Shown here piece after piece: positions 1 to 63,285 of a DNA stretch of 63,285 nt. Each line of letters begins with the position of its first letter. The stretch's first letter is position 1. Origin of the DNA: Altibacter sp. (GTDB lineage: Bacteria; Bacteroidota; Bacteroidia; Flavobacteriales; Flavobacteriaceae); assembly GCA_002696485.1 (NCBI GenBank), contig NZTP01000029.1, positions 1 to 63,285 of the forward strand, written 5' to 3'. The notes beneath the pieces were generated by a model, which had not been told where the DNA came from, did not search any database, and was given only the letters and a program-made list of their open reading frames with translations. Both the position numbers and the translations under genes were made by a program.

Positions 1-2095
1 TGAAGTCGTCACCTGCCGTAACCTCAAGGTCGCTTCTAGGTTCTATCAAAATACTGTCGGTGCTAGAGCAGAAGCCTATGGTTACAACAACACTATATTC
101 ACCCAGTTCGGTCACGACCAATGTCGCATCTGTTTCTGAAGCTAACACAATACCATCCTTGCTCCATTCGTACGTAGCAATAGCAGGGTCGAAGTTAGTA
201 GGGGAGGCGTCTAAGATAACTGGCGCTTCGAAACAAGTCTCGATATCGGCCCCCAGATCGATCACCGGACTATCCTCCAACTGAACATTGATCGTTTTTT
301 CAAGGCTGCAGTTTTCAACAGTAACGGTTACCGTATAATCACCAGATTCACTTACTGTAATCGTGGGAGTAGTTTCTCCCGTACTCCATAGAATAGTAGC
401 GTTTGGTGCACCACTGCCACTTACAGTTACCGAAAGATCTGCCGATTCTTGGTCGCACGCCTGTACATCGGGGGTTACTTCTATGGCAAAAGACAGCTCG
501 AGTTCCACCAGCACTTCGTCCATTCGTACTTCGGTTGACCCGTCTTCCAATTCGGTAGTAAGTACGGCTGTATAGACAGTATCTTCGGTGGGGCATACGG
601 TAATTCTTGGTGATGTTCCAATAACGGCACCAGTTGGGTCCAACCATTGGAAAGAACTTGCTCCGGTGGGTTCCCCATTGGGAACAAAACGCCAATTTTC
701 GTTAGTGGCTTCCCAAACCCCGGTGTTACGGCCCGGAGGTACACTAAATTCGGTGAGGTCGTTACCCATGATGCCTAATGTGGCCAACCCTTCATTCCAA
801 CCTGGACAACTTGGCTTGTTGATAAGGTTAACATCAATGACATTTAAAGATTCGTACAGTAAAATCTGCTGTGTTGTAAAAAAGGTACTGTCACAAGAAC
901 TTCCAAAATGTGGGACATTATTGAAGTTTAGTACAAATATCCTAAACGGAGCTTCCCCGGTTACAAAGTAGTTGATCCTTGCCGGATCAGGATTGACCGC
1001 AGGATTTAAGTCATGAAATGCACCATAGATGGTATTGAGAGGGAAGTTGCTATCGGTATAAGGCAAAAGATCTTCCGGAGCACTGTTCCATCCATTAAAT
1101 TGGTTAGCAAGAGAGGTGTCGAACGAGATCTGTCCGTTGGCCGCCATTACCAATTGGGTATAATCATTCTGAAAATAATTAAAGGTAAAAGGGATCGTGA
1201 TCACATCGCTCCAACGGTCGTCAATTACTAAGTTGGTTGGCGTTCCCCCTGAAACAGGAGGAAGATCGCATATGGGACCTTGTACCAAATAAGACGAAGT
1301 TGTTAGTCTTGGTACAGCGATGATCTCTGCTTCTAATTCAGTACAGGGTGTTTCACAAGATAAAATCACATCGGGACCTGCGTTAAGAAGTTCACAGCCA
1401 CCATCACCAATACATACAAAAGTGAGTGGATCGCTACTTACGGCACAACTGGTATCATCAAGATTGGTCACGGTAACAATAACATTGGTAAAAGGCACGT
1501 ACGGACCTATTTGGTAGGTGCCGGTTCCCGGAGCACTTACAGGGGTGGAGCCTTGATCGTCTGTTATCTCCAGAGCTGATGCCGAACCTAGATCGGTAAC
1601 ATCAACGTTTATAAAGAACTCACCGTCACCATCACAGTTCCCTTCGGTAGCAAAACTCACTTCAGGATTAAGACAGCTAGTGCAAAAAACATCGTAATCC
1701 CAAGCGGTCTGCCCGCCGGACTGACAACTATTTGAAACATCGGACGTGATCATTACAGTGATGGTATCTCCCGAAGAAGTATAGGTCAAACCGGTAAGAT
1801 CGCCGTTATTCCCATAAGGAGTTTCTTCATTAAGATCGGTGATCCCATTGGAATCGAGGATTACCACCTCATCAAAATTGTTCTCTACGGTACCGGAATT
1901 GAAAACAATTCGCAACGGAAACCCATTGGAGCTTTGAAATTCAAATGACGAATTGTCGTTATTAGCATAACAAAATGTATTGTTTAACGGATTTGCAGAA
2001 CAATCGACGGTAGTTTGACCAAAAGAAAGTGCTGTTGTAAAAAATAAAAAAAGCGCTAAATAGATTTTAGCACTCATTGCAGTATGTGTTAACAT
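1..2095 (-). CDS. Large secreted multidomain protein (3'-truncated by window edge)
   Basis: An open frame of about 698 codons runs without a stop off the left edge of the window. It opens with a signal peptide (hydrophobic LALFLFFTTALSFGQ). Two in-frame ATGs exist, at 2095 and 2077; the second puts the basic residue directly before the hydrophobic core and may be the true start. Residues of roughly 30-140 look like a cysteine-containing CUB-type beta domain. Residues of about 285-420 resemble a nidogen-like region (NGQISFD, then a long stretch with paired cysteines). From about 480 on come PKD/Ig-like repeats with the phrase WSTGETTPTITVSESGDYTV. This architecture is typical of T9SS cargo of Bacteroidota, often ending in a gliding-motility-associated or type B sorting domain, but that end lies outside the window. 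Function unknown. Confidence 0.8.
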   Translation of the reverse strand, partial: MLTHTAMSAKIYLALFLFFTTALSFGQTTVDCSANPLNNTFCYANNDNSSFEFQSSNGFPLRIVFNSGTVENNFDEVVILDSNGITDLNEETPYGNNGDLTGLTYTSSGDTITVMITSDVSNSCQSGGQTAWDYDVFCTSCLNPEVSFATEGNCDGDGEFFINVDVTDLGSASALEITDDQGSTPVSAPGTGTYQIGPYVPFTNVIVTVTNLDDTSCAVSSDPLTFVCIGDGGCELLNAGPDVILSCETPCTELEAEIIAVPRLTTSSYLVQGPICDLPPVSGGTPTNLVIDDRWSDVITIPFTFNYFQNDYTQLVMAANGQISFDTSLANQFNGWNSAPEDLLPYTDSNFPLNTIYGAFHDLNPAVNPDPARINYFVTGEAPFRIFVLNFNNVPHFGSSCDSTFFTTQQILLYESLNVIDVNLINKPSCPGWNEGLATLGIMGNDLTEFSVPPGRNTGVWEATNENWRFVPNGEPTGASSFQWLDPTGAVIGTSPRITVCPTEDTVYTAVLTTELEDGSTEVRMDEVLVELELSFAIEVTPDVQACDQESADLSVTVSGSGAPNATILWSTGETTPTITVSESGDYTVTVTVENCSLEKTINVQLEDSPVIDLGADIETCFEAPVILDASPTNFDPAIATYEWSKDGIVLASETDATLVVTELGEYSVVVTIGFCSSTDSILIEPRSDLEVTAGDDF

Positions 2096-2567
2096 TTTGG
2101 AAAGGTTAGAAGTTAATGTAGGGGATAATAGTAAATCCATATAGTTGAGGTTGGGTGTTATTGCGCACTAAATTATATAATTTTCTCAATTATAAAATTC
2201 CTGTGATAATTTTTAGACGTACCGCAAGAATTTTCCGATTAAAGCCGTGTTAAATATACGTTAATTTTAATGAATTGTAAAAGTCGCAGAGACTGGAAAT
2301 AATCACTTTTTTCTCACTACACTTATTTTTCTGTTTATGCCCACTGTTAATTTTCATAAGAGCTTCCATCAAACTCGTTAAGGTTGTGTAGATTGTGATG
2401 TGGCATAGTCAAAGGAAAATCTTTCTTCTTGCCACTAAAAAAAATTGAGAGCAAGAAAATTTATCAATTTATCGCGTGGACAGGACTAATTTTTGGTAGC
2501 GATCAAGACATCTTGCATTGATTGTTAATTACATGTAAAATAGAAAAAAGCAGTGCCATGTGTTTTG
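2096..2567. other. AT-rich intergenic region between divergent genes
   Basis: About 470 bases separate the divergent secreted-protein gene and hflX. I see no open frame of convincing length, no tRNA and no CRISPR-type repeat. There is a short imperfect repeat of AATTATA near 2172-2203. The hflX promoter box begins at 2568. The leftward promoter is not obvious. It is the only stretch longer than 300 bases in the window without a gene. Confidence 0.6.
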
Positions 2568-2575
2568 TACCTTTG
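2568..2575 (+). promoter_or_regulatory. Bacteroidetes -7 box of hflX
   Basis: TACCTTTG matches the Bacteroidetes housekeeping -7 consensus TAnnTTTG. It sits 17 bases before the ATG at 2593. No clear -33 TTTG lies at the usual distance. The box falls inside the 5' extension of the frame, so it argues for the start at 2593 over upstream starts. Confidence 0.6.
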
Positions 2576-2592
2576 TGAAAGAAATTGAAAAT

Positions 2593-3816
2593 ATGCTTGA
2601 AAAGACTGAACTAGATTACGAAAAGACCATACTCATTGGCCTTATCACCCAACAACAGGATGAGGATAAGTCTAAGGAGTATTTGGATGAACTGGAGTTT
2701 TTAGCCTATACCGCAGGAGGAGAAGTACTGAAACGCTTTGTACAAAAAATGGAAATGCCCAATCCTAAGACATTTATTGGAACGGGTAAACTAGAAGAAG
2801 TACGCCAATTTGTAGAAGATAATGACATAGGTGTTGCCATTTTTGACGATGAACTGTCTCCTGCACAGCAAAAGAACATTGAGAAGATCCTGCAATGTAA
2901 GATCATTGACCGAACCAATCTCATTTTAGATATATTCGCTCAACGGGCACAAACAAGCTATGCTCGAACCCAAGTAGAATTGGCTCAGTATGAATATTTA
3001 TTGCCTCGTTTGGCAGGTATGTGGACTCACTTGGAGCGACAACGAGGGGGAATTGGAATGCGCGGTCCGGGTGAGACCGAAATAGAAACCGACCGCCGAA
3101 TCGTTCGCGACCGGATCGCATTGTTGAAAAAGAAGATCACGACCATAGACAAGCAAATGGCGGTACAACGTGGAAATCGGGGTTCTCTGGTACGCGTGGC
3201 TTTGGTGGGATATACCAATGTGGGTAAATCTACCTTAATGAATGTTATTAGCAAGAGTGACGTTTTTGCGGAGAACAAACTCTTCGCTACTCTGGATACT
3301 ACCGTTCGCAAGGTAGTTATAGGCAACCTGCCGTTCTTGTTGACCGATACTGTTGGATTCATTCGAAAATTACCCACACAATTGGTAGAATCCTTTAAAA
3401 GCACCTTAGATGAAGTACGAGAAGCCGATCTTCTTTTGCACGTTGTCGATATCTCGCACCCTTCATTTGAAGATCATATTGCCTCCGTAAATAAGATCTT
3501 GGACGAGATTGAGAGTGCCGATAAACCAACGATCATGGTTTTCAACAAGATCGATGCATACGAACCTGAAACGATAGACGCGGACGATCTAATGACCGAA
3601 AAGACCAAGGCGCATTATTCTCTAGAAGATTGGAAACGTACCTGGATGCATACTTCAAACCCGGAAGCGATCTTTATTTCGGCCTTAGAAAAAGAAAATT
3701 TTGAAGAATTTAGACGGCTTGTCTATGAAAAGGTGAAGGAGATACATGTAAGTAGGTTCCCATACAACCACTTTCTGTACGATGCGTACACCGAAGAAAC
3801 AGAAAAGCCGTCATAA
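2593..3816 (+). CDS. hflX: GTPase HflX
   Basis: A 407-residue HflX-family GTPase that binds the 50S ribosomal subunit and in other bacteria splits stalled or heat-damaged ribosomes. It has the N-terminal HflX domain with the family motif RGPGE (157-161), a coiled-coil linker, and the G domain: Walker A GYTNVGKST (206-214), G3 DTVGF (252-256) and NKID (318-321). An upstream in-frame start at 2560 exists, but the promoter box at 2568-2575 and family alignment favour the ATG at 2593. It is monocistronic: its stop codon lies in the loop of its own terminator. Identification is secure. Confidence 0.95.
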   Translation: MLEKTELDYEKTILIGLITQQQDEDKSKEYLDELEFLAYTAGGEVLKRFVQKMEMPNPKTFIGTGKLEEVRQFVEDNDIGVAIFDDELSPAQQKNIEKILQCKIIDRTNLILDIFAQRAQTSYARTQVELAQYEYLLPRLAGMWTHLERQRGGIGMRGPGETEIETDRRIVRDRIALLKKKITTIDKQMAVQRGNRGSLVRVALVGYTNVGKSTLMNVISKSDVFAENKLFATLDTTVRKVVIGNLPFLLTDTVGFIRKLPTQLVESFKSTLDEVREADLLLHVVDISHPSFEDHIASVNKILDEIESADKPTIMVFNKIDAYEPETIDADDLMTEKTKAHYSLEDWKRTWMHTSNPEAIFISALEKENFEEFRRLVYEKVKEIHVSRFPYNHFLYDAYTEETEKPS

Positions 3817-3829
3817 GAGACGGCTTTTC
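3802..3829 (+). terminator. Intrinsic terminator overlapping the hflX stop codon
   Basis: GAAAAGCCGTC (3802-3812) and GACGGCTTTTC (3819-3829) form a perfect 11-bp stem with a 6-base loop that contains the TAA stop of hflX (3814-3816). The terminal T residues lie within the 3' arm. The last codons of the gene therefore double as the terminator. Confidence 0.75.
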
Positions 3830-3924
3830 GTTTGTAGCATGAACCTTTCGAAGACTAACTAACCAAAGATATAAAAACATCGATCGGTTCACATGACGCT
3901 ACTGCTTACCTAACTTTTAGAGAA

Positions 3925-4821
3925 TTAAAAACCATAAGTTATACCTATCCCTAACGCTTCCCTGATCTGAAATGCTTGCACGGCATTGTCATCATATATT
4001 GCTTGAAATGTCGCATTGGCAGTAATAAATTTGTTGACAGCCATAATAAGATTAAGCGTGTAGTCAATATCAATATTTTGGGGGTCTTCCAAATAATTAG
4101 AATACAAGTTAAGGATATTCTCCAAAGTTACATTCTTCATTAGGTCAAATTTAGCATATCCGTTTACCGAGGCACCAAATTCAAAACGTGTTGATTCTCC
4201 CATATCTACACCAAAATAATCTCCATCTACATAGCCGGGAACACTTGTGAAAGCATTGTCGACAAAAATAAGTTTAGCCGTGGCAGGTGATATATTTATG
4301 CTAAGATCATCGCTCTTTTTCCATAGCAGTCCGGGGCCGGTTTGTAAATACCCGGGAGATAAAAACTTCGTTGTTTCGGTTCGTACCTCATTGCCGGCTG
4401 CATCTTCTCCGTATTCGTATCCCGATGAAAACTGAGTTTTAAAATTTAGGAAATAAGAGTAATACCAATTGCTTTCTTTAATCTGTTTTCCCAAAACAGA
4501 GTTCAACTCTAAACGATCGTTGGTTTTTCGCGTAAATTCCTGCTCTCTGGTTTTTGTGATCCCGTAATCTGCAATAATACGATTGTCCCAAACCAGAGGA
4601 CCCTGACGGTAATTGAAGTCATACGTTAGGTTCAAATTAGCCGCATAGTTGGATGTTCCTCCACCGGTCCATTCTTCATTAAATGCCGCTTGGCTAAACA
4701 GTAGCGAAATGTTTCCTCCTTTGGTCCAACCATCCTTTGGGGCTTCTTTTTCTTCAGCGTCTTGAGCGTATAGTGAAAATGGGAGACAGAGAAGAAATAG
4801 ATAGGTTAATTTTCTCATCAT
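3925..4821 (-). CDS. DUF3078 domain-containing outer-membrane-like protein
   Basis: A 298-residue protein with a cleavable signal peptide (two start methionines, hydrophobic core, cleavage near YAQ). The mature part is dominated by alternating beta-strand patterns (DWTKGG-type start, WDNRIIADYGI, GPGLLWKK) and ends in an aromatic residue (GIGITYGF), consistent with a small outer-membrane beta barrel. It matches what I know of the Bacteroidetes family DUF3078, whose function is not established. It lies just downstream of the suf operon but has its own -7 box (4838-4845), so it is probably transcribed separately. Confidence 0.8.
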   Translation of the reverse strand: MMRKLTYLFLLCLPFSLYAQDAEEKEAPKDGWTKGGNISLLFSQAAFNEEWTGGGTSNYAANLNLTYDFNYRQGPLVWDNRIIADYGITKTREQEFTRKTNDRLELNSVLGKQIKESNWYYSYFLNFKTQFSSGYEYGEDAAGNEVRTETTKFLSPGYLQTGPGLLWKKSDDLSINISPATAKLIFVDNAFTSVPGYVDGDYFGVDMGESTRFEFGASVNGYAKFDLMKNVTLENILNLYSNYLEDPQNIDIDYTLNLIMAVNKFITANATFQAIYDDNAVQAFQIREALGIGITYGF

Positions 4822-4837
4822 TTAGGTTTTGATAAAA

Positions 4838-4845
4838 CAAATGTA
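4838..4845 (-). promoter_or_regulatory. -7 box of the DUF3078 gene
   Basis: On the minus strand the sequence reads TACATTTG, a match to TAnnTTTG, 16 bases before the ATG at 4821. It lies in the 96-base gap after the DUF2480 gene and suggests an independent transcript. Confidence 0.55.
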
Positions 4846-4917
4846 CTTTTTCTTTTTACTTTCTGAAATAAAAAATCTTGTAAATACTGCGAAATTTACA
4901 ACGTAAAGCGTGTTATT

Positions 4918-5430
4918 TTACTGCCGGTTTTTTTTGAATAGCGGCACAGATGAACAGGCCTCTCCATACATAATACTCTGTGCAACGGGCTGAAGCTTTT
5001 GAGCAAGTAATGTGTAAGCAGTCGGGGGGATGGGCTTATGAGAACAGCCTTTAATAATCACGGGCTTATCTTTGTACTCTTCAATAGAAAGATCACTAAT
5101 AATTTCCGAAAAGATAGCAGTTTCCAGCATTTCGAGAGAACCAACCGTAACTTTTTTCGCGTAAGGAGCCAGAGCGACACTAAGTAACATATATGCCCAG
5201 CCGGGAATGATCGCGTCAGTGCTGCAATAAAGAGCTATAAAGCAATCTTTGTATTGTGACCAGTCGGTCTCTAAGACATGGCTGCGGAAGTCGTTTTCTT
5301 TTAGAACGATGCCCTCCAATAACCAAGGTGCAATATCCAGTTGCAAACGGTTTCCTGCCGGATAATATTCCTCCAGATCAATGGTAACTAGTTTGCTGTT
5401 GGCAACTCTATTTATAATTTCCTTCTCCAT
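4918..5430 (-). CDS. DUF2480 family protein, last gene of the suf operon
   Basis: A 170-residue soluble protein with no signal peptide. It matches the DUF2480 family, which in Flavobacteriaceae is regularly found next to suf genes. Visible features are a conserved N-terminal IDLEEYYP segment, a central stretch with WAYMLLSVALAPYAK, and a C-terminal KGCSHKPIP motif whose Cys and His could be functional. Its start ATG shares a base with the stop of the upstream DUF59 gene (5430), so translation is likely coupled. The context suggests a role in Fe-S biogenesis or maturation, but no activity is known to me. Confidence 0.75.
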   Translation of the reverse strand: MEKEIINRVANSKLVTIDLEEYYPAGNRLQLDIAPWLLEGIVLKENDFRSHVLETDWSQYKDCFIALYCSTDAIIPGWAYMLLSVALAPYAKKVTVGSLEMLETAIFSEIISDLSIEEYKDKPVIIKGCSHKPIPPTAYTLLAQKLQPVAQSIMYGEACSSVPLFKKNRQ

Positions 5431-5756
5431 TATAACATGCCCAGTTCCAATTTCGCTTCTTCACTCATAAGGTCCTGAGTCCATGGAGGATCGAAGGTGA
5501 TCTCCACTTCGGCATCCTTTATCATCTTTATCGATTTTACTTTGTCCTCTACCTCTACCGGAAGTGTTTCGGCAACCGGACAGTTAGGTGTGGTCAAGGT
5601 CATTAAAATCTTCACTTCGGCATCTTCATTGACAAAAACATCATAGATAAGACCTAATTCGTATATATCGACAGGAATTTCCGGGTCGTAGATGGTCTTT
5701 AATACCTTTACGATCTTTTCTCCTAATTCGGTAGTATCAATTGGTGTAGTTTCCAT
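5430..5756 (-). CDS. sufT: SUF-associated DUF59/MIP18-type protein (SufT-like)
   Basis: A 108-residue MIP18 (DUF59) protein with the family signature DPEIPVDIYELGLIYDV (24-40) and the conserved cysteine in TTPNCPVAE (C59). Proteins of this family help mature Fe-S proteins when demand is high. It lies 3 bases after sufE and overlaps DUF2480 by one base, inside the suf operon. The sufT symbol is given by family and context; the exact partner is not known. Confidence 0.85.
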   Translation of the reverse strand: METTPIDTTELGEKIVKVLKTIYDPEIPVDIYELGLIYDVFVNEDAEVKILMTLTTPNCPVAETLPVEVEDKVKSIKMIKDAEVEITFDPPWTQDLMSEEAKLELGML

Positions 5757-5759
5757 AGG

Positions 5760-6185
5760 TTACGTTTTTAATTGGGTTTGATAGGCAATGGCATCCAGTT
5801 TCATTTGCTTGATCATGGACACCAAACCATTGGCCCGGGTAGGGGATAGGTGTTCTTTTAAGCCTATTTCATCAATAAAGGAGGTGTCTGCTGCCAAAAT
5901 AGCTTCCGGGGACTGATTTGAGAAGACTCTTACCAAGATCGCCACGATCCCTTTGGTAATAATCGCATCGCTGTCGGCGGTAAAACGCACTTTACCATCC
6001 TTCAATTCTGAATGTAACCATACTTTGGATTGACAGCCTTTAATCAACTTATCTTCCGTCTTTAACGAGGGCTCGATAAGCGGTAAGGACTTGCCTAGTT
6101 CGATCATGTATTCATACTTTTGCATCCAGTCTTCGAACATGGCGAACTCATCGATCAATTCTTCCTGTATGGTCTTAATGGTCAT
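5760..6185 (-). CDS. sufE: Cysteine desulfuration protein SufE
   Basis: A 141-residue SufE. It accepts persulfide sulfur from SufS and passes it to the SufBCD scaffold. The acceptor cysteine is C51 in the motif IKGCQSKVWL, at the expected place for the family. Full length (about 140 residues). It lies 2 bases after the META lipoprotein gene and 3 bases before sufT, so it belongs to the same transcript as sufS although the lipoprotein gene separates the two partners. Confidence 0.95.
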   Translation of the reverse strand: MTIKTIQEELIDEFAMFEDWMQKYEYMIELGKSLPLIEPSLKTEDKLIKGCQSKVWLHSELKDGKVRFTADSDAIITKGIVAILVRVFSNQSPEAILAADTSFIDEIGLKEHLSPTRANGLVSMIKQMKLDAIAYQTQLKT

Positions 6186-6187
6186 AA

Positions 6188-6637
6188 CTAATTCGATTCT
6201 TTTGTGTCTTTTTGTGCGGTTAGAAGCACGCTGCGATCGTTCTTAGAATAAAGAGTAAGTATGTTGTTCTGAAGCCCATAGGAGCCTGTGTTTCTAAGCG
6301 CTGCCAATACGCCTTGCTCTATGTCCATGACAGGCTTTTCGCAAGCCATTTCGGTTACGGCAATGTCTTTAAATGAAAGCGCGTAGAGGTCCAAGGTGTA
6401 ATTTCCGAAGAACGTATTACAACCCGTATTTCCACGAACCGACTTGTCTAATGCGGCGAATGAAATAAATACATTTTTTTCTGAATTTCCGGGTACAGCA
6501 ATCCCTTCTACCGAAGTGATATTGTAAGCCCCTGAAAGTTGAACATTTCCTGCCACGTCGATTACTTTTTTTGTTTCGTCACAACCAAGGATCATGAAGG
6601 CGAGGACGAGTGTGAATGCTAATGATAGTGTTTTCAT
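6188..6637 (-). CDS. META domain lipoprotein inside the suf operon
   Basis: A 149-residue lipoprotein: a short hydrophobic signal ending in MILGC, with lipidated C19. The mature part is a META/HslJ-like domain: YNITSVEGI, the FISFAALDKSVRGNTGCNTF stretch and the second conserved cysteine in EMACEKP. META proteins include heat-inducible HslJ of E. coli, linked to novobiocin resistance; the molecular role is unclear. It sits 10 bases after sufS and 2 before sufE, so it must be co-transcribed with cytosolic Fe-S assembly genes although it is exported. Confidence 0.85.
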   Translation of the reverse strand: MKTLSLAFTLVLAFMILGCDETKKVIDVAGNVQLSGAYNITSVEGIAVPGNSEKNVFISFAALDKSVRGNTGCNTFFGNYTLDLYALSFKDIAVTEMACEKPVMDIEQGVLAALRNTGSYGLQNNILTLYSKNDRSVLLTAQKDTKESN

Positions 6638-6647
6638 TTTCTTGTTT

Positions 6648-7865
6648 TTAAGTGAGCATTTGTTTTGCTTTCGACACAGCTGCTACCAACCGGTCTACTT
6701 CTTCTTTTGTATTGTAAAATGCGAAAGATGCACGCACGGTACCGGGAATCTTGTAAAAATCCATAATAGGTTGTGCGCAGTGGTGTCCGGTTCTCACCGC
6801 AATCCCTAATTTATCAACAATGGTACCAATGTCGTATGGATGTATGCCCTCAATATTGAAGGAGATCACCGATGTCTTTTTTACACCTGTTCCATAGATA
6901 CGCAACCCTTCGATTTGCAGAAGCTGTTCGGTGGCATATTCCAGCAAACCTTTTTCATGCGCTTCGATGGCATCAAAACCAATATTGTTAAGATAATCAA
7001 TTGCCGCACCAAATGCAATACCTCCTGAAATATTGGGTGTGCCCGCTTCAAATTTATGAGGGAGATCGGCATAGGTGGTTTTTTCAAAAGAAACCTCTTT
7101 TATCATTTCTCCGCCGCCTTGATACGGAGGTAATTTCTTGAGCCATACTTCTTTTCCGTAGAGCATACCTACACCTGTAGGTCCACACATCTTGTGTGCA
7201 GAGGTTACATAGAAATCCACATCCAACGCTGCCAGATCGGGTTTAATGTGCGAGCATGCCTGTGCCCCGTCAATAAGCACAGCAGCCCCGACTTCGTGCG
7301 CTTTTTGAATGATGGTTTCAATAGGATTTATCGTGCCTAATGCATTTGAAATATGGTTGACAAATACGAGTTTTGTTTTTTCTGAAAGTAAGCTGATGTA
7401 TGCAGAAAGATCAAGGGTGCCATCTTCCTTCATGGGGATGACTTGTAAGGTGGCGCCGGTTCGTTCACACAGCATTTGCCATGGGACAATATTTGAATGG
7501 TGTTCTAAGGCTGAAACAATGATCTCATTTCCTTTTTTCAAGAATGACGAAAAGCCTGATGCTATCAAATTAATACCGTGAGTGGTTCCGGCGGTGAAGA
7601 TCACTTCGTGCGCATGTTGAATACCAAAATGCTGTTGAATCTTATTTCGAGCCGCTTCATAGACATCGGTCGCTTCTTGTGACAAACTGTGAACTCCGCG
7701 ATGGATATTGGCGTTGTAGTTTGAATAATAATCCACAATCGCATCTATAACCACCTGTGGTTTTTGAGAGGTGGCAGCATTGTCCAAATACACCAAGGGG
7801 TGCCCGTTCACTTGGCGCTGCAAGATGGGGAAATCGGCTCGTATTTTTTGAACATCCAACGCCAT
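6648..7865 (-). CDS. sufS: Cysteine desulfurase SufS
   Basis: A 405-residue group II cysteine desulfurase (PLP enzyme). It takes sulfur from L-cysteine to form a persulfide on its active cysteine, which SufE accepts. The PLP lysine is K225 in TSAHKMCGPTG; the persulfide cysteine is C363 in RTGHHCAQP. The short active-site loop is that of SufS and not IscS. Full length. It lies 16 bases after sufD. Confidence 0.96.
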   Translation of the reverse strand: MALDVQKIRADFPILQRQVNGHPLVYLDNAATSQKPQVVIDAIVDYYSNYNANIHRGVHSLSQEATDVYEAARNKIQQHFGIQHAHEVIFTAGTTHGINLIASGFSSFLKKGNEIIVSALEHHSNIVPWQMLCERTGATLQVIPMKEDGTLDLSAYISLLSEKTKLVFVNHISNALGTINPIETIIQKAHEVGAAVLIDGAQACSHIKPDLAALDVDFYVTSAHKMCGPTGVGMLYGKEVWLKKLPPYQGGGEMIKEVSFEKTTYADLPHKFEAGTPNISGGIAFGAAIDYLNNIGFDAIEAHEKGLLEYATEQLLQIEGLRIYGTGVKKTSVISFNIEGIHPYDIGTIVDKLGIAVRTGHHCAQPIMDFYKIPGTVRASFAFYNTKEEVDRLVAAVSKAKQMLT

Positions 7866-7881
7866 AATTGAGGTTTAAGGG

Positions 7882-9198
7882 TTAAATTTCGAAGCCCAAA
7901 CTTACCCCAATCTTATTTGCAATAAGCTTGTTGATACGTCGTTTTAGTTCCGGTATTTTTACACTTTCCAGTACATTGTTTGCAAAAGCATACATAAGAA
8001 GGGCACGCGCCTCTTTCTTTCCAATGCCGCGCGAACGCATATAGAACATGGCTTCTTCATCCAATTGTCCAATGGTGCACCCATGTGAACACTTTACATC
8101 ATCTGCAAAGATCTCTAATTGCGGTTTAGCATTGATCGTTGCCTTGTCATCGATTAATATGTTGTTGTTCTGTTGGAAAGCATCTGTCTTCTGTGCATCT
8201 TTTTCTACGATCACTCTTCCGTTGAAGACACCGGTAGAAGCATCACCGAAAATTCCTTTATAATCTTGATGGCTTTCACAATTTGGCGCGATATGGTGAA
8301 CCAAAGTGTTATGATCCACATGTTGTCTGTCTTCAAGGATGGTAATACCTTTTAACGTAGAATTACAGTGTTCTCCTTCTTGATAGAAATTGAGATTATT
8401 ACGTGTAAGCTTGCCACCAAAGGAAAAGGTATGCACATTACAATCGGAGTCCCGCTGCTGCGAAATATAGGTCGTATCAATAAGAGAAGCGGTCGGCACG
8501 TTATTTTGTATTTTATAATAGTCTACATGCGCACGTTTTTCGGCAAAAATTTCGGTCACACAGTTGGTAAGGACTTCATTTTCGGAAAGACTTTGGTGTC
8601 GTTCTATTATTTGAACATGCGCGTTTTCACCTACTACGATCAGATTTCGCGGCTGCAGGAACACTGCAGCTTCGTTTCCGGTTGAGAAATTGATGATCTC
8701 GATAGGCTTTTCTACTTCCTTGTGTTTCGGGATATGGATGTACGCACCTTCTTTTGCGAATGCGGTATTCAATGCCGTAAGGCTTTCTTGCTTGGCAGCT
8801 TTATTGAAGTATGCTTCAACTACGGGCTTGTATTTTGCTTTGTTCAAAGCCGAAGACATCAAACACACATCAAGCTTATCGTGTGTCGTTTCAGAAAGGA
8901 AAGAACTATATACACCATCAACGAACACGATCTTATAGGTATCGATATCGTGTAGAAAATATTTTTTAACCTCCTTGAATTCTATAGAACGCTCCAATTG
9001 CTTCGGAAATACACTGTAGTCAGTCTTCAGTAATGAATTAAGTGAAGTATACTTCCAGGCTTCTTCCTTTTTGGAAGGAAATCCTTTCAATTCGAATATT
9101 TTGATAGCCTCATTTCTAAGATCATGAATAGGGGAGTCTTGCTCCAAATTGTCTTCGAAAGCGAGGTAAGAGGATAGTAATTTATCTTTTAAACTCAT
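7882..9198 (-). CDS. sufD: Fe-S cluster assembly protein SufD
   Basis: A 438-residue SufD, paralogue of SufB and part of the SufBC2D scaffold on which nascent Fe-S clusters form. It shows the right-handed beta-helix core and the C-terminal CSHGCTIGQLDEEAMFYMRS segment characteristic of the SufB/SufD superfamily, including the conserved histidine and cysteine at the SufB-SufD interface. N-terminal helical region includes EAWKYTSL. It is 24 bases after sufC. Confidence 0.95.
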   Translation of the reverse strand: MSLKDKLLSSYLAFEDNLEQDSPIHDLRNEAIKIFELKGFPSKKEEAWKYTSLNSLLKTDYSVFPKQLERSIEFKEVKKYFLHDIDTYKIVFVDGVYSSFLSETTHDKLDVCLMSSALNKAKYKPVVEAYFNKAAKQESLTALNTAFAKEGAYIHIPKHKEVEKPIEIINFSTGNEAAVFLQPRNLIVVGENAHVQIIERHQSLSENEVLTNCVTEIFAEKRAHVDYYKIQNNVPTASLIDTTYISQQRDSDCNVHTFSFGGKLTRNNLNFYQEGEHCNSTLKGITILEDRQHVDHNTLVHHIAPNCESHQDYKGIFGDASTGVFNGRVIVEKDAQKTDAFQQNNNILIDDKATINAKPQLEIFADDVKCSHGCTIGQLDEEAMFYMRSRGIGKKEARALLMYAFANNVLESVKIPELKRRINKLIANKIGVSLGFEI

Positions 9199-9222
9199 AG
9201 TGTTTGCTGCTTCATGTTACGC

Positions 9223-9975
9223 TTATGCGTTCACTTCTTCTTTGATCCAGTCGTATCCTTTTTCTTCCAATTCGTAGGCCAATTCCTTCCCGCCGGATTT
9301 CACGATCTTACCATCCATGAGTACATGTACAAAATCCGGTACAATGTAATCCAACAAACGTTGGTAATGTGTGATCACTACCACTGCATTCTCTTTGCTC
9401 TTCAATTTGTTCACCCCGTTGGCTACCACCTTTAGGGCGTCAATATCCAAGCCGGAATCGGTCTCATCCAGGATCGCAAGTTTGGGCTCCATCATGGCCA
9501 GTTGAAAGATCTCGTTCCGTTTTTTTTCGCCTCCCGAGAATCCTTCATTGAGGGAGCGAGATAAGAACTTACGATCGATCTCCAGCATATCTGCCTTTTC
9601 TTTGATCATTTTAAGCATTTCGGCGGCAGGCATATCCTCTAAGCCTTTCGCCTTACGTGTTTCGTTGATCGCGGTCTTGATAAAATTGGTGACCGATACG
9701 CCCGGAATCTCTACGGGGTATTGAAATGACAAAAAGATTCCTTTGTGTGCGCGCTCTTCCGGATCCAATTCTGAAATATCTTCCCCGTCTAAGGTTAAGG
9801 CCCCTTGATGCATCTCGAATTCTTCCTTACCGGCGATCACAGAGGCCAAAGTACTCTTCCCGGAACCGTTGGGACCCATGATGGCATGAACCTCTCCGGC
9901 TTTAACTTCCAGGTTGATACCCTTCAATATATCCTTGCCTTCGACACCGGCGTGTAAATTGTTTATGTGTAACAT
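9223..9975 (-). CDS. sufC: Fe-S assembly ATPase SufC
   Basis: A 250-residue ABC-type ATPase of the SufBCD complex; it is soluble and works with SufB and SufD, not with a membrane transporter. Walker A is GPNGSGKS (34-41), the signature is FSGGE (146-150), and the Walker B aspartate and glutamate are D170-E171 in AILDETDSGLDID. Length is typical. In many genomes sufC follows sufB directly; here a lipoprotein gene (9978-10409) lies between them. Confidence 0.96.
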   Translation of the reverse strand: MLHINNLHAGVEGKDILKGINLEVKAGEVHAIMGPNGSGKSTLASVIAGKEEFEMHQGALTLDGEDISELDPEERAHKGIFLSFQYPVEIPGVSVTNFIKTAINETRKAKGLEDMPAAEMLKMIKEKADMLEIDRKFLSRSLNEGFSGGEKKRNEIFQLAMMEPKLAILDETDSGLDIDALKVVANGVNKLKSKENAVVVITHYQRLLDYIVPDFVHVLMDGKIVKSGGKELAYELEEKGYDWIKEEVNA

Positions 9976-9977
9976 AC

Positions 9978-10409
9978 TTAGTTTTTCTTTGCTTCTATTT
10001 TAACATCAGGAGTGGCAGGTGTATCACTAACACTAATAATTTCGGTTATGGTCAATACCTGCTCCCATCCTTCTTCATTCGCTTTTTTTCTTTCTACTGT
10101 CCCTTTTACAACAACAGGAACCATATCAAACTCATCTTTTTTTACAGGGGCAACCCTTTTGGACAATTCTAATGCCTTTTCATTTTGAGTAACACCAAAT
10201 ATGAAATTATTCCCCTTGAGTACAGCGCCATCTGCTAGATAGATGAATTCTCCTTTATAATGAATGTTGTAACGGTTTGCAGTTTCAGAATTGGTAGTGA
10301 TCTCTGAAGTTTCATTACTTTCTTCAGGCATTTTTTCTTCAGCATTCTTACACGAAATGAACGCCATTGATAAGGCGATGGCAAAAACGATTTTTTTCAT
10401 ACTTTTCAT
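9978..10409 (-). CDS. Small lipoprotein between sufB and sufC
   Basis: A 143-residue lipoprotein with signal peptide and lipobox AFISC (C20), then a low-complexity acidic Ser/Thr/Glu linker (20-45), then a compact beta-rich domain (about 48-130) with the phrases GEFIYLADGAVLKG and VVVKGTVERK. The strand pattern reminds me of the C-terminal OB-like half of NlpE-type copper-stress lipoproteins, but this is a weak resemblance and I do not assign the family. The gene lies 3 bases after sufB and 2 bases before sufC, so it is fully embedded in the operon. Function unknown. Confidence 0.7.
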   Translation of the reverse strand: MKSMKKIVFAIALSMAFISCKNAEEKMPEESNETSEITTNSETANRYNIHYKGEFIYLADGAVLKGNNFIFGVTQNEKALELSKRVAPVKKDEFDMVPVVVKGTVERKKANEEGWEQVLTITEIISVSDTPATPDVKIEAKKN

Positions 10410-10412
10410 AGA

Positions 10413-11861
10413 TTAACCAACAGAGCCTTCCAGGCTTATTTCTAATAACTTTTGTGCTTCCACGGCAAATTCCATAGGGAGCTTGTTCAATACTTCCTTG
10501 CTAAATCCATTTACAATAAGTGCAATGGCCTTTTCGGTATCGATCCCACGCTGATTGCAATAGAAGATCTGGTCTTCCCCGATCTTACTGGTGGTGGCTT
10601 CATGTTCTACTTGGGCGGTCTTATTCTTTGCTTCAATATATGGAAACGTATGTGCGCCACATTTGTTACCCATAAGCAACGAATCACACTGCGAGAAGTT
10701 TCGTGCATTGTCGGCATTGGGACTAATCTTCACTAGACCGCGATAGCTGTTTTGAGATCTTCCTGCCGAAATCCCCTTGGAGATGATCGTACTTTTAGTG
10801 TTCTTGCCTAAGTGGATCATTTTAGTGCCGGTATCGGCTTGCTGAAAATTGTTGGTTACAGCAATGGAATAGAATTCGCCAATAGAATTATCTCCTTTTA
10901 AGATACAGCTAGGGTATTTCCAGGTAATGGCACTTCCGGTTTCTACTTGAGTCCATGAAATCTTAGCATTGGTCTCACAGATTCCGCGTTTGGTCACGAA
11001 ATTGTACACCCCGCCTTTTCCTTCTTTATTTCCGGGAAACCAATTTTGAACGGTGGAGTATTTTATTTCAGCATCTTCCAAAGCAATGAGTTCTACAACG
11101 GCGGCGTGTAATTGATTCTCATCACGACTTGGAGCCGTACATCCTTCCAAATAACTCACATAACTGCCTTTATCTGCGATGACCAAGGTTCTTTCAAATT
11201 GGCCTGTACCGGCTTGATTGATCCTGAAATAGGTAGAAAGTTCCATGGGACATCTCACTCCCTTTGGAATATAACAGAAAGAACCATCACTAAATACAGC
11301 ACTGTTGAGAGCTGCGTAAAAGTTATCTCGCTGCGGAACAACGGTTCCTATGTATTTTTTCACCAATTCAGGGTGTTCTTTGATCGCTTCGGAAATAGAA
11401 CAAAAGATGATTCCTTTTTCTGCTAGTGTTTTTTTGAACGTAGTTGCCACCGAAACCGAATCCATTACGATGTCAACGGCAACTCCGGCTAATTTTTTTT
11501 GCTCTTCAAGTGAGATCCCCAGCTTTTTAAAGGTCTCTAGTAATTCGGGGTCTACCTCGTCTATGCTATCGTATTTAGGCTTTTTATTAGGAGCCGAATA
11601 GTATGATATATTCTGAAAATCCGGCTTTTCATAGGTTACATTTGCCCAATCCGGCTCAACCATCTCTTGCCAATAACGGAAAGATTCCAAACGCCATTGG
11701 GTCATCCATTCCGGCTCTTCCTTTTTCATTGAAATGGCACGAACGATTTCCTCGTTCAATCCCACAGGAAAAGTTTCAGATTCTATATCGGTATAAAATC
11801 CGTACTCGTATTCCTTGGTTTCGAGTTCTTTCTTTAAATCGTCTTCAGTAAACTTACCCAT
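10413..11861 (-). CDS. sufB: Fe-S cluster assembly protein SufB
   Basis: A 482-residue SufB, the main scaffold subunit where sulfur from SufE and iron are assembled with SufC and SufD. The family blocks are visible: the N-terminal [12 protein letters not shown], the [20 protein letters not shown] block, the core beta-helix segment with [20 protein letters not shown], and near the C terminus the conserved [20 protein letters not shown] stretch. Full length. It begins 19 bases after the sufA-like gene and is the second gene of the operon. Confidence 0.96.
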
Positions 11862-11880
11862 ATTCCTTTTTCAACACATT

Positions 11881-12210
11881 TTATAATGAGAAACTTTCTC
11901 CACAACCGCAAGTCCTGTTGGCATTGGGGTTGTTGAAAACAAATCCTTTTCCGTTGAGCCCGCCACTATATTCCAAAGTGGTTCCCACGAGATATAAAAA
12001 ACTTTTTTTATCGACCACGATCTTTACCGGAGTATCCTCGAAAAGCTTATCGGTATCACCTAGTGCTTTATCAAAAGTGAGTTCATACGACAAGCCGGAG
12101 CAACCACCGCTCTTAACGCCTACGCGTACGAAGTCGCTGCTTACGTCAAAGCCGTCTTCCCGCATTAATTGAGAGATCCTGGACTTGGCTGTTTCACTAA
12201 CCTTTATCAT
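11881..12210 (-). CDS. sufA: HesB/IscA-family Fe-S carrier (SufA-like)
   Basis: A 109-residue A-type carrier that accepts clusters from SufBCD and hands them to apo-proteins. The three conserved cysteines are all present: C37 in SGGCSGL and C101/C103 in TCGCGESF. It is the first gene of the suf operon, downstream of a TATATTTG -7 box. No SufR or IscR gene is seen next to it. The sufA symbol rests on family plus position. Confidence 0.92.
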   Translation of the reverse strand: MIKVSETAKSRISQLMREDGFDVSSDFVRVGVKSGGCSGLSYELTFDKALGDTDKLFEDTPVKIVVDKKSFLYLVGTTLEYSGGLNGKGFVFNNPNANRTCGCGESFSL

Positions 12211-12242
12211 TCGTTTATATAGATTTGTTCTAAATTAGAGTG

Positions 12243-12250
12243 CAAATATA
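12243..12250 (-). promoter_or_regulatory. -7 box of the suf operon
   Basis: The minus strand reads TATATTTG, an exact TAnnTTTG match, 32 bases before the ATG of the sufA-like gene. A good -33 TTTG is not found at about 20 bases upstream, which may mean that an activator is needed. It is the only convincing promoter for the operon from sufA to DUF2480. Confidence 0.6.
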
Positions 12251-12324
12251 CGGTAAATGCCCGTTTTAACCATAGTTCGACACAAAATATGACTTATACA
12301 ATTATAGATTAAGCTAATAATTAA

Positions 12325-12358
12325 CAAATCCTTTTTCAGCGTTTAGAAAAAGGATTTG
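12325..12358. terminator. Terminator-like hairpin after the diheme peroxidase gene
   Basis: CAAATCCTTTTTC (12325-12337) and GAAAAAGGATTTG (12346-12358) form a perfect 13-bp stem with an 8-base loop. It lies 28 bases downstream of the peroxidase stop, on the minus strand. The U-run is weak, being partly in the stem, so termination is likely but not certain. Confidence 0.6.
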
Positions 12359-12385
12359 CGGCTTCTGTTTAATTGTATTAATATT

Positions 12386-13453
12386 TTAGTCCGGAGCTCT
12401 AAAATTCGGATTGTTAATAAAGGAAGGATCTGATAGCGAAAGCAAAAAAGCTTTCAAATCGGCTTTGTCCTGCTCCGTAAGTTGTACACCACCTTCAGCA
12501 ACAGTTTTCATGAGTGGATCAATCGTTTCAGAATAGACCAATCCTTCGCTGTAGTGATCGATCACCTCATCTAGAGTTGCAAAACGCCCATCATGCATAT
12601 ACGGGGCGGTGTATGCTAAATTCCGAAGCGAAGGTGTTTTAAAAAGTCCAAACTCACGTGGATCCCCGGTAACATTTCCTCTGCCTTTATCGGTAATTGT
12701 GGCGTCAAGGCCATTATTATGAAAGATATTATCGGTCCATAACGGGTTGTTCGGGTTGCCGTGACAATGAAAACAATCCCCTCTGCTTTCGTCCATGAAC
12801 ACTTCCAGTCCGTTTGCTTCAGAAGGAGTTAATTCCAATTCTCCTAAAAGATATTTATCAAATCTTGAATTTGCAGAGATCAGTGTTCGCATGAACTGTG
12901 CTAATGCCTTTGTAGCCAGATCACTGTTGATGGCCCTTGTTCCGAAGGCAGCTTCAAACAATTCGGGATACTCGGCATCGGCCAGCAGACTGGCTGAAGC
13001 ATTTTCCCACGTATTGTGCATTTCAATTGGATTTGTAACAGGTTCTAATGCCTGCACTTCCAACGTAGCGGCTCTACCGTCCCAAAAAAATTCCTCATTA
13101 AAATTCCACGCCATATTGAATATGGGCATGGAATTGCGATTTCCTGCGATGCCATCGATCCCAATGCTGAATTGTCTTTCATCGGTAAAAGCATTTTGCG
13201 GATTATGGCATGAAGCACAAGCTTGAGTTCCATCTGCGGAAAGTATAGGATCAAAGAATAACTTTTTACCTAAAGCAATGCCTTCAACAGTTTGTGGATT
13301 GTCTGCCGGAACGACCGGTGGTATCAATTTATCCCGAAACAATTGCGGAATTTCCAACGGACTGGGTGTAGCCTCGTATTCCGGACCCGTATCGTCAGCC
13401 TCGGTACAAGCGAAACACAGTATGGAAATAAAGATAAGTGCTAAAAAGCGCAT
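12386..13453 (-). CDS. Diheme cytochrome-c peroxidase, MauG/MbnH-type lipoprotein
   Basis: A 355-residue periplasmic lipoprotein (lipobox LCFAC, C16) with two c-type heme motifs, CASCH (79-83) and CFHCH (227-231), in the bacterial CcpA/MauG arrangement. The family can reduce H2O2 (CcpA), oxidise tryptophan in a partner protein (MauG), or convert a partner tryptophan to kynurenine (MbnH). Here the gene begins 7 bases after an MbnP-family gene, which makes an MbnH-like role plausible. The conserved stretch NPIEMHNTW lies between the hemes. Peroxidase versus protein-modifying activity cannot be decided from sequence alone. Confidence 0.88.
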   Translation of the reverse strand: MRFLALIFISILCFACTEADDTGPEYEATPSPLEIPQLFRDKLIPPVVPADNPQTVEGIALGKKLFFDPILSADGTQACASCHNPQNAFTDERQFSIGIDGIAGNRNSMPIFNMAWNFNEEFFWDGRAATLEVQALEPVTNPIEMHNTWENASASLLADAEYPELFEAAFGTRAINSDLATKALAQFMRTLISANSRFDKYLLGELELTPSEANGLEVFMDESRGDCFHCHGNPNNPLWTDNIFHNNGLDATITDKGRGNVTGDPREFGLFKTPSLRNLAYTAPYMHDGRFATLDEVIDHYSEGLVYSETIDPLMKTVAEGGVQLTEQDKADLKAFLLSLSDPSFINNPNFRAPD

Positions 13454-13460
13454 TGTATAT

Positions 13461-14234
13461 TTAATTTTGGGTCACGGTACCTCTGCTAAAGACAGAAGTT
13501 CCGTTTTGGGACATCATGATCTGTGCCATGAAGTTAGGCATCAATACAGTGTGCAGATCGTTCAAGTTCCATTCATTTGGATTTTTGTACCATTCTGCCA
13601 CGTTCATTTCTACTTCGATCTCGGTATTGTTACCGATGGTTACTGTCCCCAGGTCTACCTCGAAAGAAGTGTCTTGAGTCGTTACCGGTGTCGTGCTCGT
13701 ATCGGCTGCACGGATGGTGTGATACGCATAGCCAATTTCAGCAGCGGTGTTGTCTATAAACTTTCCTTCCATTCGCATGTAGTGATAACCGCCGCCAAGC
13801 ATCATGGGAACATTCCATCCGCCATCTGCAGAGTTAAGATCTTGATAAACGCCGTCTATGTTGTCTTCGTCATCAAAACCAAACGTAAAAGTGACATTGT
13901 AATCTCCCGGAGGGATTTGGACATTCGGGGTAAACGTCAAATTAGACTGTTCTCGAACATTCACTAAATTGTAATCGCCTGCATCAAACGCAACGCCGCT
14001 GGAATTTGTAAAGGTCACATCTGAAATTAGGTAGACCAATTTTGAAAGACTTAGTTGTTCACCGTGCGCATTGGTATACTGGATTTGATCGAAGTCTGAG
14101 TTTGCGATCGCATCTCCATCCCAATTATGGGTAAATCTTAGGTCGACACTTACGGGTGTTGCGGTCGTGTCATCGTCGTTGTTGCATCCAAATGCTACAA
14201 TGGCGATCAAGGTCAAGAGGGCAATTTTTGTCAT
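13461..14234 (-). CDS. MbnP-family copper-binding-type lipoprotein
   Basis: A 257-residue lipoprotein (lipobox AFGC, C17) of the MbnP family: HNWDG early (H37, W38), LSLSKLVYLISDV, PPGDYNVTFTFGFDD and the stretch from G138 to M155 with W140, M144, M145, H151, M153 and M155. In methanotrophs MbnP binds copper after the diheme enzyme MbnH converts a tryptophan to kynurenine. The adjacent diheme peroxidase fits this pairing. Which tryptophan would be modified here is not known; W140, next to a His/Met-rich segment, is my guess. It lies 33 bases after the propeller lipoprotein gene. Confidence 0.82.
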   Translation of the reverse strand: MTKIALLTLIAIVAFGCNNDDDTTATPVSVDLRFTHNWDGDAIANSDFDQIQYTNAHGEQLSLSKLVYLISDVTFTNSSGVAFDAGDYNLVNVREQSNLTFTPNVQIPPGDYNVTFTFGFDDEDNIDGVYQDLNSADGGWNVPMMLGGGYHYMRMEGKFIDNTAAEIGYAYHTIRAADTSTTPVTTQDTSFEVDLGTVTIGNNTEIEVEMNVAEWYKNPNEWNLNDLHTVLMPNFMAQIMMSQNGTSVFSRGTVTQN

Positions 14235-14267
14235 TTCTAAGGGGGATTACTAATGGATATTAAATAA

Positions 14268-15614
14268 TTATTTTATTTTATAAAGAAGCAGATCCTTTGT
14301 GCCTCGATTTTGAGGAATGTCACCATCACTACTCTCCGAATTTCCTATTACCACTATCTTACCGTCCGGTGTCTTCACCCCTTTGTTTGCAAAATCCAAT
14401 TTAGATCCGCCTACTGACATTTGAAATTCTATTCCTCCTTGTTCGTTGATCATATATACCCAAGCATCGTTCAATCCCTTATTGGATGTAAGATCTCCGT
14501 TTGCACTTCTGGAAGAGGCTGTTATAATATAGTTGCCATCGTTGGTCGACACAACACTTCTAGCCGATTCAAACTGATTTCCACCATAGGTATTTTGCCA
14601 AATAATGGCACCTGTATCGTTGAATTTTACAGCCCAAGCATCCGCATTCCCCAAAGGCGTTGTTATGTCGCCATCGGTGCTGCGTGTATCTCCTACCATA
14701 ATATAGTTGCCGTCGTTGGTGTGGCTCACCGCATATCCTATATCGATCTCACTGCCGCCAAACGACTTCGTCCAGAGCAAGTCTCCGGCATTGTTTAAAC
14801 GAACAGCCCAATAATCGTAAGAACCTTTGCTGTCTGTAATATCGAAGTCATCGCTTTCGGAAGCTCCTGTCATAAGAAAGCCACCATCTGCTGTTTCTAG
14901 TGCTCCATAGCTTCTGTCGTTATTGGTGCCTCCAAAGTAACGTCTCCAAACCGTATTGCCATTGGAGTCCAATTTAATACCCCAAAATTCACCTACACCG
15001 TGTTGTGGGTTTCTTCCGTCATCATCCCCTTGTCCGCCACTAGCCGTTACATCTAAAAATCCGGTAATAAAATAACCTCCATCACTTGTTTGGAAGGCAT
15101 CAAATGCTTGATCAACGCCCGAAAAGCCATAATATTTATCCCACATTTGGTTTCCTTCGCTATTGATCTTTACAATCCAGTAATCCGGAAATCCGGCATT
15201 GTCACCATCAATTGGGGTGCTATACCCACTTAACAGATACCCACCATCTGAAGTTTTGGTAATATTGGAGCCTTTGTCGGTGTCAACACCTCCATACGTT
15301 TTGCTCCAAAGGAGTTCTCCCGCAGGAGTTACTTTAATTACCCAAAAGTCCGCGTCAGTTCCGGTCTTGTCTGTAATGTCGCCATCGTTACTCTCGGTAT
15401 ACCCCAAGAGGACATAGTTGCCATCGTTGGCAATCACCATAGATGTAGCATCGTCTTCACCACTGCCGCCAAAGGTCTTGACATAATCAATAACCCCTTG
15501 AAATGCAGTGTCATCCGGTTCATCGACAGGATTGTCATCTTTATCACAAGCATAGAACACGCTCATCACAATAAGGACAAGGAAAATAGGTAGTAGGTTC
15601 TTTTTAAATAGCAT
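14268..15614 (-). CDS. Seven-repeat propeller-like lipoprotein
   Basis: A 448-residue lipoprotein (signal with VFYAC, C23; Asp/Pro-rich linker) made almost entirely of seven repeats of about 55-60 residues with the pattern YGG-x2-D...T-DGGY..G.S.S.DGDI...D.W..K....G...W. Seven such units strongly suggest a seven-bladed beta propeller. Repeat 3 carries a glycine- and aspartate-rich insertion. No catalytic motif is visible. It lies 13 bases after the choice-of-anchor-B gene and 33 before mbnP, so it is probably co-transcribed. A binding or adhesion role at the cell surface is inferred only. Confidence 0.75.
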   Translation of the reverse strand: MLFKKNLLPIFLVLIVMSVFYACDKDDNPVDEPDDTAFQGVIDYVKTFGGSGEDDATSMVIANDGNYVLLGYTESNDGDITDKTGTDADFWVIKVTPAGELLWSKTYGGVDTDKGSNITKTSDGGYLLSGYSTPIDGDNAGFPDYWIVKINSEGNQMWDKYYGFSGVDQAFDAFQTSDGGYFITGFLDVTASGGQGDDDGRNPQHGVGEFWGIKLDSNGNTVWRRYFGGTNNDRSYGALETADGGFLMTGASESDDFDITDSKGSYDYWAVRLNNAGDLLWTKSFGGSEIDIGYAVSHTNDGNYIMVGDTRSTDGDITTPLGNADAWAVKFNDTGAIIWQNTYGGNQFESARSVVSTNDGNYIITASSRSANGDLTSNKGLNDAWVYMINEQGGIEFQMSVGGSKLDFANKGVKTPDGKIVVIGNSESSDGDIPQNRGTKDLLLYKIK

Positions 15615-15627
15615 GATTTTGGGGGAT

Positions 15628-17040
15628 TTATTTCACAAGCAATCGTTTAGTAGTGGTACTATTGATTGTGATAAGGTATGTACCTGAAGGTAAAGATGAG
15701 ATGTCCAAACGCTCTGATACTGTATTATTTACTTCTTTATCAATAATTTGTTGCCCTAGTAGGTTATAAATTTCAATAGTATTGAGAGGAGTCTCATTGG
15801 TCGAAATAGTTAAAAAGGTATCTGCCGGGTTAGGAATTATGGTAAAATCGGCAACTGTTTGATCATTTACTCCTAAGAAATTAGGATCTCTCACTAAGAA
15901 GAATCCTCGGTCGATATCACTGATTACGATGTTCCCACTGGCAAAGAAGGGGTACACATTCCATGCACCGTCAAAACTTGCGCTATTTCCTTCAGGATAA
16001 CTATCGAAGAAACCTTCTTCTTCAATATTCTTATTGAGTATATCTGAAATATCGAACACACGCATTCCGGCTCTGTAGTTCGCCATATAATATTTATCAC
16101 CACGCACATATCCATTGTGGTCTATGGCAGGTGTGTTTCCGAAGTATTCAAAATGAAACTCCGGGTTATCCAAATCATTGAAATCGAAAATAATTGTTCG
16201 GGTTGAACCGCCAATGTTCAATTCATCCAATTCATCTCCAACAATGAAGAAACGCTGATCTTCGGTAAACCATCCTTGATGCGTATAAGCAACATTCGAA
16301 TAACTTATAGTTGCTATGCCTTGCGGGTTGTTTTTATCGGTAATGTCAACAATGGCAATCTCATCTTCATTACTTCCAATTAATATTTCGCGACCTGTAT
16401 AATCTGAATCCGGCCCATTGTAGGTAACCACCTGTGCATCATGGCTATATCCATTTGTACCGTATCCTCCGGCAGCTACAGGGTTTGTGGGGTTCTGAAT
16501 ATTCACAAAGTGTGGCCCTCCGTTAAATGTAGAGGTTCCTACACCATATGCATAACCGCTTTCTTCATTAATTACAATATTGTGCGCACTACCAAAACCA
16601 TTGTAGTGAGCATCTTCCGTAAAGAAAACGGGAGGGTTCGTAACGGTGCGAAGTCTGGTAAGATCGAAGACCTGCATTCCGTGACCACCTGCTTCACTCA
16701 CGACAAAAGCATGATTGGCGTACACTTTTACATCGCGCCATGTACTGTTGCCGGTATGTGTTGGTAATTTACCAAGGTAAATGGGGTTAATAGGGTCAGA
16801 TATATCAATAAATGCAGTTCCATTGTTTAACCCTACCAAAGCGTATTCCTTCCCAGTATCCGGGTCTGTCCAGCCCCAAGAGTCGTTACCTGCACTCGCA
16901 TTCATTTGAGCGAGAGAGATAGTGGATTGCAGATCATAACCATCACATGGAAATCCTCCGGCAAAACCACCACTGCAAGGGGTTTGTCCAAATGTTAATG
17001 CTGTAGTAAAGGAAATTAAAAGTAGTATTATTTTTTTCAT
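15628..17040 (-). CDS. Choice-of-anchor B family (LVIVD-like) secreted protein, T9SS sorting
   Basis: A 470-residue protein with signal peptide, LVIVD-like propeller units (FIDISDPINPIYLGKLPTH, IVDITDKNNPQGIATISYSN, MRVFDISDIL) and a C-terminal type A T9SS sorting domain (FTIIPNPADTFL, GQQIIDKEV, LPSGTYLITI, ending KRLLVK). It matches the choice-of-anchor B family. A longer in-frame start at 17076 overlaps a -7-like box, so the ATG at 17040 is preferred. It is a close paralogue of the next gene upstream. Exported through the outer membrane; function unknown. Confidence 0.82.
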   Translation of the reverse strand: MKKIILLLISFTTALTFGQTPCSGGFAGGFPCDGYDLQSTISLAQMNASAGNDSWGWTDPDTGKEYALVGLNNGTAFIDISDPINPIYLGKLPTHTGNSTWRDVKVYANHAFVVSEAGGHGMQVFDLTRLRTVTNPPVFFTEDAHYNGFGSAHNIVINEESGYAYGVGTSTFNGGPHFVNIQNPTNPVAAGGYGTNGYSHDAQVVTYNGPDSDYTGREILIGSNEDEIAIVDITDKNNPQGIATISYSNVAYTHQGWFTEDQRFFIVGDELDELNIGGSTRTIIFDFNDLDNPEFHFEYFGNTPAIDHNGYVRGDKYYMANYRAGMRVFDISDILNKNIEEEGFFDSYPEGNSASFDGAWNVYPFFASGNIVISDIDRGFFLVRDPNFLGVNDQTVADFTIIPNPADTFLTISTNETPLNTIEIYNLLGQQIIDKEVNNTVSERLDISSLPSGTYLITINSTTTKRLLVK

Positions 17041-17065
17041 GATGTATTTGAGAGTTAATTTTGAG

Positions 17066-17073
17066 CGAATATA
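17066..17073 (-). promoter_or_regulatory. Possible -7 box for the choice-of-anchor B/MbnPH cluster
   Basis: The minus strand reads TATATTCG, one mismatch from TAnnTTTG, 25 bases before the ATG at 17040. The gap to the upstream paralogue is 115 bases, so a separate promoter here is reasonable. Weak evidence. Confidence 0.35.
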
Positions 17074-17155
17074 CATTATTTTGAACGTAATCTCTTATAA
17101 GATAGTGTATTTCACTACATTTTGTCGTTAAAATATTTATAATTTACAATGTTAA

Positions 17156-19075
17156 TTACTTTTTTATGAGTCGCTTGGTCACCAAGTCGTTTAACCTCAT
17201 AAAATACAAGCCTTCTGAAAAAGTATTTAAAGAGATCGTTTTACGCAACGTATCTAAATTATTTTGCGAATACACTTGCTTTCCTGTAATATCAAAAATT
17301 CTAATAGCGTTTATTGGAATTTCCTGCGACTGTACTGTGATTGTTTCTACTGCGGGATTCGGAAAGATCGTAATGCCATTTTCAAACGAATAGTCGTCCA
17401 CGTTCAAAATTTCCTGAACCGTAAGTACAAAAGAGCAGGAGTTGCTATTGCCTTCGGAATCGATGGTCTCAAAATTGATGGTATAGGTTCCTTCAGTTAC
17501 TTGGGTTCCGGCTGAAGGGGTCTGAACAATACCTGTGTTTCCGTCGCAATTGTCAGTTGCCGTAATGTCTCCGTTTTGTACATAATCCGGCACAGTGTAA
17601 TAATCAACTCCCGGATCATACCCTACTGTAGTATTTGGGGGACAGTCCAGCAGGGGTTCAAGATCATCTACTACAGTGATGGTCGCGGTACAGCTGTCGG
17701 TATTTCCTGAAGGGTCTGTAACCGTAAGAGTTACTACATTGGGTCCTTTTTGTGAACAATCGAAGCTGTTTTCACTTAACGCTAAAGTGTAAAAACCACT
17801 ATCATCAAAAGAACCTCCATCTACAAGAACCGGGTTGACCACAGCTTCTCCATTCATATCAAGCGGTATGGTGATGTTCTGGCAAACGGCCACGGGATTG
17901 GTGGTATCGGGAGCCGAAGATTTTACCAAAAAAAATCCACCGCTTCGGTCACAGATCATGATATTCCCGCTGTTAAAGAATGGATACACATTCCATGCAC
18001 CGCTAAAATTAGCGTTATTGTTGGAAGGGTAGGTGTCAAAGAATCCAATTTCATTCATGGTGTTCGAACCTATGCCGCTAATGTCTATGGCTCGCATTCC
18101 GGCCGAATAATTCGCAAGAAAATAAGTGTTTCCTACAACATAACCATTATGGTCGATTGCCGAAGTTGGCCCAAAATATTCAAAGTCCAAGACCGGATTG
18201 TCCAGATCCAGAAGATCGAAAATAATGGTTCGGGTATTAAACCCTACATTGGATTCGTCAAACTCATCCCCTAATAATAAATAACGCTGATCTTCAGTAA
18301 ACCAGGCTTGGTGGGTATAACCTACATTACTATACGAAATAGTTGCAACGCTTTGCGGGTTCGATTTGTCAGTAACATCCACAATGGAAACTACAGCGTC
18401 TGAACCACTACTGCTTATCAATATTTCTCGCCCGGAATATGTTGCATCCGGTCCCGAATAGGTAACTACTTGCGCATCGTGTGTATATCCGTCTCCACTA
18501 AACCCTCCGGCATCTATTGGATTTAAAGGGTTTTGAATATTTACAAAATGGGAGCCTACGTAGGTGTCTGCTCCTACACCATAAGCGTAGCCCGTTTCTT
18601 CATTGATAACTATATTGTGGGCGCTTCCAAAACCGTTAAAATGGGCATCAATTGTAAACGTAACGGGTGGATTGCTTACATTTCGTAATCGTGTAAGGTC
18701 GAAGATCTGTATTCCGTGACCCGGGGCTTCACTTACTATAAAAGCGTAATTGTTGTAGACTTTAATGTCCCTCCACTGGCTGGTGCTGGTTTGGGTAGGT
18801 AATTTGCCTAAATAGACAGGAGCATTCGGGTCCGATATATCAATAAAAGCAGTTCCATCTTCAAGTCCCACAAGAGCATACTCATCATTATTGGTTGGGT
18901 CGATCCAACCCCAAGAATCATTCGCTCCTGTAGTGTTCATCGTGGATAAAGGAATGTGTGATTGTAGGTCATACCCATTGCAAGGATAAGCGCCCGCCAT
19001 CCCACCGATACAGGGCGTTTGAGTTAATGCTATTGTACTGCTAAGAACAAAAGACAAGCGTAAAAGTTGTTTCAT
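17156..19075 (-). CDS. Choice-of-anchor B protein with HYR-like domains, T9SS sorting
   Basis: A 639-residue paralogue of the gene at 15628-17040. The signal peptide and LVIVD-like propeller align with it nearly block for block (residues of about 20-400). It then adds two HYR/Ig-like modules (VAVCQNITIPLDMNGEAVV...; LLDCPPNTTVGYDPG...) and a type A T9SS sorting domain (ITIFPNPAVETI, FDITGKQVYSQ, FSEGLYFMRL, KRLIKK). A start at 19132 exists, but the one at 19075 gives a normal signal peptide (MKQLLRLSFVLSSTIALTQ). Surface or extracellular; function unknown. Confidence 0.82.
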   Translation of the reverse strand: MKQLLRLSFVLSSTIALTQTPCIGGMAGAYPCNGYDLQSHIPLSTMNTTGANDSWGWIDPTNNDEYALVGLEDGTAFIDISDPNAPVYLGKLPTQTSTSQWRDIKVYNNYAFIVSEAPGHGIQIFDLTRLRNVSNPPVTFTIDAHFNGFGSAHNIVINEETGYAYGVGADTYVGSHFVNIQNPLNPIDAGGFSGDGYTHDAQVVTYSGPDATYSGREILISSSGSDAVVSIVDVTDKSNPQSVATISYSNVGYTHQAWFTEDQRYLLLGDEFDESNVGFNTRTIIFDLLDLDNPVLDFEYFGPTSAIDHNGYVVGNTYFLANYSAGMRAIDISGIGSNTMNEIGFFDTYPSNNNANFSGAWNVYPFFNSGNIMICDRSGGFFLVKSSAPDTTNPVAVCQNITIPLDMNGEAVVNPVLVDGGSFDDSGFYTLALSENSFDCSQKGPNVVTLTVTDPSGNTDSCTATITVVDDLEPLLDCPPNTTVGYDPGVDYYTVPDYVQNGDITATDNCDGNTGIVQTPSAGTQVTEGTYTINFETIDSEGNSNSCSFVLTVQEILNVDDYSFENGITIFPNPAVETITVQSQEIPINAIRIFDITGKQVYSQNNLDTLRKTISLNTFSEGLYFMRLNDLVTKRLIKK

Positions 19076-19209
19076 TTTTTTGAATAAGATTCGTAAAACT
19101 ACTAATTTATATAGTTGCAAATTGAATAGCAATGTTAAAAAACAGTACCCTATTATTTTACTAGGTCAATGAATTCAAGCTTTTTTATCGTTTTTTGAAG
19201 GTGAAACTG

Positions 19210-19217
19210 TACTTTTG
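19210..19217 (+). promoter_or_regulatory. -7 box of thiL
   Basis: TACTTTTG, an exact TAnnTTTG match, 21 bases before the ATG at 19239. It overlaps a possible TTG start at 19215, which can therefore be excluded. The leader is too short for a TPP riboswitch. Confidence 0.6.
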
Positions 19218-19238
19218 TTTCTTCATAATACAAGCAAT

Positions 19239-20294
19239 ATGCTCGAAAGTAAGGAACCAAGTAAAACACCTATTTCTCAATTAGGAGAATTCGGACTCAT
19301 AGATCATCTCACTAAACAGTTTTCCATAGTTCAGAAAACGACCGTGAAAGGAATTGGCGATGACGCGGCTGTCATTGCTTCGCAAAAGAACGAGCAATGG
19401 GTAGTCACGACCGATCTTCTTGTGGAAGGAGTGCATTTTGACCTAAGTTATGTTCCGCTGAAACATTTGGGATATAAGGCCGTTATCGTAAACCTGTCTG
19501 ATGTGTATGCCATGAATGCTGAAGCGTCCCAGATCACGGTGTCCATTGCTGTTTCCAATCGGTTTCCGGTAGAGGCATTGGAAGAATTATATGCCGGCAT
19601 TGCCACTGCAGCTAAGATCTACAACATTGATGTGGTTGGGGGTGACACTACGTCATCAACCACCGGACTGCTTATAAGTGTCACAGCCATAGGGCATGCA
19701 CCAAAAGAGCGTATTGTATACCGGAATGGAGCCAAGGAGAACGATCTGTTAGTAATTACAGGAGATCTTGGAGCTGCTTATCTGGGACTTCAAGTACTAG
19801 AGCGCGAAAAGGAAGTATTTAAAGTGAATCCAAATTCACAACCCGATCTTGATGCATATACCTATCTAATAGAGCGTCAACTTAAGCCTGAAGCGCGAAA
19901 GGATATCTCCAAATTGCTTAAGGAGCTTGACGTGCAACCTACGGCTATGATCGATATTAGCGACGGACTTTCTTCGGAAGTGCTTCACCTGTGTAAACAA
20001 TCAAATGTGGGATGCAACCTCTATGAAGAAAAAATACCCCTTGATCCGCAGGTAATAAGTACCTGCGAAGAATTTCAATTAGACAGCACTACGGTAGCAC
20101 TAAGCGGCGGAGAGGATTATGAATTGTTGTTTACGATTAGTACGGAAGATTTTCCGAAGATAAAGGCAAATCCACATTTAACGGTACTGGGTCATATGAC
20201 CCATAAAAAAGAGGGGATACACCTCATTACCCGTGCACAGACAAAAATACCATTGGTGGCACGTGGTTGGAATGCCTTGCAAACTGAAGATTAA
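19239..20294 (+). CDS. thiL: Thiamine-monophosphate kinase ThiL
   Basis: A 351-residue ThiL, which phosphorylates thiamine monophosphate to thiamine diphosphate with ATP, the last step in cofactor formation. Conserved blocks: GIGDDAAVI near the N terminus (metal/ATP), VTTDLLVEGVHFDLSYV, NLSDVYAMNAE, VGGDTTSS, MIDISDGLSSEVLHL and ALSGGEDYELLFT. Length is normal for the family. The start at 19239 fits the promoter and family alignment. It stands alone, facing the small zinc-ribbon genes with no gap between its stop and theirs. Confidence 0.95.
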   Translation: MLESKEPSKTPISQLGEFGLIDHLTKQFSIVQKTTVKGIGDDAAVIASQKNEQWVVTTDLLVEGVHFDLSYVPLKHLGYKAVIVNLSDVYAMNAEASQITVSIAVSNRFPVEALEELYAGIATAAKIYNIDVVGGDTTSSTTGLLISVTAIGHAPKERIVYRNGAKENDLLVITGDLGAAYLGLQVLEREKEVFKVNPNSQPDLDAYTYLIERQLKPEARKDISKLLKELDVQPTAMIDISDGLSSEVLHLCKQSNVGCNLYEEKIPLDPQVISTCEEFQLDSTTVALSGGEDYELLFTISTEDFPKIKANPHLTVLGHMTHKKEGIHLITRAQTKIPLVARGWNALQTED

Positions 20295-20498
20295 TTAAGA
20301 GGCTTCTTGTTTAGACACAAAAGCTTCAAAATATTGGTGATTCTCTATCCAAAAATTTGTAAGCCGAACCATACGACCATAGCCATCTTTGGTATATCGT
20401 GTACTGTAATTCGTGCATTCGTATTCTGGAAGCAGGTGAGATTCTTTTTTAATGGGAGTAAAGCGATGCCCTTTCCATTTACACATGAAATGCTTCAT
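20295..20498 (-). CDS. Small Cys/His protein, degenerate zinc-ribbon paralogue
   Basis: A 67-residue protein, read from the ATG at 20498 (MKHFMCKWKGHRF). It resembles its neighbour at 20500-20748: a C-x3-GH motif near the N terminus and a C-terminal C-T-N-x motif. In this copy the second cysteine of the pair is a tyrosine (CTNY instead of CTNC), so a full four-ligand zinc site would be lost. The upstream gene stops at 20500, in the arrangement TAATATG, so the two are translationally close. I do not recognise a named family. Confidence 0.55.
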   Translation of the reverse strand: MKHFMCKWKGHRFTPIKKESHLLPEYECTNYSTRYTKDGYGRMVRLTNFWIENHQYFEAFVSKQEAS

Positions 20499-20499
20499 A

Positions 20500-20748
20500 T
20501 TAATGTAAGGGAATTCTGTTGGTTCGTTTCTGAAAGAATTCCGCAACGTTGGTATTTACTTCCTTGATCTTTTGCGTCAATGCCTCCAATTTGCCACTTT
20601 GATTGTCTGTGACCTCACGGCCGCAATTGGTGCATTTGTATTCGTTAATGTGGTTGGTAACTTTACGGGTCACTATGTAGTCATGACCAAAGGTAGTGCA
20701 TAGTACGCCCAGAAAGGACAGCGACGCTTTTGAGGAGGTATTTTTCAT
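20500..20748 (-). CDS. Small zinc-ribbon-like protein
   Basis: An 82-residue protein with the motif C-x3-GHDY (LCTTFGHDY) and then C-x2-C (YKCTNCGREVT), giving Cys, His, Cys, Cys as possible ligands of a single zinc. The C-terminal part (about 52-82) is predicted helical (KLEALTQKIKEVNTNVAEFFQ). Short proteins of this shape recur in Flavobacteriaceae without known function. It is the first gene of a two-gene unit with the degenerate paralogue. Confidence 0.65.
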   Translation of the reverse strand: MKNTSSKASLSFLGVLCTTFGHDYIVTRKVTNHINEYKCTNCGREVTDNQSGKLEALTQKIKEVNTNVAEFFQKRTNRIPLH

Positions 20749-20802
20749 CGGATTGGTTTTTTTGTTGATACCAATGTATGAAAAAAATCTATATAAAATC
20801 GT

Positions 20803-21585
20803 TTAAATGCATAAAAAATCGATGAAACGCATCTTTTTGACAGTTTCATCATAATTTTCAGTTAAAAGCAAGTGGCCTCCTACAATTTTTATAAGGTCCG
20901 TATGACAATGTTTCGCTAGTATTTCTGAAATGGTCAGCGGTACAATAGGATCTTTCGTTCCGCAGATCATGTATTTTGAGCCGGAAAATTGCCGAAGTAC
21001 TGAAGTGCGATCCTTTCGATCCCGCATCCCTTTTACCGCCGCAGTGATTCCTGCCAAAGGAAATTGCAACGCTTCTTCTTTTAATTGTTCTATAGCCGAA
21101 GCATACTGCGTTCTATCTTCTTCAGCAAAAAGATTTGTAATAGCCATACGAATAAATACGTTGGGTGTTTTCTGAAGCATGGTCAAGGCGCGATCACGAT
21201 TTGCTTTTCGTTCGAGGGAATCTTCGGCCGGAGTAGAATTTAGTAATATAAGGCCCTCCACTTCCGAAGGGAATAATTCTGTATAGGCCAAGGCAACATA
21301 TCCTCCCATGGAATGACCCATAAGTGCGATAGTAGGTAAATCCAGATGTTTTACAACGGCATGTACCGCCTGTGCCATGAGTTCCATAGTATGCATCTCG
21401 CCAACAACGCCACTCTTGCCATGACCGGGCAGATCGATGACAATTATCATGTGTTTTTTGGAAAGTTCTGGGACGAGTTTCTTCCACATGCTGGCACTTT
21501 CCAAGAAGCCATGTAATAGGACAATGGCCGGGCCTTTTCCAGTTACAGTATAAAAAAGATAGGTATTGTGGAACTTCAGCTTCAT
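20803..21585 (-). CDS. Alpha/beta-hydrolase
   Basis: A 260-residue hydrolase of the alpha/beta fold. The oxyanion region is LLHGFLES, the nucleophile elbow is GHSMGG (S92), the acid is the Asp in GTKDPIVPL, and the base is the His in VGGHLLLTEN, so the triad is complete. The cap region between strands contains LERKANRDRALTML. It is in the MenH/BioH/esterase group, and the substrate cannot be told from sequence. The ATG at 21585 is preferred to the TTG at 21606. It is divergent from brnQ with only 31 bases between start codons. Confidence 0.85.
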   Translation of the reverse strand: MKLKFHNTYLFYTVTGKGPAIVLLHGFLESASMWKKLVPELSKKHMIIVIDLPGHGKSGVVGEMHTMELMAQAVHAVVKHLDLPTIALMGHSMGGYVALAYTELFPSEVEGLILLNSTPAEDSLERKANRDRALTMLQKTPNVFIRMAITNLFAEEDRTQYASAIEQLKEEALQFPLAGITAAVKGMRDRKDRTSVLRQFSGSKYMICGTKDPIVPLTISEILAKHCHTDLIKIVGGHLLLTENYDETVKKMRFIDFLCI

Positions 21586-21590
21586 TTTTC

Positions 21591-21598
21591 TATATTCG
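21591..21598 (+). promoter_or_regulatory. Possible -7 box of brnQ in the divergent gap
   Basis: TATATTCG, one mismatch from TAnnTTTG, 18 bases before the brnQ ATG at 21617. The complementary strand carries GATATTTG for the hydrolase gene. Both promoters would overlap in 31 bases, so the two genes may compete for polymerase. Confidence 0.35.
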
Positions 21599-21616
21599 GC
21601 GAACAAATATCAGTCA

Positions 21617-22897
21617 ATGAATCACAGCAAGCAAACCTTTGTTACTGCTTTTGCACTCTTCTCGCTATTTTTTGGAGCCGGGAATCTTATCCTGCCTCCT
21701 TTTTTAGGGTATAATGCCGGAGTGGATTGGATTTGGGTGGCCATTGGTTTTGCATTCTCTGCCGTAGTGATCCCTATTCTGGCCATTTACGGGCATGCTC
21801 GATTACAAGGAACCTTGCTGGATTTTGCCAATAAGGTATCGCCTTTTTTTGCGTTGGTCTATGCGATTTTGATTTATGCAATTTCAGTATCTCTGCCTTC
21901 TCCAAGAACCGCATCGGTCACCTATGAAATGGCCATACAGCCTTATTTTTCAATATCACCACTCGCAACAAGTACGTTGTATTTTGGATTGGTGCTCTTG
22001 TTCGTACTGAATAGAAATAAAATAGTAAGCATCATAGGGAAATTCCTTACACCGCTCATCATTGTTATTTTACTCCTTATCATCGGTATCGGGATCTTTA
22101 TTGACGTTGAGCCATTACGCGCCTCTATGTTTGAAAATTCTTTAACGGCGGGCATCTTGGAGGGTTACCAAACCTTCGATGCCATTGGAGGCGTGGTCGT
22201 GGGAGGGGTCATTGTCATCTCTTTTGCAATTCAGGGTAAATATAATTATGAAGAAAAGAAGGGAATGATCGCCAAAGCAGGGCTATTAGCCGGGATAGGT
22301 CTTTTCCTAATTTATGGCGGACTCATAGCGTTGGGAGCCTTATACAGTGGTACAGTTTCTATCGAAATTCGAACCGAGCTGCTAACATTGCTAAGCACCA
22401 ATACGCTAGGTTCCATAGGCACCGCATTTCTGTCGGTCTTGGTGGCACTTGCTTGCTTTACAACTGCGGTAGGCATTGTAACGGGAACAGCCGATTTCGT
22501 GAAAGGCATACTGGGAGGCTCAAAAACCGCATACACAGTTACAGGTATTTTGGGATGTATCTTAGGCGTTGTCATGGGACAATTTAATGTTGCCTATATC
22601 ATCGATGTAGCAGTGCCCGCTTTAATGTTTATTTATCCGGTAACCATTGTCTTGATCATACTGAATGCCCTTCCGAAGAAATGGACAAGTGCAACGGCGT
22701 TTAAGGCAGTAACGATCACTACACTACTTTTCAGCATACCCGATTTTTTACAATCTATAAATTCTGAAGCGCTCGTAACTTTTTTAAAATCTTGGATTCC
22801 GCTATCCGGGTATAGTTTGGGATGGGTCTTGCCGGCGGCTATCGCTTTTTTGATCACCCAAGGTGTGATCGGTTTCCGAAAAAAGAAAGTAACGTAG
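21617..22897 (+). CDS. brnQ: Branched-chain amino acid transporter BrnQ (LIVCS family)
   Basis: A 426-residue inner-membrane protein with about 12 hydrophobic segments, of the LIVCS family (BrnQ). It imports leucine, isoleucine and valine with a cation. The N-terminal family block ALFSLFFGAGNLILPPFLGY is intact, as are the mid-protein GYQTFDAIGG and the TTAVGIVTGTADF segment. The start at 21617 (MNHSKQTF) matches the family; an upstream start at 21566 would overlap the divergent gene. No regulator is next to it. Confidence 0.93.
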   Translation: MNHSKQTFVTAFALFSLFFGAGNLILPPFLGYNAGVDWIWVAIGFAFSAVVIPILAIYGHARLQGTLLDFANKVSPFFALVYAILIYAISVSLPSPRTASVTYEMAIQPYFSISPLATSTLYFGLVLLFVLNRNKIVSIIGKFLTPLIIVILLLIIGIGIFIDVEPLRASMFENSLTAGILEGYQTFDAIGGVVVGGVIVISFAIQGKYNYEEKKGMIAKAGLLAGIGLFLIYGGLIALGALYSGTVSIEIRTELLTLLSTNTLGSIGTAFLSVLVALACFTTAVGIVTGTADFVKGILGGSKTAYTVTGILGCILGVVMGQFNVAYIIDVAVPALMFIYPVTIVLIILNALPKKWTSATAFKAVTITTLLFSIPDFLQSINSEALVTFLKSWIPLSGYSLGWVLPAAIAFLITQGVIGFRKKKVT

Positions 22898-22913
22898 CGC
22901 CTGTTTTCAAGTG

Positions 22914-24206
22914 TTAAGAGTTCATGATCTCCTCGATCGCTTCGGCTTCTATTGGAATGTTACGCATTAGATTAAAAGGCTCTCCGTTTTCTTGAATTAC
23001 CACATCATCCTCCAAACGAATACCAAAACCTTCCTCAGGAATGTAGATACCCGGTTCAACCGTAAAGACCATATTAGGTTTCATAGGCTCCCATAAGATA
23101 CCGTAATCATGTGTGTCCAGTCCAATATGATGCGACGTACCATGCATAAAATATTTTTTATACGCAGGCCAATCCGGGTTTTCATTCTTGATATCTGCTT
23201 TGTCCAGCAGACCAAGACCCAGCAATGCTGAGGTCATCAATTTGCCTACTTCTACGTGGTATTCTTTCCACAAGGTGCCCGGTACCAGCATTTTGGTTGC
23301 ATCATCCTTTACACGATGAACAGCATCGTATACTTCTCGTTGGCGTTTGGTGAATGTTCCATTTACCGGAATCGTGCGGGACATATCACTGCTGTAGTTG
23401 GCATATTCGGCTCCAACATCCATTAAGATGAGGTCTCCTTCTTTACATTGATGGTTGTTCTCGATGTAGTGAAGCACGTTGGCATTTGTGCCGCTGGCGA
23501 TAATAGGAGTGTAGGCAAAACCTTTGGATCGGTTTCTAAGGAACTCATGCATATATTCTGCTTCGATCTCGTACTCCCAAACGCCGGGTTTTATGAAAGA
23601 AAGGATGCGCCGGAAGCCTTTTTCGGTGATATCACAGGCCTGTTGCATGAGCTCTAACTCGATAGGATCTTTCACCGAACGAAGCCGTTGTAAGATAGGA
23701 TTGCTCTTTGCCCAATTGTGTGCCGGAAATTTATTTTTGGTTGTTTTAATGAAGCGGTCTTCACGGGTTTCGGTAGTGACTGCCTGCCGGTAGTGCTCGT
23801 TCGTGTTGAAATAAATTGTTTCGGCCTGTGTCATCAATTCAAAGAAAATCTTATCGAATTCCTTGAGCCAATAAACTGTTTTAACACCACTTACTTCATA
23901 GGCGCGCTCCTTGGTAAGTTTTTCTCCTTCCCAAACAGCAATGTGATCGTTCGTTTCTTTTAGGAACAATACTTCACGATTCTTTTCATCGGCTGCTTCC
24001 GGAAAAAGGAGCAAGATACTTTCTTCTTGATCCACGCCACTTAAATAAAAGATATCCCGGTGTTGCTGAAAGGGCATGGTGCTATCTGCACCTACGGGGT
24101 ATACGTCATTGCTGTTGAAAACCGCTATGCTTTTCGGCTTCATTTGCGCCATAAAGTTCTTTCGGTTCTTTATAAAAAGTTTGCTGTCTATTTGGTGGTA
24201 TTTCAT
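22914..24206 (-). CDS. pepP: Xaa-Pro aminopeptidase (aminopeptidase P)
   Basis: A 430-residue M24B metallopeptidase that removes N-terminal residues preceding proline. The N-terminal creatinase-like domain is followed by the pita-bread catalytic domain with all metal ligands: Asp in LMDVGAEYANYSSDMSRTIP (two Asp), His in GTSHHIGLDTHD, Glu in FTVEPGIYIPE and Glu in GIRLEDDVVI. Length and motifs are those of PepP. No signal peptide, so cytosolic. It converges with brnQ (16 bases between stops). Confidence 0.94.
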   Translation of the reverse strand: MKYHQIDSKLFIKNRKNFMAQMKPKSIAVFNSNDVYPVGADSTMPFQQHRDIFYLSGVDQEESILLLFPEAADEKNREVLFLKETNDHIAVWEGEKLTKERAYEVSGVKTVYWLKEFDKIFFELMTQAETIYFNTNEHYRQAVTTETREDRFIKTTKNKFPAHNWAKSNPILQRLRSVKDPIELELMQQACDITEKGFRRILSFIKPGVWEYEIEAEYMHEFLRNRSKGFAYTPIIASGTNANVLHYIENNHQCKEGDLILMDVGAEYANYSSDMSRTIPVNGTFTKRQREVYDAVHRVKDDATKMLVPGTLWKEYHVEVGKLMTSALLGLGLLDKADIKNENPDWPAYKKYFMHGTSHHIGLDTHDYGILWEPMKPNMVFTVEPGIYIPEEGFGIRLEDDVVIQENGEPFNLMRNIPIEAEAIEEIMNS

Positions 24207-24327
24207 TGTGAAGATTTCTGAATTTCTTCAAAATTAAAAGAAATATATGCAATGCGTAGGAATCCGGGCTTAAAAATTTTGTCAACCAAAGGCATTTCAG
24301 TAATTTCCACTTTCTAATTTCCAATCG

Positions 24328-27171
24328 ATGAAAAAATTATCATTATTACTTTCCTGTTTTCTTTCTCTTTACATCTTTGCACAGCAACCCGCTACGTCCC
24401 CATCTGTAGTAGAAAGCGCGCTTCAGCAAAAGGAAAATGCTACACAAAATTCTATAGTAAAAAATGTTCCTTTCAAGAATATTGGTCCAACGGTCATGAG
24501 TGGACGTGTGGTTGACTTTGCCGTGAACCCCAACAATCCTATTGAGTTTTATGTTGGCTACGCAAGTGGTGGTGTTTGGCATACAAAGAACAACGGGACT
24601 AGTTTTACCCCTATTTTAGACAACAGTCCCACCCAAAATGTGGGCAGCGTCTCAATGGATTGGAAGAACAATATCCTGTATGTGGGTACGGGAGAAGTGA
24701 ACGCCTCCCGCTCCTCTTACGCGGGAATAGGTCTCTTAAGGACCCGTGACAATGGTAAGACATGGGAAAACATAGGGTTGAAAGATTCTCACCATATAAG
24801 CAGTATTTTGATCAATCCTGAAAACCCCAATGAGATTGTTGTCGGGGCTGTTGGACATCTCTATTCTACTAATAATGAGCGCGGGATTTACAAAACTGTG
24901 GATGGTGGCAAGACATGGAACCGAACCTTATTCGTCAATGACCAAACCGGGATTATAGAGGTGGTCCGAGATCCTACACACTATAATTTAATGTATGCCG
25001 CAGCATGGGACAAAGACCGGAAAGCATGGAATTTTACCGGAAGCGGCTCCGGAAGCGGAATCTATAAAAGTACCGATGCCGGAAATTCATGGATCAAAGT
25101 TTCGGTGGATGGAAGTGGCTTTCCTACCGGTGATGGTGTGGGTCGCATCGGGCTTGCCATTTACGATGCCAATACTGTATACGCTATTCACGACAATCAG
25201 TCGAGACGAGACGAAGAGGCGACTTCCGAGGAAAGTTCCGACATGCTTACCAAAGACGATTTTAAAACCATGACTTCAGATCAATTCCTGAAACTTGACA
25301 ACAACAAGCTCAATCAATTTTTGCGCATGAACGGCTTTCAAGAGAAATACAAAGCAGAAAATGTTAAGAATATGGTGCGTGGCAAAACGGTTCAGCCCGT
25401 CGACCTGGCGAAGTATTTGGAAGACGCCAATTCGCTTTTGTTCGATACGCCTGTTATTGGCGCAGAGGTCTATAAAAGTACCGATGGCGGAAAGACTTGG
25501 AACAAGACGCATGAGGGCTATTTGGACGGAATCTATTATTCCTACGGATATTACTTCGGAAAGATTCACGTAGACCCAAGCAATAAAGATGGGATTTATA
25601 TTTATGGAGTGCCTATACTGAAGTCGAAGGACGGTGGAAAAACATTTACTTCCATCGATGCCGATAATGTACATGCCGATCATCATGCGCTGTGGATCAA
25701 TCCGAAGCAACCGGGTCATCTTATCGATGGGAACGATGGAGGAATCAATATAAGCTACGATGATGGTGCGACATGGATCAAGAACAATGCCCCTGCCGTA
25801 GGACAATTTTACGCGATCAATGTGGACCATGAAGAGCCGTATAATGTGTATGGCGGATTGCAGGATAATGGCGTTTGGGTCGGCTCGCATGAATACGAAG
25901 CAAGTCCGTATTGGCATCAAAGTGGCCAATATCCCTACGAATCGATCATGGGTGGAGATGGTATGCAGATACAGATCGATAGCCGTAACAGCGCTATTGT
26001 GTATACGGGATTTCAGTTTGGGAATTATTATCGAATAAATCGCGATACCAACGAAACGACCTACATTCAACCAAAACATGAACTAGGGGAAAGTCCCTAC
26101 CGCTTCAATTGGCAAACGCCTATATTGCTTAGTCCGCACAATCAAGACATTCTCTATTTAGGAGGAAATAAGCTCATGCGAAGTATGAACCAAGGTAACG
26201 ATTGGGCTGCAATTTCCGGTGATCTAACACAAGGAGGGAAGCAAGGAAATGTAGCATACGGAACCCTTACGTCAATTAGTGAATCGCCTTTTCAATTCGG
26301 ATTATTATATACAGGGAGTGACGACGGAATGGTGCATGTTTCCAAAGATGCGGGCGGAAATTGGGTGAATGTTTCCACAAGTTTTCCAAAGGATCTTTGG
26401 GTGAGTAGAGTGATTGCTTCAGCCCATAAAAAGGAACGTGTCTATGTGACGCTAAACGGCTATCGTTGGGATGATTTTATGCCTTACGTGTATGTTAGCG
26501 AGAACTATGGAAATACTTGGAAGGATATTTCGGGGAATGTACCTGCCTCGCCGGTAAATGTGATTCGTGAAGACCCGGCCAATGAGAACATTCTTTATTT
26601 GGGAACCGATAACGGGGCCTACGTTTCCTTTAATCGGGGGGACACATGGGCACCGTTTTCTGAAGGACTCCCCAATGTAGCCGTTCACGATCTGGTCGTT
26701 CAACCGCAGTCAAAGGATTTGGTGGTAGGAACACATGGCCGCTCTATCTATGTTGCAGATATATCCTTGCTTCAACGTATGAATGCGCAAAACAGTACCG
26801 AGGTATTGGTAAGCGTTTTAGAACCGGTGCAATCATCCAGACGTTGGGGTAGAAGCTTCAGTCCATGGAGTGAACCCTATACACCTTCAGTAAGCCTTCA
26901 ATACTATACGCCAGAAGCTGGCGAAGTCTCCTTCAGTATTGAAACAGAAGAAGGAAAAGTGGTTCAGGAATTTACCGGATCGGCTGACAAGGGATTTAAT
27001 GTGCAGGACTACGATCTAACCCTTTCAGAAAAAGGAATAAAAGTATTGGACAAAGCCGGAACAAAAGTGACCAAGGCCGAGAATGGCAGCTATTATCTGC
27101 CTAAAGGAAGTTATACGGTTGTTGTGGCAGTGGGAGCTAAATCGGCACGAACCGATTTGGAAGTTAAATAA
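24328..27171 (+). CDS. Secreted BNR/sortilin-like propeller protein
   Basis: A 947-residue exported protein with signal peptide (LLLSCFLSLYIFAQQ). It contains many BNR/Asp-box-like repeats (KTVDGGKTWNRT, KSTDAGNSWIKV, KSTDGGKTWNKT, KSKDGGKTFTS, VSKDAGGNWVNV, VSENYGNTWKDI) as in sortilin/VPS10-type ten-bladed propellers. Members of this family are often called glycosyl hydrolases, but no proven catalytic residues are visible. An acidic helical insertion of about 90 residues splits two blades (codons near 25200-25460). The C terminus is a small beta domain without a clear T9SS signature. Function unknown. Confidence 0.8.
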   Translation: MKKLSLLLSCFLSLYIFAQQPATSPSVVESALQQKENATQNSIVKNVPFKNIGPTVMSGRVVDFAVNPNNPIEFYVGYASGGVWHTKNNGTSFTPILDNSPTQNVGSVSMDWKNNILYVGTGEVNASRSSYAGIGLLRTRDNGKTWENIGLKDSHHISSILINPENPNEIVVGAVGHLYSTNNERGIYKTVDGGKTWNRTLFVNDQTGIIEVVRDPTHYNLMYAAAWDKDRKAWNFTGSGSGSGIYKSTDAGNSWIKVSVDGSGFPTGDGVGRIGLAIYDANTVYAIHDNQSRRDEEATSEESSDMLTKDDFKTMTSDQFLKLDNNKLNQFLRMNGFQEKYKAENVKNMVRGKTVQPVDLAKYLEDANSLLFDTPVIGAEVYKSTDGGKTWNKTHEGYLDGIYYSYGYYFGKIHVDPSNKDGIYIYGVPILKSKDGGKTFTSIDADNVHADHHALWINPKQPGHLIDGNDGGINISYDDGATWIKNNAPAVGQFYAINVDHEEPYNVYGGLQDNGVWVGSHEYEASPYWHQSGQYPYESIMGGDGMQIQIDSRNSAIVYTGFQFGNYYRINRDTNETTYIQPKHELGESPYRFNWQTPILLSPHNQDILYLGGNKLMRSMNQGNDWAAISGDLTQGGKQGNVAYGTLTSISESPFQFGLLYTGSDDGMVHVSKDAGGNWVNVSTSFPKDLWVSRVIASAHKKERVYVTLNGYRWDDFMPYVYVSENYGNTWKDISGNVPASPVNVIREDPANENILYLGTDNGAYVSFNRGDTWAPFSEGLPNVAVHDLVVQPQSKDLVVGTHGRSIYVADISLLQRMNAQNSTEVLVSVLEPVQSSRRWGRSFSPWSEPYTPSVSLQYYTPEAGEVSFSIETEEGKVVQEFTGSADKGFNVQDYDLTLSEKGIKVLDKAGTKVTKAENGSYYLPKGSYTVVVAVGAKSARTDLEVK

Positions 27172-27210
27172 GAATTGTTACTACTATCATCAATAAAAGA
27201 AATGCGAATG

Positions 27211-27242
27211 TTTGGCTAAAAGGGTAAGCAGCCGTATTTTTG
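27211..27242 (+). promoter_or_regulatory. sdhCAB promoter (-33 TTTG and -7 TATTTTTG)
   Basis: TTTG at 27211-27214 and TATTTTTG at 27235-27242, separated by 20 bases. This is the textbook Bacteroidetes sigma-ABfr arrangement and the best promoter in the window. The sdhC ATG follows 29 bases after the -7 box. Confidence 0.75.
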
Positions 27243-27271
27243 TCATGTAAATTCTAGAAAAGAAAACCATA

Positions 27272-27937
27272 ATGGGAATACTATCCTCTTCAATCGCCAG
27301 AAAAGTTGCTATGGCACTTTCGGGTTTGTTTCTTGTATTTTTTTTAGCGCAGCATTTTACTATCAATTTTACATCGGTTATTGCACCGGACACCTTTAAC
27401 AGCTGGTCTCACTTTATGGGGACCAATATCTTGGTACAATTCATTTTACAGCCGATATTGATCTTTGGGGTAGTGTTCCATTTTGTAATGGGCTTTATCC
27501 TTGAGATACGCAACCGCAATGCTCGTGCGATCTCTTACAAGAAATTCCACGGAAGCGCAAACTCTACTTGGGCTTCTCGTAACATGATCATCTCCGGATT
27601 GGTGATCCTTGCCTTCTTAGGGCTGCACTTTTACGATTTCTGGATTCCGGAAATGGTCCATAAATATATAGAATCCCATCCCGAAGATGCAACACGGTAT
27701 TATGCCGAAACCGTGCATAAATTTGAAAGTCCTGTACGCGTGGGGATCTATGTATTGGCATTTATACTATTGATCTTTCACCTATGGCACGGATTCTCTT
27801 CTGCGTTTCAGAGTGTAGGATTCAACAACAAGTATTCAAAGGCACTCCGCGGTTTTACGCAGGTCTATGCGGTAGCCATTCCCTTAGGGTTCATTTTTAT
27901 TGCCCTGTACCATCATTTTAATCAATTACCCCACTAA
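27272..27937 (+). CDS. sdhC: Succinate dehydrogenase cytochrome b subunit
   Basis: A 221-residue inner-membrane subunit with five hydrophobic segments and conserved heme-liganding histidines ([35 protein letters not shown]). It anchors SdhAB and passes electrons to menaquinone. The single fused anchor with diheme character is the type B arrangement seen in Bacteroidota and in fumarate reductases. It is followed 10 bases later by sdhA. Confidence 0.93.
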
Positions 27938-27947
27938 AAAGAATGCT

Positions 27948-29951
27948 ATGTCGATATTAGAATCTAAAATACCTAAAGGACCCTTAGCCAATAAGTGGAC
28001 AAAACATAAGAACGAAATCAATCTTGTGAATCCGGCCAACAAGCGTAACATTGATGTTATTGTGGTAGGAACAGGCCTTGCAGGAGGTAGTGCAGCTGCG
28101 ACCTTGGCAGAGTTGGGATATAATGTAAAGACGTTCTGCTATCAAGATTCACCACGTCGCGCCCATTCCATTGCTGCCCAAGGCGGGATCAACGCTGCTA
28201 AGAACTATCAAGGGGACGGAGATTCCACTTACCGTCTTTTCTACGATACGGTAAAAGGAGGGGATTATCGCTCCAGAGAAGCCAATGTATATCGATTGGC
28301 TGAGGTTTCGGCAAATATTATCGATCAATGTGTGGCCCAAGGAGTGCCGTTTGCACGGGAGTACGGCGGACTGCTAGACAACCGTTCCTTTGGGGGTGTG
28401 TTGGTTTCCAGAACTTTTTATGCCAAAGGGCAAACAGGGCAACAATTGCTCTTAGGAGCCTATTCTGCTATGAACCGTCAAATAAATCGTGGGAAGATCA
28501 AGCCGTACAACAGACATGAAATGCTGGATCTTGTTGTGATTAATGGAAAGGCGAGAGGGATCATCGCACGGGATCTCGTAACCGGAAAAATCGAACGTCA
28601 TTCGGCGCACGCCGTAGTGATCGCATCGGGTGGCTACGGAAACGTATTTTTCCTTTCAACCAATGCCATGGGGAGCAATGTAACCGCTTCCTGGAAGATT
28701 CACAAACGCGGAGCCTATTTTGCCAATCCCTGTTTTACTCAAATTCACCCTACCTGTATTCCGGTATCGGGGGAACATCAATCCAAACTTACGTTGATGT
28801 CTGAATCCCTTCGGAATGACGGTCGTATTTGGGTGCCAAAGAAATTAGAAGATGCGAAAGCGATCCGAGAAGGTAAGAAAAAGCCCACCGATCTTTCTGC
28901 TGAAGAACGCGATTATTATTTAGAGCGGCGGTATCCATCCTTCGGAAACCTCGTGCCGCGTGATGTCGCTTCGAGAGCCGCCAAGGAACGTTGCGACGCC
29001 GGTTTTGGAGTCAATAAGACAGGAGAAGCTGTCTATTTGGACTTTGCCTCTGCGATTGAACGGTACGGAAAAGAACAAGCGGCCATTCAAGGAAATCACA
29101 ATCCTACCGATGCCGAAGTACAGCAACTTGGAAAAAAAGCAATTGAGAATAAATACGGAAACTTATTTCAGATGTATGAAAAGATCGTAGATCAGAATCC
29201 TTATGAAACGCCAATGATGATCTATCCTGCGGTACATTACACCATGGGGGGTATCTGGGTAGATTACAATTTACAAACTACTATCGAGGGGTGTTATGCC
29301 ACAGGAGAAGCCAATTTTAGCGATCATGGAGCTAACCGATTGGGAGCTTCAGCACTGATGCAAGGACTGGCAGATGGTTATTTCGTTCTACCGTATACTA
29401 TTGGAGATTATCTTTCAAAAGACATTAGAACAGGACCTATTTCTACTGAATCACCGGAATTTGAAGCAGCAGAGAAGAACGTTCGGGAACGACTGGAAAA
29501 ATTGATACAAAATAACGGTTCAAAACCGGTCGATTATTTTCATAAGCGTTTAGGAAAAATCATGTGGGATAAATGCGGGATGTCCCGAAATGCGAAGGAT
29601 CTGCAAGATGCAATTTCAGAAATAAAGCAACTACGAGACGAATTCTGGAAGGATGTGAAGGTTCCGGGAGACATGAACGAAATGAATGCCGAACTTGAAA
29701 AAGCCGGACGGGTTGCAGATTTCTTGGAATTAGGAGAATTGTTCGCTAAGGATGCACTGCATCGCAATGAGTCTTGTGGGGGCCACTTTAGAGAAGAATA
29801 TCAAACCGAAGATGGAGAGGCGCTGCGTGATGATGAAAATTACATGTACGTGGCCGCTTGGGAGTACAAAGGGGAGCCCAGTGATGCCGTCTTACACAAA
29901 GAGGATCTTGATTATGAAAATATTGAAGTAAAAACGCGTTCCTATAAATAA
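27948..29951 (+). CDS. sdhA: Succinate dehydrogenase/fumarate reductase flavoprotein subunit
   Basis: A 667-residue flavoprotein that oxidises succinate to fumarate in the TCA cycle. The dinucleotide-binding motif is [20 protein letters not shown] and the FAD-attaching histidine is H73 in [13 protein letters not shown]. Later blocks include [22 protein letters not shown] and [20 protein letters not shown]. An in-frame TTG at 27900 lies inside sdhC; the ATG at 27948 matches the family. Full length; type B (SdhA with long C terminus). Confidence 0.96.
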
Positions 29952-29956
29952 GCATT

Positions 29957-30703
29957 ATGAAACTGACACTTAAAATATGGCGTCAAAAAAACGCCGCCGC
30001 AAAAGGCAGCCTACAAACCTATTCCTTGGATGGAGTTGATGGGGATATGTCCTTTTTGGAAATGTTGGACGTATTGAATCACGACCTTATTGAAAAAGGG
30101 GAGGAGCCTGTTGTTTTCGATCATGATTGTAGAGAAGGAATCTGCGGAAGCTGCTCCTTGCAGATCAACGGTGAGCCACATGGACCGGATCGTTTGGTAA
30201 CTACGTGTCAATTACACATGCGTATGTTCAATGATGGCGATACGATCGTTATTGAGCCGTTTCGTGCCAAGGCTTTTCCGGTGATTAAAGATTTGGTGGT
30301 AGACCGAAGTGCTTTCGATAGGATCCAGCAAGCAGGTGGGTTTATCTCGGTAAATACTTCCGGAAATACCATAGATGCCAATGCCATTCCGGTTGAAAAG
30401 GAAGATGCCGATGAATCTTTTGCTGCTGCTACCTGTATAGGTTGTGGTGCGTGTGTTGCGGCATGTAAGAATGCAAGTGCTATGTTGTTTACTTCAGCAA
30501 AAGTAAGTCAGTTTGCTCTGTTGCCACAAGGGAAGGTAGAAGCCACTACACGTGTTTTGAATATGGTGGAACAAATGGATAAGGAAGGTTTTGGGAACTG
30601 TAGCAATACCGGAGCTTGTGAAATAGAATGTCCCAAAGGGATCTCTTTAGAAAATATCGCTCGAATGAACCGAGAATACCTAAGTGCTAGTATAAAGGGA
30701 TAA
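29957..30703 (+). CDS. sdhB: Succinate dehydrogenase iron-sulfur subunit
   Basis: A 248-residue subunit carrying the electron chain from FAD to quinone. The [2Fe-2S] ligands are C58, C63, C66 and C84 ([11 protein letters not shown]...TTCQ). The ferredoxin-like clusters are in [11 protein letters not shown] (C160-C170) and [14 protein letters not shown] (C215, C221, C225). All expected cysteines are present. The start is 5 bases after sdhA. It depends on the Suf machinery encoded in the same window for its clusters. Confidence 0.96.
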
Positions 30704-30705
30704 AC

Positions 30706-32955
30706 TTACATTGCCCTTAGTTTTGGTCTGTTCGAAATCGGACTATTTACTTCGGTAAGGTTGCGATAGATCGTTTGTATGAACCGTGTGACGTCATATG
30801 GTTTCACAATAATATCATTCATTCCGCTCTCAAAGATTGAATGACGCATCTCCTCTACTTCTACAGCCGTTAGGGCAAGGATTGGAATGTTATTATTGAA
30901 CGTCCTTATTTCCTTTGTGGCTTGTATTCCATTCATAATGGGCATATTGATATCCATTAAGATGAGATCGAACGATTCATTTTTAACGATATCGACAGCA
31001 AGAGCTCCATTCTCGACAATGGAACAACGCATACCATTTTTTTCTAAGATCTTCTTGGTTACGGTTTGATTGATACGATTATCCTCAACCACCAAGATTT
31101 GCTTGTCCTTTAACTGGGAAGGATCAAAAACTTCTTCTAATTGGTCCTCAGGCAGCTCATGAACCACGTCATACTCGATCGTAAAGGTGAATAAAGATCC
31201 CTTTCCTTCTTCACTTTTTAAAGAAATATCTGAATTATCTATTTGTAACAACTTCTTTACGATAGGAAGCCCAAGCCCGGTTCCATGGTACTTGTAATTA
31301 TGCGCATCTAGTTGGGAGAATTCTTCAAATATATGTTCCTGTTTTTCTGCCGGTATTCCAATTCCAGTATCACGCACATAGAATTTAATAGCGGTTTTTT
31401 CCAAGGTATTCTTCGTCGTTTCAGCGATCACATAGATATCGCCGTTTTCAGTAAACTTACAGGCATTAGCGATTAGGTTCATAAGTACTTGAGACAAGCG
31501 CACCGAGTTTCCGTAGATCACTTCAGGAACCGATTCAGAAATATGGATATGCAGCTCGTTGTTGTTTTGAACGCGCATATATTCAAAAGAAGAGGTGATC
31601 TTTTTAATGAGGTCCCGGATATTGAAGGAAGCAAACTCGTTCTCAAGTGTTCGAGATTCTATTTTGTTGATGTGTAATACGTCATTGATCAATGCCAATA
31701 GGTAGTCGGCAGAGAATTTTAACGATTTAAGATCCTTTAAATGCTTTTTAAGAGACGCATCTTCTAATAATATAGTGGTAAGACCGATAACACCATATAA
31801 AGGAGTACGAAGCTCGTGACTTATGGTAGAGAAGAATTTATTCTTAGCTTGTGAAAGTTGTTCGGCTTCTTCTTTTGCGGTCAAGTATTCTTGATTTTTG
31901 AGCTTTAGTTCATTGATCAATTGTTTTCTATTCCGAAAGGCAAGAAATAGAACAACGAATAAAATTAGAAAGCAACAAAAGGCAACAAGAAGAACATTAT
32001 TCAATGTACTTTTATTCGCTACGATCTCGGCCTGTAGGGCAGCTTTTTCTTCGGCCTGTTGTACATAGGTTTTATATTCTTTTACAATATGGTTGGTGGA
32101 AACGGCTTCGACATTAGAAGAAATTATCTTTTGTTGATTGATACCTAAATAATTCTCATACTGCTGTCTTGCACTAAACGCATCTTTATAATTTCCCTGC
32201 TCCAACAGGCTTTCGCTGTAATAATAATAAGATTCTTCAAGTACAATGTTGTGTTGCTCCTTTTCGGCTTGGGCAATCGCTTTCTTAAAATACGCATTGG
32301 CCATTTCGTAATTTTCTTTCCAATAGTGGTACTGTCCCATCAAATTATCTAAACTTGCCGCGTAGGAAGCATCACCATGAGGAATAAGCTTACGTGCCTT
32401 AATGATATGCGTATATGCCAAGGTAAGGTCGTCCACCTCGATGGCTGTGAGAATAACATTATAATGAGCTTTTGCAAGTCCGGCAGAATCCTTTAATTTT
32501 TCGAAGAGATCGATCGATTTATCATGATAGTCGAAGGCAGCCTCAGGACCACTTCCGGTAATGGTGTAAATATTCGCCAAATCCATGTAGGTAAGGGCGC
32601 GAACCGTATCATTATTTGATAATAGCGCTTGTTTCTCAGCTTTTTCAAAACTTTCTTTAGCCAGAAGTGTATCGCCAAGAATGAGATAATCGTAGGCCAA
32701 ATTACGATATCCTTTATGAATATAATAAGGCTCGTTGATCTCGAAGGCCAGTTCCAGTAAATCGAAATTTAAAGCAAGATCCTTTCTGTAATCTCCGTTA
32801 TTATAATGTAGATTTGACGAATCCATAAGCGTCCTGAAACGCTCTTTTTTACTCTTTAAAGTACGATCATCATCAATTTGCCCGTATAAAGAAGATACTC
32901 CGCCAGCGGAAAATAAGGCAACAGAAAGCAACAAGAAATAACAATATTTCTTCAT
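30706..32955 (-). CDS. Hybrid histidine kinase with TPR sensor and receiver
   Basis: A 749-residue membrane sensor. A signal peptide precedes a periplasmic TPR array (about 50-300), then one membrane segment (319-340), a coiled coil, HisKA with H380 in FSTISHELRTPLYG, HATPase (N box NLIANACKFT, G boxes DTGIGIP and GTGLGLPIVKK) and a C-terminal receiver with phospho-acceptor D668 in LMDINMP and K718 in VKPYD. No output domain or partner regulator is adjacent, so phosphotransfer to another protein is likely. It converges with sdhB (2 bases between stops). The signal sensed is unknown. Confidence 0.92.
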   Translation of the reverse strand: MKKYCYFLLLSVALFSAGGVSSLYGQIDDDRTLKSKKERFRTLMDSSNLHYNNGDYRKDLALNFDLLELAFEINEPYYIHKGYRNLAYDYLILGDTLLAKESFEKAEKQALLSNNDTVRALTYMDLANIYTITGSGPEAAFDYHDKSIDLFEKLKDSAGLAKAHYNVILTAIEVDDLTLAYTHIIKARKLIPHGDASYAASLDNLMGQYHYWKENYEMANAYFKKAIAQAEKEQHNIVLEESYYYYSESLLEQGNYKDAFSARQQYENYLGINQQKIISSNVEAVSTNHIVKEYKTYVQQAEEKAALQAEIVANKSTLNNVLLVAFCCFLILFVVLFLAFRNRKQLINELKLKNQEYLTAKEEAEQLSQAKNKFFSTISHELRTPLYGVIGLTTILLEDASLKKHLKDLKSLKFSADYLLALINDVLHINKIESRTLENEFASFNIRDLIKKITSSFEYMRVQNNNELHIHISESVPEVIYGNSVRLSQVLMNLIANACKFTENGDIYVIAETTKNTLEKTAIKFYVRDTGIGIPAEKQEHIFEEFSQLDAHNYKYHGTGLGLPIVKKLLQIDNSDISLKSEEGKGSLFTFTIEYDVVHELPEDQLEEVFDPSQLKDKQILVVEDNRINQTVTKKILEKNGMRCSIVENGALAVDIVKNESFDLILMDINMPIMNGIQATKEIRTFNNNIPILALTAVEVEEMRHSIFESGMNDIIVKPYDVTRFIQTIYRNLTEVNSPISNRPKLRAM

Positions 32956-32963
32956 TGGTTAAG

Positions 32964-32971
32964 TACATTTG
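32964..32971 (+). promoter_or_regulatory. Possible -7 box upstream of the methionine aminotransferase
   Basis: TACATTTG matches TAnnTTTG and lies 90 bases before the ATG at 33062, in the gap between the divergent kinase and aminotransferase genes. No -33 partner is visible. A single match of this kind can occur by chance in AT-rich DNA. Confidence 0.3.
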
Positions 32972-33061
32972 GGGATGGCAAGATACACTTTTTCTGGAAT
33001 TTCAATAAAAAAGCGTATGTTTTAACACTTGATAGCTACCTATTTACCTAATAATCAAAGC

Positions 33062-34201
33062 ATGATTCCACAAAAACTTCCTACCATTTCAACATCCATA
33101 TTTGCAGTAATGAGCAAAATGGCAACTGAACACAATGCATTGAATCTGTCACAGGGGTTCCCAAATTTTGAGAGCGATCCGCTGCTTGTCGATCTTGTGT
33201 CGCATGCTATGAAACAGGGTCATAATCAATATGCACCCATGCCCGGAGACCCGGAATTGCGCAAGGAGATCTCGAAAAAGATAGCGTCTCTTCATACTAC
33301 ATTGTACGATCCAACATCGGAGATTACAATCACGGCGGGCGCCACACAAGCATTGTTTGCCGCCATAGCTACGGTGATTCAGTCGGGCGACGAAGCACTA
33401 TTGTTCACTCCGGCTTACGATTCGTATGAACCGGTGATACGTTTATTTGGCGGCACCCCTGTTTCAGTGCAACTCGAGGCTCCATCCTATACACCCAATT
33501 GGGAACTGGTACGCAGCAAGCTAACCAATAAGACCAAATTGATCATTATCAATTCGCCGCACAATCCAAGCGGAATGATCTTTTCTGAAGGGGATATGCT
33601 AGAACTTCAAGAGCTGGCTGTAAAACACAACCTGTGGGTTATAAGTGATGAAGTGTACGAACATATTATTTTTGATGGCCACGAACATCAAAGTGCCGCT
33701 CGATTCAAAACACTTTCGAAGCGCACATTTATTACGGCTTCCTTTGGTAAGACCTTCCATAATACCGGTTGGAAAATGGGTTATTGTGTAGCTCCGGAAC
33801 CGCTTATGAAAGCGTTTCAAAAGATCCATCAGTTTAATGTATTTTGCGTAAATCATCCCGTGCAAAAAGCATTGGCGACCTATCTTAAAGAGCCCAACCA
33901 CTATACGGCACTGTCTTCGTTCTATCAGAAGAAACGCGATCTTTTTTTAGCGTTGATCAAGGACTCACGCTTTACGTTTGTTCCGTCTACCGGAACGTAT
34001 TTTCAGTTACTGGATTTTTCTGATATTTCTTCGGAAGGTGATTGCGCTTTTGCCGAACGACTTACCAAGGAACACAAGATTGCGACCATTCCTACCTCAG
34101 TTTTTAATGAAAACCAAACAGACTTCCGCCAAATACGAGTATGCTTTGCAAAAACTGAAGATACACTGAAAGATGCAGCCAAAATTCTGAATGCTATCTA
34201 A
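33062..34201 (+). CDS. Methionine aminotransferase (PLP, YbdL-type)
   Basis: A 379-residue fold-type I aminotransferase. The blocks are those of the YbdL/glutamine-transaminase-K group: NLSQGFPNFE near the N terminus, ITAGATQALFAAI, NSPHNPSGMIFS, VISDEVYEHIIFD and the PLP lysine in ASFGKTFHNTGWK. These enzymes transaminate methionine, glutamine and aromatic amino acids with keto acids such as 2-oxo-4-methylthiobutyrate. The upstream TTG at 33029 is rejected in favour of the ATG at 33062. Its usual companion, an omega-amidase, lies 3 kb downstream beyond katG and the ankyrin gene. Confidence 0.9.
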   Translation: MIPQKLPTISTSIFAVMSKMATEHNALNLSQGFPNFESDPLLVDLVSHAMKQGHNQYAPMPGDPELRKEISKKIASLHTTLYDPTSEITITAGATQALFAAIATVIQSGDEALLFTPAYDSYEPVIRLFGGTPVSVQLEAPSYTPNWELVRSKLTNKTKLIIINSPHNPSGMIFSEGDMLELQELAVKHNLWVISDEVYEHIIFDGHEHQSAARFKTLSKRTFITASFGKTFHNTGWKMGYCVAPEPLMKAFQKIHQFNVFCVNHPVQKALATYLKEPNHYTALSSFYQKKRDLFLALIKDSRFTFVPSTGTYFQLLDFSDISSEGDCAFAERLTKEHKIATIPTSVFNENQTDFRQIRVCFAKTEDTLKDAAKILNAI

Positions 34202-34349
34202 ATGAAGTCAAGTGGACGTATTCATGACCTATGAGAACGAAACTATAAGCAAATTCAATTCTAAAATTAAAACATCCAATTGAAGGATTAGGCATTACAG
34301 TAAGGAATTGGTAACTTTATAGCTATCGATTTCAAAATTAACAGTGTAA

Positions 34350-36605
<2,256 letters not shown>

Positions 36606-36662
36606 TTAACGGTCTGACACAGGTTTTTTTAGTGTGAAGGGCATATATCTTACTTATTTTCT

Positions 36663-36690
36663 GAAAGCAACAGCGATGCATGTTGCTTTC
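36663..36690. terminator. Hairpin between katG and the ankyrin gene
   Basis: GAAAGCAACA (36663-36672) and TGTTGCTTTC (36681-36690) form a perfect 10-bp stem with an 8-base loop, followed by TTTGCTTAATTTTAA. It may terminate katG or attenuate read-through into the ankyrin gene; the T-run is interrupted. Confidence 0.5.
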
Positions 36691-36710
36691 TTTGCTTAAT
36701 TTTAAGGAAT

Positions 36711-37184
36711 ATGAAGGACGAATTTTTCAACGCCATACGAGAAGGGAATACAAGCCGAGTAGAAGCGCTGCTGTCGCAGATGCCTCAATTGATCTCTGAA
36801 CGGGACGCCAGAGGATCGACGCCGCTTTTATTAGCGACCTATTACAATGCCGAAGCAGTTACAGAAATTCTTCTGAAGCACACCCAAGATGTCGATGCAC
36901 GCGATGCTTCAGGAAACACGGCACTAATGGGCGTATGTTTTAAAGGGTTTGTGCCGCTCGCGAAAAAGCTCATAGAACATGGCGCGAATGTCAATGCCAC
37001 CAACTCCAATGGTGCGACGCCCCTTATTTTTGCAGTGACCTTTGCTAAGACCGATCTTGTAAAACTTTTGCTGGACCATGGCGCCGACCCGTACATAACC
37101 GACGATCGAGGGAATACGGCGTTAGTGCATGCAACCATGCAACAGCATCAAGATATAATCTCACTCTTACAATCGAATGAATAA
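36711..37184 (+). CDS. Ankyrin repeat protein next to catalase-peroxidase
   Basis: A 157-residue cytosolic protein made of about four ankyrin repeats (DARGSTPLLLATYYN, DASGNTALMGVCFKG, NSNGATPLIFAVTFA, DDRGNTALVHATMQQ), each with the G-x-T-x-L turn. No signal peptide. In Pseudomonas aeruginosa (ankB-katB) and Campylobacter (Cj1386-katA) ankyrin proteins encoded beside catalases are needed for full catalase activity, the latter through heme supply. The same role here is inferred from position. It overlaps the following omega-amidase gene by 8 bases. Confidence 0.88.
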   Translation: MKDEFFNAIREGNTSRVEALLSQMPQLISERDARGSTPLLLATYYNAEAVTEILLKHTQDVDARDASGNTALMGVCFKGFVPLAKKLIEHGANVNATNSNGATPLIFAVTFAKTDLVKLLLDHGADPYITDDRGNTALVHATMQQHQDIISLLQSNE

Positions 37185-37962
37185 ACAGGAAACACTTTCA
37201 GTTACTCTTATACAAACAAATCTTCATTGGGAAGATGCGCAGGCCAATCGCGACATGTTTTCCAAGAAGATAGAAAACATATCACAAGCAACCGATCTTA
37301 TCGTTCTGCCAGAAATGTTTTCAACTGGATTTTCAATGAGCGCAAAGCTATTGGCAGAACCAAATCACGGGGAAACCCTTCAGTGGATGCAGCAACAGGC
37401 AAAGAAAACCGGGGCAGCCATTACGGGGAGTGTGATCATTTTAGAAAACGGAAATTATTATAACAGATTGTTTTTCGTTCTTTCAAATGGAGACTATAAA
37501 ACATACGATAAAAAACATACGTTCACGCTTGCCAACGAGCATAGAACCTATACGGCAGGGAGTAATCGACTTGTTGTCGACTACAAAGGATTCAGGATTT
37601 GTCCTTTGATCTGTTACGACCTTCGGTTTCCGGTCTGGGCGCGTAATACAGTGGATTATGATGTCCTCCTCTACGTGGCAAATTGGCCGGCCAAACGTAT
37701 TGCCGCATGGGATGCCTTGCTGAAAGCCCGTGCTATTGAGAACATGGCGTATTGCGTTGGGGTAAACAGAGTTGGAGAAGATGGGAACGGACATGTGTAT
37801 ACCGGGCATACCGGGGTCTACGATGTTTTGGGTGCGTCCATGCTGGACACCGAGCCGGAGAAAGAATTCGTGGCAACGCTAACTTTAAAGAAGGAGCATA
37901 TTAAGAAGCATCGTGAACACCTTCAATTCTTACAAGACAGGGATAGCTTTATTCTAACGTAA
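37177..37962 (+). CDS. Omega-amidase / nitrilase-family hydrolase (YafV-like)
   Basis: A 261-residue carbon-nitrogen hydrolase with the complete catalytic triad: E46 (LPEMFSTGF), K112 (YDKKHTF) and C146 (PLICYDLRFP). Sequence is of the YafV/Nit2 omega-amidase type, which hydrolyses alpha-ketoglutaramate or ketosuccinamate formed by glutamine/asparagine transaminases, so it functionally pairs with the aminotransferase at 33062-34201. Translation is likely coupled to the ankyrin gene by the 8-base overlap. Its 3' end overlaps the convergent Ig-like gene by 14 bases. Confidence 0.9.
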   Translation: MNKQETLSVTLIQTNLHWEDAQANRDMFSKKIENISQATDLIVLPEMFSTGFSMSAKLLAEPNHGETLQWMQQQAKKTGAAITGSVIILENGNYYNRLFFVLSNGDYKTYDKKHTFTLANEHRTYTAGSNRLVVDYKGFRICPLICYDLRFPVWARNTVDYDVLLYVANWPAKRIAAWDALLKARAIENMAYCVGVNRVGEDGNGHVYTGHTGVYDVLGASMLDTEPEKEFVATLTLKKEHIKKHREHLQFLQDRDSFILT

Positions 37963-39577
37963 ACGTTTCATTCAGGCTCCAGTTTACAAGAATTTCCAAT
38001 GGAGATGGATAATAGACCACTTTTTCAGGCTGGCGGCGCTCTAAAAAACTCCCGGCGTCCCATTGTCCATTCGCATTTTCATCATAAATAAGCCTAATAT
38101 AATAGATAGCCGGCGAGAGATAGTCGAAATATACCATTTGGTCCTCACCCAGAGGCAATTCGCGAATCACTTGAAATTTATTGCTTACAAGCTGAACAAT
38201 GATGGGCTCCGGAGGAACATTTTGCACCGTAAGTCGAAGAGTTCCATAATCGGACGCTGCTTTTGTACGAACTGAAAACGACAGGCTATCATTTTCTTTT
38301 TCGTAGAAATCGGTGATTGCCCCCGGCAGCACAGCCACACTATAGCTTTCTTCTTCGGTCTTAGGAAAAAAGAGCGCTATTTGATTGTTCTTTCGGTTTA
38401 TGCTCCCTGAAACCGGGATCGGTATAGAATCGCTGTCAATCACAGAAATTTTTTCCATCGTCAAAGAAGATAGCGGTGTATTTGCTTGTAATAGCAAACT
38501 ATCTTGAGGGATCTGTGTACCGGCGTTCAACGCAGTGACAGTGAGCGAATCTTTATATAGATTCTTTAGTCGTAAGGTCAAGGTGTCTGTTACGGACTTG
38601 TTCTTTGCAAGAAATACAAGAGAGTCGCCGGTTATTGAAGGTTTGAACCAATAATGGAGCGTGTCGGTCTTAGTATCTTTATAGATTGTACTTTTAAAAT
38701 CGGAAGGTACTGCGGTTAATAAATCGATGCTGAGACTGTCTATGATGCCTTCAAAACCAAAAATGATGTGTTGCTTCGATTCGTGCTTAGGACGTTCCAT
38801 ACGATACGAAGGAACCTCCTTGAACAAACGCAGCGTATAGGATGTATCTTTAGGAATATGGATCGTAGTATCTACAAACCCTATCTTATCACTTTTAGGC
38901 TGAAAAATATAGTCGTTGTTACTGTCTTTCAGAGCCAGTAGGATGTAATTTCCCTCTTTTACATTCGTAAGTTCAAAAGTATTGGTGCTGTCTCTCGTGG
39001 TGGTAATGTACATCGGTTTTTCTGAAAAGATCAGCGAATCCTTAAATGCCTCGTTTGCTTCATACAGCAATACGGTAATAGGGGTTTCTGCCTTTCCCAA
39101 TAGGACATCCTCCACTTTTCCTGAAACAGTTAAACTATCAATATAAGAACCCGTAGAAAAGACATATTTATAATAATCGAAGGCGTTTTCTTCATTGTTG
39201 TCCACAATACTTTTTCCAAAATTAATGGAATAGGTTGTGTTCTCAAGCAGGGTGTCGCTAAGTGTTATCTTTATGTATTTTGAGGTACTTAGCGGAGAAA
39301 TAATAGGTTGGTATTTTAAAGGTGGCGAGATGATGAGGTTCTTCTGAAGGTCCTTTAGTTTTATATATTCATCAAAATAGATCCTAATTTCCTTTTCTGA
39401 AAAGTTGGTCGTAAAATTTTCGGGAACCGCTCGTAACAGAACAGGAGGGATGGTGTCCTTAGCACCCCCTGAAGGAGTTCCTTTTTTCGCACACTGCACA
39501 AATGAGAGCAGAAATAGCATAAGGATGGGAATGTAGAGCAGGCGGTGTTTCACACAGATGAAATTATAGCAAGACAA
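37949..39577 (-). CDS. Ig-like (Big_5-type) lipoprotein
   Basis: A 542-residue lipoprotein: signal peptide ending LLSFVQC (C29), then KKGTPSGGAKDTIPPVL, a lead-in typical of a conserved Bacteroidota family with an N-terminal Big_5/SbsA Ig-like domain (FSEKEIRIYFDEYIKLKDL). The rest is a series of beta-rich segments (IDSLTVSGKVED, then carboxypeptidase-regulatory-like LLALKDSNNDYIFQPKSD). It is probably anchored to a membrane and exported. Function unknown. The 3' end overlaps the convergent omega-amidase gene. Confidence 0.78.
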   Translation of the reverse strand: MSCYNFICVKHRLLYIPILMLFLLSFVQCAKKGTPSGGAKDTIPPVLLRAVPENFTTNFSEKEIRIYFDEYIKLKDLQKNLIISPPLKYQPIISPLSTSKYIKITLSDTLLENTTYSINFGKSIVDNNEENAFDYYKYVFSTGSYIDSLTVSGKVEDVLLGKAETPITVLLYEANEAFKDSLIFSEKPMYITTTRDSTNTFELTNVKEGNYILLALKDSNNDYIFQPKSDKIGFVDTTIHIPKDTSYTLRLFKEVPSYRMERPKHESKQHIIFGFEGIIDSLSIDLLTAVPSDFKSTIYKDTKTDTLHYWFKPSITGDSLVFLAKNKSVTDTLTLRLKNLYKDSLTVTALNAGTQIPQDSLLLQANTPLSSLTMEKISVIDSDSIPIPVSGSINRKNNQIALFFPKTEEESYSVAVLPGAITDFYEKENDSLSFSVRTKAASDYGTLRLTVQNVPPEPIIVQLVSNKFQVIRELPLGEDQMVYFDYLSPAIYYIRLIYDENANGQWDAGSFLERRQPEKVVYYPSPLEILVNWSLNETFTLE

Positions 39578-39589
39578 AAATAGGTATTT

Positions 39590-40252
39590 TTATGCGATGG
39601 CAATGGTTGCCACGCTAAGTTTCACCCCCGACCCCTTCAGTAGTACTTCGCCACAACGTTCCAAGGTCGCACCTGTGGTAACAATATCATCGACCAACAG
39701 AATGTGTTTGTTAGCAAGTGCTTCGGTGTTTTTAACGGTAAAGACGGCTTCGCTACCAAAGCGTGTGAATCGTTGTTTAAAAACCTGCGAGTTGGTTTTA
39801 GAGCGTTTTAATAAAATATCGTCCCGATAAGGGATCTGTAAGGAAGATGCGATCGCTTTCCCGAACCCTGCCACCTGGTTATACCCCCTTTTTCGCAATT
39901 TTTGCTTATGGAGAGGAACGGGAATCACCATATCGACAGAATTGTAAGCTTCAATTTCACTAAGCTCGGCTCCAAGCCAGAGACCAAAATAGGAGCTAAT
40001 CTCCTGTTGCCCTCTATATTTCAATTGGTGAAGAATTTCCTGTGTGCTTCCTCTTTTCTCGAATTTCAAAAGGGCGGTGGCTTGCTCCAAGGGGATGCGA
40101 CCATAGAAAACGTTCTTCATGGTGGGGTCTTCACTACGATGGTGACATGCCAGCGGCAGGCTATGTAAACATTGGACACAAAGGATCTTTTCGGCCTTTA
40201 AAAGTGTGTTTTTGCAGGCAGCACAAACCTTTGGAAACAAGAGATTTAACAT
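39590..40252 (-). CDS. comF: ComF family phosphoribosyltransferase-like protein
   Basis: A 220-residue ComF protein: N-terminal zinc finger C10-x2-C13...C25-x2-C28, then a PRTase-type I fold with the PRPP loop LLVDDIVTTGA (186-196) and the conserved IPVPLHKQKLRKRGYNQ block. In naturally competent bacteria ComF/GntX proteins assist DNA uptake; in Bacteroidota the role is not established. It is 12 bases upstream of the Ig-like lipoprotein gene and divergent from the coiled-coil gene at 40341. Confidence 0.88.
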   Translation of the reverse strand: MLNLLFPKVCAACKNTLLKAEKILCVQCLHSLPLACHHRSEDPTMKNVFYGRIPLEQATALLKFEKRGSTQEILHQLKYRGQQEISSYFGLWLGAELSEIEAYNSVDMVIPVPLHKQKLRKRGYNQVAGFGKAIASSLQIPYRDDILLKRSKTNSQVFKQRFTRFGSEAVFTVKNTEALANKHILLVDDIVTTGATLERCGEVLLKGSGVKLSVATIAIA

Positions 40253-40340
40253 ATTTTAATATATTTTACCATTTCGTAAACGTTTCGGTGTTGTTTCTCG
40301 TAGTACTTTTACCCCCTAAATCTATTATAAACCATACATT

Positions 40341-41222
40341 ATGACCACAGAAACCAATAGCACTAAATTTAAAGTTTTAATTGGTGTACTTTCTGCATTA
40401 TTAATCGCTTTGGCTGTTTACACAGTTACCCTTTACAACGATAGTAAAAATACGGTAACCGGGCTAGAGAAACAAAAGGTAGAAATTGAAACAGAACTGG
40501 AAGAGCTTATCGCTAATTACGATGAGATCATTCAAGACAACGAACTTAAGGACAAAGATCTGTTAGCGGCCCGTGCCAGGATCGAGGTCTTACTTGATTC
40601 AGTGAAAGGAATGGAAGCCAATGTTGGCTTGATCGAGCGGTATAAAGCTGAGGTAGGCAGACTTAAGGAAGAGCGCAAGATGTTATTTAAAAGAGCTGAT
40701 AGCTTAATTGCGGCCAATCAAATGCTCGCAATGGAACGCGACAGCACCAACGTAGTACTCAGCAATACTATTAAAGTGGTAGATTCTGTAAATGAAAAGA
40801 ATGTTGCCATGGCTGAAACCATTAAAAAAGGATCTGTCGTTAACGCGGTAGACCTTCGCGGAGAAGCCGTGATCGTGCGAAGTAGCGGTAAAGTAGTGGA
40901 TACAAGAAGATCAAGTCGTGCCGATAAAGTACGTGCATGCTTCACATTGACGCCCAATCCAATTGCTGAAAGAGGGGACCGAACTTTATATGTTCAGGTG
41001 ATCAATCCGCGAAACAATTTATTAGGTAAAAAAGCTACGCTAGAATTTGAGAACGGAATGCTGAACTATAGTGAAAGCACCAAGGTTTTTTATGAGAATG
41101 AAGAATTGGACGTGTGTGTTTTAGTGGATGCCACCGAAGCAGATCTTATTGAGGGACGCTATGTGATCAATGTTTTTGACGGTCCAAAACAAGTGGCAAC
41201 GACCACCATGGAGCTTAAGTAA
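40341..41222 (+). CDS. Membrane-anchored coiled-coil protein
   Basis: A 293-residue protein with a short cytosolic N terminus, one membrane segment (about 12-32: VLIGVLSALLIALAVYTVTLY), a long coiled coil (35-170, heptads with KQKVEIETELEELI and RYKAEVGRLKEERKML) and a C-terminal beta domain of about 110 residues (DKVRACFTLTPNPIAERGDRTLYVQV...). Such proteins in Flavobacteriaceae are sometimes labelled chromosome-partitioning proteins without support. A strong terminator follows. Confidence 0.72.
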   Translation: MTTETNSTKFKVLIGVLSALLIALAVYTVTLYNDSKNTVTGLEKQKVEIETELEELIANYDEIIQDNELKDKDLLAARARIEVLLDSVKGMEANVGLIERYKAEVGRLKEERKMLFKRADSLIAANQMLAMERDSTNVVLSNTIKVVDSVNEKNVAMAETIKKGSVVNAVDLRGEAVIVRSSGKVVDTRRSSRADKVRACFTLTPNPIAERGDRTLYVQVINPRNNLLGKKATLEFENGMLNYSESTKVFYENEELDVCVLVDATEADLIEGRYVINVFDGPKQVATTTMELK

Positions 41223-41247
41223 AAAAAATTGATTTAAAAAAGAGAAG

Positions 41248-41277
41248 CCGCTACGATGTTATCGTAGCGGTTTTTTT
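41248..41277 (+). terminator. Intrinsic terminator of the coiled-coil gene
   Basis: CCGCTACGAT (41248-41257) and ATCGTAGCGG (41261-41270) form a perfect 10-bp stem with a 3-base loop, followed by seven T residues. The end of the T-run is also the start of the glyS -7 box. Confidence 0.9.
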
Positions 41278-41284
41278 ATTTTTG
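41277..41284 (+). promoter_or_regulatory. -7 box of glyS, abutting the terminator
   Basis: TATTTTTG matches TAnnTTTG. Only 4 bases separate it from the glyS ATG at 41289, so transcription would begin about at the start codon and give a leaderless mRNA. The -33 region would fall in the terminator stem, where no TTTG is found. Confidence 0.5.
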
Positions 41285-41288
41285 CGCT

Positions 41289-42824
41289 ATGGCAAACAAC
41301 GAAGATCAATTTAAAAAAGTAATCTCGCACGCAAAGGAATACGGATTCATATTTGCGTCCAGTGAGATTTATGACGGCTTGAGCGCGGTATACGATTATG
41401 CCCAAAATGGTGTCGAACTAAAAAAGAACATCCGTGAATATTGGTGGCGAAGCATGGTGTACTTGCACCAAAACATTGTTGGTATCGATGCTGCAATCTT
41501 GATGCATCCTACTACCTGGAAGGCCTCCGGTCACGTTGATGCCTTCAACGACCCGCTTATCGACAATAAAGATTCTAAAAAGAGATATCGCGCCGATGTT
41601 TTGATCGAAGATTATGCCGAAAAATTGAATCAGAAGGCGGAGAAGGAAATTGAAAAGGCCCGAAACCGATTTGGGGAGAGCTTTGATGAAGCGCAGTTTG
41701 TGACAACGAATGATAGGGTGATACGTTACAGAACCGAACAACGACAGATTCTGGAGCGAATGGCACGTTCTTTGGCGTCTGAAAATCTTGCCGATGTAAA
41801 GGCTCTTATAGAGGAACTGGGCATAGCCGATCCCGATACAGGAAGTAAGAACTGGACCGAAGTGCGACAATTTAACCTCATGTTTGGAACAAAATTAGGA
41901 GCCTCTGCAGAGAGTGCAACAGATTTATATCTTAGACCGGAAACAGCCCAAGGAATCTTTGTGAATTTCTTGAATGTCCAAAAATCGGGAAGGATGAAGA
42001 TCCCATTTGGAATTGCTCAAACAGGAAAGGCTTTTAGGAATGAGATTGTCGCAAGACAGTTTATCTTCAGAATGCGGGAATTTGAGCAAATGGAGATGCA
42101 ATTTTTCGTACGTCCTGGAGAGGAGATGAAATGGTACGAATACTGGAAAGAGACTCGATTGAAATGGCACCTTTCATTAGGTTTGGGAGCCGAAAACTAT
42201 CGCTTTCACGACCATGAGAAATTGGCGCACTATGCCAATGCTGCAGCCGATATTGAATTTAACTTTCCATTCGGGTTCAAGGAATTGGAGGGAATTCATT
42301 CCAGGACCGATTTCGACTTGAAAGCACATGAAGAATATAGTGGAAAGAAATTACAATTCTTCGATCCCGAGCTTAACAAGAATTATACACCCTATGTAGT
42401 AGAAACGTCTATAGGCTTGGATCGCATGTTCTTAGCAGTACTAAGTACGGCATTGCAGGAAGAAACTTTAGAGGATGGAAGCACCCGTACGGTACTAAAG
42501 ATTCCTTCTATTCTAGCTCCCGTAAAAGCAGCAGTATTACCCCTATTAAAAAAGGAAGGTCTTCCTGAAATTGCGCAGTCCATTATTGATACGTTACAAT
42601 GGGACTATAATGTCGTGTATGATGAGAAAGACGCAGTAGGCCGCCGTTACAGAAGGCAGGATGCCGCAGGGACCCCTTTTTGTATCACCGTAGATCATCA
42701 AACAAAAGAGGATGAAACCGTAACGATTCGTTACAGGGATTCCATGGAACAAGAACGCATTGCTATTTCAGATATTTCAGAAAAAATACATAGCAGCATT
42801 TCATATAAGGCTTGGCTACAATAA
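41289..42824 (+). CDS. glyS: Glycine--tRNA ligase (alpha2 type)
   Basis: A 511-residue class II aminoacyl-tRNA synthetase of the homodimeric (eukaryote/archaea-like) GlyRS type that charges tRNA-Gly. Class II motifs are visible: motif 1 around the YLRPETAQGIFVNF segment, motif 2 in FRNEIVARQFIFRMREFEQMEMQF with the FR..E loop, and motif 3 in VVETSIGLDRMF. The C-terminal anticodon-binding domain follows (LAPVKAAVLPL). Length is normal for this form, in contrast to the alpha2beta2 enzyme of proteobacteria. Confidence 0.95.
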   Translation: MANNEDQFKKVISHAKEYGFIFASSEIYDGLSAVYDYAQNGVELKKNIREYWWRSMVYLHQNIVGIDAAILMHPTTWKASGHVDAFNDPLIDNKDSKKRYRADVLIEDYAEKLNQKAEKEIEKARNRFGESFDEAQFVTTNDRVIRYRTEQRQILERMARSLASENLADVKALIEELGIADPDTGSKNWTEVRQFNLMFGTKLGASAESATDLYLRPETAQGIFVNFLNVQKSGRMKIPFGIAQTGKAFRNEIVARQFIFRMREFEQMEMQFFVRPGEEMKWYEYWKETRLKWHLSLGLGAENYRFHDHEKLAHYANAAADIEFNFPFGFKELEGIHSRTDFDLKAHEEYSGKKLQFFDPELNKNYTPYVVETSIGLDRMFLAVLSTALQEETLEDGSTRTVLKIPSILAPVKAAVLPLLKKEGLPEIAQSIIDTLQWDYNVVYDEKDAVGRRYRRQDAAGTPFCITVDHQTKEDETVTIRYRDSMEQERIAISDISEKIHSSISYKAWLQ

Positions 42825-42827
42825 AAT

Positions 42828-42847
42828 AGAGAAGGTTTCTCTTTTTT
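42828..42847 (+). terminator. Intrinsic terminator of glyS
   Basis: AGAGAA (42828-42833) and TTCTCT (42837-42842) pair around a GGT loop and run into six T residues. The stem is short but placed 3 bases after the glyS stop. Confidence 0.6.
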
Positions 42848-42911
42848 AAAAGCGGCGGAATGACTATTTTTATGAACTTTTTAACGTTTATAAATTAAAA
42901 AAATCATTCTA

Positions 42912-45071
42912 ATGAAACTAAAAAATTATTTTTTTGTACTGCTAATGGCGGCATGTACACTATCCGTAACTGCGCAGGATACGGGGAATTCGGGACCTAC
43001 CGATTCAGGATTTTTAGCAGATCCGATACTTGTTCCTAGCATCGCAAAGCAAATGAGCGACGGAACCTTTATTGCTGCAGACAATACACCTAAAGAGGGT
43101 CGTCCTAAAAGACAGTATGGTAATAGCGTAGTACCCGGAAAAGGATCTATGGGTCCGGATCCCGTTGTTCAAACTACTCCGGCAACCCGTGATACACGTG
43201 CTCCTTTACTCGTTTTCGAAGCAGACATTTCACAAGCTACACCATCTGATCCTACCGGTGCCGTAGGGCCAAATCATTACGTAGCTGCGTGGAATACAGC
43301 ATTTAGAATTTTTGATAAGGCCGGTAACCCTTTAACGCCGGAGGCATCATTAGCTACTATCTTTCCCGGAAATGCAATTGGAGATCCTATTGTCTTATAT
43401 GATGAAATGGCCGACCGTTTTCTTATTACCGAATTCGATGCCTCTCCAAACGGTTTCAACGTAGCTGTATCTCAAGGACCGGACCCGGTAAATGATGGTT
43501 GGTATGTGTATACTACGGGATTTGGGACTGGAAGTTTTCCTGATTATACAAAATTTTCGGTTTGGCCTGATGGCTATTACGTAACTGCCAATATCGGGAC
43601 ACGTAGAGTGTTTGCAGTAGAGCGAGAGGAAATGTTGGAAGGAAATCCTGCACAATTTCAAAGTTTTCAATTAGGAGGTATTGTGACAAGTGGTTTCTTC
43701 AGTCCTCAAGGTTTTCACCACACAGGGGGCTCACATCCCGAACCCGGAAACTTCAATGTGGTTTATTTGCAAGATGATGCCTGGGCTGGTGTTGGTGACG
43801 ACCATTTAAAGATATGGACTATAAATGTAGATTGGGATACACCGGGGAATTCAACTATTTCTGCTCCTCAAGAATTGACTACAGCAGATTTTATTAGTGT
43901 TTTTGATGGGGGATCTTTCTCAAATTTAAGTCAGCCTTCCGGACCCGATATCGATGCCTTACAGGCTACAATTATGAATCAAGCCCAATATCGTCAATTT
44001 GACGGGTATAACTCTGTTGTATTTAATTTTGTAGTAGATACAGATCCTACTGCCGGGGAATTAGCCGGGATTCGATGGTATGAATTGCGTCAAACAGAGT
44101 CCGGGATGCCTTGGACGATACATCAAGAAGGTACTTACATAACTCCAACTGCCGGGAGACATGCTTTTGCAGGAAGTATGGCAATGGATATTTACGGAAA
44201 TATCGGATTGGGATACAGCTCGGTTAGTACGGCCCAAAGTGTTTCGGTTCGGTATACGGGTCGTTTACAAGGAGATGCTTTAGGAACAATGACCTTTGCC
44301 GAAGGTTTAATTGGACAGGGATCAGGGAACAATAACAACCTTCGCTATGCAGATTATACACATTTAACCGTAGATCCATCCAATGCAAGAGATTTTTGGT
44401 TTATTGACGAGTATTTTAATTCGAACCGAAGAGATATCGTAGGAGCTTTCAATTTGGAAAATACCTTGCCGGCTAATGACGTTGCAATTGTCAATATTAC
44501 ACCGGATAGCGGAGAGTTAAGTAATGCCGAAGATATTACTGTAACCATTAAAAATTACGGTACTGCGACACAAACGAATATTCCTGTAACCTACAGCGTG
44601 GATGGAGGAACTTTGGTGAGTGAGACCTATACAGGCTCCATTGCCGCCGGTGCAACAGACACATATACGTTTACAGTTCCGGCCGATCTTTCTATTGAAA
44701 ATCAGCTGTATCGTATTGAAACCAATACAAATTTAGCGGGAGATAACTTTACCGATAATGATTACTATGCAGAGAATGTTCGTAACGAAGTGCTATTATC
44801 TGTCTCCGATCTTGAAATCGCAAATGCTGAAATGATTATTTCTTCTACAGATAATAAGAGATTTGAGATCGTATTGAACACATCATATGGTGATGTATTG
44901 CCAATTAGTGTGTATGATATTAACGGAAAAATTCTAGTATTCAATAATTTAGTGAATCAGGGTAACAAATTTACATACGATCTTGACATGTCTTATGTTG
45001 CTAGTGGTGTGTATCTTGTAAAAATGGGAAGCGGATCTTTCGAAAAATCTGCAAAAATTATTGTGAAGTAA
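42912..45071 (+). CDS. T9SS-secreted protein with CARDB-like domain
   Basis: A 719-residue exported protein: signal peptide (YFFVLLMAACTLSVTAQ), a large conserved N-terminal region (about 95-500; SDPTGAVGPNHYVAAWNT, DYTKFSVWPDGYYVT, VYLQDDAWAGVGDDHLKIW), a CARDB-like module (LSNAEDITVTIKNYGTA) and a C-terminal T9SS sorting domain (VYDINGKILVFNN, MSYVASGVYLVKM, KSAKIIVK). Its N-terminal region recurs in the next gene, so the two arose by tandem duplication. The surface or extracellular role is unknown. Confidence 0.82.
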   Translation: MKLKNYFFVLLMAACTLSVTAQDTGNSGPTDSGFLADPILVPSIAKQMSDGTFIAADNTPKEGRPKRQYGNSVVPGKGSMGPDPVVQTTPATRDTRAPLLVFEADISQATPSDPTGAVGPNHYVAAWNTAFRIFDKAGNPLTPEASLATIFPGNAIGDPIVLYDEMADRFLITEFDASPNGFNVAVSQGPDPVNDGWYVYTTGFGTGSFPDYTKFSVWPDGYYVTANIGTRRVFAVEREEMLEGNPAQFQSFQLGGIVTSGFFSPQGFHHTGGSHPEPGNFNVVYLQDDAWAGVGDDHLKIWTINVDWDTPGNSTISAPQELTTADFISVFDGGSFSNLSQPSGPDIDALQATIMNQAQYRQFDGYNSVVFNFVVDTDPTAGELAGIRWYELRQTESGMPWTIHQEGTYITPTAGRHAFAGSMAMDIYGNIGLGYSSVSTAQSVSVRYTGRLQGDALGTMTFAEGLIGQGSGNNNNLRYADYTHLTVDPSNARDFWFIDEYFNSNRRDIVGAFNLENTLPANDVAIVNITPDSGELSNAEDITVTIKNYGTATQTNIPVTYSVDGGTLVSETYTGSIAAGATDTYTFTVPADLSIENQLYRIETNTNLAGDNFTDNDYYAENVRNEVLLSVSDLEIANAEMIISSTDNKRFEIVLNTSYGDVLPISVYDINGKILVFNNLVNQGNKFTYDLDMSYVASGVYLVKMGSGSFEKSAKIIVK

Positions 45072-45101
45072 TCTATCCCTCACAATACCTGATATAATTT
45101 T

Positions 45102-45133
45102 AAAAAGAGCGAAGAAACCCTTCGCTCTTTTTT
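45102..45133 (+). terminator. Intrinsic terminator between the T9SS paralogues
   Basis: AAAAAGAGCGAAG (45102-45114) pairs with CTTCGCTCTTTTT across a 5-base AAACC loop, with an A-tract on one side and a T-tract on the other. It ends the transcript of the first paralogue and shows that the second has its own promoter in the 268-base gap. Confidence 0.85.
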
Positions 45134-45339
45134 ATTCCAAATACCTAAATTTAAATCCATACCGTGCAAGTGATATCAAAAAGCTCTAGTTGATCGATAG
45201 GAAAAAGAAATGATAATACGCTGTAAATAAAGTATTTATGTTTTTATAATTGTAAATTAATTGTATGGAGATTTCAGAAAATGGTAGTATCTTGGTTTCT
45301 TAAACAAATCTTAAAATTGTAATTGTAAAATTTAAAATT

Positions 45340-48258
45340 ATGAAATCTAAAATTTCTCTTTTCTTGGTGTTCTTTACCATTACTTTTATGGTAAAAGCAC
45401 AAGAGATTCAATCGGAGGGAGCATTTTACTCCGGGAAAGTAAGCTCGATGGAATACGTTCCTTCAATCGCTTCACGGATGTCTGAATTAAAACCTGCCGA
45501 GGTGTCAGACAAAGAAGCACAAGACGGCAGAGCATCCGGAAACAAAGTGATTATTGGAAAAGATGCACAAACTGAAGACGATTATTTTGTTCGTAATCAG
45601 CATCCCCTTACACAAAAGATCGATGGTAAAGCACCTATTTTAGTATTTGATGCTGCCTCATCAAGTTCACAACCTACAGATCCTTCTTTGGCTGTAGGAC
45701 CTAATCATGTACTCGTAGTGTTCAATACCGGCTTTACCATTTACGACAAATCCGGAAATCAGTTATTACCGCAAACTTCGCCCAATCCTGCAATTTTTCC
45801 TTCGGGAGGATGTTGTGACCTTACAGTTTCTTATGACAAAGCTGCCGATCGTTGGGTGGTGAGTTTCTTAGGAGCCGGAGCTCAAATTGCGGTATCGGAT
45901 GGGCCGGATCCAATAAATGACGGATGGTTTGTATACACCATTAGTCAAATCAATGACTACCAAAAATTATCGGTTTGGAGCGATGGATATTATTTAACCG
46001 ATAATACTTCATCTGCAAATAAAGTGTGGGCGATGGAACGCGCCGAGATGCTTCTTGGAAATCCTGCTGCAGGGATCCAAGGATTCAACCTTCCGGGAAT
46101 TGCAACCAGTGGCTTTTACAGCCCACAAGCCTTGAATGTAACCGATGACAACATGCCCGCTGCAGGTAGCCTTCCCGTGGTTTACCTTCAAGACGATGCC
46201 TGGGCGGGAGTTTCACAGGACCATATTAAGGTCTGGACAATTGATGTCGACTGGGATACTCCTGCAAACTCAACAGTATCTGCTCCCAACCAACTCAATA
46301 CCACTCCTTTTATTTCGGTGTTTGACGGGGGTAGTTTTTCTAACCTTACACAACCCGGTGGAGGGATTGCGATCGATGCACTACAGGCAACGATCATGAA
46401 TCAAGCCCAGTTCAGAAAATTTGGTGGGCATAATTCTGCTGTATTTAACTTTGTTGTGGATACAGATGCCTCTTCCGGAGAATTGGCGGGGGTACGATGG
46501 TTCGAGCTTCGCCAGACAGGTGATGGACAACCATGGACGATCCACCAAGAGGGAACGTATACCGCTCCCGATGGAAGACATGCTTGGCACGCAAGTATGA
46601 TGATGGATATTCAAGGGAATATTGGAATGGGATATTCTTCCATGTCCGGTCCTACAACACCATCAACAGTACGTGTAAGCTCATATTATACCGGGCGTTT
46701 TGCTTCAGATCCACTCAACACGATGACAATCGCTGAAGAACTTATCGCCAACGGAAATGCAAACATTCCGGGATTGAGATACGGTGATTACAGCAAGATC
46801 GATATCGATCCGGATGATGACAAGACCTTTTGGTTTATCAATGAATATATGAATAACGGGCGAAAAGACGTTGTAGGAGTTTTCAAGATCGCACCTAATT
46901 TCAATGTTGATCTTGGAGCTGTTTCAATCGATAGTCCAGTGGATGGAGATCTTTCCAATGCCGAACAAATAACAGTTACCATCTTTAATTACGGACAGTT
47001 AGACCAATCGAACATTCCATTGTCGTTAACGGTTGATGGAAGTTTGATTGCAAACGAAGTATTTACAGGAACAATTCCTTCTTCTACTTCTGCCCAGTAT
47101 ACCTTTACGGCTACCGTAGATATGTCTACAGAAGGTCAAACCTATGAAGTTACGGTCGCAACTAATTTTGTGGGCGATGAAGACAATACCAACAATAGCA
47201 CAACGGAGAATATCACACATATTCTTGCAGCCGATATTGGAGCAACAGCCATCACATCTCCAAATACAGGAGAAGGTCTTGGGAATGAGACTGTAACGAT
47301 CACGATGGAAAATTTCGGAACAGCAGCTCAATCTAATTTTGATGTGTCGTACACGGTAAATGGAGGAACTCCGGTAGTGGAAACTGTTGCTGGACCAATC
47401 GCTCCGGGAGCTACACTTTCATATACGTTTGCAACATTGGCAGATCTTTCAGCCCCCGGGACCTATACAATTGAATCTAGTACTCAACTTGCGGCAGATG
47501 GGGACAATTCAAACGATGCCACTACTAAAGAGGTTGTTAATTTATCATGTAATACAGAAACTAATGCGACTTCTATGCCTATTGGGCCCAATGGAGGGAC
47601 AGTGACCGAATCGATCATAAGCATTGTAGATGATATAACTATCAACGATGTGAACGTCACAATTAACCTTACTCATACCTTTACGGGAGACTTAGATATC
47701 TTTTTGGAAGGACCCGATGGAACTCGCGTGGAACTTTCCACAGATAATGGCGGATCCGGGGATAACATGATCAATACAGTATTCGATGATGAAGCAGCAA
47801 CCTCTATAACTATCGGAACAGCGCCATTTACAGGGAGCTTCCAGCCGGAAGGGGACCTATCAGATTTTGACGGTATGTCATCTCTAGGAGATTGGACTCT
47901 AGAAATTACAGATGATGCTAATTTGGATGGAGGAGCATTGACCAGCTGGTCACTTCAGTTATGTGGAGATGATGCTTTAGGTGTGGATGATAATTTCATC
48001 GACAATAGCGAGTTGGTAATCCTTGAAAAGGGCAACAATCAATTCCAGATTCAACTGCCTACAACTACCGTTACAGAGCGTATGACCTTTACCGTGACCA
48101 ACCTTTTGGGCCAAACCTTACTTAGCTACAGACTCGATAATGAGGATGGTAAGGGGTATTTCTATGATCTGGATATGTCTTATGCAGCTACGGGCGTATA
48201 TATCGTTCGCATTGGAAACAATCAATACGGAAGCGCAAAACGATTGATCGTTCGTTAA
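45340..48258 (+). CDS. T9SS-secreted protein with CARDB-like repeats and P-domain
   Basis: A 972-residue paralogue of the preceding gene. It shares the N-terminal region (TDPSLAVGPNHVLVVFNTGF, DYQKLSVWSDGYYLT, VYLQDDAWAGVSQDHIKVW), then has two CARDB-like modules (LSNAEQITVTIFNYG; GNETVTITMENFGTA), a proprotein-convertase P-domain (about 740-890; LTHTFTGDLDIFLEGPDG, LGDWTLEITDDANLDGG) and a type A T9SS sorting domain ending SAKRLIVR. No protease catalytic domain is present. Extra modules relative to the first copy show domain gain after duplication. Function unknown. Confidence 0.83.
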   Translation: MKSKISLFLVFFTITFMVKAQEIQSEGAFYSGKVSSMEYVPSIASRMSELKPAEVSDKEAQDGRASGNKVIIGKDAQTEDDYFVRNQHPLTQKIDGKAPILVFDAASSSSQPTDPSLAVGPNHVLVVFNTGFTIYDKSGNQLLPQTSPNPAIFPSGGCCDLTVSYDKAADRWVVSFLGAGAQIAVSDGPDPINDGWFVYTISQINDYQKLSVWSDGYYLTDNTSSANKVWAMERAEMLLGNPAAGIQGFNLPGIATSGFYSPQALNVTDDNMPAAGSLPVVYLQDDAWAGVSQDHIKVWTIDVDWDTPANSTVSAPNQLNTTPFISVFDGGSFSNLTQPGGGIAIDALQATIMNQAQFRKFGGHNSAVFNFVVDTDASSGELAGVRWFELRQTGDGQPWTIHQEGTYTAPDGRHAWHASMMMDIQGNIGMGYSSMSGPTTPSTVRVSSYYTGRFASDPLNTMTIAEELIANGNANIPGLRYGDYSKIDIDPDDDKTFWFINEYMNNGRKDVVGVFKIAPNFNVDLGAVSIDSPVDGDLSNAEQITVTIFNYGQLDQSNIPLSLTVDGSLIANEVFTGTIPSSTSAQYTFTATVDMSTEGQTYEVTVATNFVGDEDNTNNSTTENITHILAADIGATAITSPNTGEGLGNETVTITMENFGTAAQSNFDVSYTVNGGTPVVETVAGPIAPGATLSYTFATLADLSAPGTYTIESSTQLAADGDNSNDATTKEVVNLSCNTETNATSMPIGPNGGTVTESIISIVDDITINDVNVTINLTHTFTGDLDIFLEGPDGTRVELSTDNGGSGDNMINTVFDDEAATSITIGTAPFTGSFQPEGDLSDFDGMSSLGDWTLEITDDANLDGGALTSWSLQLCGDDALGVDDNFIDNSELVILEKGNNQFQIQLPTTTVTERMTFTVTNLLGQTLLSYRLDNEDGKGYFYDLDMSYAATGVYIVRIGNNQYGSAKRLIVR

Positions 48259-48285
48259 TTGCTTCGGAATTAATTGCGTATTAAC

Positions 48286-48316
48286 AAAAAACCCTCAAGA
48301 GATTGAGGGTTTTTTT
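48286..48316. terminator. Bidirectional terminator between convergent genes
   Basis: CCCTCAA (48292-48298) and TTGAGGG (48303-48309) with a GAGA loop, flanked by six A residues on the left and seven T residues on the right. It can terminate both the T9SS gene from the left and the outer-membrane gene from the right (stop at 48318). Confidence 0.9.
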
Positions 48317-48317
48317 A

Positions 48318-51300
48318 TTAAAAGAAGGCACGCAGTTGGATGCTTCCGGTATGGACAGTCTTGGAAGTCTCACTTTTCCTTCCGAAGTAAGACAAATTCG
48401 CATCCAAATATTTGGTAATACGCTTCTGAAGCAAAAGGTTCCAAGTAAAATTGGTACCGGGCTGAAGGCCCTCTAGCATCTGATATGCGACCGGAGAAAA
48501 AGCACTTCCTTCAAAGGTATTTTCAATATAGCTGAACTCTCCATTAAGCGAGATCTTCTCTACATTACTAAATCCAAAAGAAACGCCTCCTTTTTGTTGT
48601 AAAAGCGACTCCATATCTCCCACTTGGTTGTCCTTGTTCCCGTAACTGTAGAACACATCGAACCGCGTCTGCGCATTGAGAAGATACGATAGTTTGGGAG
48701 CAAGCTCGTAACTGTCTATGGTATAATTTCGTGATCCGAAATTCTCTGAAATACTTTCAGTAAAACCCAAGGAACTCCTTACATTCACCAACCAACTCTC
48801 CCATATCTTGTGGTTGAAAGCCAATTGATGACTTTTCAGTCGATTCTTCTGAAGCCCAAGTGAAAGCAAGTTATCGCTGGAAGTGGTGATATAGGTATAA
48901 CTGGTCGTATAATGCTGTTTCCCGCGATTGAAGAACAAGGCATTTCTGAAATTAAGAACCAAGCCCAATTGGTCGTCACCGCCGTCTTCGAACGGATTGA
49001 TATTGAATCCGTCATTCCTGCGCTGAACTTTTCTATCTAAGATGTACGAAGTTTGATTGTAAAAATGTGATAGGAATTTTTTGAAGCCCTCTTTATTCTC
49101 CCAAGTTCTTGGGTTTAGCGTAAGGATTTGGCTAAATTGATTCTGACGGATCTTTATAAAAACCTGATTAGGCAATAGGATCCTAACATACTCGGCCTCA
49201 TCCTGAAATTGCGCGATCTCAAACTCATCTAGTTCCTGAATGCCATTGTTATTGTAATCGTTCCAGGTATAGATTCCTTGACCGGGATCCACTTTTACGT
49301 ACGTGAATTCTTGCCTGGGGATCACACCGTTGTTAGAAGATAAGACCGTATTCAAACTTACCCCACCGTTCCAGATGCTTTGGTTGTATAGAATCCTGGA
49401 ATTTAGGGATTTCTCATCTTCGTTCGTTCCAAACTCATCTTTAAGTGTACGGTAATTGGCAAATACCGAAAGTTGAGCATCTTGGCCGTTTATGAGTCTT
49501 GATTTTAGAAAATAGGTGTTAGAACTGTTCACTTTTTGCAAGATGTTCTGACGTAAACTATCGTTGGACTGTCTTCTGTAACCCACTTCCACAAAAATCT
49601 TAGTGCTGTCGCCTATACCCGAAAAGATTTCATACGATCTGAATTTCTGACTCACGGGAGAAAGACTGTCGGTTTGAGCAGTACTCACTTGATTGTCCTC
49701 GAACGCAATTTTTCCACCTATCCAAGATTTCTTCATCGAATAGGTGACCAAAGAATTATGACGTGCAAATTTTGAATCCAACGAATCGCCGCTCCCTTTT
49801 AAGTAGCTTCCTTGCGAATACAGCTGTAGTTTATCAAATCGTACATTCGTGCTTCCCACATGGCGAGAACCGGAATAATTTTCTGAAAAATCCAATTGCT
49901 GAAACTCATAGCGGGCAGTGCCATGCTTTGGGTGAAAGGCTTCAACTCCCGAAATAATAAAGGATTGGTCTCCCATGGGCGCAATAAGGTTCCAATCCCT
50001 GTTGAACTCGATGTTGTAGACACGCTCAATGTTTCGGAAATCTTGATGTATATAATCTGCTGAAGCAAAACCGTCTACCTTCAGCGTATCGGTCGTTGTT
50101 AAAAACCTTTGTCGGGCAGCTAGACGCCCTGCAAAACCATCGTTATTACCATCATCGAGTGATGAGAATAGGTTAAGGTCGTTCTTGCTTCCCGCCACTT
50201 CAAAATCAATTGTGGTCTTTTCAGAAGGATGGTAATTTCCCATTAATCCACCAATTTGTAGTTTTGTTGGTGCGGTCAACTGGATAATTGGCTCGTAGTT
50301 ACCTTGTGGAATTCCATTCACCGGCGGAACGTATTCGAAGATCCTGCTAATGGCTCCGGCATCGCTAATTATATAATTCCCCATATTGGCCCCTACCAAG
50401 GTGAATCGTACGTTGAACAATTCCTCTTCCGGATTGTTCGAGAAGACAAAGATCTCAACACCGTTCGCCGTCTCTTTTCGGTAGAGGATCTTATTTTCTG
50501 AAAAGGTTTCCGGAACGGCCGAAGGGGCCGTCATATTTTCACGATCGTCTCCGGCAGCTTGCAGGATGCCAACCTGTTCTTCTGAAAGATTTTGCTGCAA
50601 AGGTTGGTTCTTTGCGTCGTTTTCGGAATAGGCATACACGCCAATATCTAATTTATCGGTGCTGTAGCCCCCGCCACCGTATCCTATAAAGCGAGTATAA
50701 TTCCTATCGGTATATTGATACTCTACCGAAATGCGCATGTTGTTGGTGATCGGGTAGATAGGGTTGAATTTGATCTCGCCGGCGTTATAGTCGATCACGT
50801 AATCCTCGTTTTCACCCCGTGTGAGTAAGATGCCATTTACATACACGCGCTCACTCCCCGATACAATTAGGATGAAAAGTTCACCGTTAGGTCCCACAAG
50901 CTTATAGGGGCCTTGATTTCCTTCCTGTCCCACAAAACTACTTCTGGCAAAAACACCTCGTACCAGTGCGCCGGCGGCAAATGCCGAGGTTTTGGAACCA
51001 TCGTTATGGGTGAGTGTTCCGCCCAGTGAAATCCCTTGTACCTTTTTGTTAAAACGGGCAAAATAGCTTGTTGAATTTTGAAGGTCTACATCACCGGCTC
51101 GAATGTTCCAATTATCACTATACAGCTCAATGAATATTTGGTCAAATTCATCCAAACTTTGGGAATAACCGCCTTCTTGTGTAGGGATGTTGGCATCTTG
51201 TATGGATGCCCGTATGGATACTTTTTCACTTAGTTGGCCTGTGATCTGCAGGTCCAATTCTGAATTTACCACGGCATTTTGATTGTTTCCAATGGTCACC

Positions 51301-51731
51301 CCTCGAGAAATACTACCTACCGTGTTTAATCCTTCAAAAGGGGTAAATTCCCCTTGCTGATTGGATTTGTCCAAGGAATACAATTTTTCGATACTGCCGG
51401 TACTTTCAGAAATGATCTTAGGGTCTAGGGCAAAGTATTCTTGTACTAAGAATTTGGGATAACGTAAATAATGGATCGTGATCGAATCGCTTGTTTGTGC
51501 TGCTTCCGAAAGAATGAGTTGCGCTCTGCTGTAATCTACCCTATACAAGACCGAATCGATCGTAGCGCCGGCAGCTCCTTCAATATAGAAGCGGCTGGGA
51601 TTGATACTTACACTGTCTATTTGAATCGTATCCCGAACAACGATCTTCTTACTTCTGTAATTGGAAGTGGTATCCTGAGCAACCATGGTAAAGGTCACTG
51701 CAAAGAGAATAAGAGTAAGAAAGTATTTCAT
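48318..51731 (-). CDS. Large outer-membrane beta-barrel-like protein, SprA-reminiscent
   Basis: An 1137-residue exported protein (signal peptide LTLILFAVTFTMVAQ). It contains many amphipathic beta strands and ends in phenylalanine (SIQLRAFF), as outer-membrane barrels do. The segment GLNTVGSISRGVTIGNNQNA, followed by a ITGQLSEKVSIRASIQDANIP stretch, reminds me of the repeated block in SprA (the T9SS/gliding translocon), but the protein is about half the length of SprA, so it is at most a distant relative. It is monocistronic and convergent to the T9SS paralogues. Function unknown; an outer-membrane location is inferred. Confidence 0.72.
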   Translation of the reverse strand: MKYFLTLILFAVTFTMVAQDTTSNYRSKKIVVRDTIQIDSVSINPSRFYIEGAAGATIDSVLYRVDYSRAQLILSEAAQTSDSITIHYLRYPKFLVQEYFALDPKIISESTGSIEKLYSLDKSNQQGEFTPFEGLNTVGSISRGVTIGNNQNAVVNSELDLQITGQLSEKVSIRASIQDANIPTQEGGYSQSLDEFDQIFIELYSDNWNIRAGDVDLQNSTSYFARFNKKVQGISLGGTLTHNDGSKTSAFAAGALVRGVFARSSFVGQEGNQGPYKLVGPNGELFILIVSGSERVYVNGILLTRGENEDYVIDYNAGEIKFNPIYPITNNMRISVEYQYTDRNYTRFIGYGGGGYSTDKLDIGVYAYSENDAKNQPLQQNLSEEQVGILQAAGDDRENMTAPSAVPETFSENKILYRKETANGVEIFVFSNNPEEELFNVRFTLVGANMGNYIISDAGAISRIFEYVPPVNGIPQGNYEPIIQLTAPTKLQIGGLMGNYHPSEKTTIDFEVAGSKNDLNLFSSLDDGNNDGFAGRLAARQRFLTTTDTLKVDGFASADYIHQDFRNIERVYNIEFNRDWNLIAPMGDQSFIISGVEAFHPKHGTARYEFQQLDFSENYSGSRHVGSTNVRFDKLQLYSQGSYLKGSGDSLDSKFARHNSLVTYSMKKSWIGGKIAFEDNQVSTAQTDSLSPVSQKFRSYEIFSGIGDSTKIFVEVGYRRQSNDSLRQNILQKVNSSNTYFLKSRLINGQDAQLSVFANYRTLKDEFGTNEDEKSLNSRILYNQSIWNGGVSLNTVLSSNNGVIPRQEFTYVKVDPGQGIYTWNDYNNNGIQELDEFEIAQFQDEAEYVRILLPNQVFIKIRQNQFSQILTLNPRTWENKEGFKKFLSHFYNQTSYILDRKVQRRNDGFNINPFEDGGDDQLGLVLNFRNALFFNRGKQHYTTSYTYITTSSDNLLSLGLQKNRLKSHQLAFNHKIWESWLVNVRSSLGFTESISENFGSRNYTIDSYELAPKLSYLLNAQTRFDVFYSYGNKDNQVGDMESLLQQKGGVSFGFSNVEKISLNGEFSYIENTFEGSAFSPVAYQMLEGLQPGTNFTWNLLLQKRITKYLDANLSYFGRKSETSKTVHTGSIQLRAFF

Positions 51732-51853
51732 TAGGTATACAACTAAACACAGCCTACTTTATTTTGTTGATTGTTTTTTAAAATCTTTTTGCCGATGTTC
51801 CTTGTAAAAATACAATGTTATTTAATTTAGTACGGTATAAAGAAGGATACGAT

Positions 51854-52624
51854 ATGAAGATTATCTCGTACAATGTGAATGGCATACGCGCTGCAATGCG
51901 AAAGGGTTTTTTGAATTGGTTGCAAGCAGCAAGTCCCGATGTGATCTGTTTACAGGAAACCAAGGCTAATTTCGATCAGGTAGAGGTTGAAGCCATTGAA
52001 GCTGCCGGATATCCATATCATTATTGGTTTAGTGCCGTGAAAAAAGGGTATAGTGGTGTTGCGATCTTTTCAAAAATAAAGCCCAACCATATAGAGTATG
52101 GGACGGGAATTGAATATATGGATGCGGAAGGAAGAAATTTACGTGTCGATTTTGATCACGTTTCCGTAATGAGCTTATACCTTCCAAGTGGCACCAATTT
52201 GGATCGCTTGGACCATAAGCTTACCTATATGGCAGATTTTCAAACATATATAGACACCTTGAAAAAGGAAATTCCCAACTTAATCATTTGTGGCGATTAC
52301 AATATTTGTCACGAAGCCATCGATATTCACGACCCTGTGCGTAACAAGAATGTATCGGGGTTTCTTCCCGTAGAGCGCAAATGGATAGATGGTTTTATTA
52401 AAAGCGGATTTATAGATTCCTTTAGGCATTTCAACAAAGAACCTCATCACTATACTTGGTGGAGCTATCGCGCCAATGCGCGAGCAAACAATAAAGGTTG
52501 GCGTATTGATTACAATATGGTGGCAAAACCATTGGAAAAAAAATTAAAACGAGCGGTAATATTACCTGACGCCTACCACAGTGATCATTGTCCGCATTTA
52601 GTAGAATTATCCTTAGAAAGATGA
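51854..52624 (+). CDS. xth: Exodeoxyribonuclease III (AP endonuclease)
   Basis: A 256-residue ExoIII/APE1-family nuclease for base-excision repair; it cuts at abasic sites and removes 3' blocks. Catalytic blocks: N7 in MKIISYNVNGIRAA, E35 in ICLQETK, the LPSGTNLDR loop, GDYNICHEAIDIHDP (Asp, Asn), GWRIDYNMVAK and YHSDHCPHLVEL (Asp, His). An upstream ATG at 51815 exists, but conserved family starts favour 51854. It is the first gene of a four-gene unit and overlaps the DUF2255 gene by 4 bases. Confidence 0.94.
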   Translation: MKIISYNVNGIRAAMRKGFLNWLQAASPDVICLQETKANFDQVEVEAIEAAGYPYHYWFSAVKKGYSGVAIFSKIKPNHIEYGTGIEYMDAEGRNLRVDFDHVSVMSLYLPSGTNLDRLDHKLTYMADFQTYIDTLKKEIPNLIICGDYNICHEAIDIHDPVRNKNVSGFLPVERKWIDGFIKSGFIDSFRHFNKEPHHYTWWSYRANARANNKGWRIDYNMVAKPLEKKLKRAVILPDAYHSDHCPHLVELSLER

Positions 52625-52998
52625 GTTTTCCAACCGAATTTTTTGCACATCTTGACACGCATAACTATACAGAGATCAAAGGTGGGCTTCAACGAGAGAC
52701 CTTTTTGGAGATCTGGGTTGTGACCGTGGGAGATCGGGTCTTCGCACGAAGTTGGAACAAAAGTGAAAAGAGCTGGTATACCGCATTTTTGGAAGAAGGC
52801 GTCGGACAATTAAAATTTGGAGCAGTCGTTTTGGATGTTACGGGGTTGAAAGTACTGAAGGAGGATGCTGTGCACCAACAAATCGATACGGCCTATCGTT
52901 CTCGTTATACTGAAGAAAAAAATATATACTACGCACAGGGGATCAGTCAGCCGGAGTATTATGATTATACACTCGAACTATTTTATAAACCTACTTAA
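52621..52998 (+). CDS. DUF2255 family protein
   Basis: A 125-residue small cytosolic protein matching DUF2255, with the blocks TEIKGGLQRETFLEIWVVTVGDRVF-type strand (20-45), RSWNKSEKSWYTAF and DTAYRSRYTEEKN. Related domains resemble deazaflavin-dependent reductase folds, but I see no proof of cofactor binding here. The start ATG overlaps the xth stop as ATGA, so translation is coupled. Upstream in-frame TTG start (52588) rejected. Confidence 0.78.
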   Translation: MSFPTEFFAHLDTHNYTEIKGGLQRETFLEIWVVTVGDRVFARSWNKSEKSWYTAFLEEGVGQLKFGAVVLDVTGLKVLKEDAVHQQIDTAYRSRYTEEKNIYYAQGISQPEYYDYTLELFYKPT

Positions 52999-53007
52999 CT
53001 GTATACT

Positions 53008-53967
53008 ATGAAAATGATTCTGAAGGGAATTTGGGCTATTTCTGCCCTATTATTCATGAACTCTTGTGTTTCATCGAAGATCTACGACGACCTCAAATCT
53101 CGGTACGATATGTTGAAAGCCGAAAATGAAGCCTTGATGGCACAACTGGATAATGCGGCTAGCGATGGAAAGGTCTATTCTGTGGATATTCTGAAAGACA
53201 GGATCGAAGAACTAAATTCCGAAAAGAGCCGACTGGACATGGATCTTGCAGCCTGTGAAAATAACTATAACCGCCTCAAAGAATCGTATGATGCGCTGGA
53301 GGCAAACAGCTCTGCGGCTCTTAGTGATAACTTGGCGTTAAATCGAGAATTGCTAACACAATTGGAAGCGAAGGAAAAAGCCTTGGCATTGGAAAATGAA
53401 CGATTGGAAAAACTTAAGAAGGACCTTGCAGCTCGGTCTCAACGCGTTGAAGAATTGGAGGCCATCATTGCATCCAAAGATGCGAAGATGAGCGCGCTTA
53501 AAGAAGCTATTTCTGCAGCACTTACTAATTTTGAAGGCAATGGTCTCACAGTTGAACAAAGAGATGGTAAGGTGTATGTTTCCATGGAGAATAAATTGTT
53601 GTTCGAAAGTGGAAGTTGGGCAGTGAATGCACGCGGGCGAGAAGCTGTTGTAGCCTTAGGTAAAGTGTTGGCTCAAAATAAAGAGATCGCGGTTCTTATA
53701 GAGGGACATACAGATAATGTGCCTTATGGAGGTAGCGGTAACATAAGTGACAACTGGGATCTCTCCACAAAAAGGGCTACGGCTATTGTACACATTCTTA
53801 CTGAAAATTCCGGAATTCCTAAAGACAACCTAACAGCTGCCGGTCGGGGAGAGTTTGCTCCGGTCGCTACCAACACCACTGCAGAAGGCAAGTCTAAGAA
53901 CCGCCGAATTGAAGTGATTTTGACTCCTAAATTGGATGAGATCTCAAAATTATTAAATGAATTGTAG
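53008..53967 (+). CDS. OmpA-family peptidoglycan-associated lipoprotein
   Basis: A 319-residue lipoprotein (lipobox LFMNSC, C20) with a long coiled coil (about 25-170; KSRYDMLKAENEALM, AKEKALALENERLEKLKKDL) and a C-terminal OmpA domain (about 190-310) with peptidoglycan-binding motifs LIEGHTDNVPYGG, NWDLSTKRATAIVHIL and GRGEFAPVATN plus NRRIEVIL. It probably tethers the outer membrane to the cell wall. It begins 9 bases after DUF2255 and is followed 17 bases later by the aldo/keto reductase. Confidence 0.9.
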   Translation: MKMILKGIWAISALLFMNSCVSSKIYDDLKSRYDMLKAENEALMAQLDNAASDGKVYSVDILKDRIEELNSEKSRLDMDLAACENNYNRLKESYDALEANSSAALSDNLALNRELLTQLEAKEKALALENERLEKLKKDLAARSQRVEELEAIIASKDAKMSALKEAISAALTNFEGNGLTVEQRDGKVYVSMENKLLFESGSWAVNARGREAVVALGKVLAQNKEIAVLIEGHTDNVPYGGSGNISDNWDLSTKRATAIVHILTENSGIPKDNLTAAGRGEFAPVATNTTAEGKSKNRRIEVILTPKLDEISKLLNEL

Positions 53968-53984
53968 CCATAAAAGGCCATGCT

Positions 53985-55016
53985 ATGCAATATACCATCC
54001 TGCCCAATACCAATCTAAAAATTAGTCGAATATGTCTTGGCAGTATGACTTGGGGCCAACAGAATACTGAAGCTGAAGGTCATGCGCAACTGGATATGGC
54101 GTTGGACAAAGGCGTTAATTTTATTGATACCGCCGAAATGTATTCGGTGCCGGGTAATCCAAAGACCCAAGGAAGCACCGAATCGATCATTGGCAGCTGG
54201 TTTGCTAAAAAGGGTGTTAGGAACAAAATGGTCCTCGCATCGAAAATAACAGGGCCCAATCGGTTTTTTGAACACATCCGGAAAGATCTCTCCTTTAGTA
54301 AGGAAGCTTTGGACGATGCATTACACAAAAGCTTAAAACGACTTCAAACCGATTATCTCGATCTATATCAATTGCATTGGCCCGAGCGGGGTGTGAATAT
54401 TTTTGGGAGTCGAGACTACATACATAATGATGCATGGGAAGATACCATTGCTGCGACACTCGAACACCTAAATTTATACGTGAAGCAAGGGAAGATCCGG
54501 TATATGGGGCTGTCCAATGAGACACCTTGGGGAGCCATGCGTTACATGGAGGAGGCCCGCAAAGGAGCACCTAAGATGGTATCGATACAGAACGCATACA
54601 ATTTATTGAACCGAAGGGACGAGATTGGATTGTCGGAAGTGATCCTGAGAGAAGACCTTGGTTATCTGCCGTATTCTCCTTTGGCATTTGGGATGCTCAC
54701 CGGAAAGTATTTGAACGGTGCTACTCCTCGGCATGCAAGAGTCACTCTATTTCCAAACTATTCGAGATATCACGGTGATGGCTCCTTTGAGGCTACCAGA
54801 AAGTATCAAGAGATCGCTCAGCAGCATGACTTAAGCCTCACTCAAATGAGCTTGGCATTTATTAGACAGCAACCTTTTGTCACTTCTACCATTGTGGGTG
54901 CCACGACCGTGGAACAGCTACAGGAGAATATAGGCAGTATTTCTGTAAACCTTTCCGAAGAAATAATAACAGCCATCAACACGGTGCACGCGACAATCCC
55001 GAATCCGGCTCCTTAA
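53985..55016 (+). CDS. Aldo/keto reductase (Tas-like)
   Basis: A 343-residue NADPH-dependent aldo/keto reductase with an intact catalytic tetrad: Asp and Tyr in FIDTAEMYSVPG, Lys in VLASKITG and His in YQLHWPE. The NADPH-binding region near STIVGATTVEQLQEN is present. Closest in type to E. coli Tas, whose substrate is not certain. It ends by overlapping the acyl-CoA dehydrogenase gene on the other strand by 4 bases. Confidence 0.9.
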   Translation: MQYTILPNTNLKISRICLGSMTWGQQNTEAEGHAQLDMALDKGVNFIDTAEMYSVPGNPKTQGSTESIIGSWFAKKGVRNKMVLASKITGPNRFFEHIRKDLSFSKEALDDALHKSLKRLQTDYLDLYQLHWPERGVNIFGSRDYIHNDAWEDTIAATLEHLNLYVKQGKIRYMGLSNETPWGAMRYMEEARKGAPKMVSIQNAYNLLNRRDEIGLSEVILREDLGYLPYSPLAFGMLTGKYLNGATPRHARVTLFPNYSRYHGDGSFEATRKYQEIAQQHDLSLTQMSLAFIRQQPFVTSTIVGATTVEQLQENIGSISVNLSEEIITAINTVHATIPNPAP

Positions 55017-56377
55017 CTAACAAAGGCACTGTATCCGGTGATGGCTCTTCCTACGATCAAAGAATTGATCTCCTTGGTGCCTTCGTAGGAGTATATGGCT
55101 TCCGCATCGGCAACAAAACGTGCTACATCGTATTCCAGAAGAATACCGTTACCACCCATCACCTCCCGTGCCCGACTCACTACATCTCGGGTTCGCATGC
55201 TGCAAAAAACTTTAGCCAATGACGCATGTTCGTCCGTCAAAAGCTTCTGATCCTGTAATTCTGAAAGTCGAAAACAAAGAGTTTGCATGGCGGTAAGGTT
55301 GGCGACCATTTCCACCAAATGGTTTTGTATCAATTGGAAAGAAGCAATGGGTCTGCCAAATTGCTCTCTTTTTTTAGTGTATTTCAATGCGCTCTCATAG
55401 GCGCCACGCGAGCAACCCACAGCCTGCCAGGCAACAGCGGCGCGAGTCATCTTCAACACCTTGGCTGTATCTTTAAAGCTGTCACACTTTTGAAGGCGAT
55501 CTGCTTCAGGGACACGGCAATCGTTCAGTGTAATAAGTGCATTTTGAACTGTACGAAGAGCCATTTTATCTTGCATTTTTTCTGCAGTGAATCCCGGAGT
55601 GTCTTTACGCACCAAAAAGCCTTTCACTTGATTGGAAGCTTCATCGCGTGCCCAAATTACAGTCACGTCACTAAAAGTTGCGTTCCCAATCCATTTCTTT
55701 TGTCCGTTCAAGACCCATTCATCACCTTCCTGTCTACAAGTCGTTCCTAGACCTCCGGCAACGGCAGATCCCACCTCCGGTTCTGTAAGTCCGAACGCCC
55801 CTATACATTCCATGCGTTGCATCTTTGGGAGCCATTCTTTCTTTTGCTCCTCACTTCCGCAGAGATAGATAGAACCCATTGCTAATCCGCTGTGTACCCC
55901 AAAAAAAGTAGATATAGATACATCGACCCGTGCAAGTTCCATGGCCATGATACCCTCCATTAAGAAGGTCTGGTTTGGACACCCGTACCCTTCGTAAGCC
56001 ATTCCGCAAATATTGAGTTCGGCCATTTTAGGGATAATGTGGTGCGGAAATTCGGCCCTGTTCCAAAAGTCGTTGGCAATAGGTCTTACTTCATCCTCCA
56101 TGAAGTTGCGCACCTTTAATTGGATTTCTCTTTGTTCCGGGCTTAATTTTAAACTAAGGTCATAAAAATCACCGTCTATGGGAGGGAGCTTATGTTGTCC
56201 TTTCTTGCTTTGGCTTTTCAGCATTTTCATTAGACCCTGCAGCTGTCGATCGTCAAGTTCACCAACAGCGGCCATCACTTGCGGGAGATCTATTTTTTGA
56301 GAGATCTTGCCCAGGGCATCGAGATCCACACTGCGTAAAAGGGAAAAGGTCTGTTTAATTTTTCTGAAAAGTGCCAT
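55013..56377 (-). CDS. Acyl-CoA dehydrogenase family protein
   Basis: A 454-residue flavoprotein. After a helical N-terminal extension of about 65 residues (LLRSVDLDALGKISQKIDLP...) comes a normal acyl-CoA dehydrogenase: GAFGLTEPEVGSAV, WIGNATFSDVTVIWARDE, LTLNDC-type strand, KYTKKREQFGRPIASFQLIQ and the catalytic glutamate in YEGTKEINSLIVGRAITG. That last block is of the glutaryl-CoA/isovaleryl-type group. The acyl chain it uses cannot be told from sequence. A TATCTTTA box lies upstream (56399-56406, minus strand). Confidence 0.88.
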   Translation of the reverse strand: MALFRKIKQTFSLLRSVDLDALGKISQKIDLPQVMAAVGELDDRQLQGLMKMLKSQSKKGQHKLPPIDGDFYDLSLKLSPEQREIQLKVRNFMEDEVRPIANDFWNRAEFPHHIIPKMAELNICGMAYEGYGCPNQTFLMEGIMAMELARVDVSISTFFGVHSGLAMGSIYLCGSEEQKKEWLPKMQRMECIGAFGLTEPEVGSAVAGGLGTTCRQEGDEWVLNGQKKWIGNATFSDVTVIWARDEASNQVKGFLVRKDTPGFTAEKMQDKMALRTVQNALITLNDCRVPEADRLQKCDSFKDTAKVLKMTRAAVAWQAVGCSRGAYESALKYTKKREQFGRPIASFQLIQNHLVEMVANLTAMQTLCFRLSELQDQKLLTDEHASLAKVFCSMRTRDVVSRAREVMGGNGILLEYDVARFVADAEAIYSYEGTKEINSLIVGRAITGYSAFVS

Positions 56378-56452
56378 AATATATACTTTAGTAACAACTA
56401 AAGATACTGGCTACAACTGTTTAGAACGCACAAAGAATTGTTAAATACGATA

Positions 56453-57814
56453 TTACCCGAAAAGATGATGGACGACATCGTGAACCTTGGAAACTTTAAG
56501 AATATGAATGGCGTAGTCTTTTCGTTCTACTTTACAATATTTTGAAATTACGATGCTGGTAAAACCTAATTTTTCTGCTTCCAAGATGCGTTGATCCACT
56601 CGAGTCACAGGGCGAACTTCCCCGGCGAGTCCCACTTCGGCAGCAAAACACATGGTCTTTTCTATGGCAACATCAATATTGGACGAGAGTACAGCGGCAA
56701 CAACGGCAAGATCGATCGCCGGATCATCCACGGTAATACCTCCGGTAATATTCAAAAACACATCTTTCGCACCTAATTTAAAACCGGCCCTTTTTTCAAG
56801 GACTGCCAAGATCATGTTAAGCCGCTTGGCATTGTAGCCTGTGGCACTTCGTTGAGGTGTTCCGTATACGGCAGAACTAACCAATGCTTGGATTTCGATC
56901 ATGAGCGGTCGCATCCCTTCCAAAGTCGCGGCAATGGCTGTGCCACTCAGCTCTTCTTCGTTCTTGGATATTAGGATCTCGGAGGGATTTGAAACTTCAC
57001 GCAGCCCGTTCCCTTGCATTTCATAAATACCCAACTCGTTAGTACTGCCAAAACGATTCTTATTGGCCCGAAGTATGCGGTAAATATGGTTGCGATCACC
57101 TTCAAATTGCAACACAGTGTCCACCATGTGCTCTAAGATCTTTGGGCCGGCAATGGTTCCGTCCTTAGTGATATGACCAATTAAAATTACAGGTGTGTTC
57201 GTCTCCTTGGCAAATTTTATAAGTTCTGTGGTTGTTTGCCGAATCTGTGAGATACTTCCTGCGCTACTTTCAATAGCCTCAGAGTGCAGGGTTTGAATAG
57301 AATCGACCACAACAATATCCGGACACACCTCTTCTATTTGCCGGAAGATCAACTTTGTTTTGGTTTCAGTAAGGATATAGCAGTTGGTGGCGTTAGGCTG
57401 AATGCGTTCTGCGCGCATCTTTATTTGTTGCGCGCTTTCTTCTCCTGATATATAGAGTGTTTTAAAGGGAAGTTGTAATGCGATCTGAAGCATTAAGGTG
57501 CTCTTTCCAATGCCGGGCTCACCTCCCAAAAGGGTAAGCGAGCCGGGTACAATCCCGCCACCTAAAACCCTGTTAAGTTCGTTGTTCTTTGTGTCCAACC
57601 GTGCTTCGGAATGTGCCGAGATCTCTGAGATACGTTGCGGTTTCGCAATGCGCTTTGAGGGACTTTCGTGTGTACTCCAAACAGGTTTTTCGGCTTTTTG
57701 AATCACCTCTTCGGCAATGGTGTTCCACTCCTTGCATGAAGTGCACTGACCTTGCCACTTGGCAAACTGCGCACCGCAATTCTGACAGAAAAAAGTAGTT
57801 TTTGTCTTTGCCAT
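56453..57814 (-). CDS. radA: DNA repair protein RadA (Sms)
   Basis: A 453-residue RadA helicase that aids recombination and branch migration with RecA. It has the N-terminal zinc finger C10-x2-C13...C24-x2-C27, Walker A GGEPGIGKST (97-106), the RadA-specific KNRFG motif (252-256) and the C-terminal Lon-like domain (LAVVAAVLSSNIDVAIEKT, AGEVRPVTRVDQRI). Full length. Divergent from the histidine-kinase gene at 57861 with a 46-base gap that must hold both promoters (TATATTTA at 57834-57841 for the kinase). Confidence 0.96.
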   Translation of the reverse strand: MAKTKTTFFCQNCGAQFAKWQGQCTSCKEWNTIAEEVIQKAEKPVWSTHESPSKRIAKPQRISEISAHSEARLDTKNNELNRVLGGGIVPGSLTLLGGEPGIGKSTLMLQIALQLPFKTLYISGEESAQQIKMRAERIQPNATNCYILTETKTKLIFRQIEEVCPDIVVVDSIQTLHSEAIESSAGSISQIRQTTTELIKFAKETNTPVILIGHITKDGTIAGPKILEHMVDTVLQFEGDRNHIYRILRANKNRFGSTNELGIYEMQGNGLREVSNPSEILISKNEEELSGTAIAATLEGMRPLMIEIQALVSSAVYGTPQRSATGYNAKRLNMILAVLEKRAGFKLGAKDVFLNITGGITVDDPAIDLAVVAAVLSSNIDVAIEKTMCFAAEVGLAGEVRPVTRVDQRILEAEKLGFTSIVISKYCKVERKDYAIHILKVSKVHDVVHHLFG

Positions 57815-57860
57815 AATCCACTGCTAAAATAGTTATATTTACAGTAATATTGACTGTTGT

Positions 57861-59882
57861 ATGTTGAAAGTAGGATTGCTTTTTTGCTTATTATTTATCC
57901 TTGCTTCGATGAAGGCACAAGAAAGTCCTTCAGAAGAAATAGTTCATTCCCTTACCTCTCAAATCCAACGTTCAAAAGGTGGAGAAAAACTTAAATTATT
58001 GGACAGTTTATCCACCCACATCGTTTCAAATACTAATTTCTCAAATGACTCTATTATTTCAGAGACCGTAGCGCATGCTCTTTCTTTGGACTCGCTTCGT
58101 ATAGCCACATGGCACATGGCCAACCGGATCTACTTTCAGAATAACATTACGGGAGATGCCGAGAAGGGAAATATGATATTTAAGGAATTCCTCCCAACAG
58201 CGAGAAAGATCAAGGATCCTAATACGTTGGCAAAGTACTATCTGGAAGGGGCAGACAGTTATTATTTTTTGGAAGATCATAAAACCTCCATCTACTATTA
58301 TGATCTGGCTGAAACTTTTGCGCGAAAAGCGAATAACTTAAAATACGTTGGACTTGCGAAACTATACAAGGGAGGTACCCTTAGTTTTTTAGGTGCTTTT
58401 TCTGAAGCATCCCAAGTGCTGCAAGAGGCCGGTAAGATCTTCGAGCAGGAGAAGGATACATTCAATAGTATAAGCGCAAAGAACTCACTTTCCATTCTAT
58501 ACGGACAAAACGCTTTCTTTCAAGAAGCTAAGACGGAGCGGGACGAAGCTATTGCACTGGCACAGAAGATACAAAGCTATGCACATCTTGTTTCTTTCTA
58601 TTATAATGCTGCCACAGACGCCCGAAAACAAGAAAAGCAGCATGAGCGTATTGCCAATTTGAAATTAGCGTTGAAAGCATCACAAAAGACCCGTAACCCG
58701 GATTACTATGCCCCGGGATTATTAGCCGCTCATGTGATCGCCTACGCAGAAGTGGATAGTTTAGAACTGGCGGATGATTTCCTAGCAGCCATTGAAGCTG
58801 CGCCGGAAAAATATACACAGGGAAGGAACAGAGAACCCTACTTGGACGCGCTAAAACATGTTGCTTTGGCAAAAAGCAAGTATCGTGAAGCCCTTACTTA
58901 TGGGAAGGAGCATTTGGCGATTAAAAATAGGGGAACGCATTACGAAGAGATCCAGGAAGCAGAAAAGTTCTTGGCGGAAACCTATGAGGCTATGGGCAAT
59001 AGAGAGCAAGCCTTTATTCATTTTAAGAACTTCACAAAGCTAAAGGATTCCATTAACAGCATTCAAAAGGCAAAGGCATTATCGTATTATCAAACTTTGT
59101 ATGAAACCGGGAAACGCGACGCAAAGATCGCAACACAAAAGAAGGACATTGAGCTGTTAGCAGCTAAAAATAGAATTCAGAATCAATGGTTATGGTTTGG
59201 GGGATTTGGCTTGTTTACCTTGTTTGCAGGTGTGGTTTTAATCCGATCACGCAATGCCGCCAAACGACGAGGGCGGCTCCAAGAATCATTCTCACAAGAA
59301 CTTATACGCGCTCAGGAAGAAGAGCGCACTAGGGTTGCTCGCGAACTGCACGATAGTGTTGGACAAAAATTGATGTTGCTCACTAAAAAGACAAAGATGA
59401 AAGAGGATCCGGAGATGGATCTATTGGCAGGGAGTACGCTCGAAGAACTTCGAATGATCTCACGCGGATTATACCCTGCCAATTTAGAGAGACTGGGAGT
59501 AACAAAAGCCATCGAGTCCATGATCAACGAGGTGGATGCCAACACCAATATTTTCTTTACCAATGAATTAGATAATATTGACGACCTACTTTCTAAAGAA
59601 GCTTCCTTACATTTGTACAGGATCATACAGGAAGTATTGAATAATATGGTGAAACATGCCGAAGCGAAAGCGGCCTCTGTAACCATCGAACGAAAAGCCG
59701 GTCGCATTGAGGCGGTCATCAAAGATAATGGGATAGGGTTCTCGTATTCAGAAAAATTGAACGGCACTCAACATATGGGGATGAAGACCATTTTGGAACG
59801 AGCCAAGATCCTTAGATCGCAAGTGCGTGTAGACAGCATGCCAAATTCCGGAACCACCATATCCCTTGAAATTCCAACCTAG
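57861..59882 (+). CDS. TPR sensor histidine kinase (NarL-type)
   Basis: A 673-residue kinase: signal peptide (LLFCLLFILASMKA), periplasmic TPR-like helices (about 80-430), one membrane segment (442-461), HisKA_3 with phospho-accepting H497 in RVARELHDSVGQK, and an HATPase with IQEVLNNMVKHAEA and IKDNGIGFSYS. This is the standard partner for LuxR-type response regulators; the regulator gene follows 3 bases downstream. The signal sensed is unknown; the periplasmic TPR suggests protein interaction. Confidence 0.92.
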   Translation: MLKVGLLFCLLFILASMKAQESPSEEIVHSLTSQIQRSKGGEKLKLLDSLSTHIVSNTNFSNDSIISETVAHALSLDSLRIATWHMANRIYFQNNITGDAEKGNMIFKEFLPTARKIKDPNTLAKYYLEGADSYYFLEDHKTSIYYYDLAETFARKANNLKYVGLAKLYKGGTLSFLGAFSEASQVLQEAGKIFEQEKDTFNSISAKNSLSILYGQNAFFQEAKTERDEAIALAQKIQSYAHLVSFYYNAATDARKQEKQHERIANLKLALKASQKTRNPDYYAPGLLAAHVIAYAEVDSLELADDFLAAIEAAPEKYTQGRNREPYLDALKHVALAKSKYREALTYGKEHLAIKNRGTHYEEIQEAEKFLAETYEAMGNREQAFIHFKNFTKLKDSINSIQKAKALSYYQTLYETGKRDAKIATQKKDIELLAAKNRIQNQWLWFGGFGLFTLFAGVVLIRSRNAAKRRGRLQESFSQELIRAQEEERTRVARELHDSVGQKLMLLTKKTKMKEDPEMDLLAGSTLEELRMISRGLYPANLERLGVTKAIESMINEVDANTNIFFTNELDNIDDLLSKEASLHLYRIIQEVLNNMVKHAEAKAASVTIERKAGRIEAVIKDNGIGFSYSEKLNGTQHMGMKTILERAKILRSQVRVDSMPNSGTTISLEIPT

Positions 59883-59885
59883 ACC

Positions 59886-60533
59886 GTGAATAAAAAGAAT
59901 ATATCCATAGTAATTGCCGATGACCATCCATTGCTGCTCGCCGGCTTGTTCGATGAGTTAGAGAAATGCGGCTATCACATACTTGGCAAAGCCACCAATG
60001 GAATGGAAGCATTGCAAATGATATTACTACATCAACCTATGATTGGATTATTGGATATTGATATGCCTTTGCTTACTGGTTTTGAAGTGATAAAAACGGC
60101 CAAAGACAAAGGTGTAAATACAAAATTTATTATTCTTTCTTTTCACAAGGATACTGAATATATTACGCAGGCCAAGGCTTTACAAATAAACGGCTACTTA
60201 TTGAAGGAGGATTCCTTTGAAGAGATTGAAAAGTGCATTGAAGCTGTTCTCGAAGACAACGAATACTTCAGTACATCATTTGATGCTCTTAGCCTTAAAA
60301 ATGCTTCGGAAGAAATTAAAAAATTACAATTGCTTACGCCTTCAGAAATAACCATACTAAAGCTTATTGCTCAACAGACAAATACAAATTCAATAGCCGA
60401 AACTCTTTTTGTTTCCTCCCGAACCGTCGAAAAGCATCGCAGCAACATCATTACCAAACTTGAACTGGAAGGCGGCACTAATGCCTTGACGAGATGGGCA
60501 TTGGCACATAAGAATACCATTCTCGAAATTTAA
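59886..60533 (+). CDS. LuxR/NarL-family response regulator
   Basis: A 215-residue regulator starting with GTG at 59886, 3 bases after the kinase stop. Receiver domain: acidic pocket IADDHP (D12, D13), phospho-acceptor D57 in LLDIDMP, and K in YLLKEDS. C-terminal LuxR helix-turn-helix: LTPSEITILKLIAQ, SIAETLFVSSRTVEKHRSNI. The two genes form a two-component system. An unusual phased element lies directly downstream (60540-60584) and might be a binding site. Confidence 0.93.
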   Translation: MNKKNISIVIADDHPLLLAGLFDELEKCGYHILGKATNGMEALQMILLHQPMIGLLDIDMPLLTGFEVIKTAKDKGVNTKFIILSFHKDTEYITQAKALQINGYLLKEDSFEEIEKCIEAVLEDNEYFSTSFDALSLKNASEEIKKLQLLTPSEITILKLIAQQTNTNSIAETLFVSSRTVEKHRSNIITKLELEGGTNALTRWALAHKNTILEI

Positions 60534-60539
60534 TACCCT

Positions 60540-60584
60540 ACGTGTGGCTACGTAATAATTACGTAGTTTCACGTATACCATACG
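60540..60584. promoter_or_regulatory. Phased ACGT repeat with two inverted repeats
   Basis: ACGT occurs at 60540, 60550, 60561 and 60571, i.e. spaced by 10, 11 and 10 bases, about one helical turn. It includes CTACGTAAT-A-ATTACGTAG (60548-60566), a 9-bp inverted repeat with one central base, and CGTAT-ACC-ATACG (60572-60584). The organisation looks like a protein-binding site. It lies just 3' of a LuxR regulator gene and 15-59 bases before a -7-like TATCTTAG (60599-60606). Function not proven. Confidence 0.4.
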
Positions 60585-60665
60585 ATCTGGATTTCCTTTA
60601 TCTTAGCATTATCGATTACGGTATTTTATTGAGGAGTAAAATAGACTGATTAACCAAAGATGTAG

Positions 60666-60697
60666 CCCTCCAAAGCAATTTGCTTTTGGAGGGTTTT
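60666..60697. terminator. Intrinsic terminator after the LuxR gene
   Basis: CCCTCCAAAGCAA (60666-60678) pairs with TTGCTTTTGGAGGG (60680-60693) with one bulged base, followed by a T-rich run. It lies 132 bases after the regulator stop and 25 bases before the stop of the convergent esterase-like gene. Confidence 0.75.
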
Positions 60698-60721
60698 GTT
60701 TTATCGAGCTGCGGACAGTTT

Positions 60722-61876
60722 TTAATACCCGAAATCGGTTTTGATCTTATCGGCTTTGTCAAGCATGATATCGATGGTAATGAAGTCCACTTCTTCTTTA
60801 TCATATGCTCCTTGAAAAGTACGCATCGCTTTTTTGGCATCGCCTGTTTCTTCGTAATAGCGACCCATATAATAATCTCCCAATACTGTGTTAGGATATT
60901 GCCGTTGTGCCAAAGTGGCGATCTCTCGTAGTGACTCCCACTGCTTTTTCTTTTCTGCAGCTTTGCAAGTTGCAATAAAGTCATTTACCCGAATGGGGTT
61001 CGTAATGCCGAAGAGATCTTCTATAGTTTTATACTTATCCACTAGATATTGATGGATGGGTGTTTCCATTTTCAATAGCTTATCGGTATATTCCTGTTTG
61101 CTTATTGGACGATACACAGAGAATATCTTTTCCATTGCCGAAGGGATCGCACGAGCAACCAATGAATAGTGCGTGGCGCCCTCAAAATTATCGTAGTAGT
61201 AGTTGAATTCTTTACTTGCCTGAGGCTTGAGCAATGCATTGAGACGTTCGGCGTTTTCCATTAAATCCTTGATATCGTCGGTACCGGTTGCCAAATAGTA
61301 GAAAATCTTTGAGGGGATGGCAGGCACCCGCTCAGCAAGACGATCGATCATCATGGGAGCAGGATCGGGGCTTAGGTTGATATAACCATTGAATAATGGA
61401 GGGTCTTTAAAGAGATAATAATTGATGAAGTTAGCTGTAAAATCATGTCCTACGGCAATGGCAAACTTGGCGGTACGGTAATTCTGATCGATATAGGGAA
61501 TCAATTCCAGTCCTACAAATTCGAAGAAATCTGCTCCTTTATCAGCCGGGAGAAAGTTGGTGTCGTCATAATCACAATCTTCATATCTGCTATCGCCTTG
61601 CATAATTCCCACTACGATGGATTCGGGCATATCTTCCCAATAGGCAAAATAATCGGCGTTGCCGGCAACGGGTTCAAACAAATAATTTGCATCCAAGACT
61701 ACGATTATGGGGTAAACTTTTTCGGTATTGGTTTCATAATCTCGGGGGAGTTGAATTTTAAGTCTTCTCGGCTCGGCAAGTTTTGATGAATTGAATTCTT
61801 CGTACAAAATCTTCGATTGTGCCAGCGATGCAAATCCTATTAGGAAAGTTAGGAATATCAGGACGTATTTCTTCAT
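60722..61876 (-). CDS. Esterase-like alpha/beta hydrolase with Ser-to-Asp nucleophile
   Basis: A 384-residue exported protein (signal peptide LIFLTFLIGFASLAQ) with the fold of the putative esterase family (PF00756-like): YPIIVVLDANYLF, PESIVVGIMQGDSR, IPYIDQNYRT. The nucleophile elbow, normally GHSxGG, is GHDFTAN, so D145 replaces the serine; H236 in GATHYSLV is in the expected base position. A C-terminal TPR-like tail follows (about 320-370). I checked the codons (GGA CAT GAT TTT) and see no frameshift. It may be a pseudo-enzyme or use another mechanism. It lies 64 bases after the LPG-synthase-like gene, with a TATCTTTC box upstream. Confidence 0.82.
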   Translation of the reverse strand: MKKYVLIFLTFLIGFASLAQSKILYEEFNSSKLAEPRRLKIQLPRDYETNTEKVYPIIVVLDANYLFEPVAGNADYFAYWEDMPESIVVGIMQGDSRYEDCDYDDTNFLPADKGADFFEFVGLELIPYIDQNYRTAKFAIAVGHDFTANFINYYLFKDPPLFNGYINLSPDPAPMMIDRLAERVPAIPSKIFYYLATGTDDIKDLMENAERLNALLKPQASKEFNYYYDNFEGATHYSLVARAIPSAMEKIFSVYRPISKQEYTDKLLKMETPIHQYLVDKYKTIEDLFGITNPIRVNDFIATCKAAEKKKQWESLREIATLAQRQYPNTVLGDYYMGRYYEETGDAKKAMRTFQGAYDKEEVDFITIDIMLDKADKIKTDFGY

Positions 61877-61940
61877 ATAAAGGAAATTTTGAGGATCGAA
61901 AGATACTAAATTTTGAATTTCCTGTAGTACGGAAGCAAGA

Positions 61941-62906
61941 CTACTTTCCTACCCGGTTATAAATTGGCAGCATAATAAATGAAAGCCCCCCAAAGAAGAT
62001 GATTGAGGCAATGTTCGAGGTCCATATAATCCATCCAAAAGCAGTCCCAACGGTCTCTGCGATCCCAAATACGGCAAGGATTCCGGCCACAAAGAAAGGG
62101 TAGGATCCAAACCCACTGTTCGTGAAGGCGAATGAGAAACTCCCTACGACAAAGGTTATAATGATCGTTCCCATAGCAATATTTGAGGTTTCAGGAAGGG
62201 CAAAGGTCGCTACATAGAATGAAAGTAGATAGAGACCCCATATAAAGAATGTGTGCAGTATGAACGCGGCTTTCTTCTTCATCGTGAGGATGCTCAGCAC
62301 CCCTTCTTTTAATCCGTTGAAGAAATTTTTCAGTTTTTGCTGAAGCAATGATCTGGAATACTTCAGAAACAGTAAAAAAAGTACCGACAACGCCACCATG
62401 ATGACAAGGGCTACCAATAGTTTTCTTGCCGGAATGACCTCTGTAAGGTAGGCGTAGAGCACGTCAAACTGAAGCATAAGTGCTGCTATGGTAAAACCAA
62501 AGAGAAAGATAAGGTCGACGATCCTTTCAGAAATAATGGTGCCAAACCCTTTATCGAATGGTACGTTCTCGTACTTGCTTAAAACTACTGCACGTGACAC
62601 CTCACCACTCTTTGGTATAAAAATGTTCATGAGGTAGGCGATATAGACCGCCATAAAATTGTTGATCACTTTTGGTTGATAGCCTAAAGGTTCCAACATA
62701 AAGTTCCAGCGATACGCACGCGAGACGTGACTTAATAAGCCTAAGAACACCGCTAATGAGACAAACCAGTAATTGGCATTCTCAAAATGCACTTGAATCT
62801 CTTGAAGCTGTTCCTGTGAAAACTTTGAATAAGAGTACCAAATAAGAAAAATCCCTAACGCCAGTGGTATTGCGATCTTAAGGAACTTAGTGACAGGCTT
62901 TTTCAA
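61941..62906 (-). CDS. Lysylphosphatidylglycerol synthase TM-region protein (UPF0104-like)
   Basis: A 321-residue integral membrane protein with about eight hydrophobic segments, matching the transmembrane (flippase-like) domain of lysylphosphatidylglycerol synthases without the C-terminal aminoacyl-transfer domain. Conserved phrases are HVSRAYRWNFMLEPLGY, IFIPKSGEVSRAVVLSKYE and GFGTIISERIVDL. Proteins of this class move or transfer lipid-linked groups; the substrate here is unknown. It starts 2 bases after panD and must be co-transcribed with it. Confidence 0.85.
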   Translation of the reverse strand: MKKPVTKFLKIAIPLALGIFLIWYSYSKFSQEQLQEIQVHFENANYWFVSLAVFLGLLSHVSRAYRWNFMLEPLGYQPKVINNFMAVYIAYLMNIFIPKSGEVSRAVVLSKYENVPFDKGFGTIISERIVDLIFLFGFTIAALMLQFDVLYAYLTEVIPARKLLVALVIMVALSVLFLLFLKYSRSLLQQKLKNFFNGLKEGVLSILTMKKKAAFILHTFFIWGLYLLSFYVATFALPETSNIAMGTIIITFVVGSFSFAFTNSGFGSYPFFVAGILAVFGIAETVGTAFGWIIWTSNIASIIFFGGLSFIMLPIYNRVGK

Positions 62907-62908
62907 AT

Positions 62909-63259
62909 CTAGGTCAGTAGGTTGTTCTCTTCATTCGGAAATACCAAGGCAGGTTTAAATTTTTTGGCCTCCTCAACTTCCATAATCGCATAAGTGATTA
63001 GAATGAGGATGTCTCCCGGAGCCACTTTTCTGGCGGCAGCTCCGTTCAATGTTATCTCACCACTGTTGCGGGTTCCCGGGATGGCGTAGGTTTCAAATCG
63101 CTCGCCATTATTATTATTGACAATCTGTATTTTTTCACCTTCAATAATATTAGCCGCATCCATAAGATCCTCATCTATGGTGATACTGCCAATATAGTTA
63201 AGGTCGGCACCTGTAACTTTGACTCTGTGAATTTTAGATTTTACTACATGTATTTGCAT
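62909..63259 (-). CDS. panD: Aspartate 1-decarboxylase PanD
   Basis: A 116-residue pyruvoyl-dependent decarboxylase that makes beta-alanine from aspartate for pantothenate/CoA. The self-cleavage site is G24-S25 in NYIGSITID, giving the pyruvoyl group. Active-site residues around [14 protein letters not shown] and the [17 protein letters not shown] block are present. Full length. A TACCTTTG box ends only 4 bases before the ATG, which suggests a leaderless message. Confidence 0.96.
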
Positions 63260-63263
63260 GGTG

Positions 63264-63271
63264 CAAAGGTA
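63264..63271 (-). promoter_or_regulatory. -7 box of panD
   Basis: The minus strand reads TACCTTTG, an exact TAnnTTTG match, with 4 bases between it and the panD ATG at 63259. The -33 region is mostly outside the window. Confidence 0.6.
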
Positions 63272-63285
63272 TTAATTTAACGGCA

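Follow-up and report, generated by a model that had tools for sequence, protein, structure and literature searches.

To our knowledge, copper sites that involve a kynurenine are found in very few proteins, all of them from methanotrophs. One of the described systems to which the present locus can be compared is the MbnP/MbnH pair of Methylosinus trichosporium, represented in the PDB by 7l6g and 6e1c, the latter of which we take to be its MbnH. In the MopE/SACCP and CorA/CorB systems of methanotrophs, as described in PMC3912023 and PMC3621798, a cell-surface copper protein carrying a kynurenine beside its site adjoins a gene for a di-haem peroxidase-like protein; the copper site given for CorA comprises two histidines and a Kyn62-x-H64 motif (Kyn62, H64 and H114; PMC3912023). 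The methanethiol oxidase operon (mtoX-SCO1-mauG), in the account of PMC5739008, likewise combines a propeller copper protein with a MauG-like gene. That MbnP/MbnH pairs occur far beyond the methanobactin producers was already stated in 2013 (PMC3621798), and we therefore reject the novelty of a methanobactin-free pair as such: the methanobactin independence put forward in the preliminary description of our locus is no novelty, and that finding is mostly known. The parts of specialist interest would be a broken W-x-W motif, a fixed four-gene setting and a histidine difference in the neighbouring SBBP lipoprotein.

Set against the Methylosinus system, the pair described here differs by a W-N-V in place of the W-x-W and by the subfamily-specific H151, W222 and M232 of its MbnP. 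Methanobactin genes are missing, the two genes stand in a setting of choice-of-anchor B (CAB) and SBBP genes, and each of the two products is a lipoprotein whose cysteine is followed by acidic residues. The canonical flavobacterial pairs (group B below) are the same module of two genes, found in the same bacteria, including a clade of 7 genomes in the CAB-SBBP setting, and differ from the present subfamily in that the W-x-W is kept in 30/30 and that neither CAB nor SBBP lies near the pair in 13 of the 20 loci examined with flanks, 7 of these 20 having been picked for a nearby CAB.

Gene map and identity of the pair

The locus lies on the minus strand, a point missing from the preliminary description, of a 63,285-nucleotide stretch of Altibacter sp. 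DNA (contig NZTP01000029.1), here called the window. The MbnP-like lipoprotein (13461..14234, 257 aa) is followed, after a gap of 7 bases (13454-13460), by the MbnH-like di-haem lipoprotein (12386..13453, 355 aa), whose haem motifs occupy residues 79-83 and 227-231. Upstream of the pair and on the same strand lie the SBBP propeller-repeat lipoprotein (14268..15614), in which the lipobox is followed by CDKDDN and which the delta-60 and SBBP-lipoprotein profiles match below their cut-offs, and two CAB propellers with type IX sorting tails: copy 1 (15628..17076; seven-bladed; TIGR04312, 581 bits) and copy 2 (17156..19132; with an HYR domain; TIGR04312, 533 bits), the open reading frame of the latter being listed from a TTG, with a likelier ATG start 19 codons inward, near 19075. 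The reading frames, the gap, the CASCH and CFHCH motifs and the numbering of W140, M144, M145, H151, M153 and M155 in the preliminary description are all confirmed by our map. In the Altibacter genome, 95.8% complete, the cluster accounts for the single MbnP, the single CCP_MauG gene and both CAB genes, and there is no match to PF05114 (the MbnB family), which bears out the reported absence of methanobactin genes.

Downstream, in the same direction, lie suf iron-sulphur cluster genes (SufA-like and SufB through SufE; 5760-12210), among which are also found a small META-domain lipoprotein and another lipoprotein of no Pfam family. A 14-pair hairpin between MbnH and suf (12324..12359, minus strand; z -4.43) is a possible transcript end; it was folded after being spotted, and the region has 4 terminator-like sites against a mean of 6.0 in shuffles.

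The MbnP-like protein scores 101.3 bits against PF20243, whose cut-off is 27. Its structure prediction, a check suggested in the preliminary description, was made by AlphaFold2 from an alignment of 111 relatives and reaches a mean pLDDT of 93.9; the fold matches Methylosinus MbnP, the six chains of 7l6g being the only PDB matches of the model at E <= 0.001. CorA and MopE are not among these fold matches, nor do the searches with the window proteins give any sequence match to MopE/SACCP or CorA/CorB, which may nonetheless be kin. At the level of sequence, phmmer against PDB sequences gives 0 matches, a profile of the 111 MbnPs gives one, confined to the signal peptide region, and a six-row profile finds 7l6g at E 0.014. 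No match at E 0.1 was obtained to NCBIfam TIGR04052 (MbnP_like_WxW, cut-off 140 bits), a cut-off below which 4 canonical or C-type relatives also fall with 27-56 bits, and a second A-type MbnP has no match to it at E 0.001. The plasmid collection that was searched gave no match.

The closest PDB match of the MbnH-like protein is 6e1c, 'Di-heme enzyme', at E 5e-57. It scores 201 bits against CCP_MauG and 256 bits against NCBIfam TIGR04039, its best match there, below the cut-off of 362.85, which is also missed by five of five other flavobacterial MbnHs (213-259 bits). The two haem motifs, together with W124, E144 and Y301, are each conserved in 107-109 of 109 MbnHs, and we take these CxxCH, Trp, Glu and Tyr positions to have the roles of the corresponding residues in the MauG group. 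Y301 aligns with a tyrosine in 6e1c and with a methionine in the peroxidase 1iqc. A tyrosine as distal ligand marks the MauG-type enzymes capable of a high-valent state, while methionine is the haem ligand in peroxidases. An enzyme that guards the cell surface against hydrogen peroxide, with MbnP as its electron-donor or docking partner, would agree with the CCP_MauG superfamily and with the many peroxidases among the 30 PDB matches; we find this very improbable in view of the tyrosine, not methionine, at 301, of best profile and PDB matches that are of MbnH type, and of an MbnP adjacent in 72 of 73 loci.

The pair is not a chance match (Pfam MbnP, E 7.9e-29; CCP_MauG, E 1.5e-59), MbnH being the next gene in 72 of the 73 subfamily loci. 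The claim that this is an MbnP/MbnH-type pair holds in the wide sense by profile, fold and gene order, and membership of the group in that sense is almost certain.

The residues that follow the lipid cysteine are NNDDD in MbnP, DKDDN in SBBP and TEADD in MbnH. The published signal for surface export is C-X-K-(D/E)2-X, which the window SBBP fits (PMC5080379). Two or more acidic residues within six positions are present in 68/72 MbnPs of subfamily A, 59/75 SBBPs and 91/106 MbnHs, counting these proteins only, and from these residues the cassette lipoproteins are likely to be exposed at the surface.

Operon order and distribution

The MbnP comparison rests on 111 of the 134 matches from a family-level search of 249 genomes, namely subfamily A (72, the window included), the canonical group B (30, the top scorers), a mixed group C (8) and one orphan, L047; a repeat of the window (L001) was dropped. 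Two of the group C MbnPs, L048 and L055, have tails rich in His and Asp that are metal-binding in look. Subfamily A was defined by an MbnP score above 260 and an SBBP in the locus, hence the fair figure for the gene order is 72/73, L047 being the exception. A second set, the best 80 of 467 stretches that encode an MbnP relative, consists of named loci and overlaps the first by shared species.

The order CAB(1-5)-SBBP-MbnP-MbnH is found in 72 of 73 subfamily A loci, and overlaps or gaps of a few bases are common. Among the best 80 of 467 named loci, of which 14 are incomplete, SBBP lies within 200 bases upstream of MbnP in 79 and MbnH within 200 bases downstream of it in 78; 77 contain a CAB and 75 have suf genes downstream. 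The suf genes also adjoin many loci without MbnP and MbnH. CAB is multiplied in tandem ahead of SBBP in several loci (L054, L058, L073, L078), with five copies in a row in G090 and G198. Nearly all of the best 80 of 467 are titled Flavobacteriaceae or genera of this family, one being titled Rokubacteria, and the nearest named relative among them is Altibacter lentus, with 95% in MbnP. MbnP was found in 119 of the 249 Flavobacteriaceae genomes searched and in 180 of 296 in Flavobacteriales. Of the 249, 87 have both MbnP and CAB, 32 MbnP only, 52 CAB only and 78 neither, a correlation with a Fisher p of 1.4e-7 when genomes are treated as independent and 4 CAB genomes below the family cut-off are counted. 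In the literature searched, no paper links choice-of-anchor B proteins to MbnP or MbnH.

The trees of MbnP and MbnH, in which 36-37 of the 72 A rows were used, contain the same clades A and ii. Clade ii consists of canonical MbnP/MbnH in the same CAB-SBBP setting and comprises 7 genomes, which appear as 11 rows in the SBBP comparison since four loci are present twice. One origin of the CAB-linked clades A and ii gives p-AU values of 0.29 and 0.56, and the two may indeed be of one origin.

Conserved residues of MbnP, SBBP and CAB

The W-x-W is complete in 38/38 MbnPs of groups B and C and in 12 of 72 in subfamily A. At its second place subfamily A has Val in 60 and Trp in 12 of 72, and the window reads W140-N-V142 (W140, 13815..13817, minus strand). 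The only histidine invariant in 111/111 MbnPs is H172 (13719..13721, minus strand). Three further residues are invariant in the 72 members of subfamily A: H151 (13782..13784), in this subfamily only, W222 (13569..13571), which is not in the group B consensus, and M232 (13539..13541), all on the minus strand. H172, W222 and M232, like the wider operon, are absent from the site and from the pair as first described.

The preliminary description proposed that MbnH turns W140 into a kynurenine and so creates a copper site with the neighbouring methionines and histidine. W140 does align with the first Trp of the W-x-W and is conserved in 65/72 MbnPs of subfamily A and in 76 of the best 80 of 467. 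Among the ligands named, H151 is conserved (72/72; 79 of the best 80 of 467), as is M153 (62/72; 80/80), and M145 is intermediate (51/72; 53/80), but M144 and M155 are not conserved, Met being found there in 20 and 18 of the same 80 loci. The Kyn-x-His copper site of CorA (PMC3912023) speaks for this proposal; against it, the second Trp of the W-x-W is gone, and position 140 is Phe in 7 of 72 relatives, a state that requires at least two changes on the MbnP tree and that stands in all 7 loci beside an MbnH with all nine residues checked (both CxxCH, W124, E144 and Y301). We judge the proposal, as a whole, unlikely. Because Phe occurs in 7/72, each time beside an intact MbnH, W140 is a fair candidate for the modified residue, judged by the alignment, and not a general one; that it is the residue modified is possible, with a chance a little below even.

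The orphan MbnP of L047 (genome G245) lies beside suf in a stretch where MbnH, SBBP and CAB were not found. Its H151 is replaced by Tyr and its M232 by Thr, and W140, H172 and W222 are kept. Likewise, H151 is missing from one locus of the best 80 of 467, Thr stands at 232 in one, and in one MbnP is alone; L257 among them, whose contig equals that of L047 in length, is presumably the same locus as L047. The lone MbnP looks like a remnant, and this single case points to H151 and M232 as putative working residues.

In the window SBBP, residues 143, 167 and 169 are P, V and Q, and 205 is His. For comparison, 40 loci without an adjacent pair were picked from the listed CAB matches (L115-L134, L282-L301) and yielded 37 SBBPs, none being seen in L124, L134 and L296. 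All 37 have His at 143, 167, 169 and 205 (window numbering), and this four-His set occurs in none of the 79 genomes whose locus contains the pair (72 A, 7 ii), where His is absent from 167 and 169 throughout, is found at 143 in a minority and is retained at 205 in every row. Because 4 of the 37 SBBPs come from genomes that hold a canonical pair elsewhere, it is the locus and not the genome that counts. The free SBBP tree gives two changes of the His set, one of them dependent on the single row L293. When five long rows are removed, a tree that groups all pair-less loci fits better (p-AU 0.925), which weakens the idea of repeated independent switching with MbnP and MbnH. On a SufB tree the label changes 10 times, at least 5 of these changes being forced by starred branches; this may reflect movement of the whole cassette as one unit or a poor resolution of SufB. 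Among the loci examined the association holds without exception, and the data allow it to be one event, unreplicated.

The model of CAB copy 1 (pLDDT 92.1) is a propeller in which seven inner strands are counted. As placed by strand borders, H165 (16582-16584), H212 (16441-16443), H266 (16279-16281) and H320 (16117-16119, all minus strand) lie near the inner-strand starts of four successive blades, with W67, W113 and W372 similarly placed in the remaining three. These residues are kept in 117/117 CABs of loci with the pair and in 20/20 of loci without it; Trp69 and Trp269 are also invariant. Among 23 CABs of other groups of Bacteroidota, taken from 20 loci (L262-L281, hand-picked from 131 genomes with a match; L263 and L279 incomplete) the four His are kept in 23/23, Trp113 in 22/23 and the other Trp in 23/23, with no MbnP, MbnH or SBBP detected nearby by flavobacterial profiles, which can miss remote kin. 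Because the four His are kept in CABs with neither MbnP nor MbnH nearby, the alignments suggest a metal site that would be proper to CAB and independent of MbnH. While phmmer against PDB sequences gives 0 matches for the CAB propeller, the top Foldseek match of the model is the Sphingobium phosphotriesterase 5hrm (E 1.1e-10, 17% identity over 333 aligned residues), which we take to be a metal enzyme; Z values of 30.5-31.7 are shared by many unrelated propellers, and kinship is not established.

These residues also bear on what MbnH acts upon. It could modify or mature the secreted CAB rather than MbnP, which would then only deliver metal, as the fixed operon order, the invariant Trp67, Trp69, Trp113, Trp269 and Trp372 and the four His of CAB, and the methanethiol oxidase precedent (PMC5739008) would allow. 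The mtoX operon, as described there, is without MbnP; SCO1 is not shared, and CAB is another propeller family. Since the CAB residues are equally conserved in the 20 CABs without the pair and in the distant ones, the case for CAB as the substrate of MbnH is weakened, and we consider it improbable. Action of MbnH on MbnP itself is probable.

A proposed surface metal-handling operon

The reading we favour is that of a variant MbnP/MbnH pair ending a cell-surface metal-handling operon of Flavobacteriaceae. The MbnH-like enzyme would use peroxide to reach a high-valent haem pair and would oxidise a tryptophan of its lipoprotein partner MbnP. This oxidation would complete a metal site that uses H172 together with the subfamily-specific H151 and M232. 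The metal would most likely be copper, a choice that we make with modest confidence by analogy with the MbnP family and the CorA site. On the outer side of the outer membrane, MbnP would hold this metal or pass it on; the SBBP with the four-His set would have the same metal job in relatives whose locus lacks the pair, and MbnP would replace it. For the CAB propellers, secreted by the type IX route, the role would be that of metal user or of catalytic component, the hand-over of metal to CAB being doubtful.

This reading is supported by the profile and fold matches, the MbnP-MbnH order in 72/73 loci and the matching clades A and ii, by the residues kept in MbnH, the invariance of H151, H172 and M232 in 72 MbnPs and the L047 exception, and by the acidic residues after the lipobox and the four-His difference of SBBP (37/37 against 0/79). 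It is weakened by the lack of a TIGR04052 match, by an MbnH score below the TIGR04039 cut-off, by an SBBP difference that may be one event, by an H151Y/M232T orphan that is one case, and by CABs that keep their His and Trp without any MbnP or MbnH. Moreover, as the W-x-W is broken in 60 of 72 and W140 lost in 7, the formation of kynurenine may not be kept. Taken as a whole, we hold the proposal tentatively, at somewhat less than an even chance. It is also conceivable, if unlikely, that this MbnP has been re-purposed: its W-x-W would have decayed while MbnH was kept, a new site of H151, H172, M232 and W222 would give rise to a new protein-derived metal cofactor at the surface, and, in working with two propeller proteins, the pair would have relieved one of them, SBBP, of the four-His site that it keeps where the locus lacks the pair.

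In conclusion, our observations place a pair related to MbnP/MbnH, whose MbnP has relatives encoded in 467 stretches, in an operon of fixed order whose secreted propellers have no known function. If the proposed reading is true, it would provide an initial approach to the choice-of-anchor B family, and it would mean that the site of MbnP can change while its enzyme stays. The natural variants, namely the MbnPs with F140, the orphan MbnP and the SBBPs that bear the His set, would then show which residues matter.
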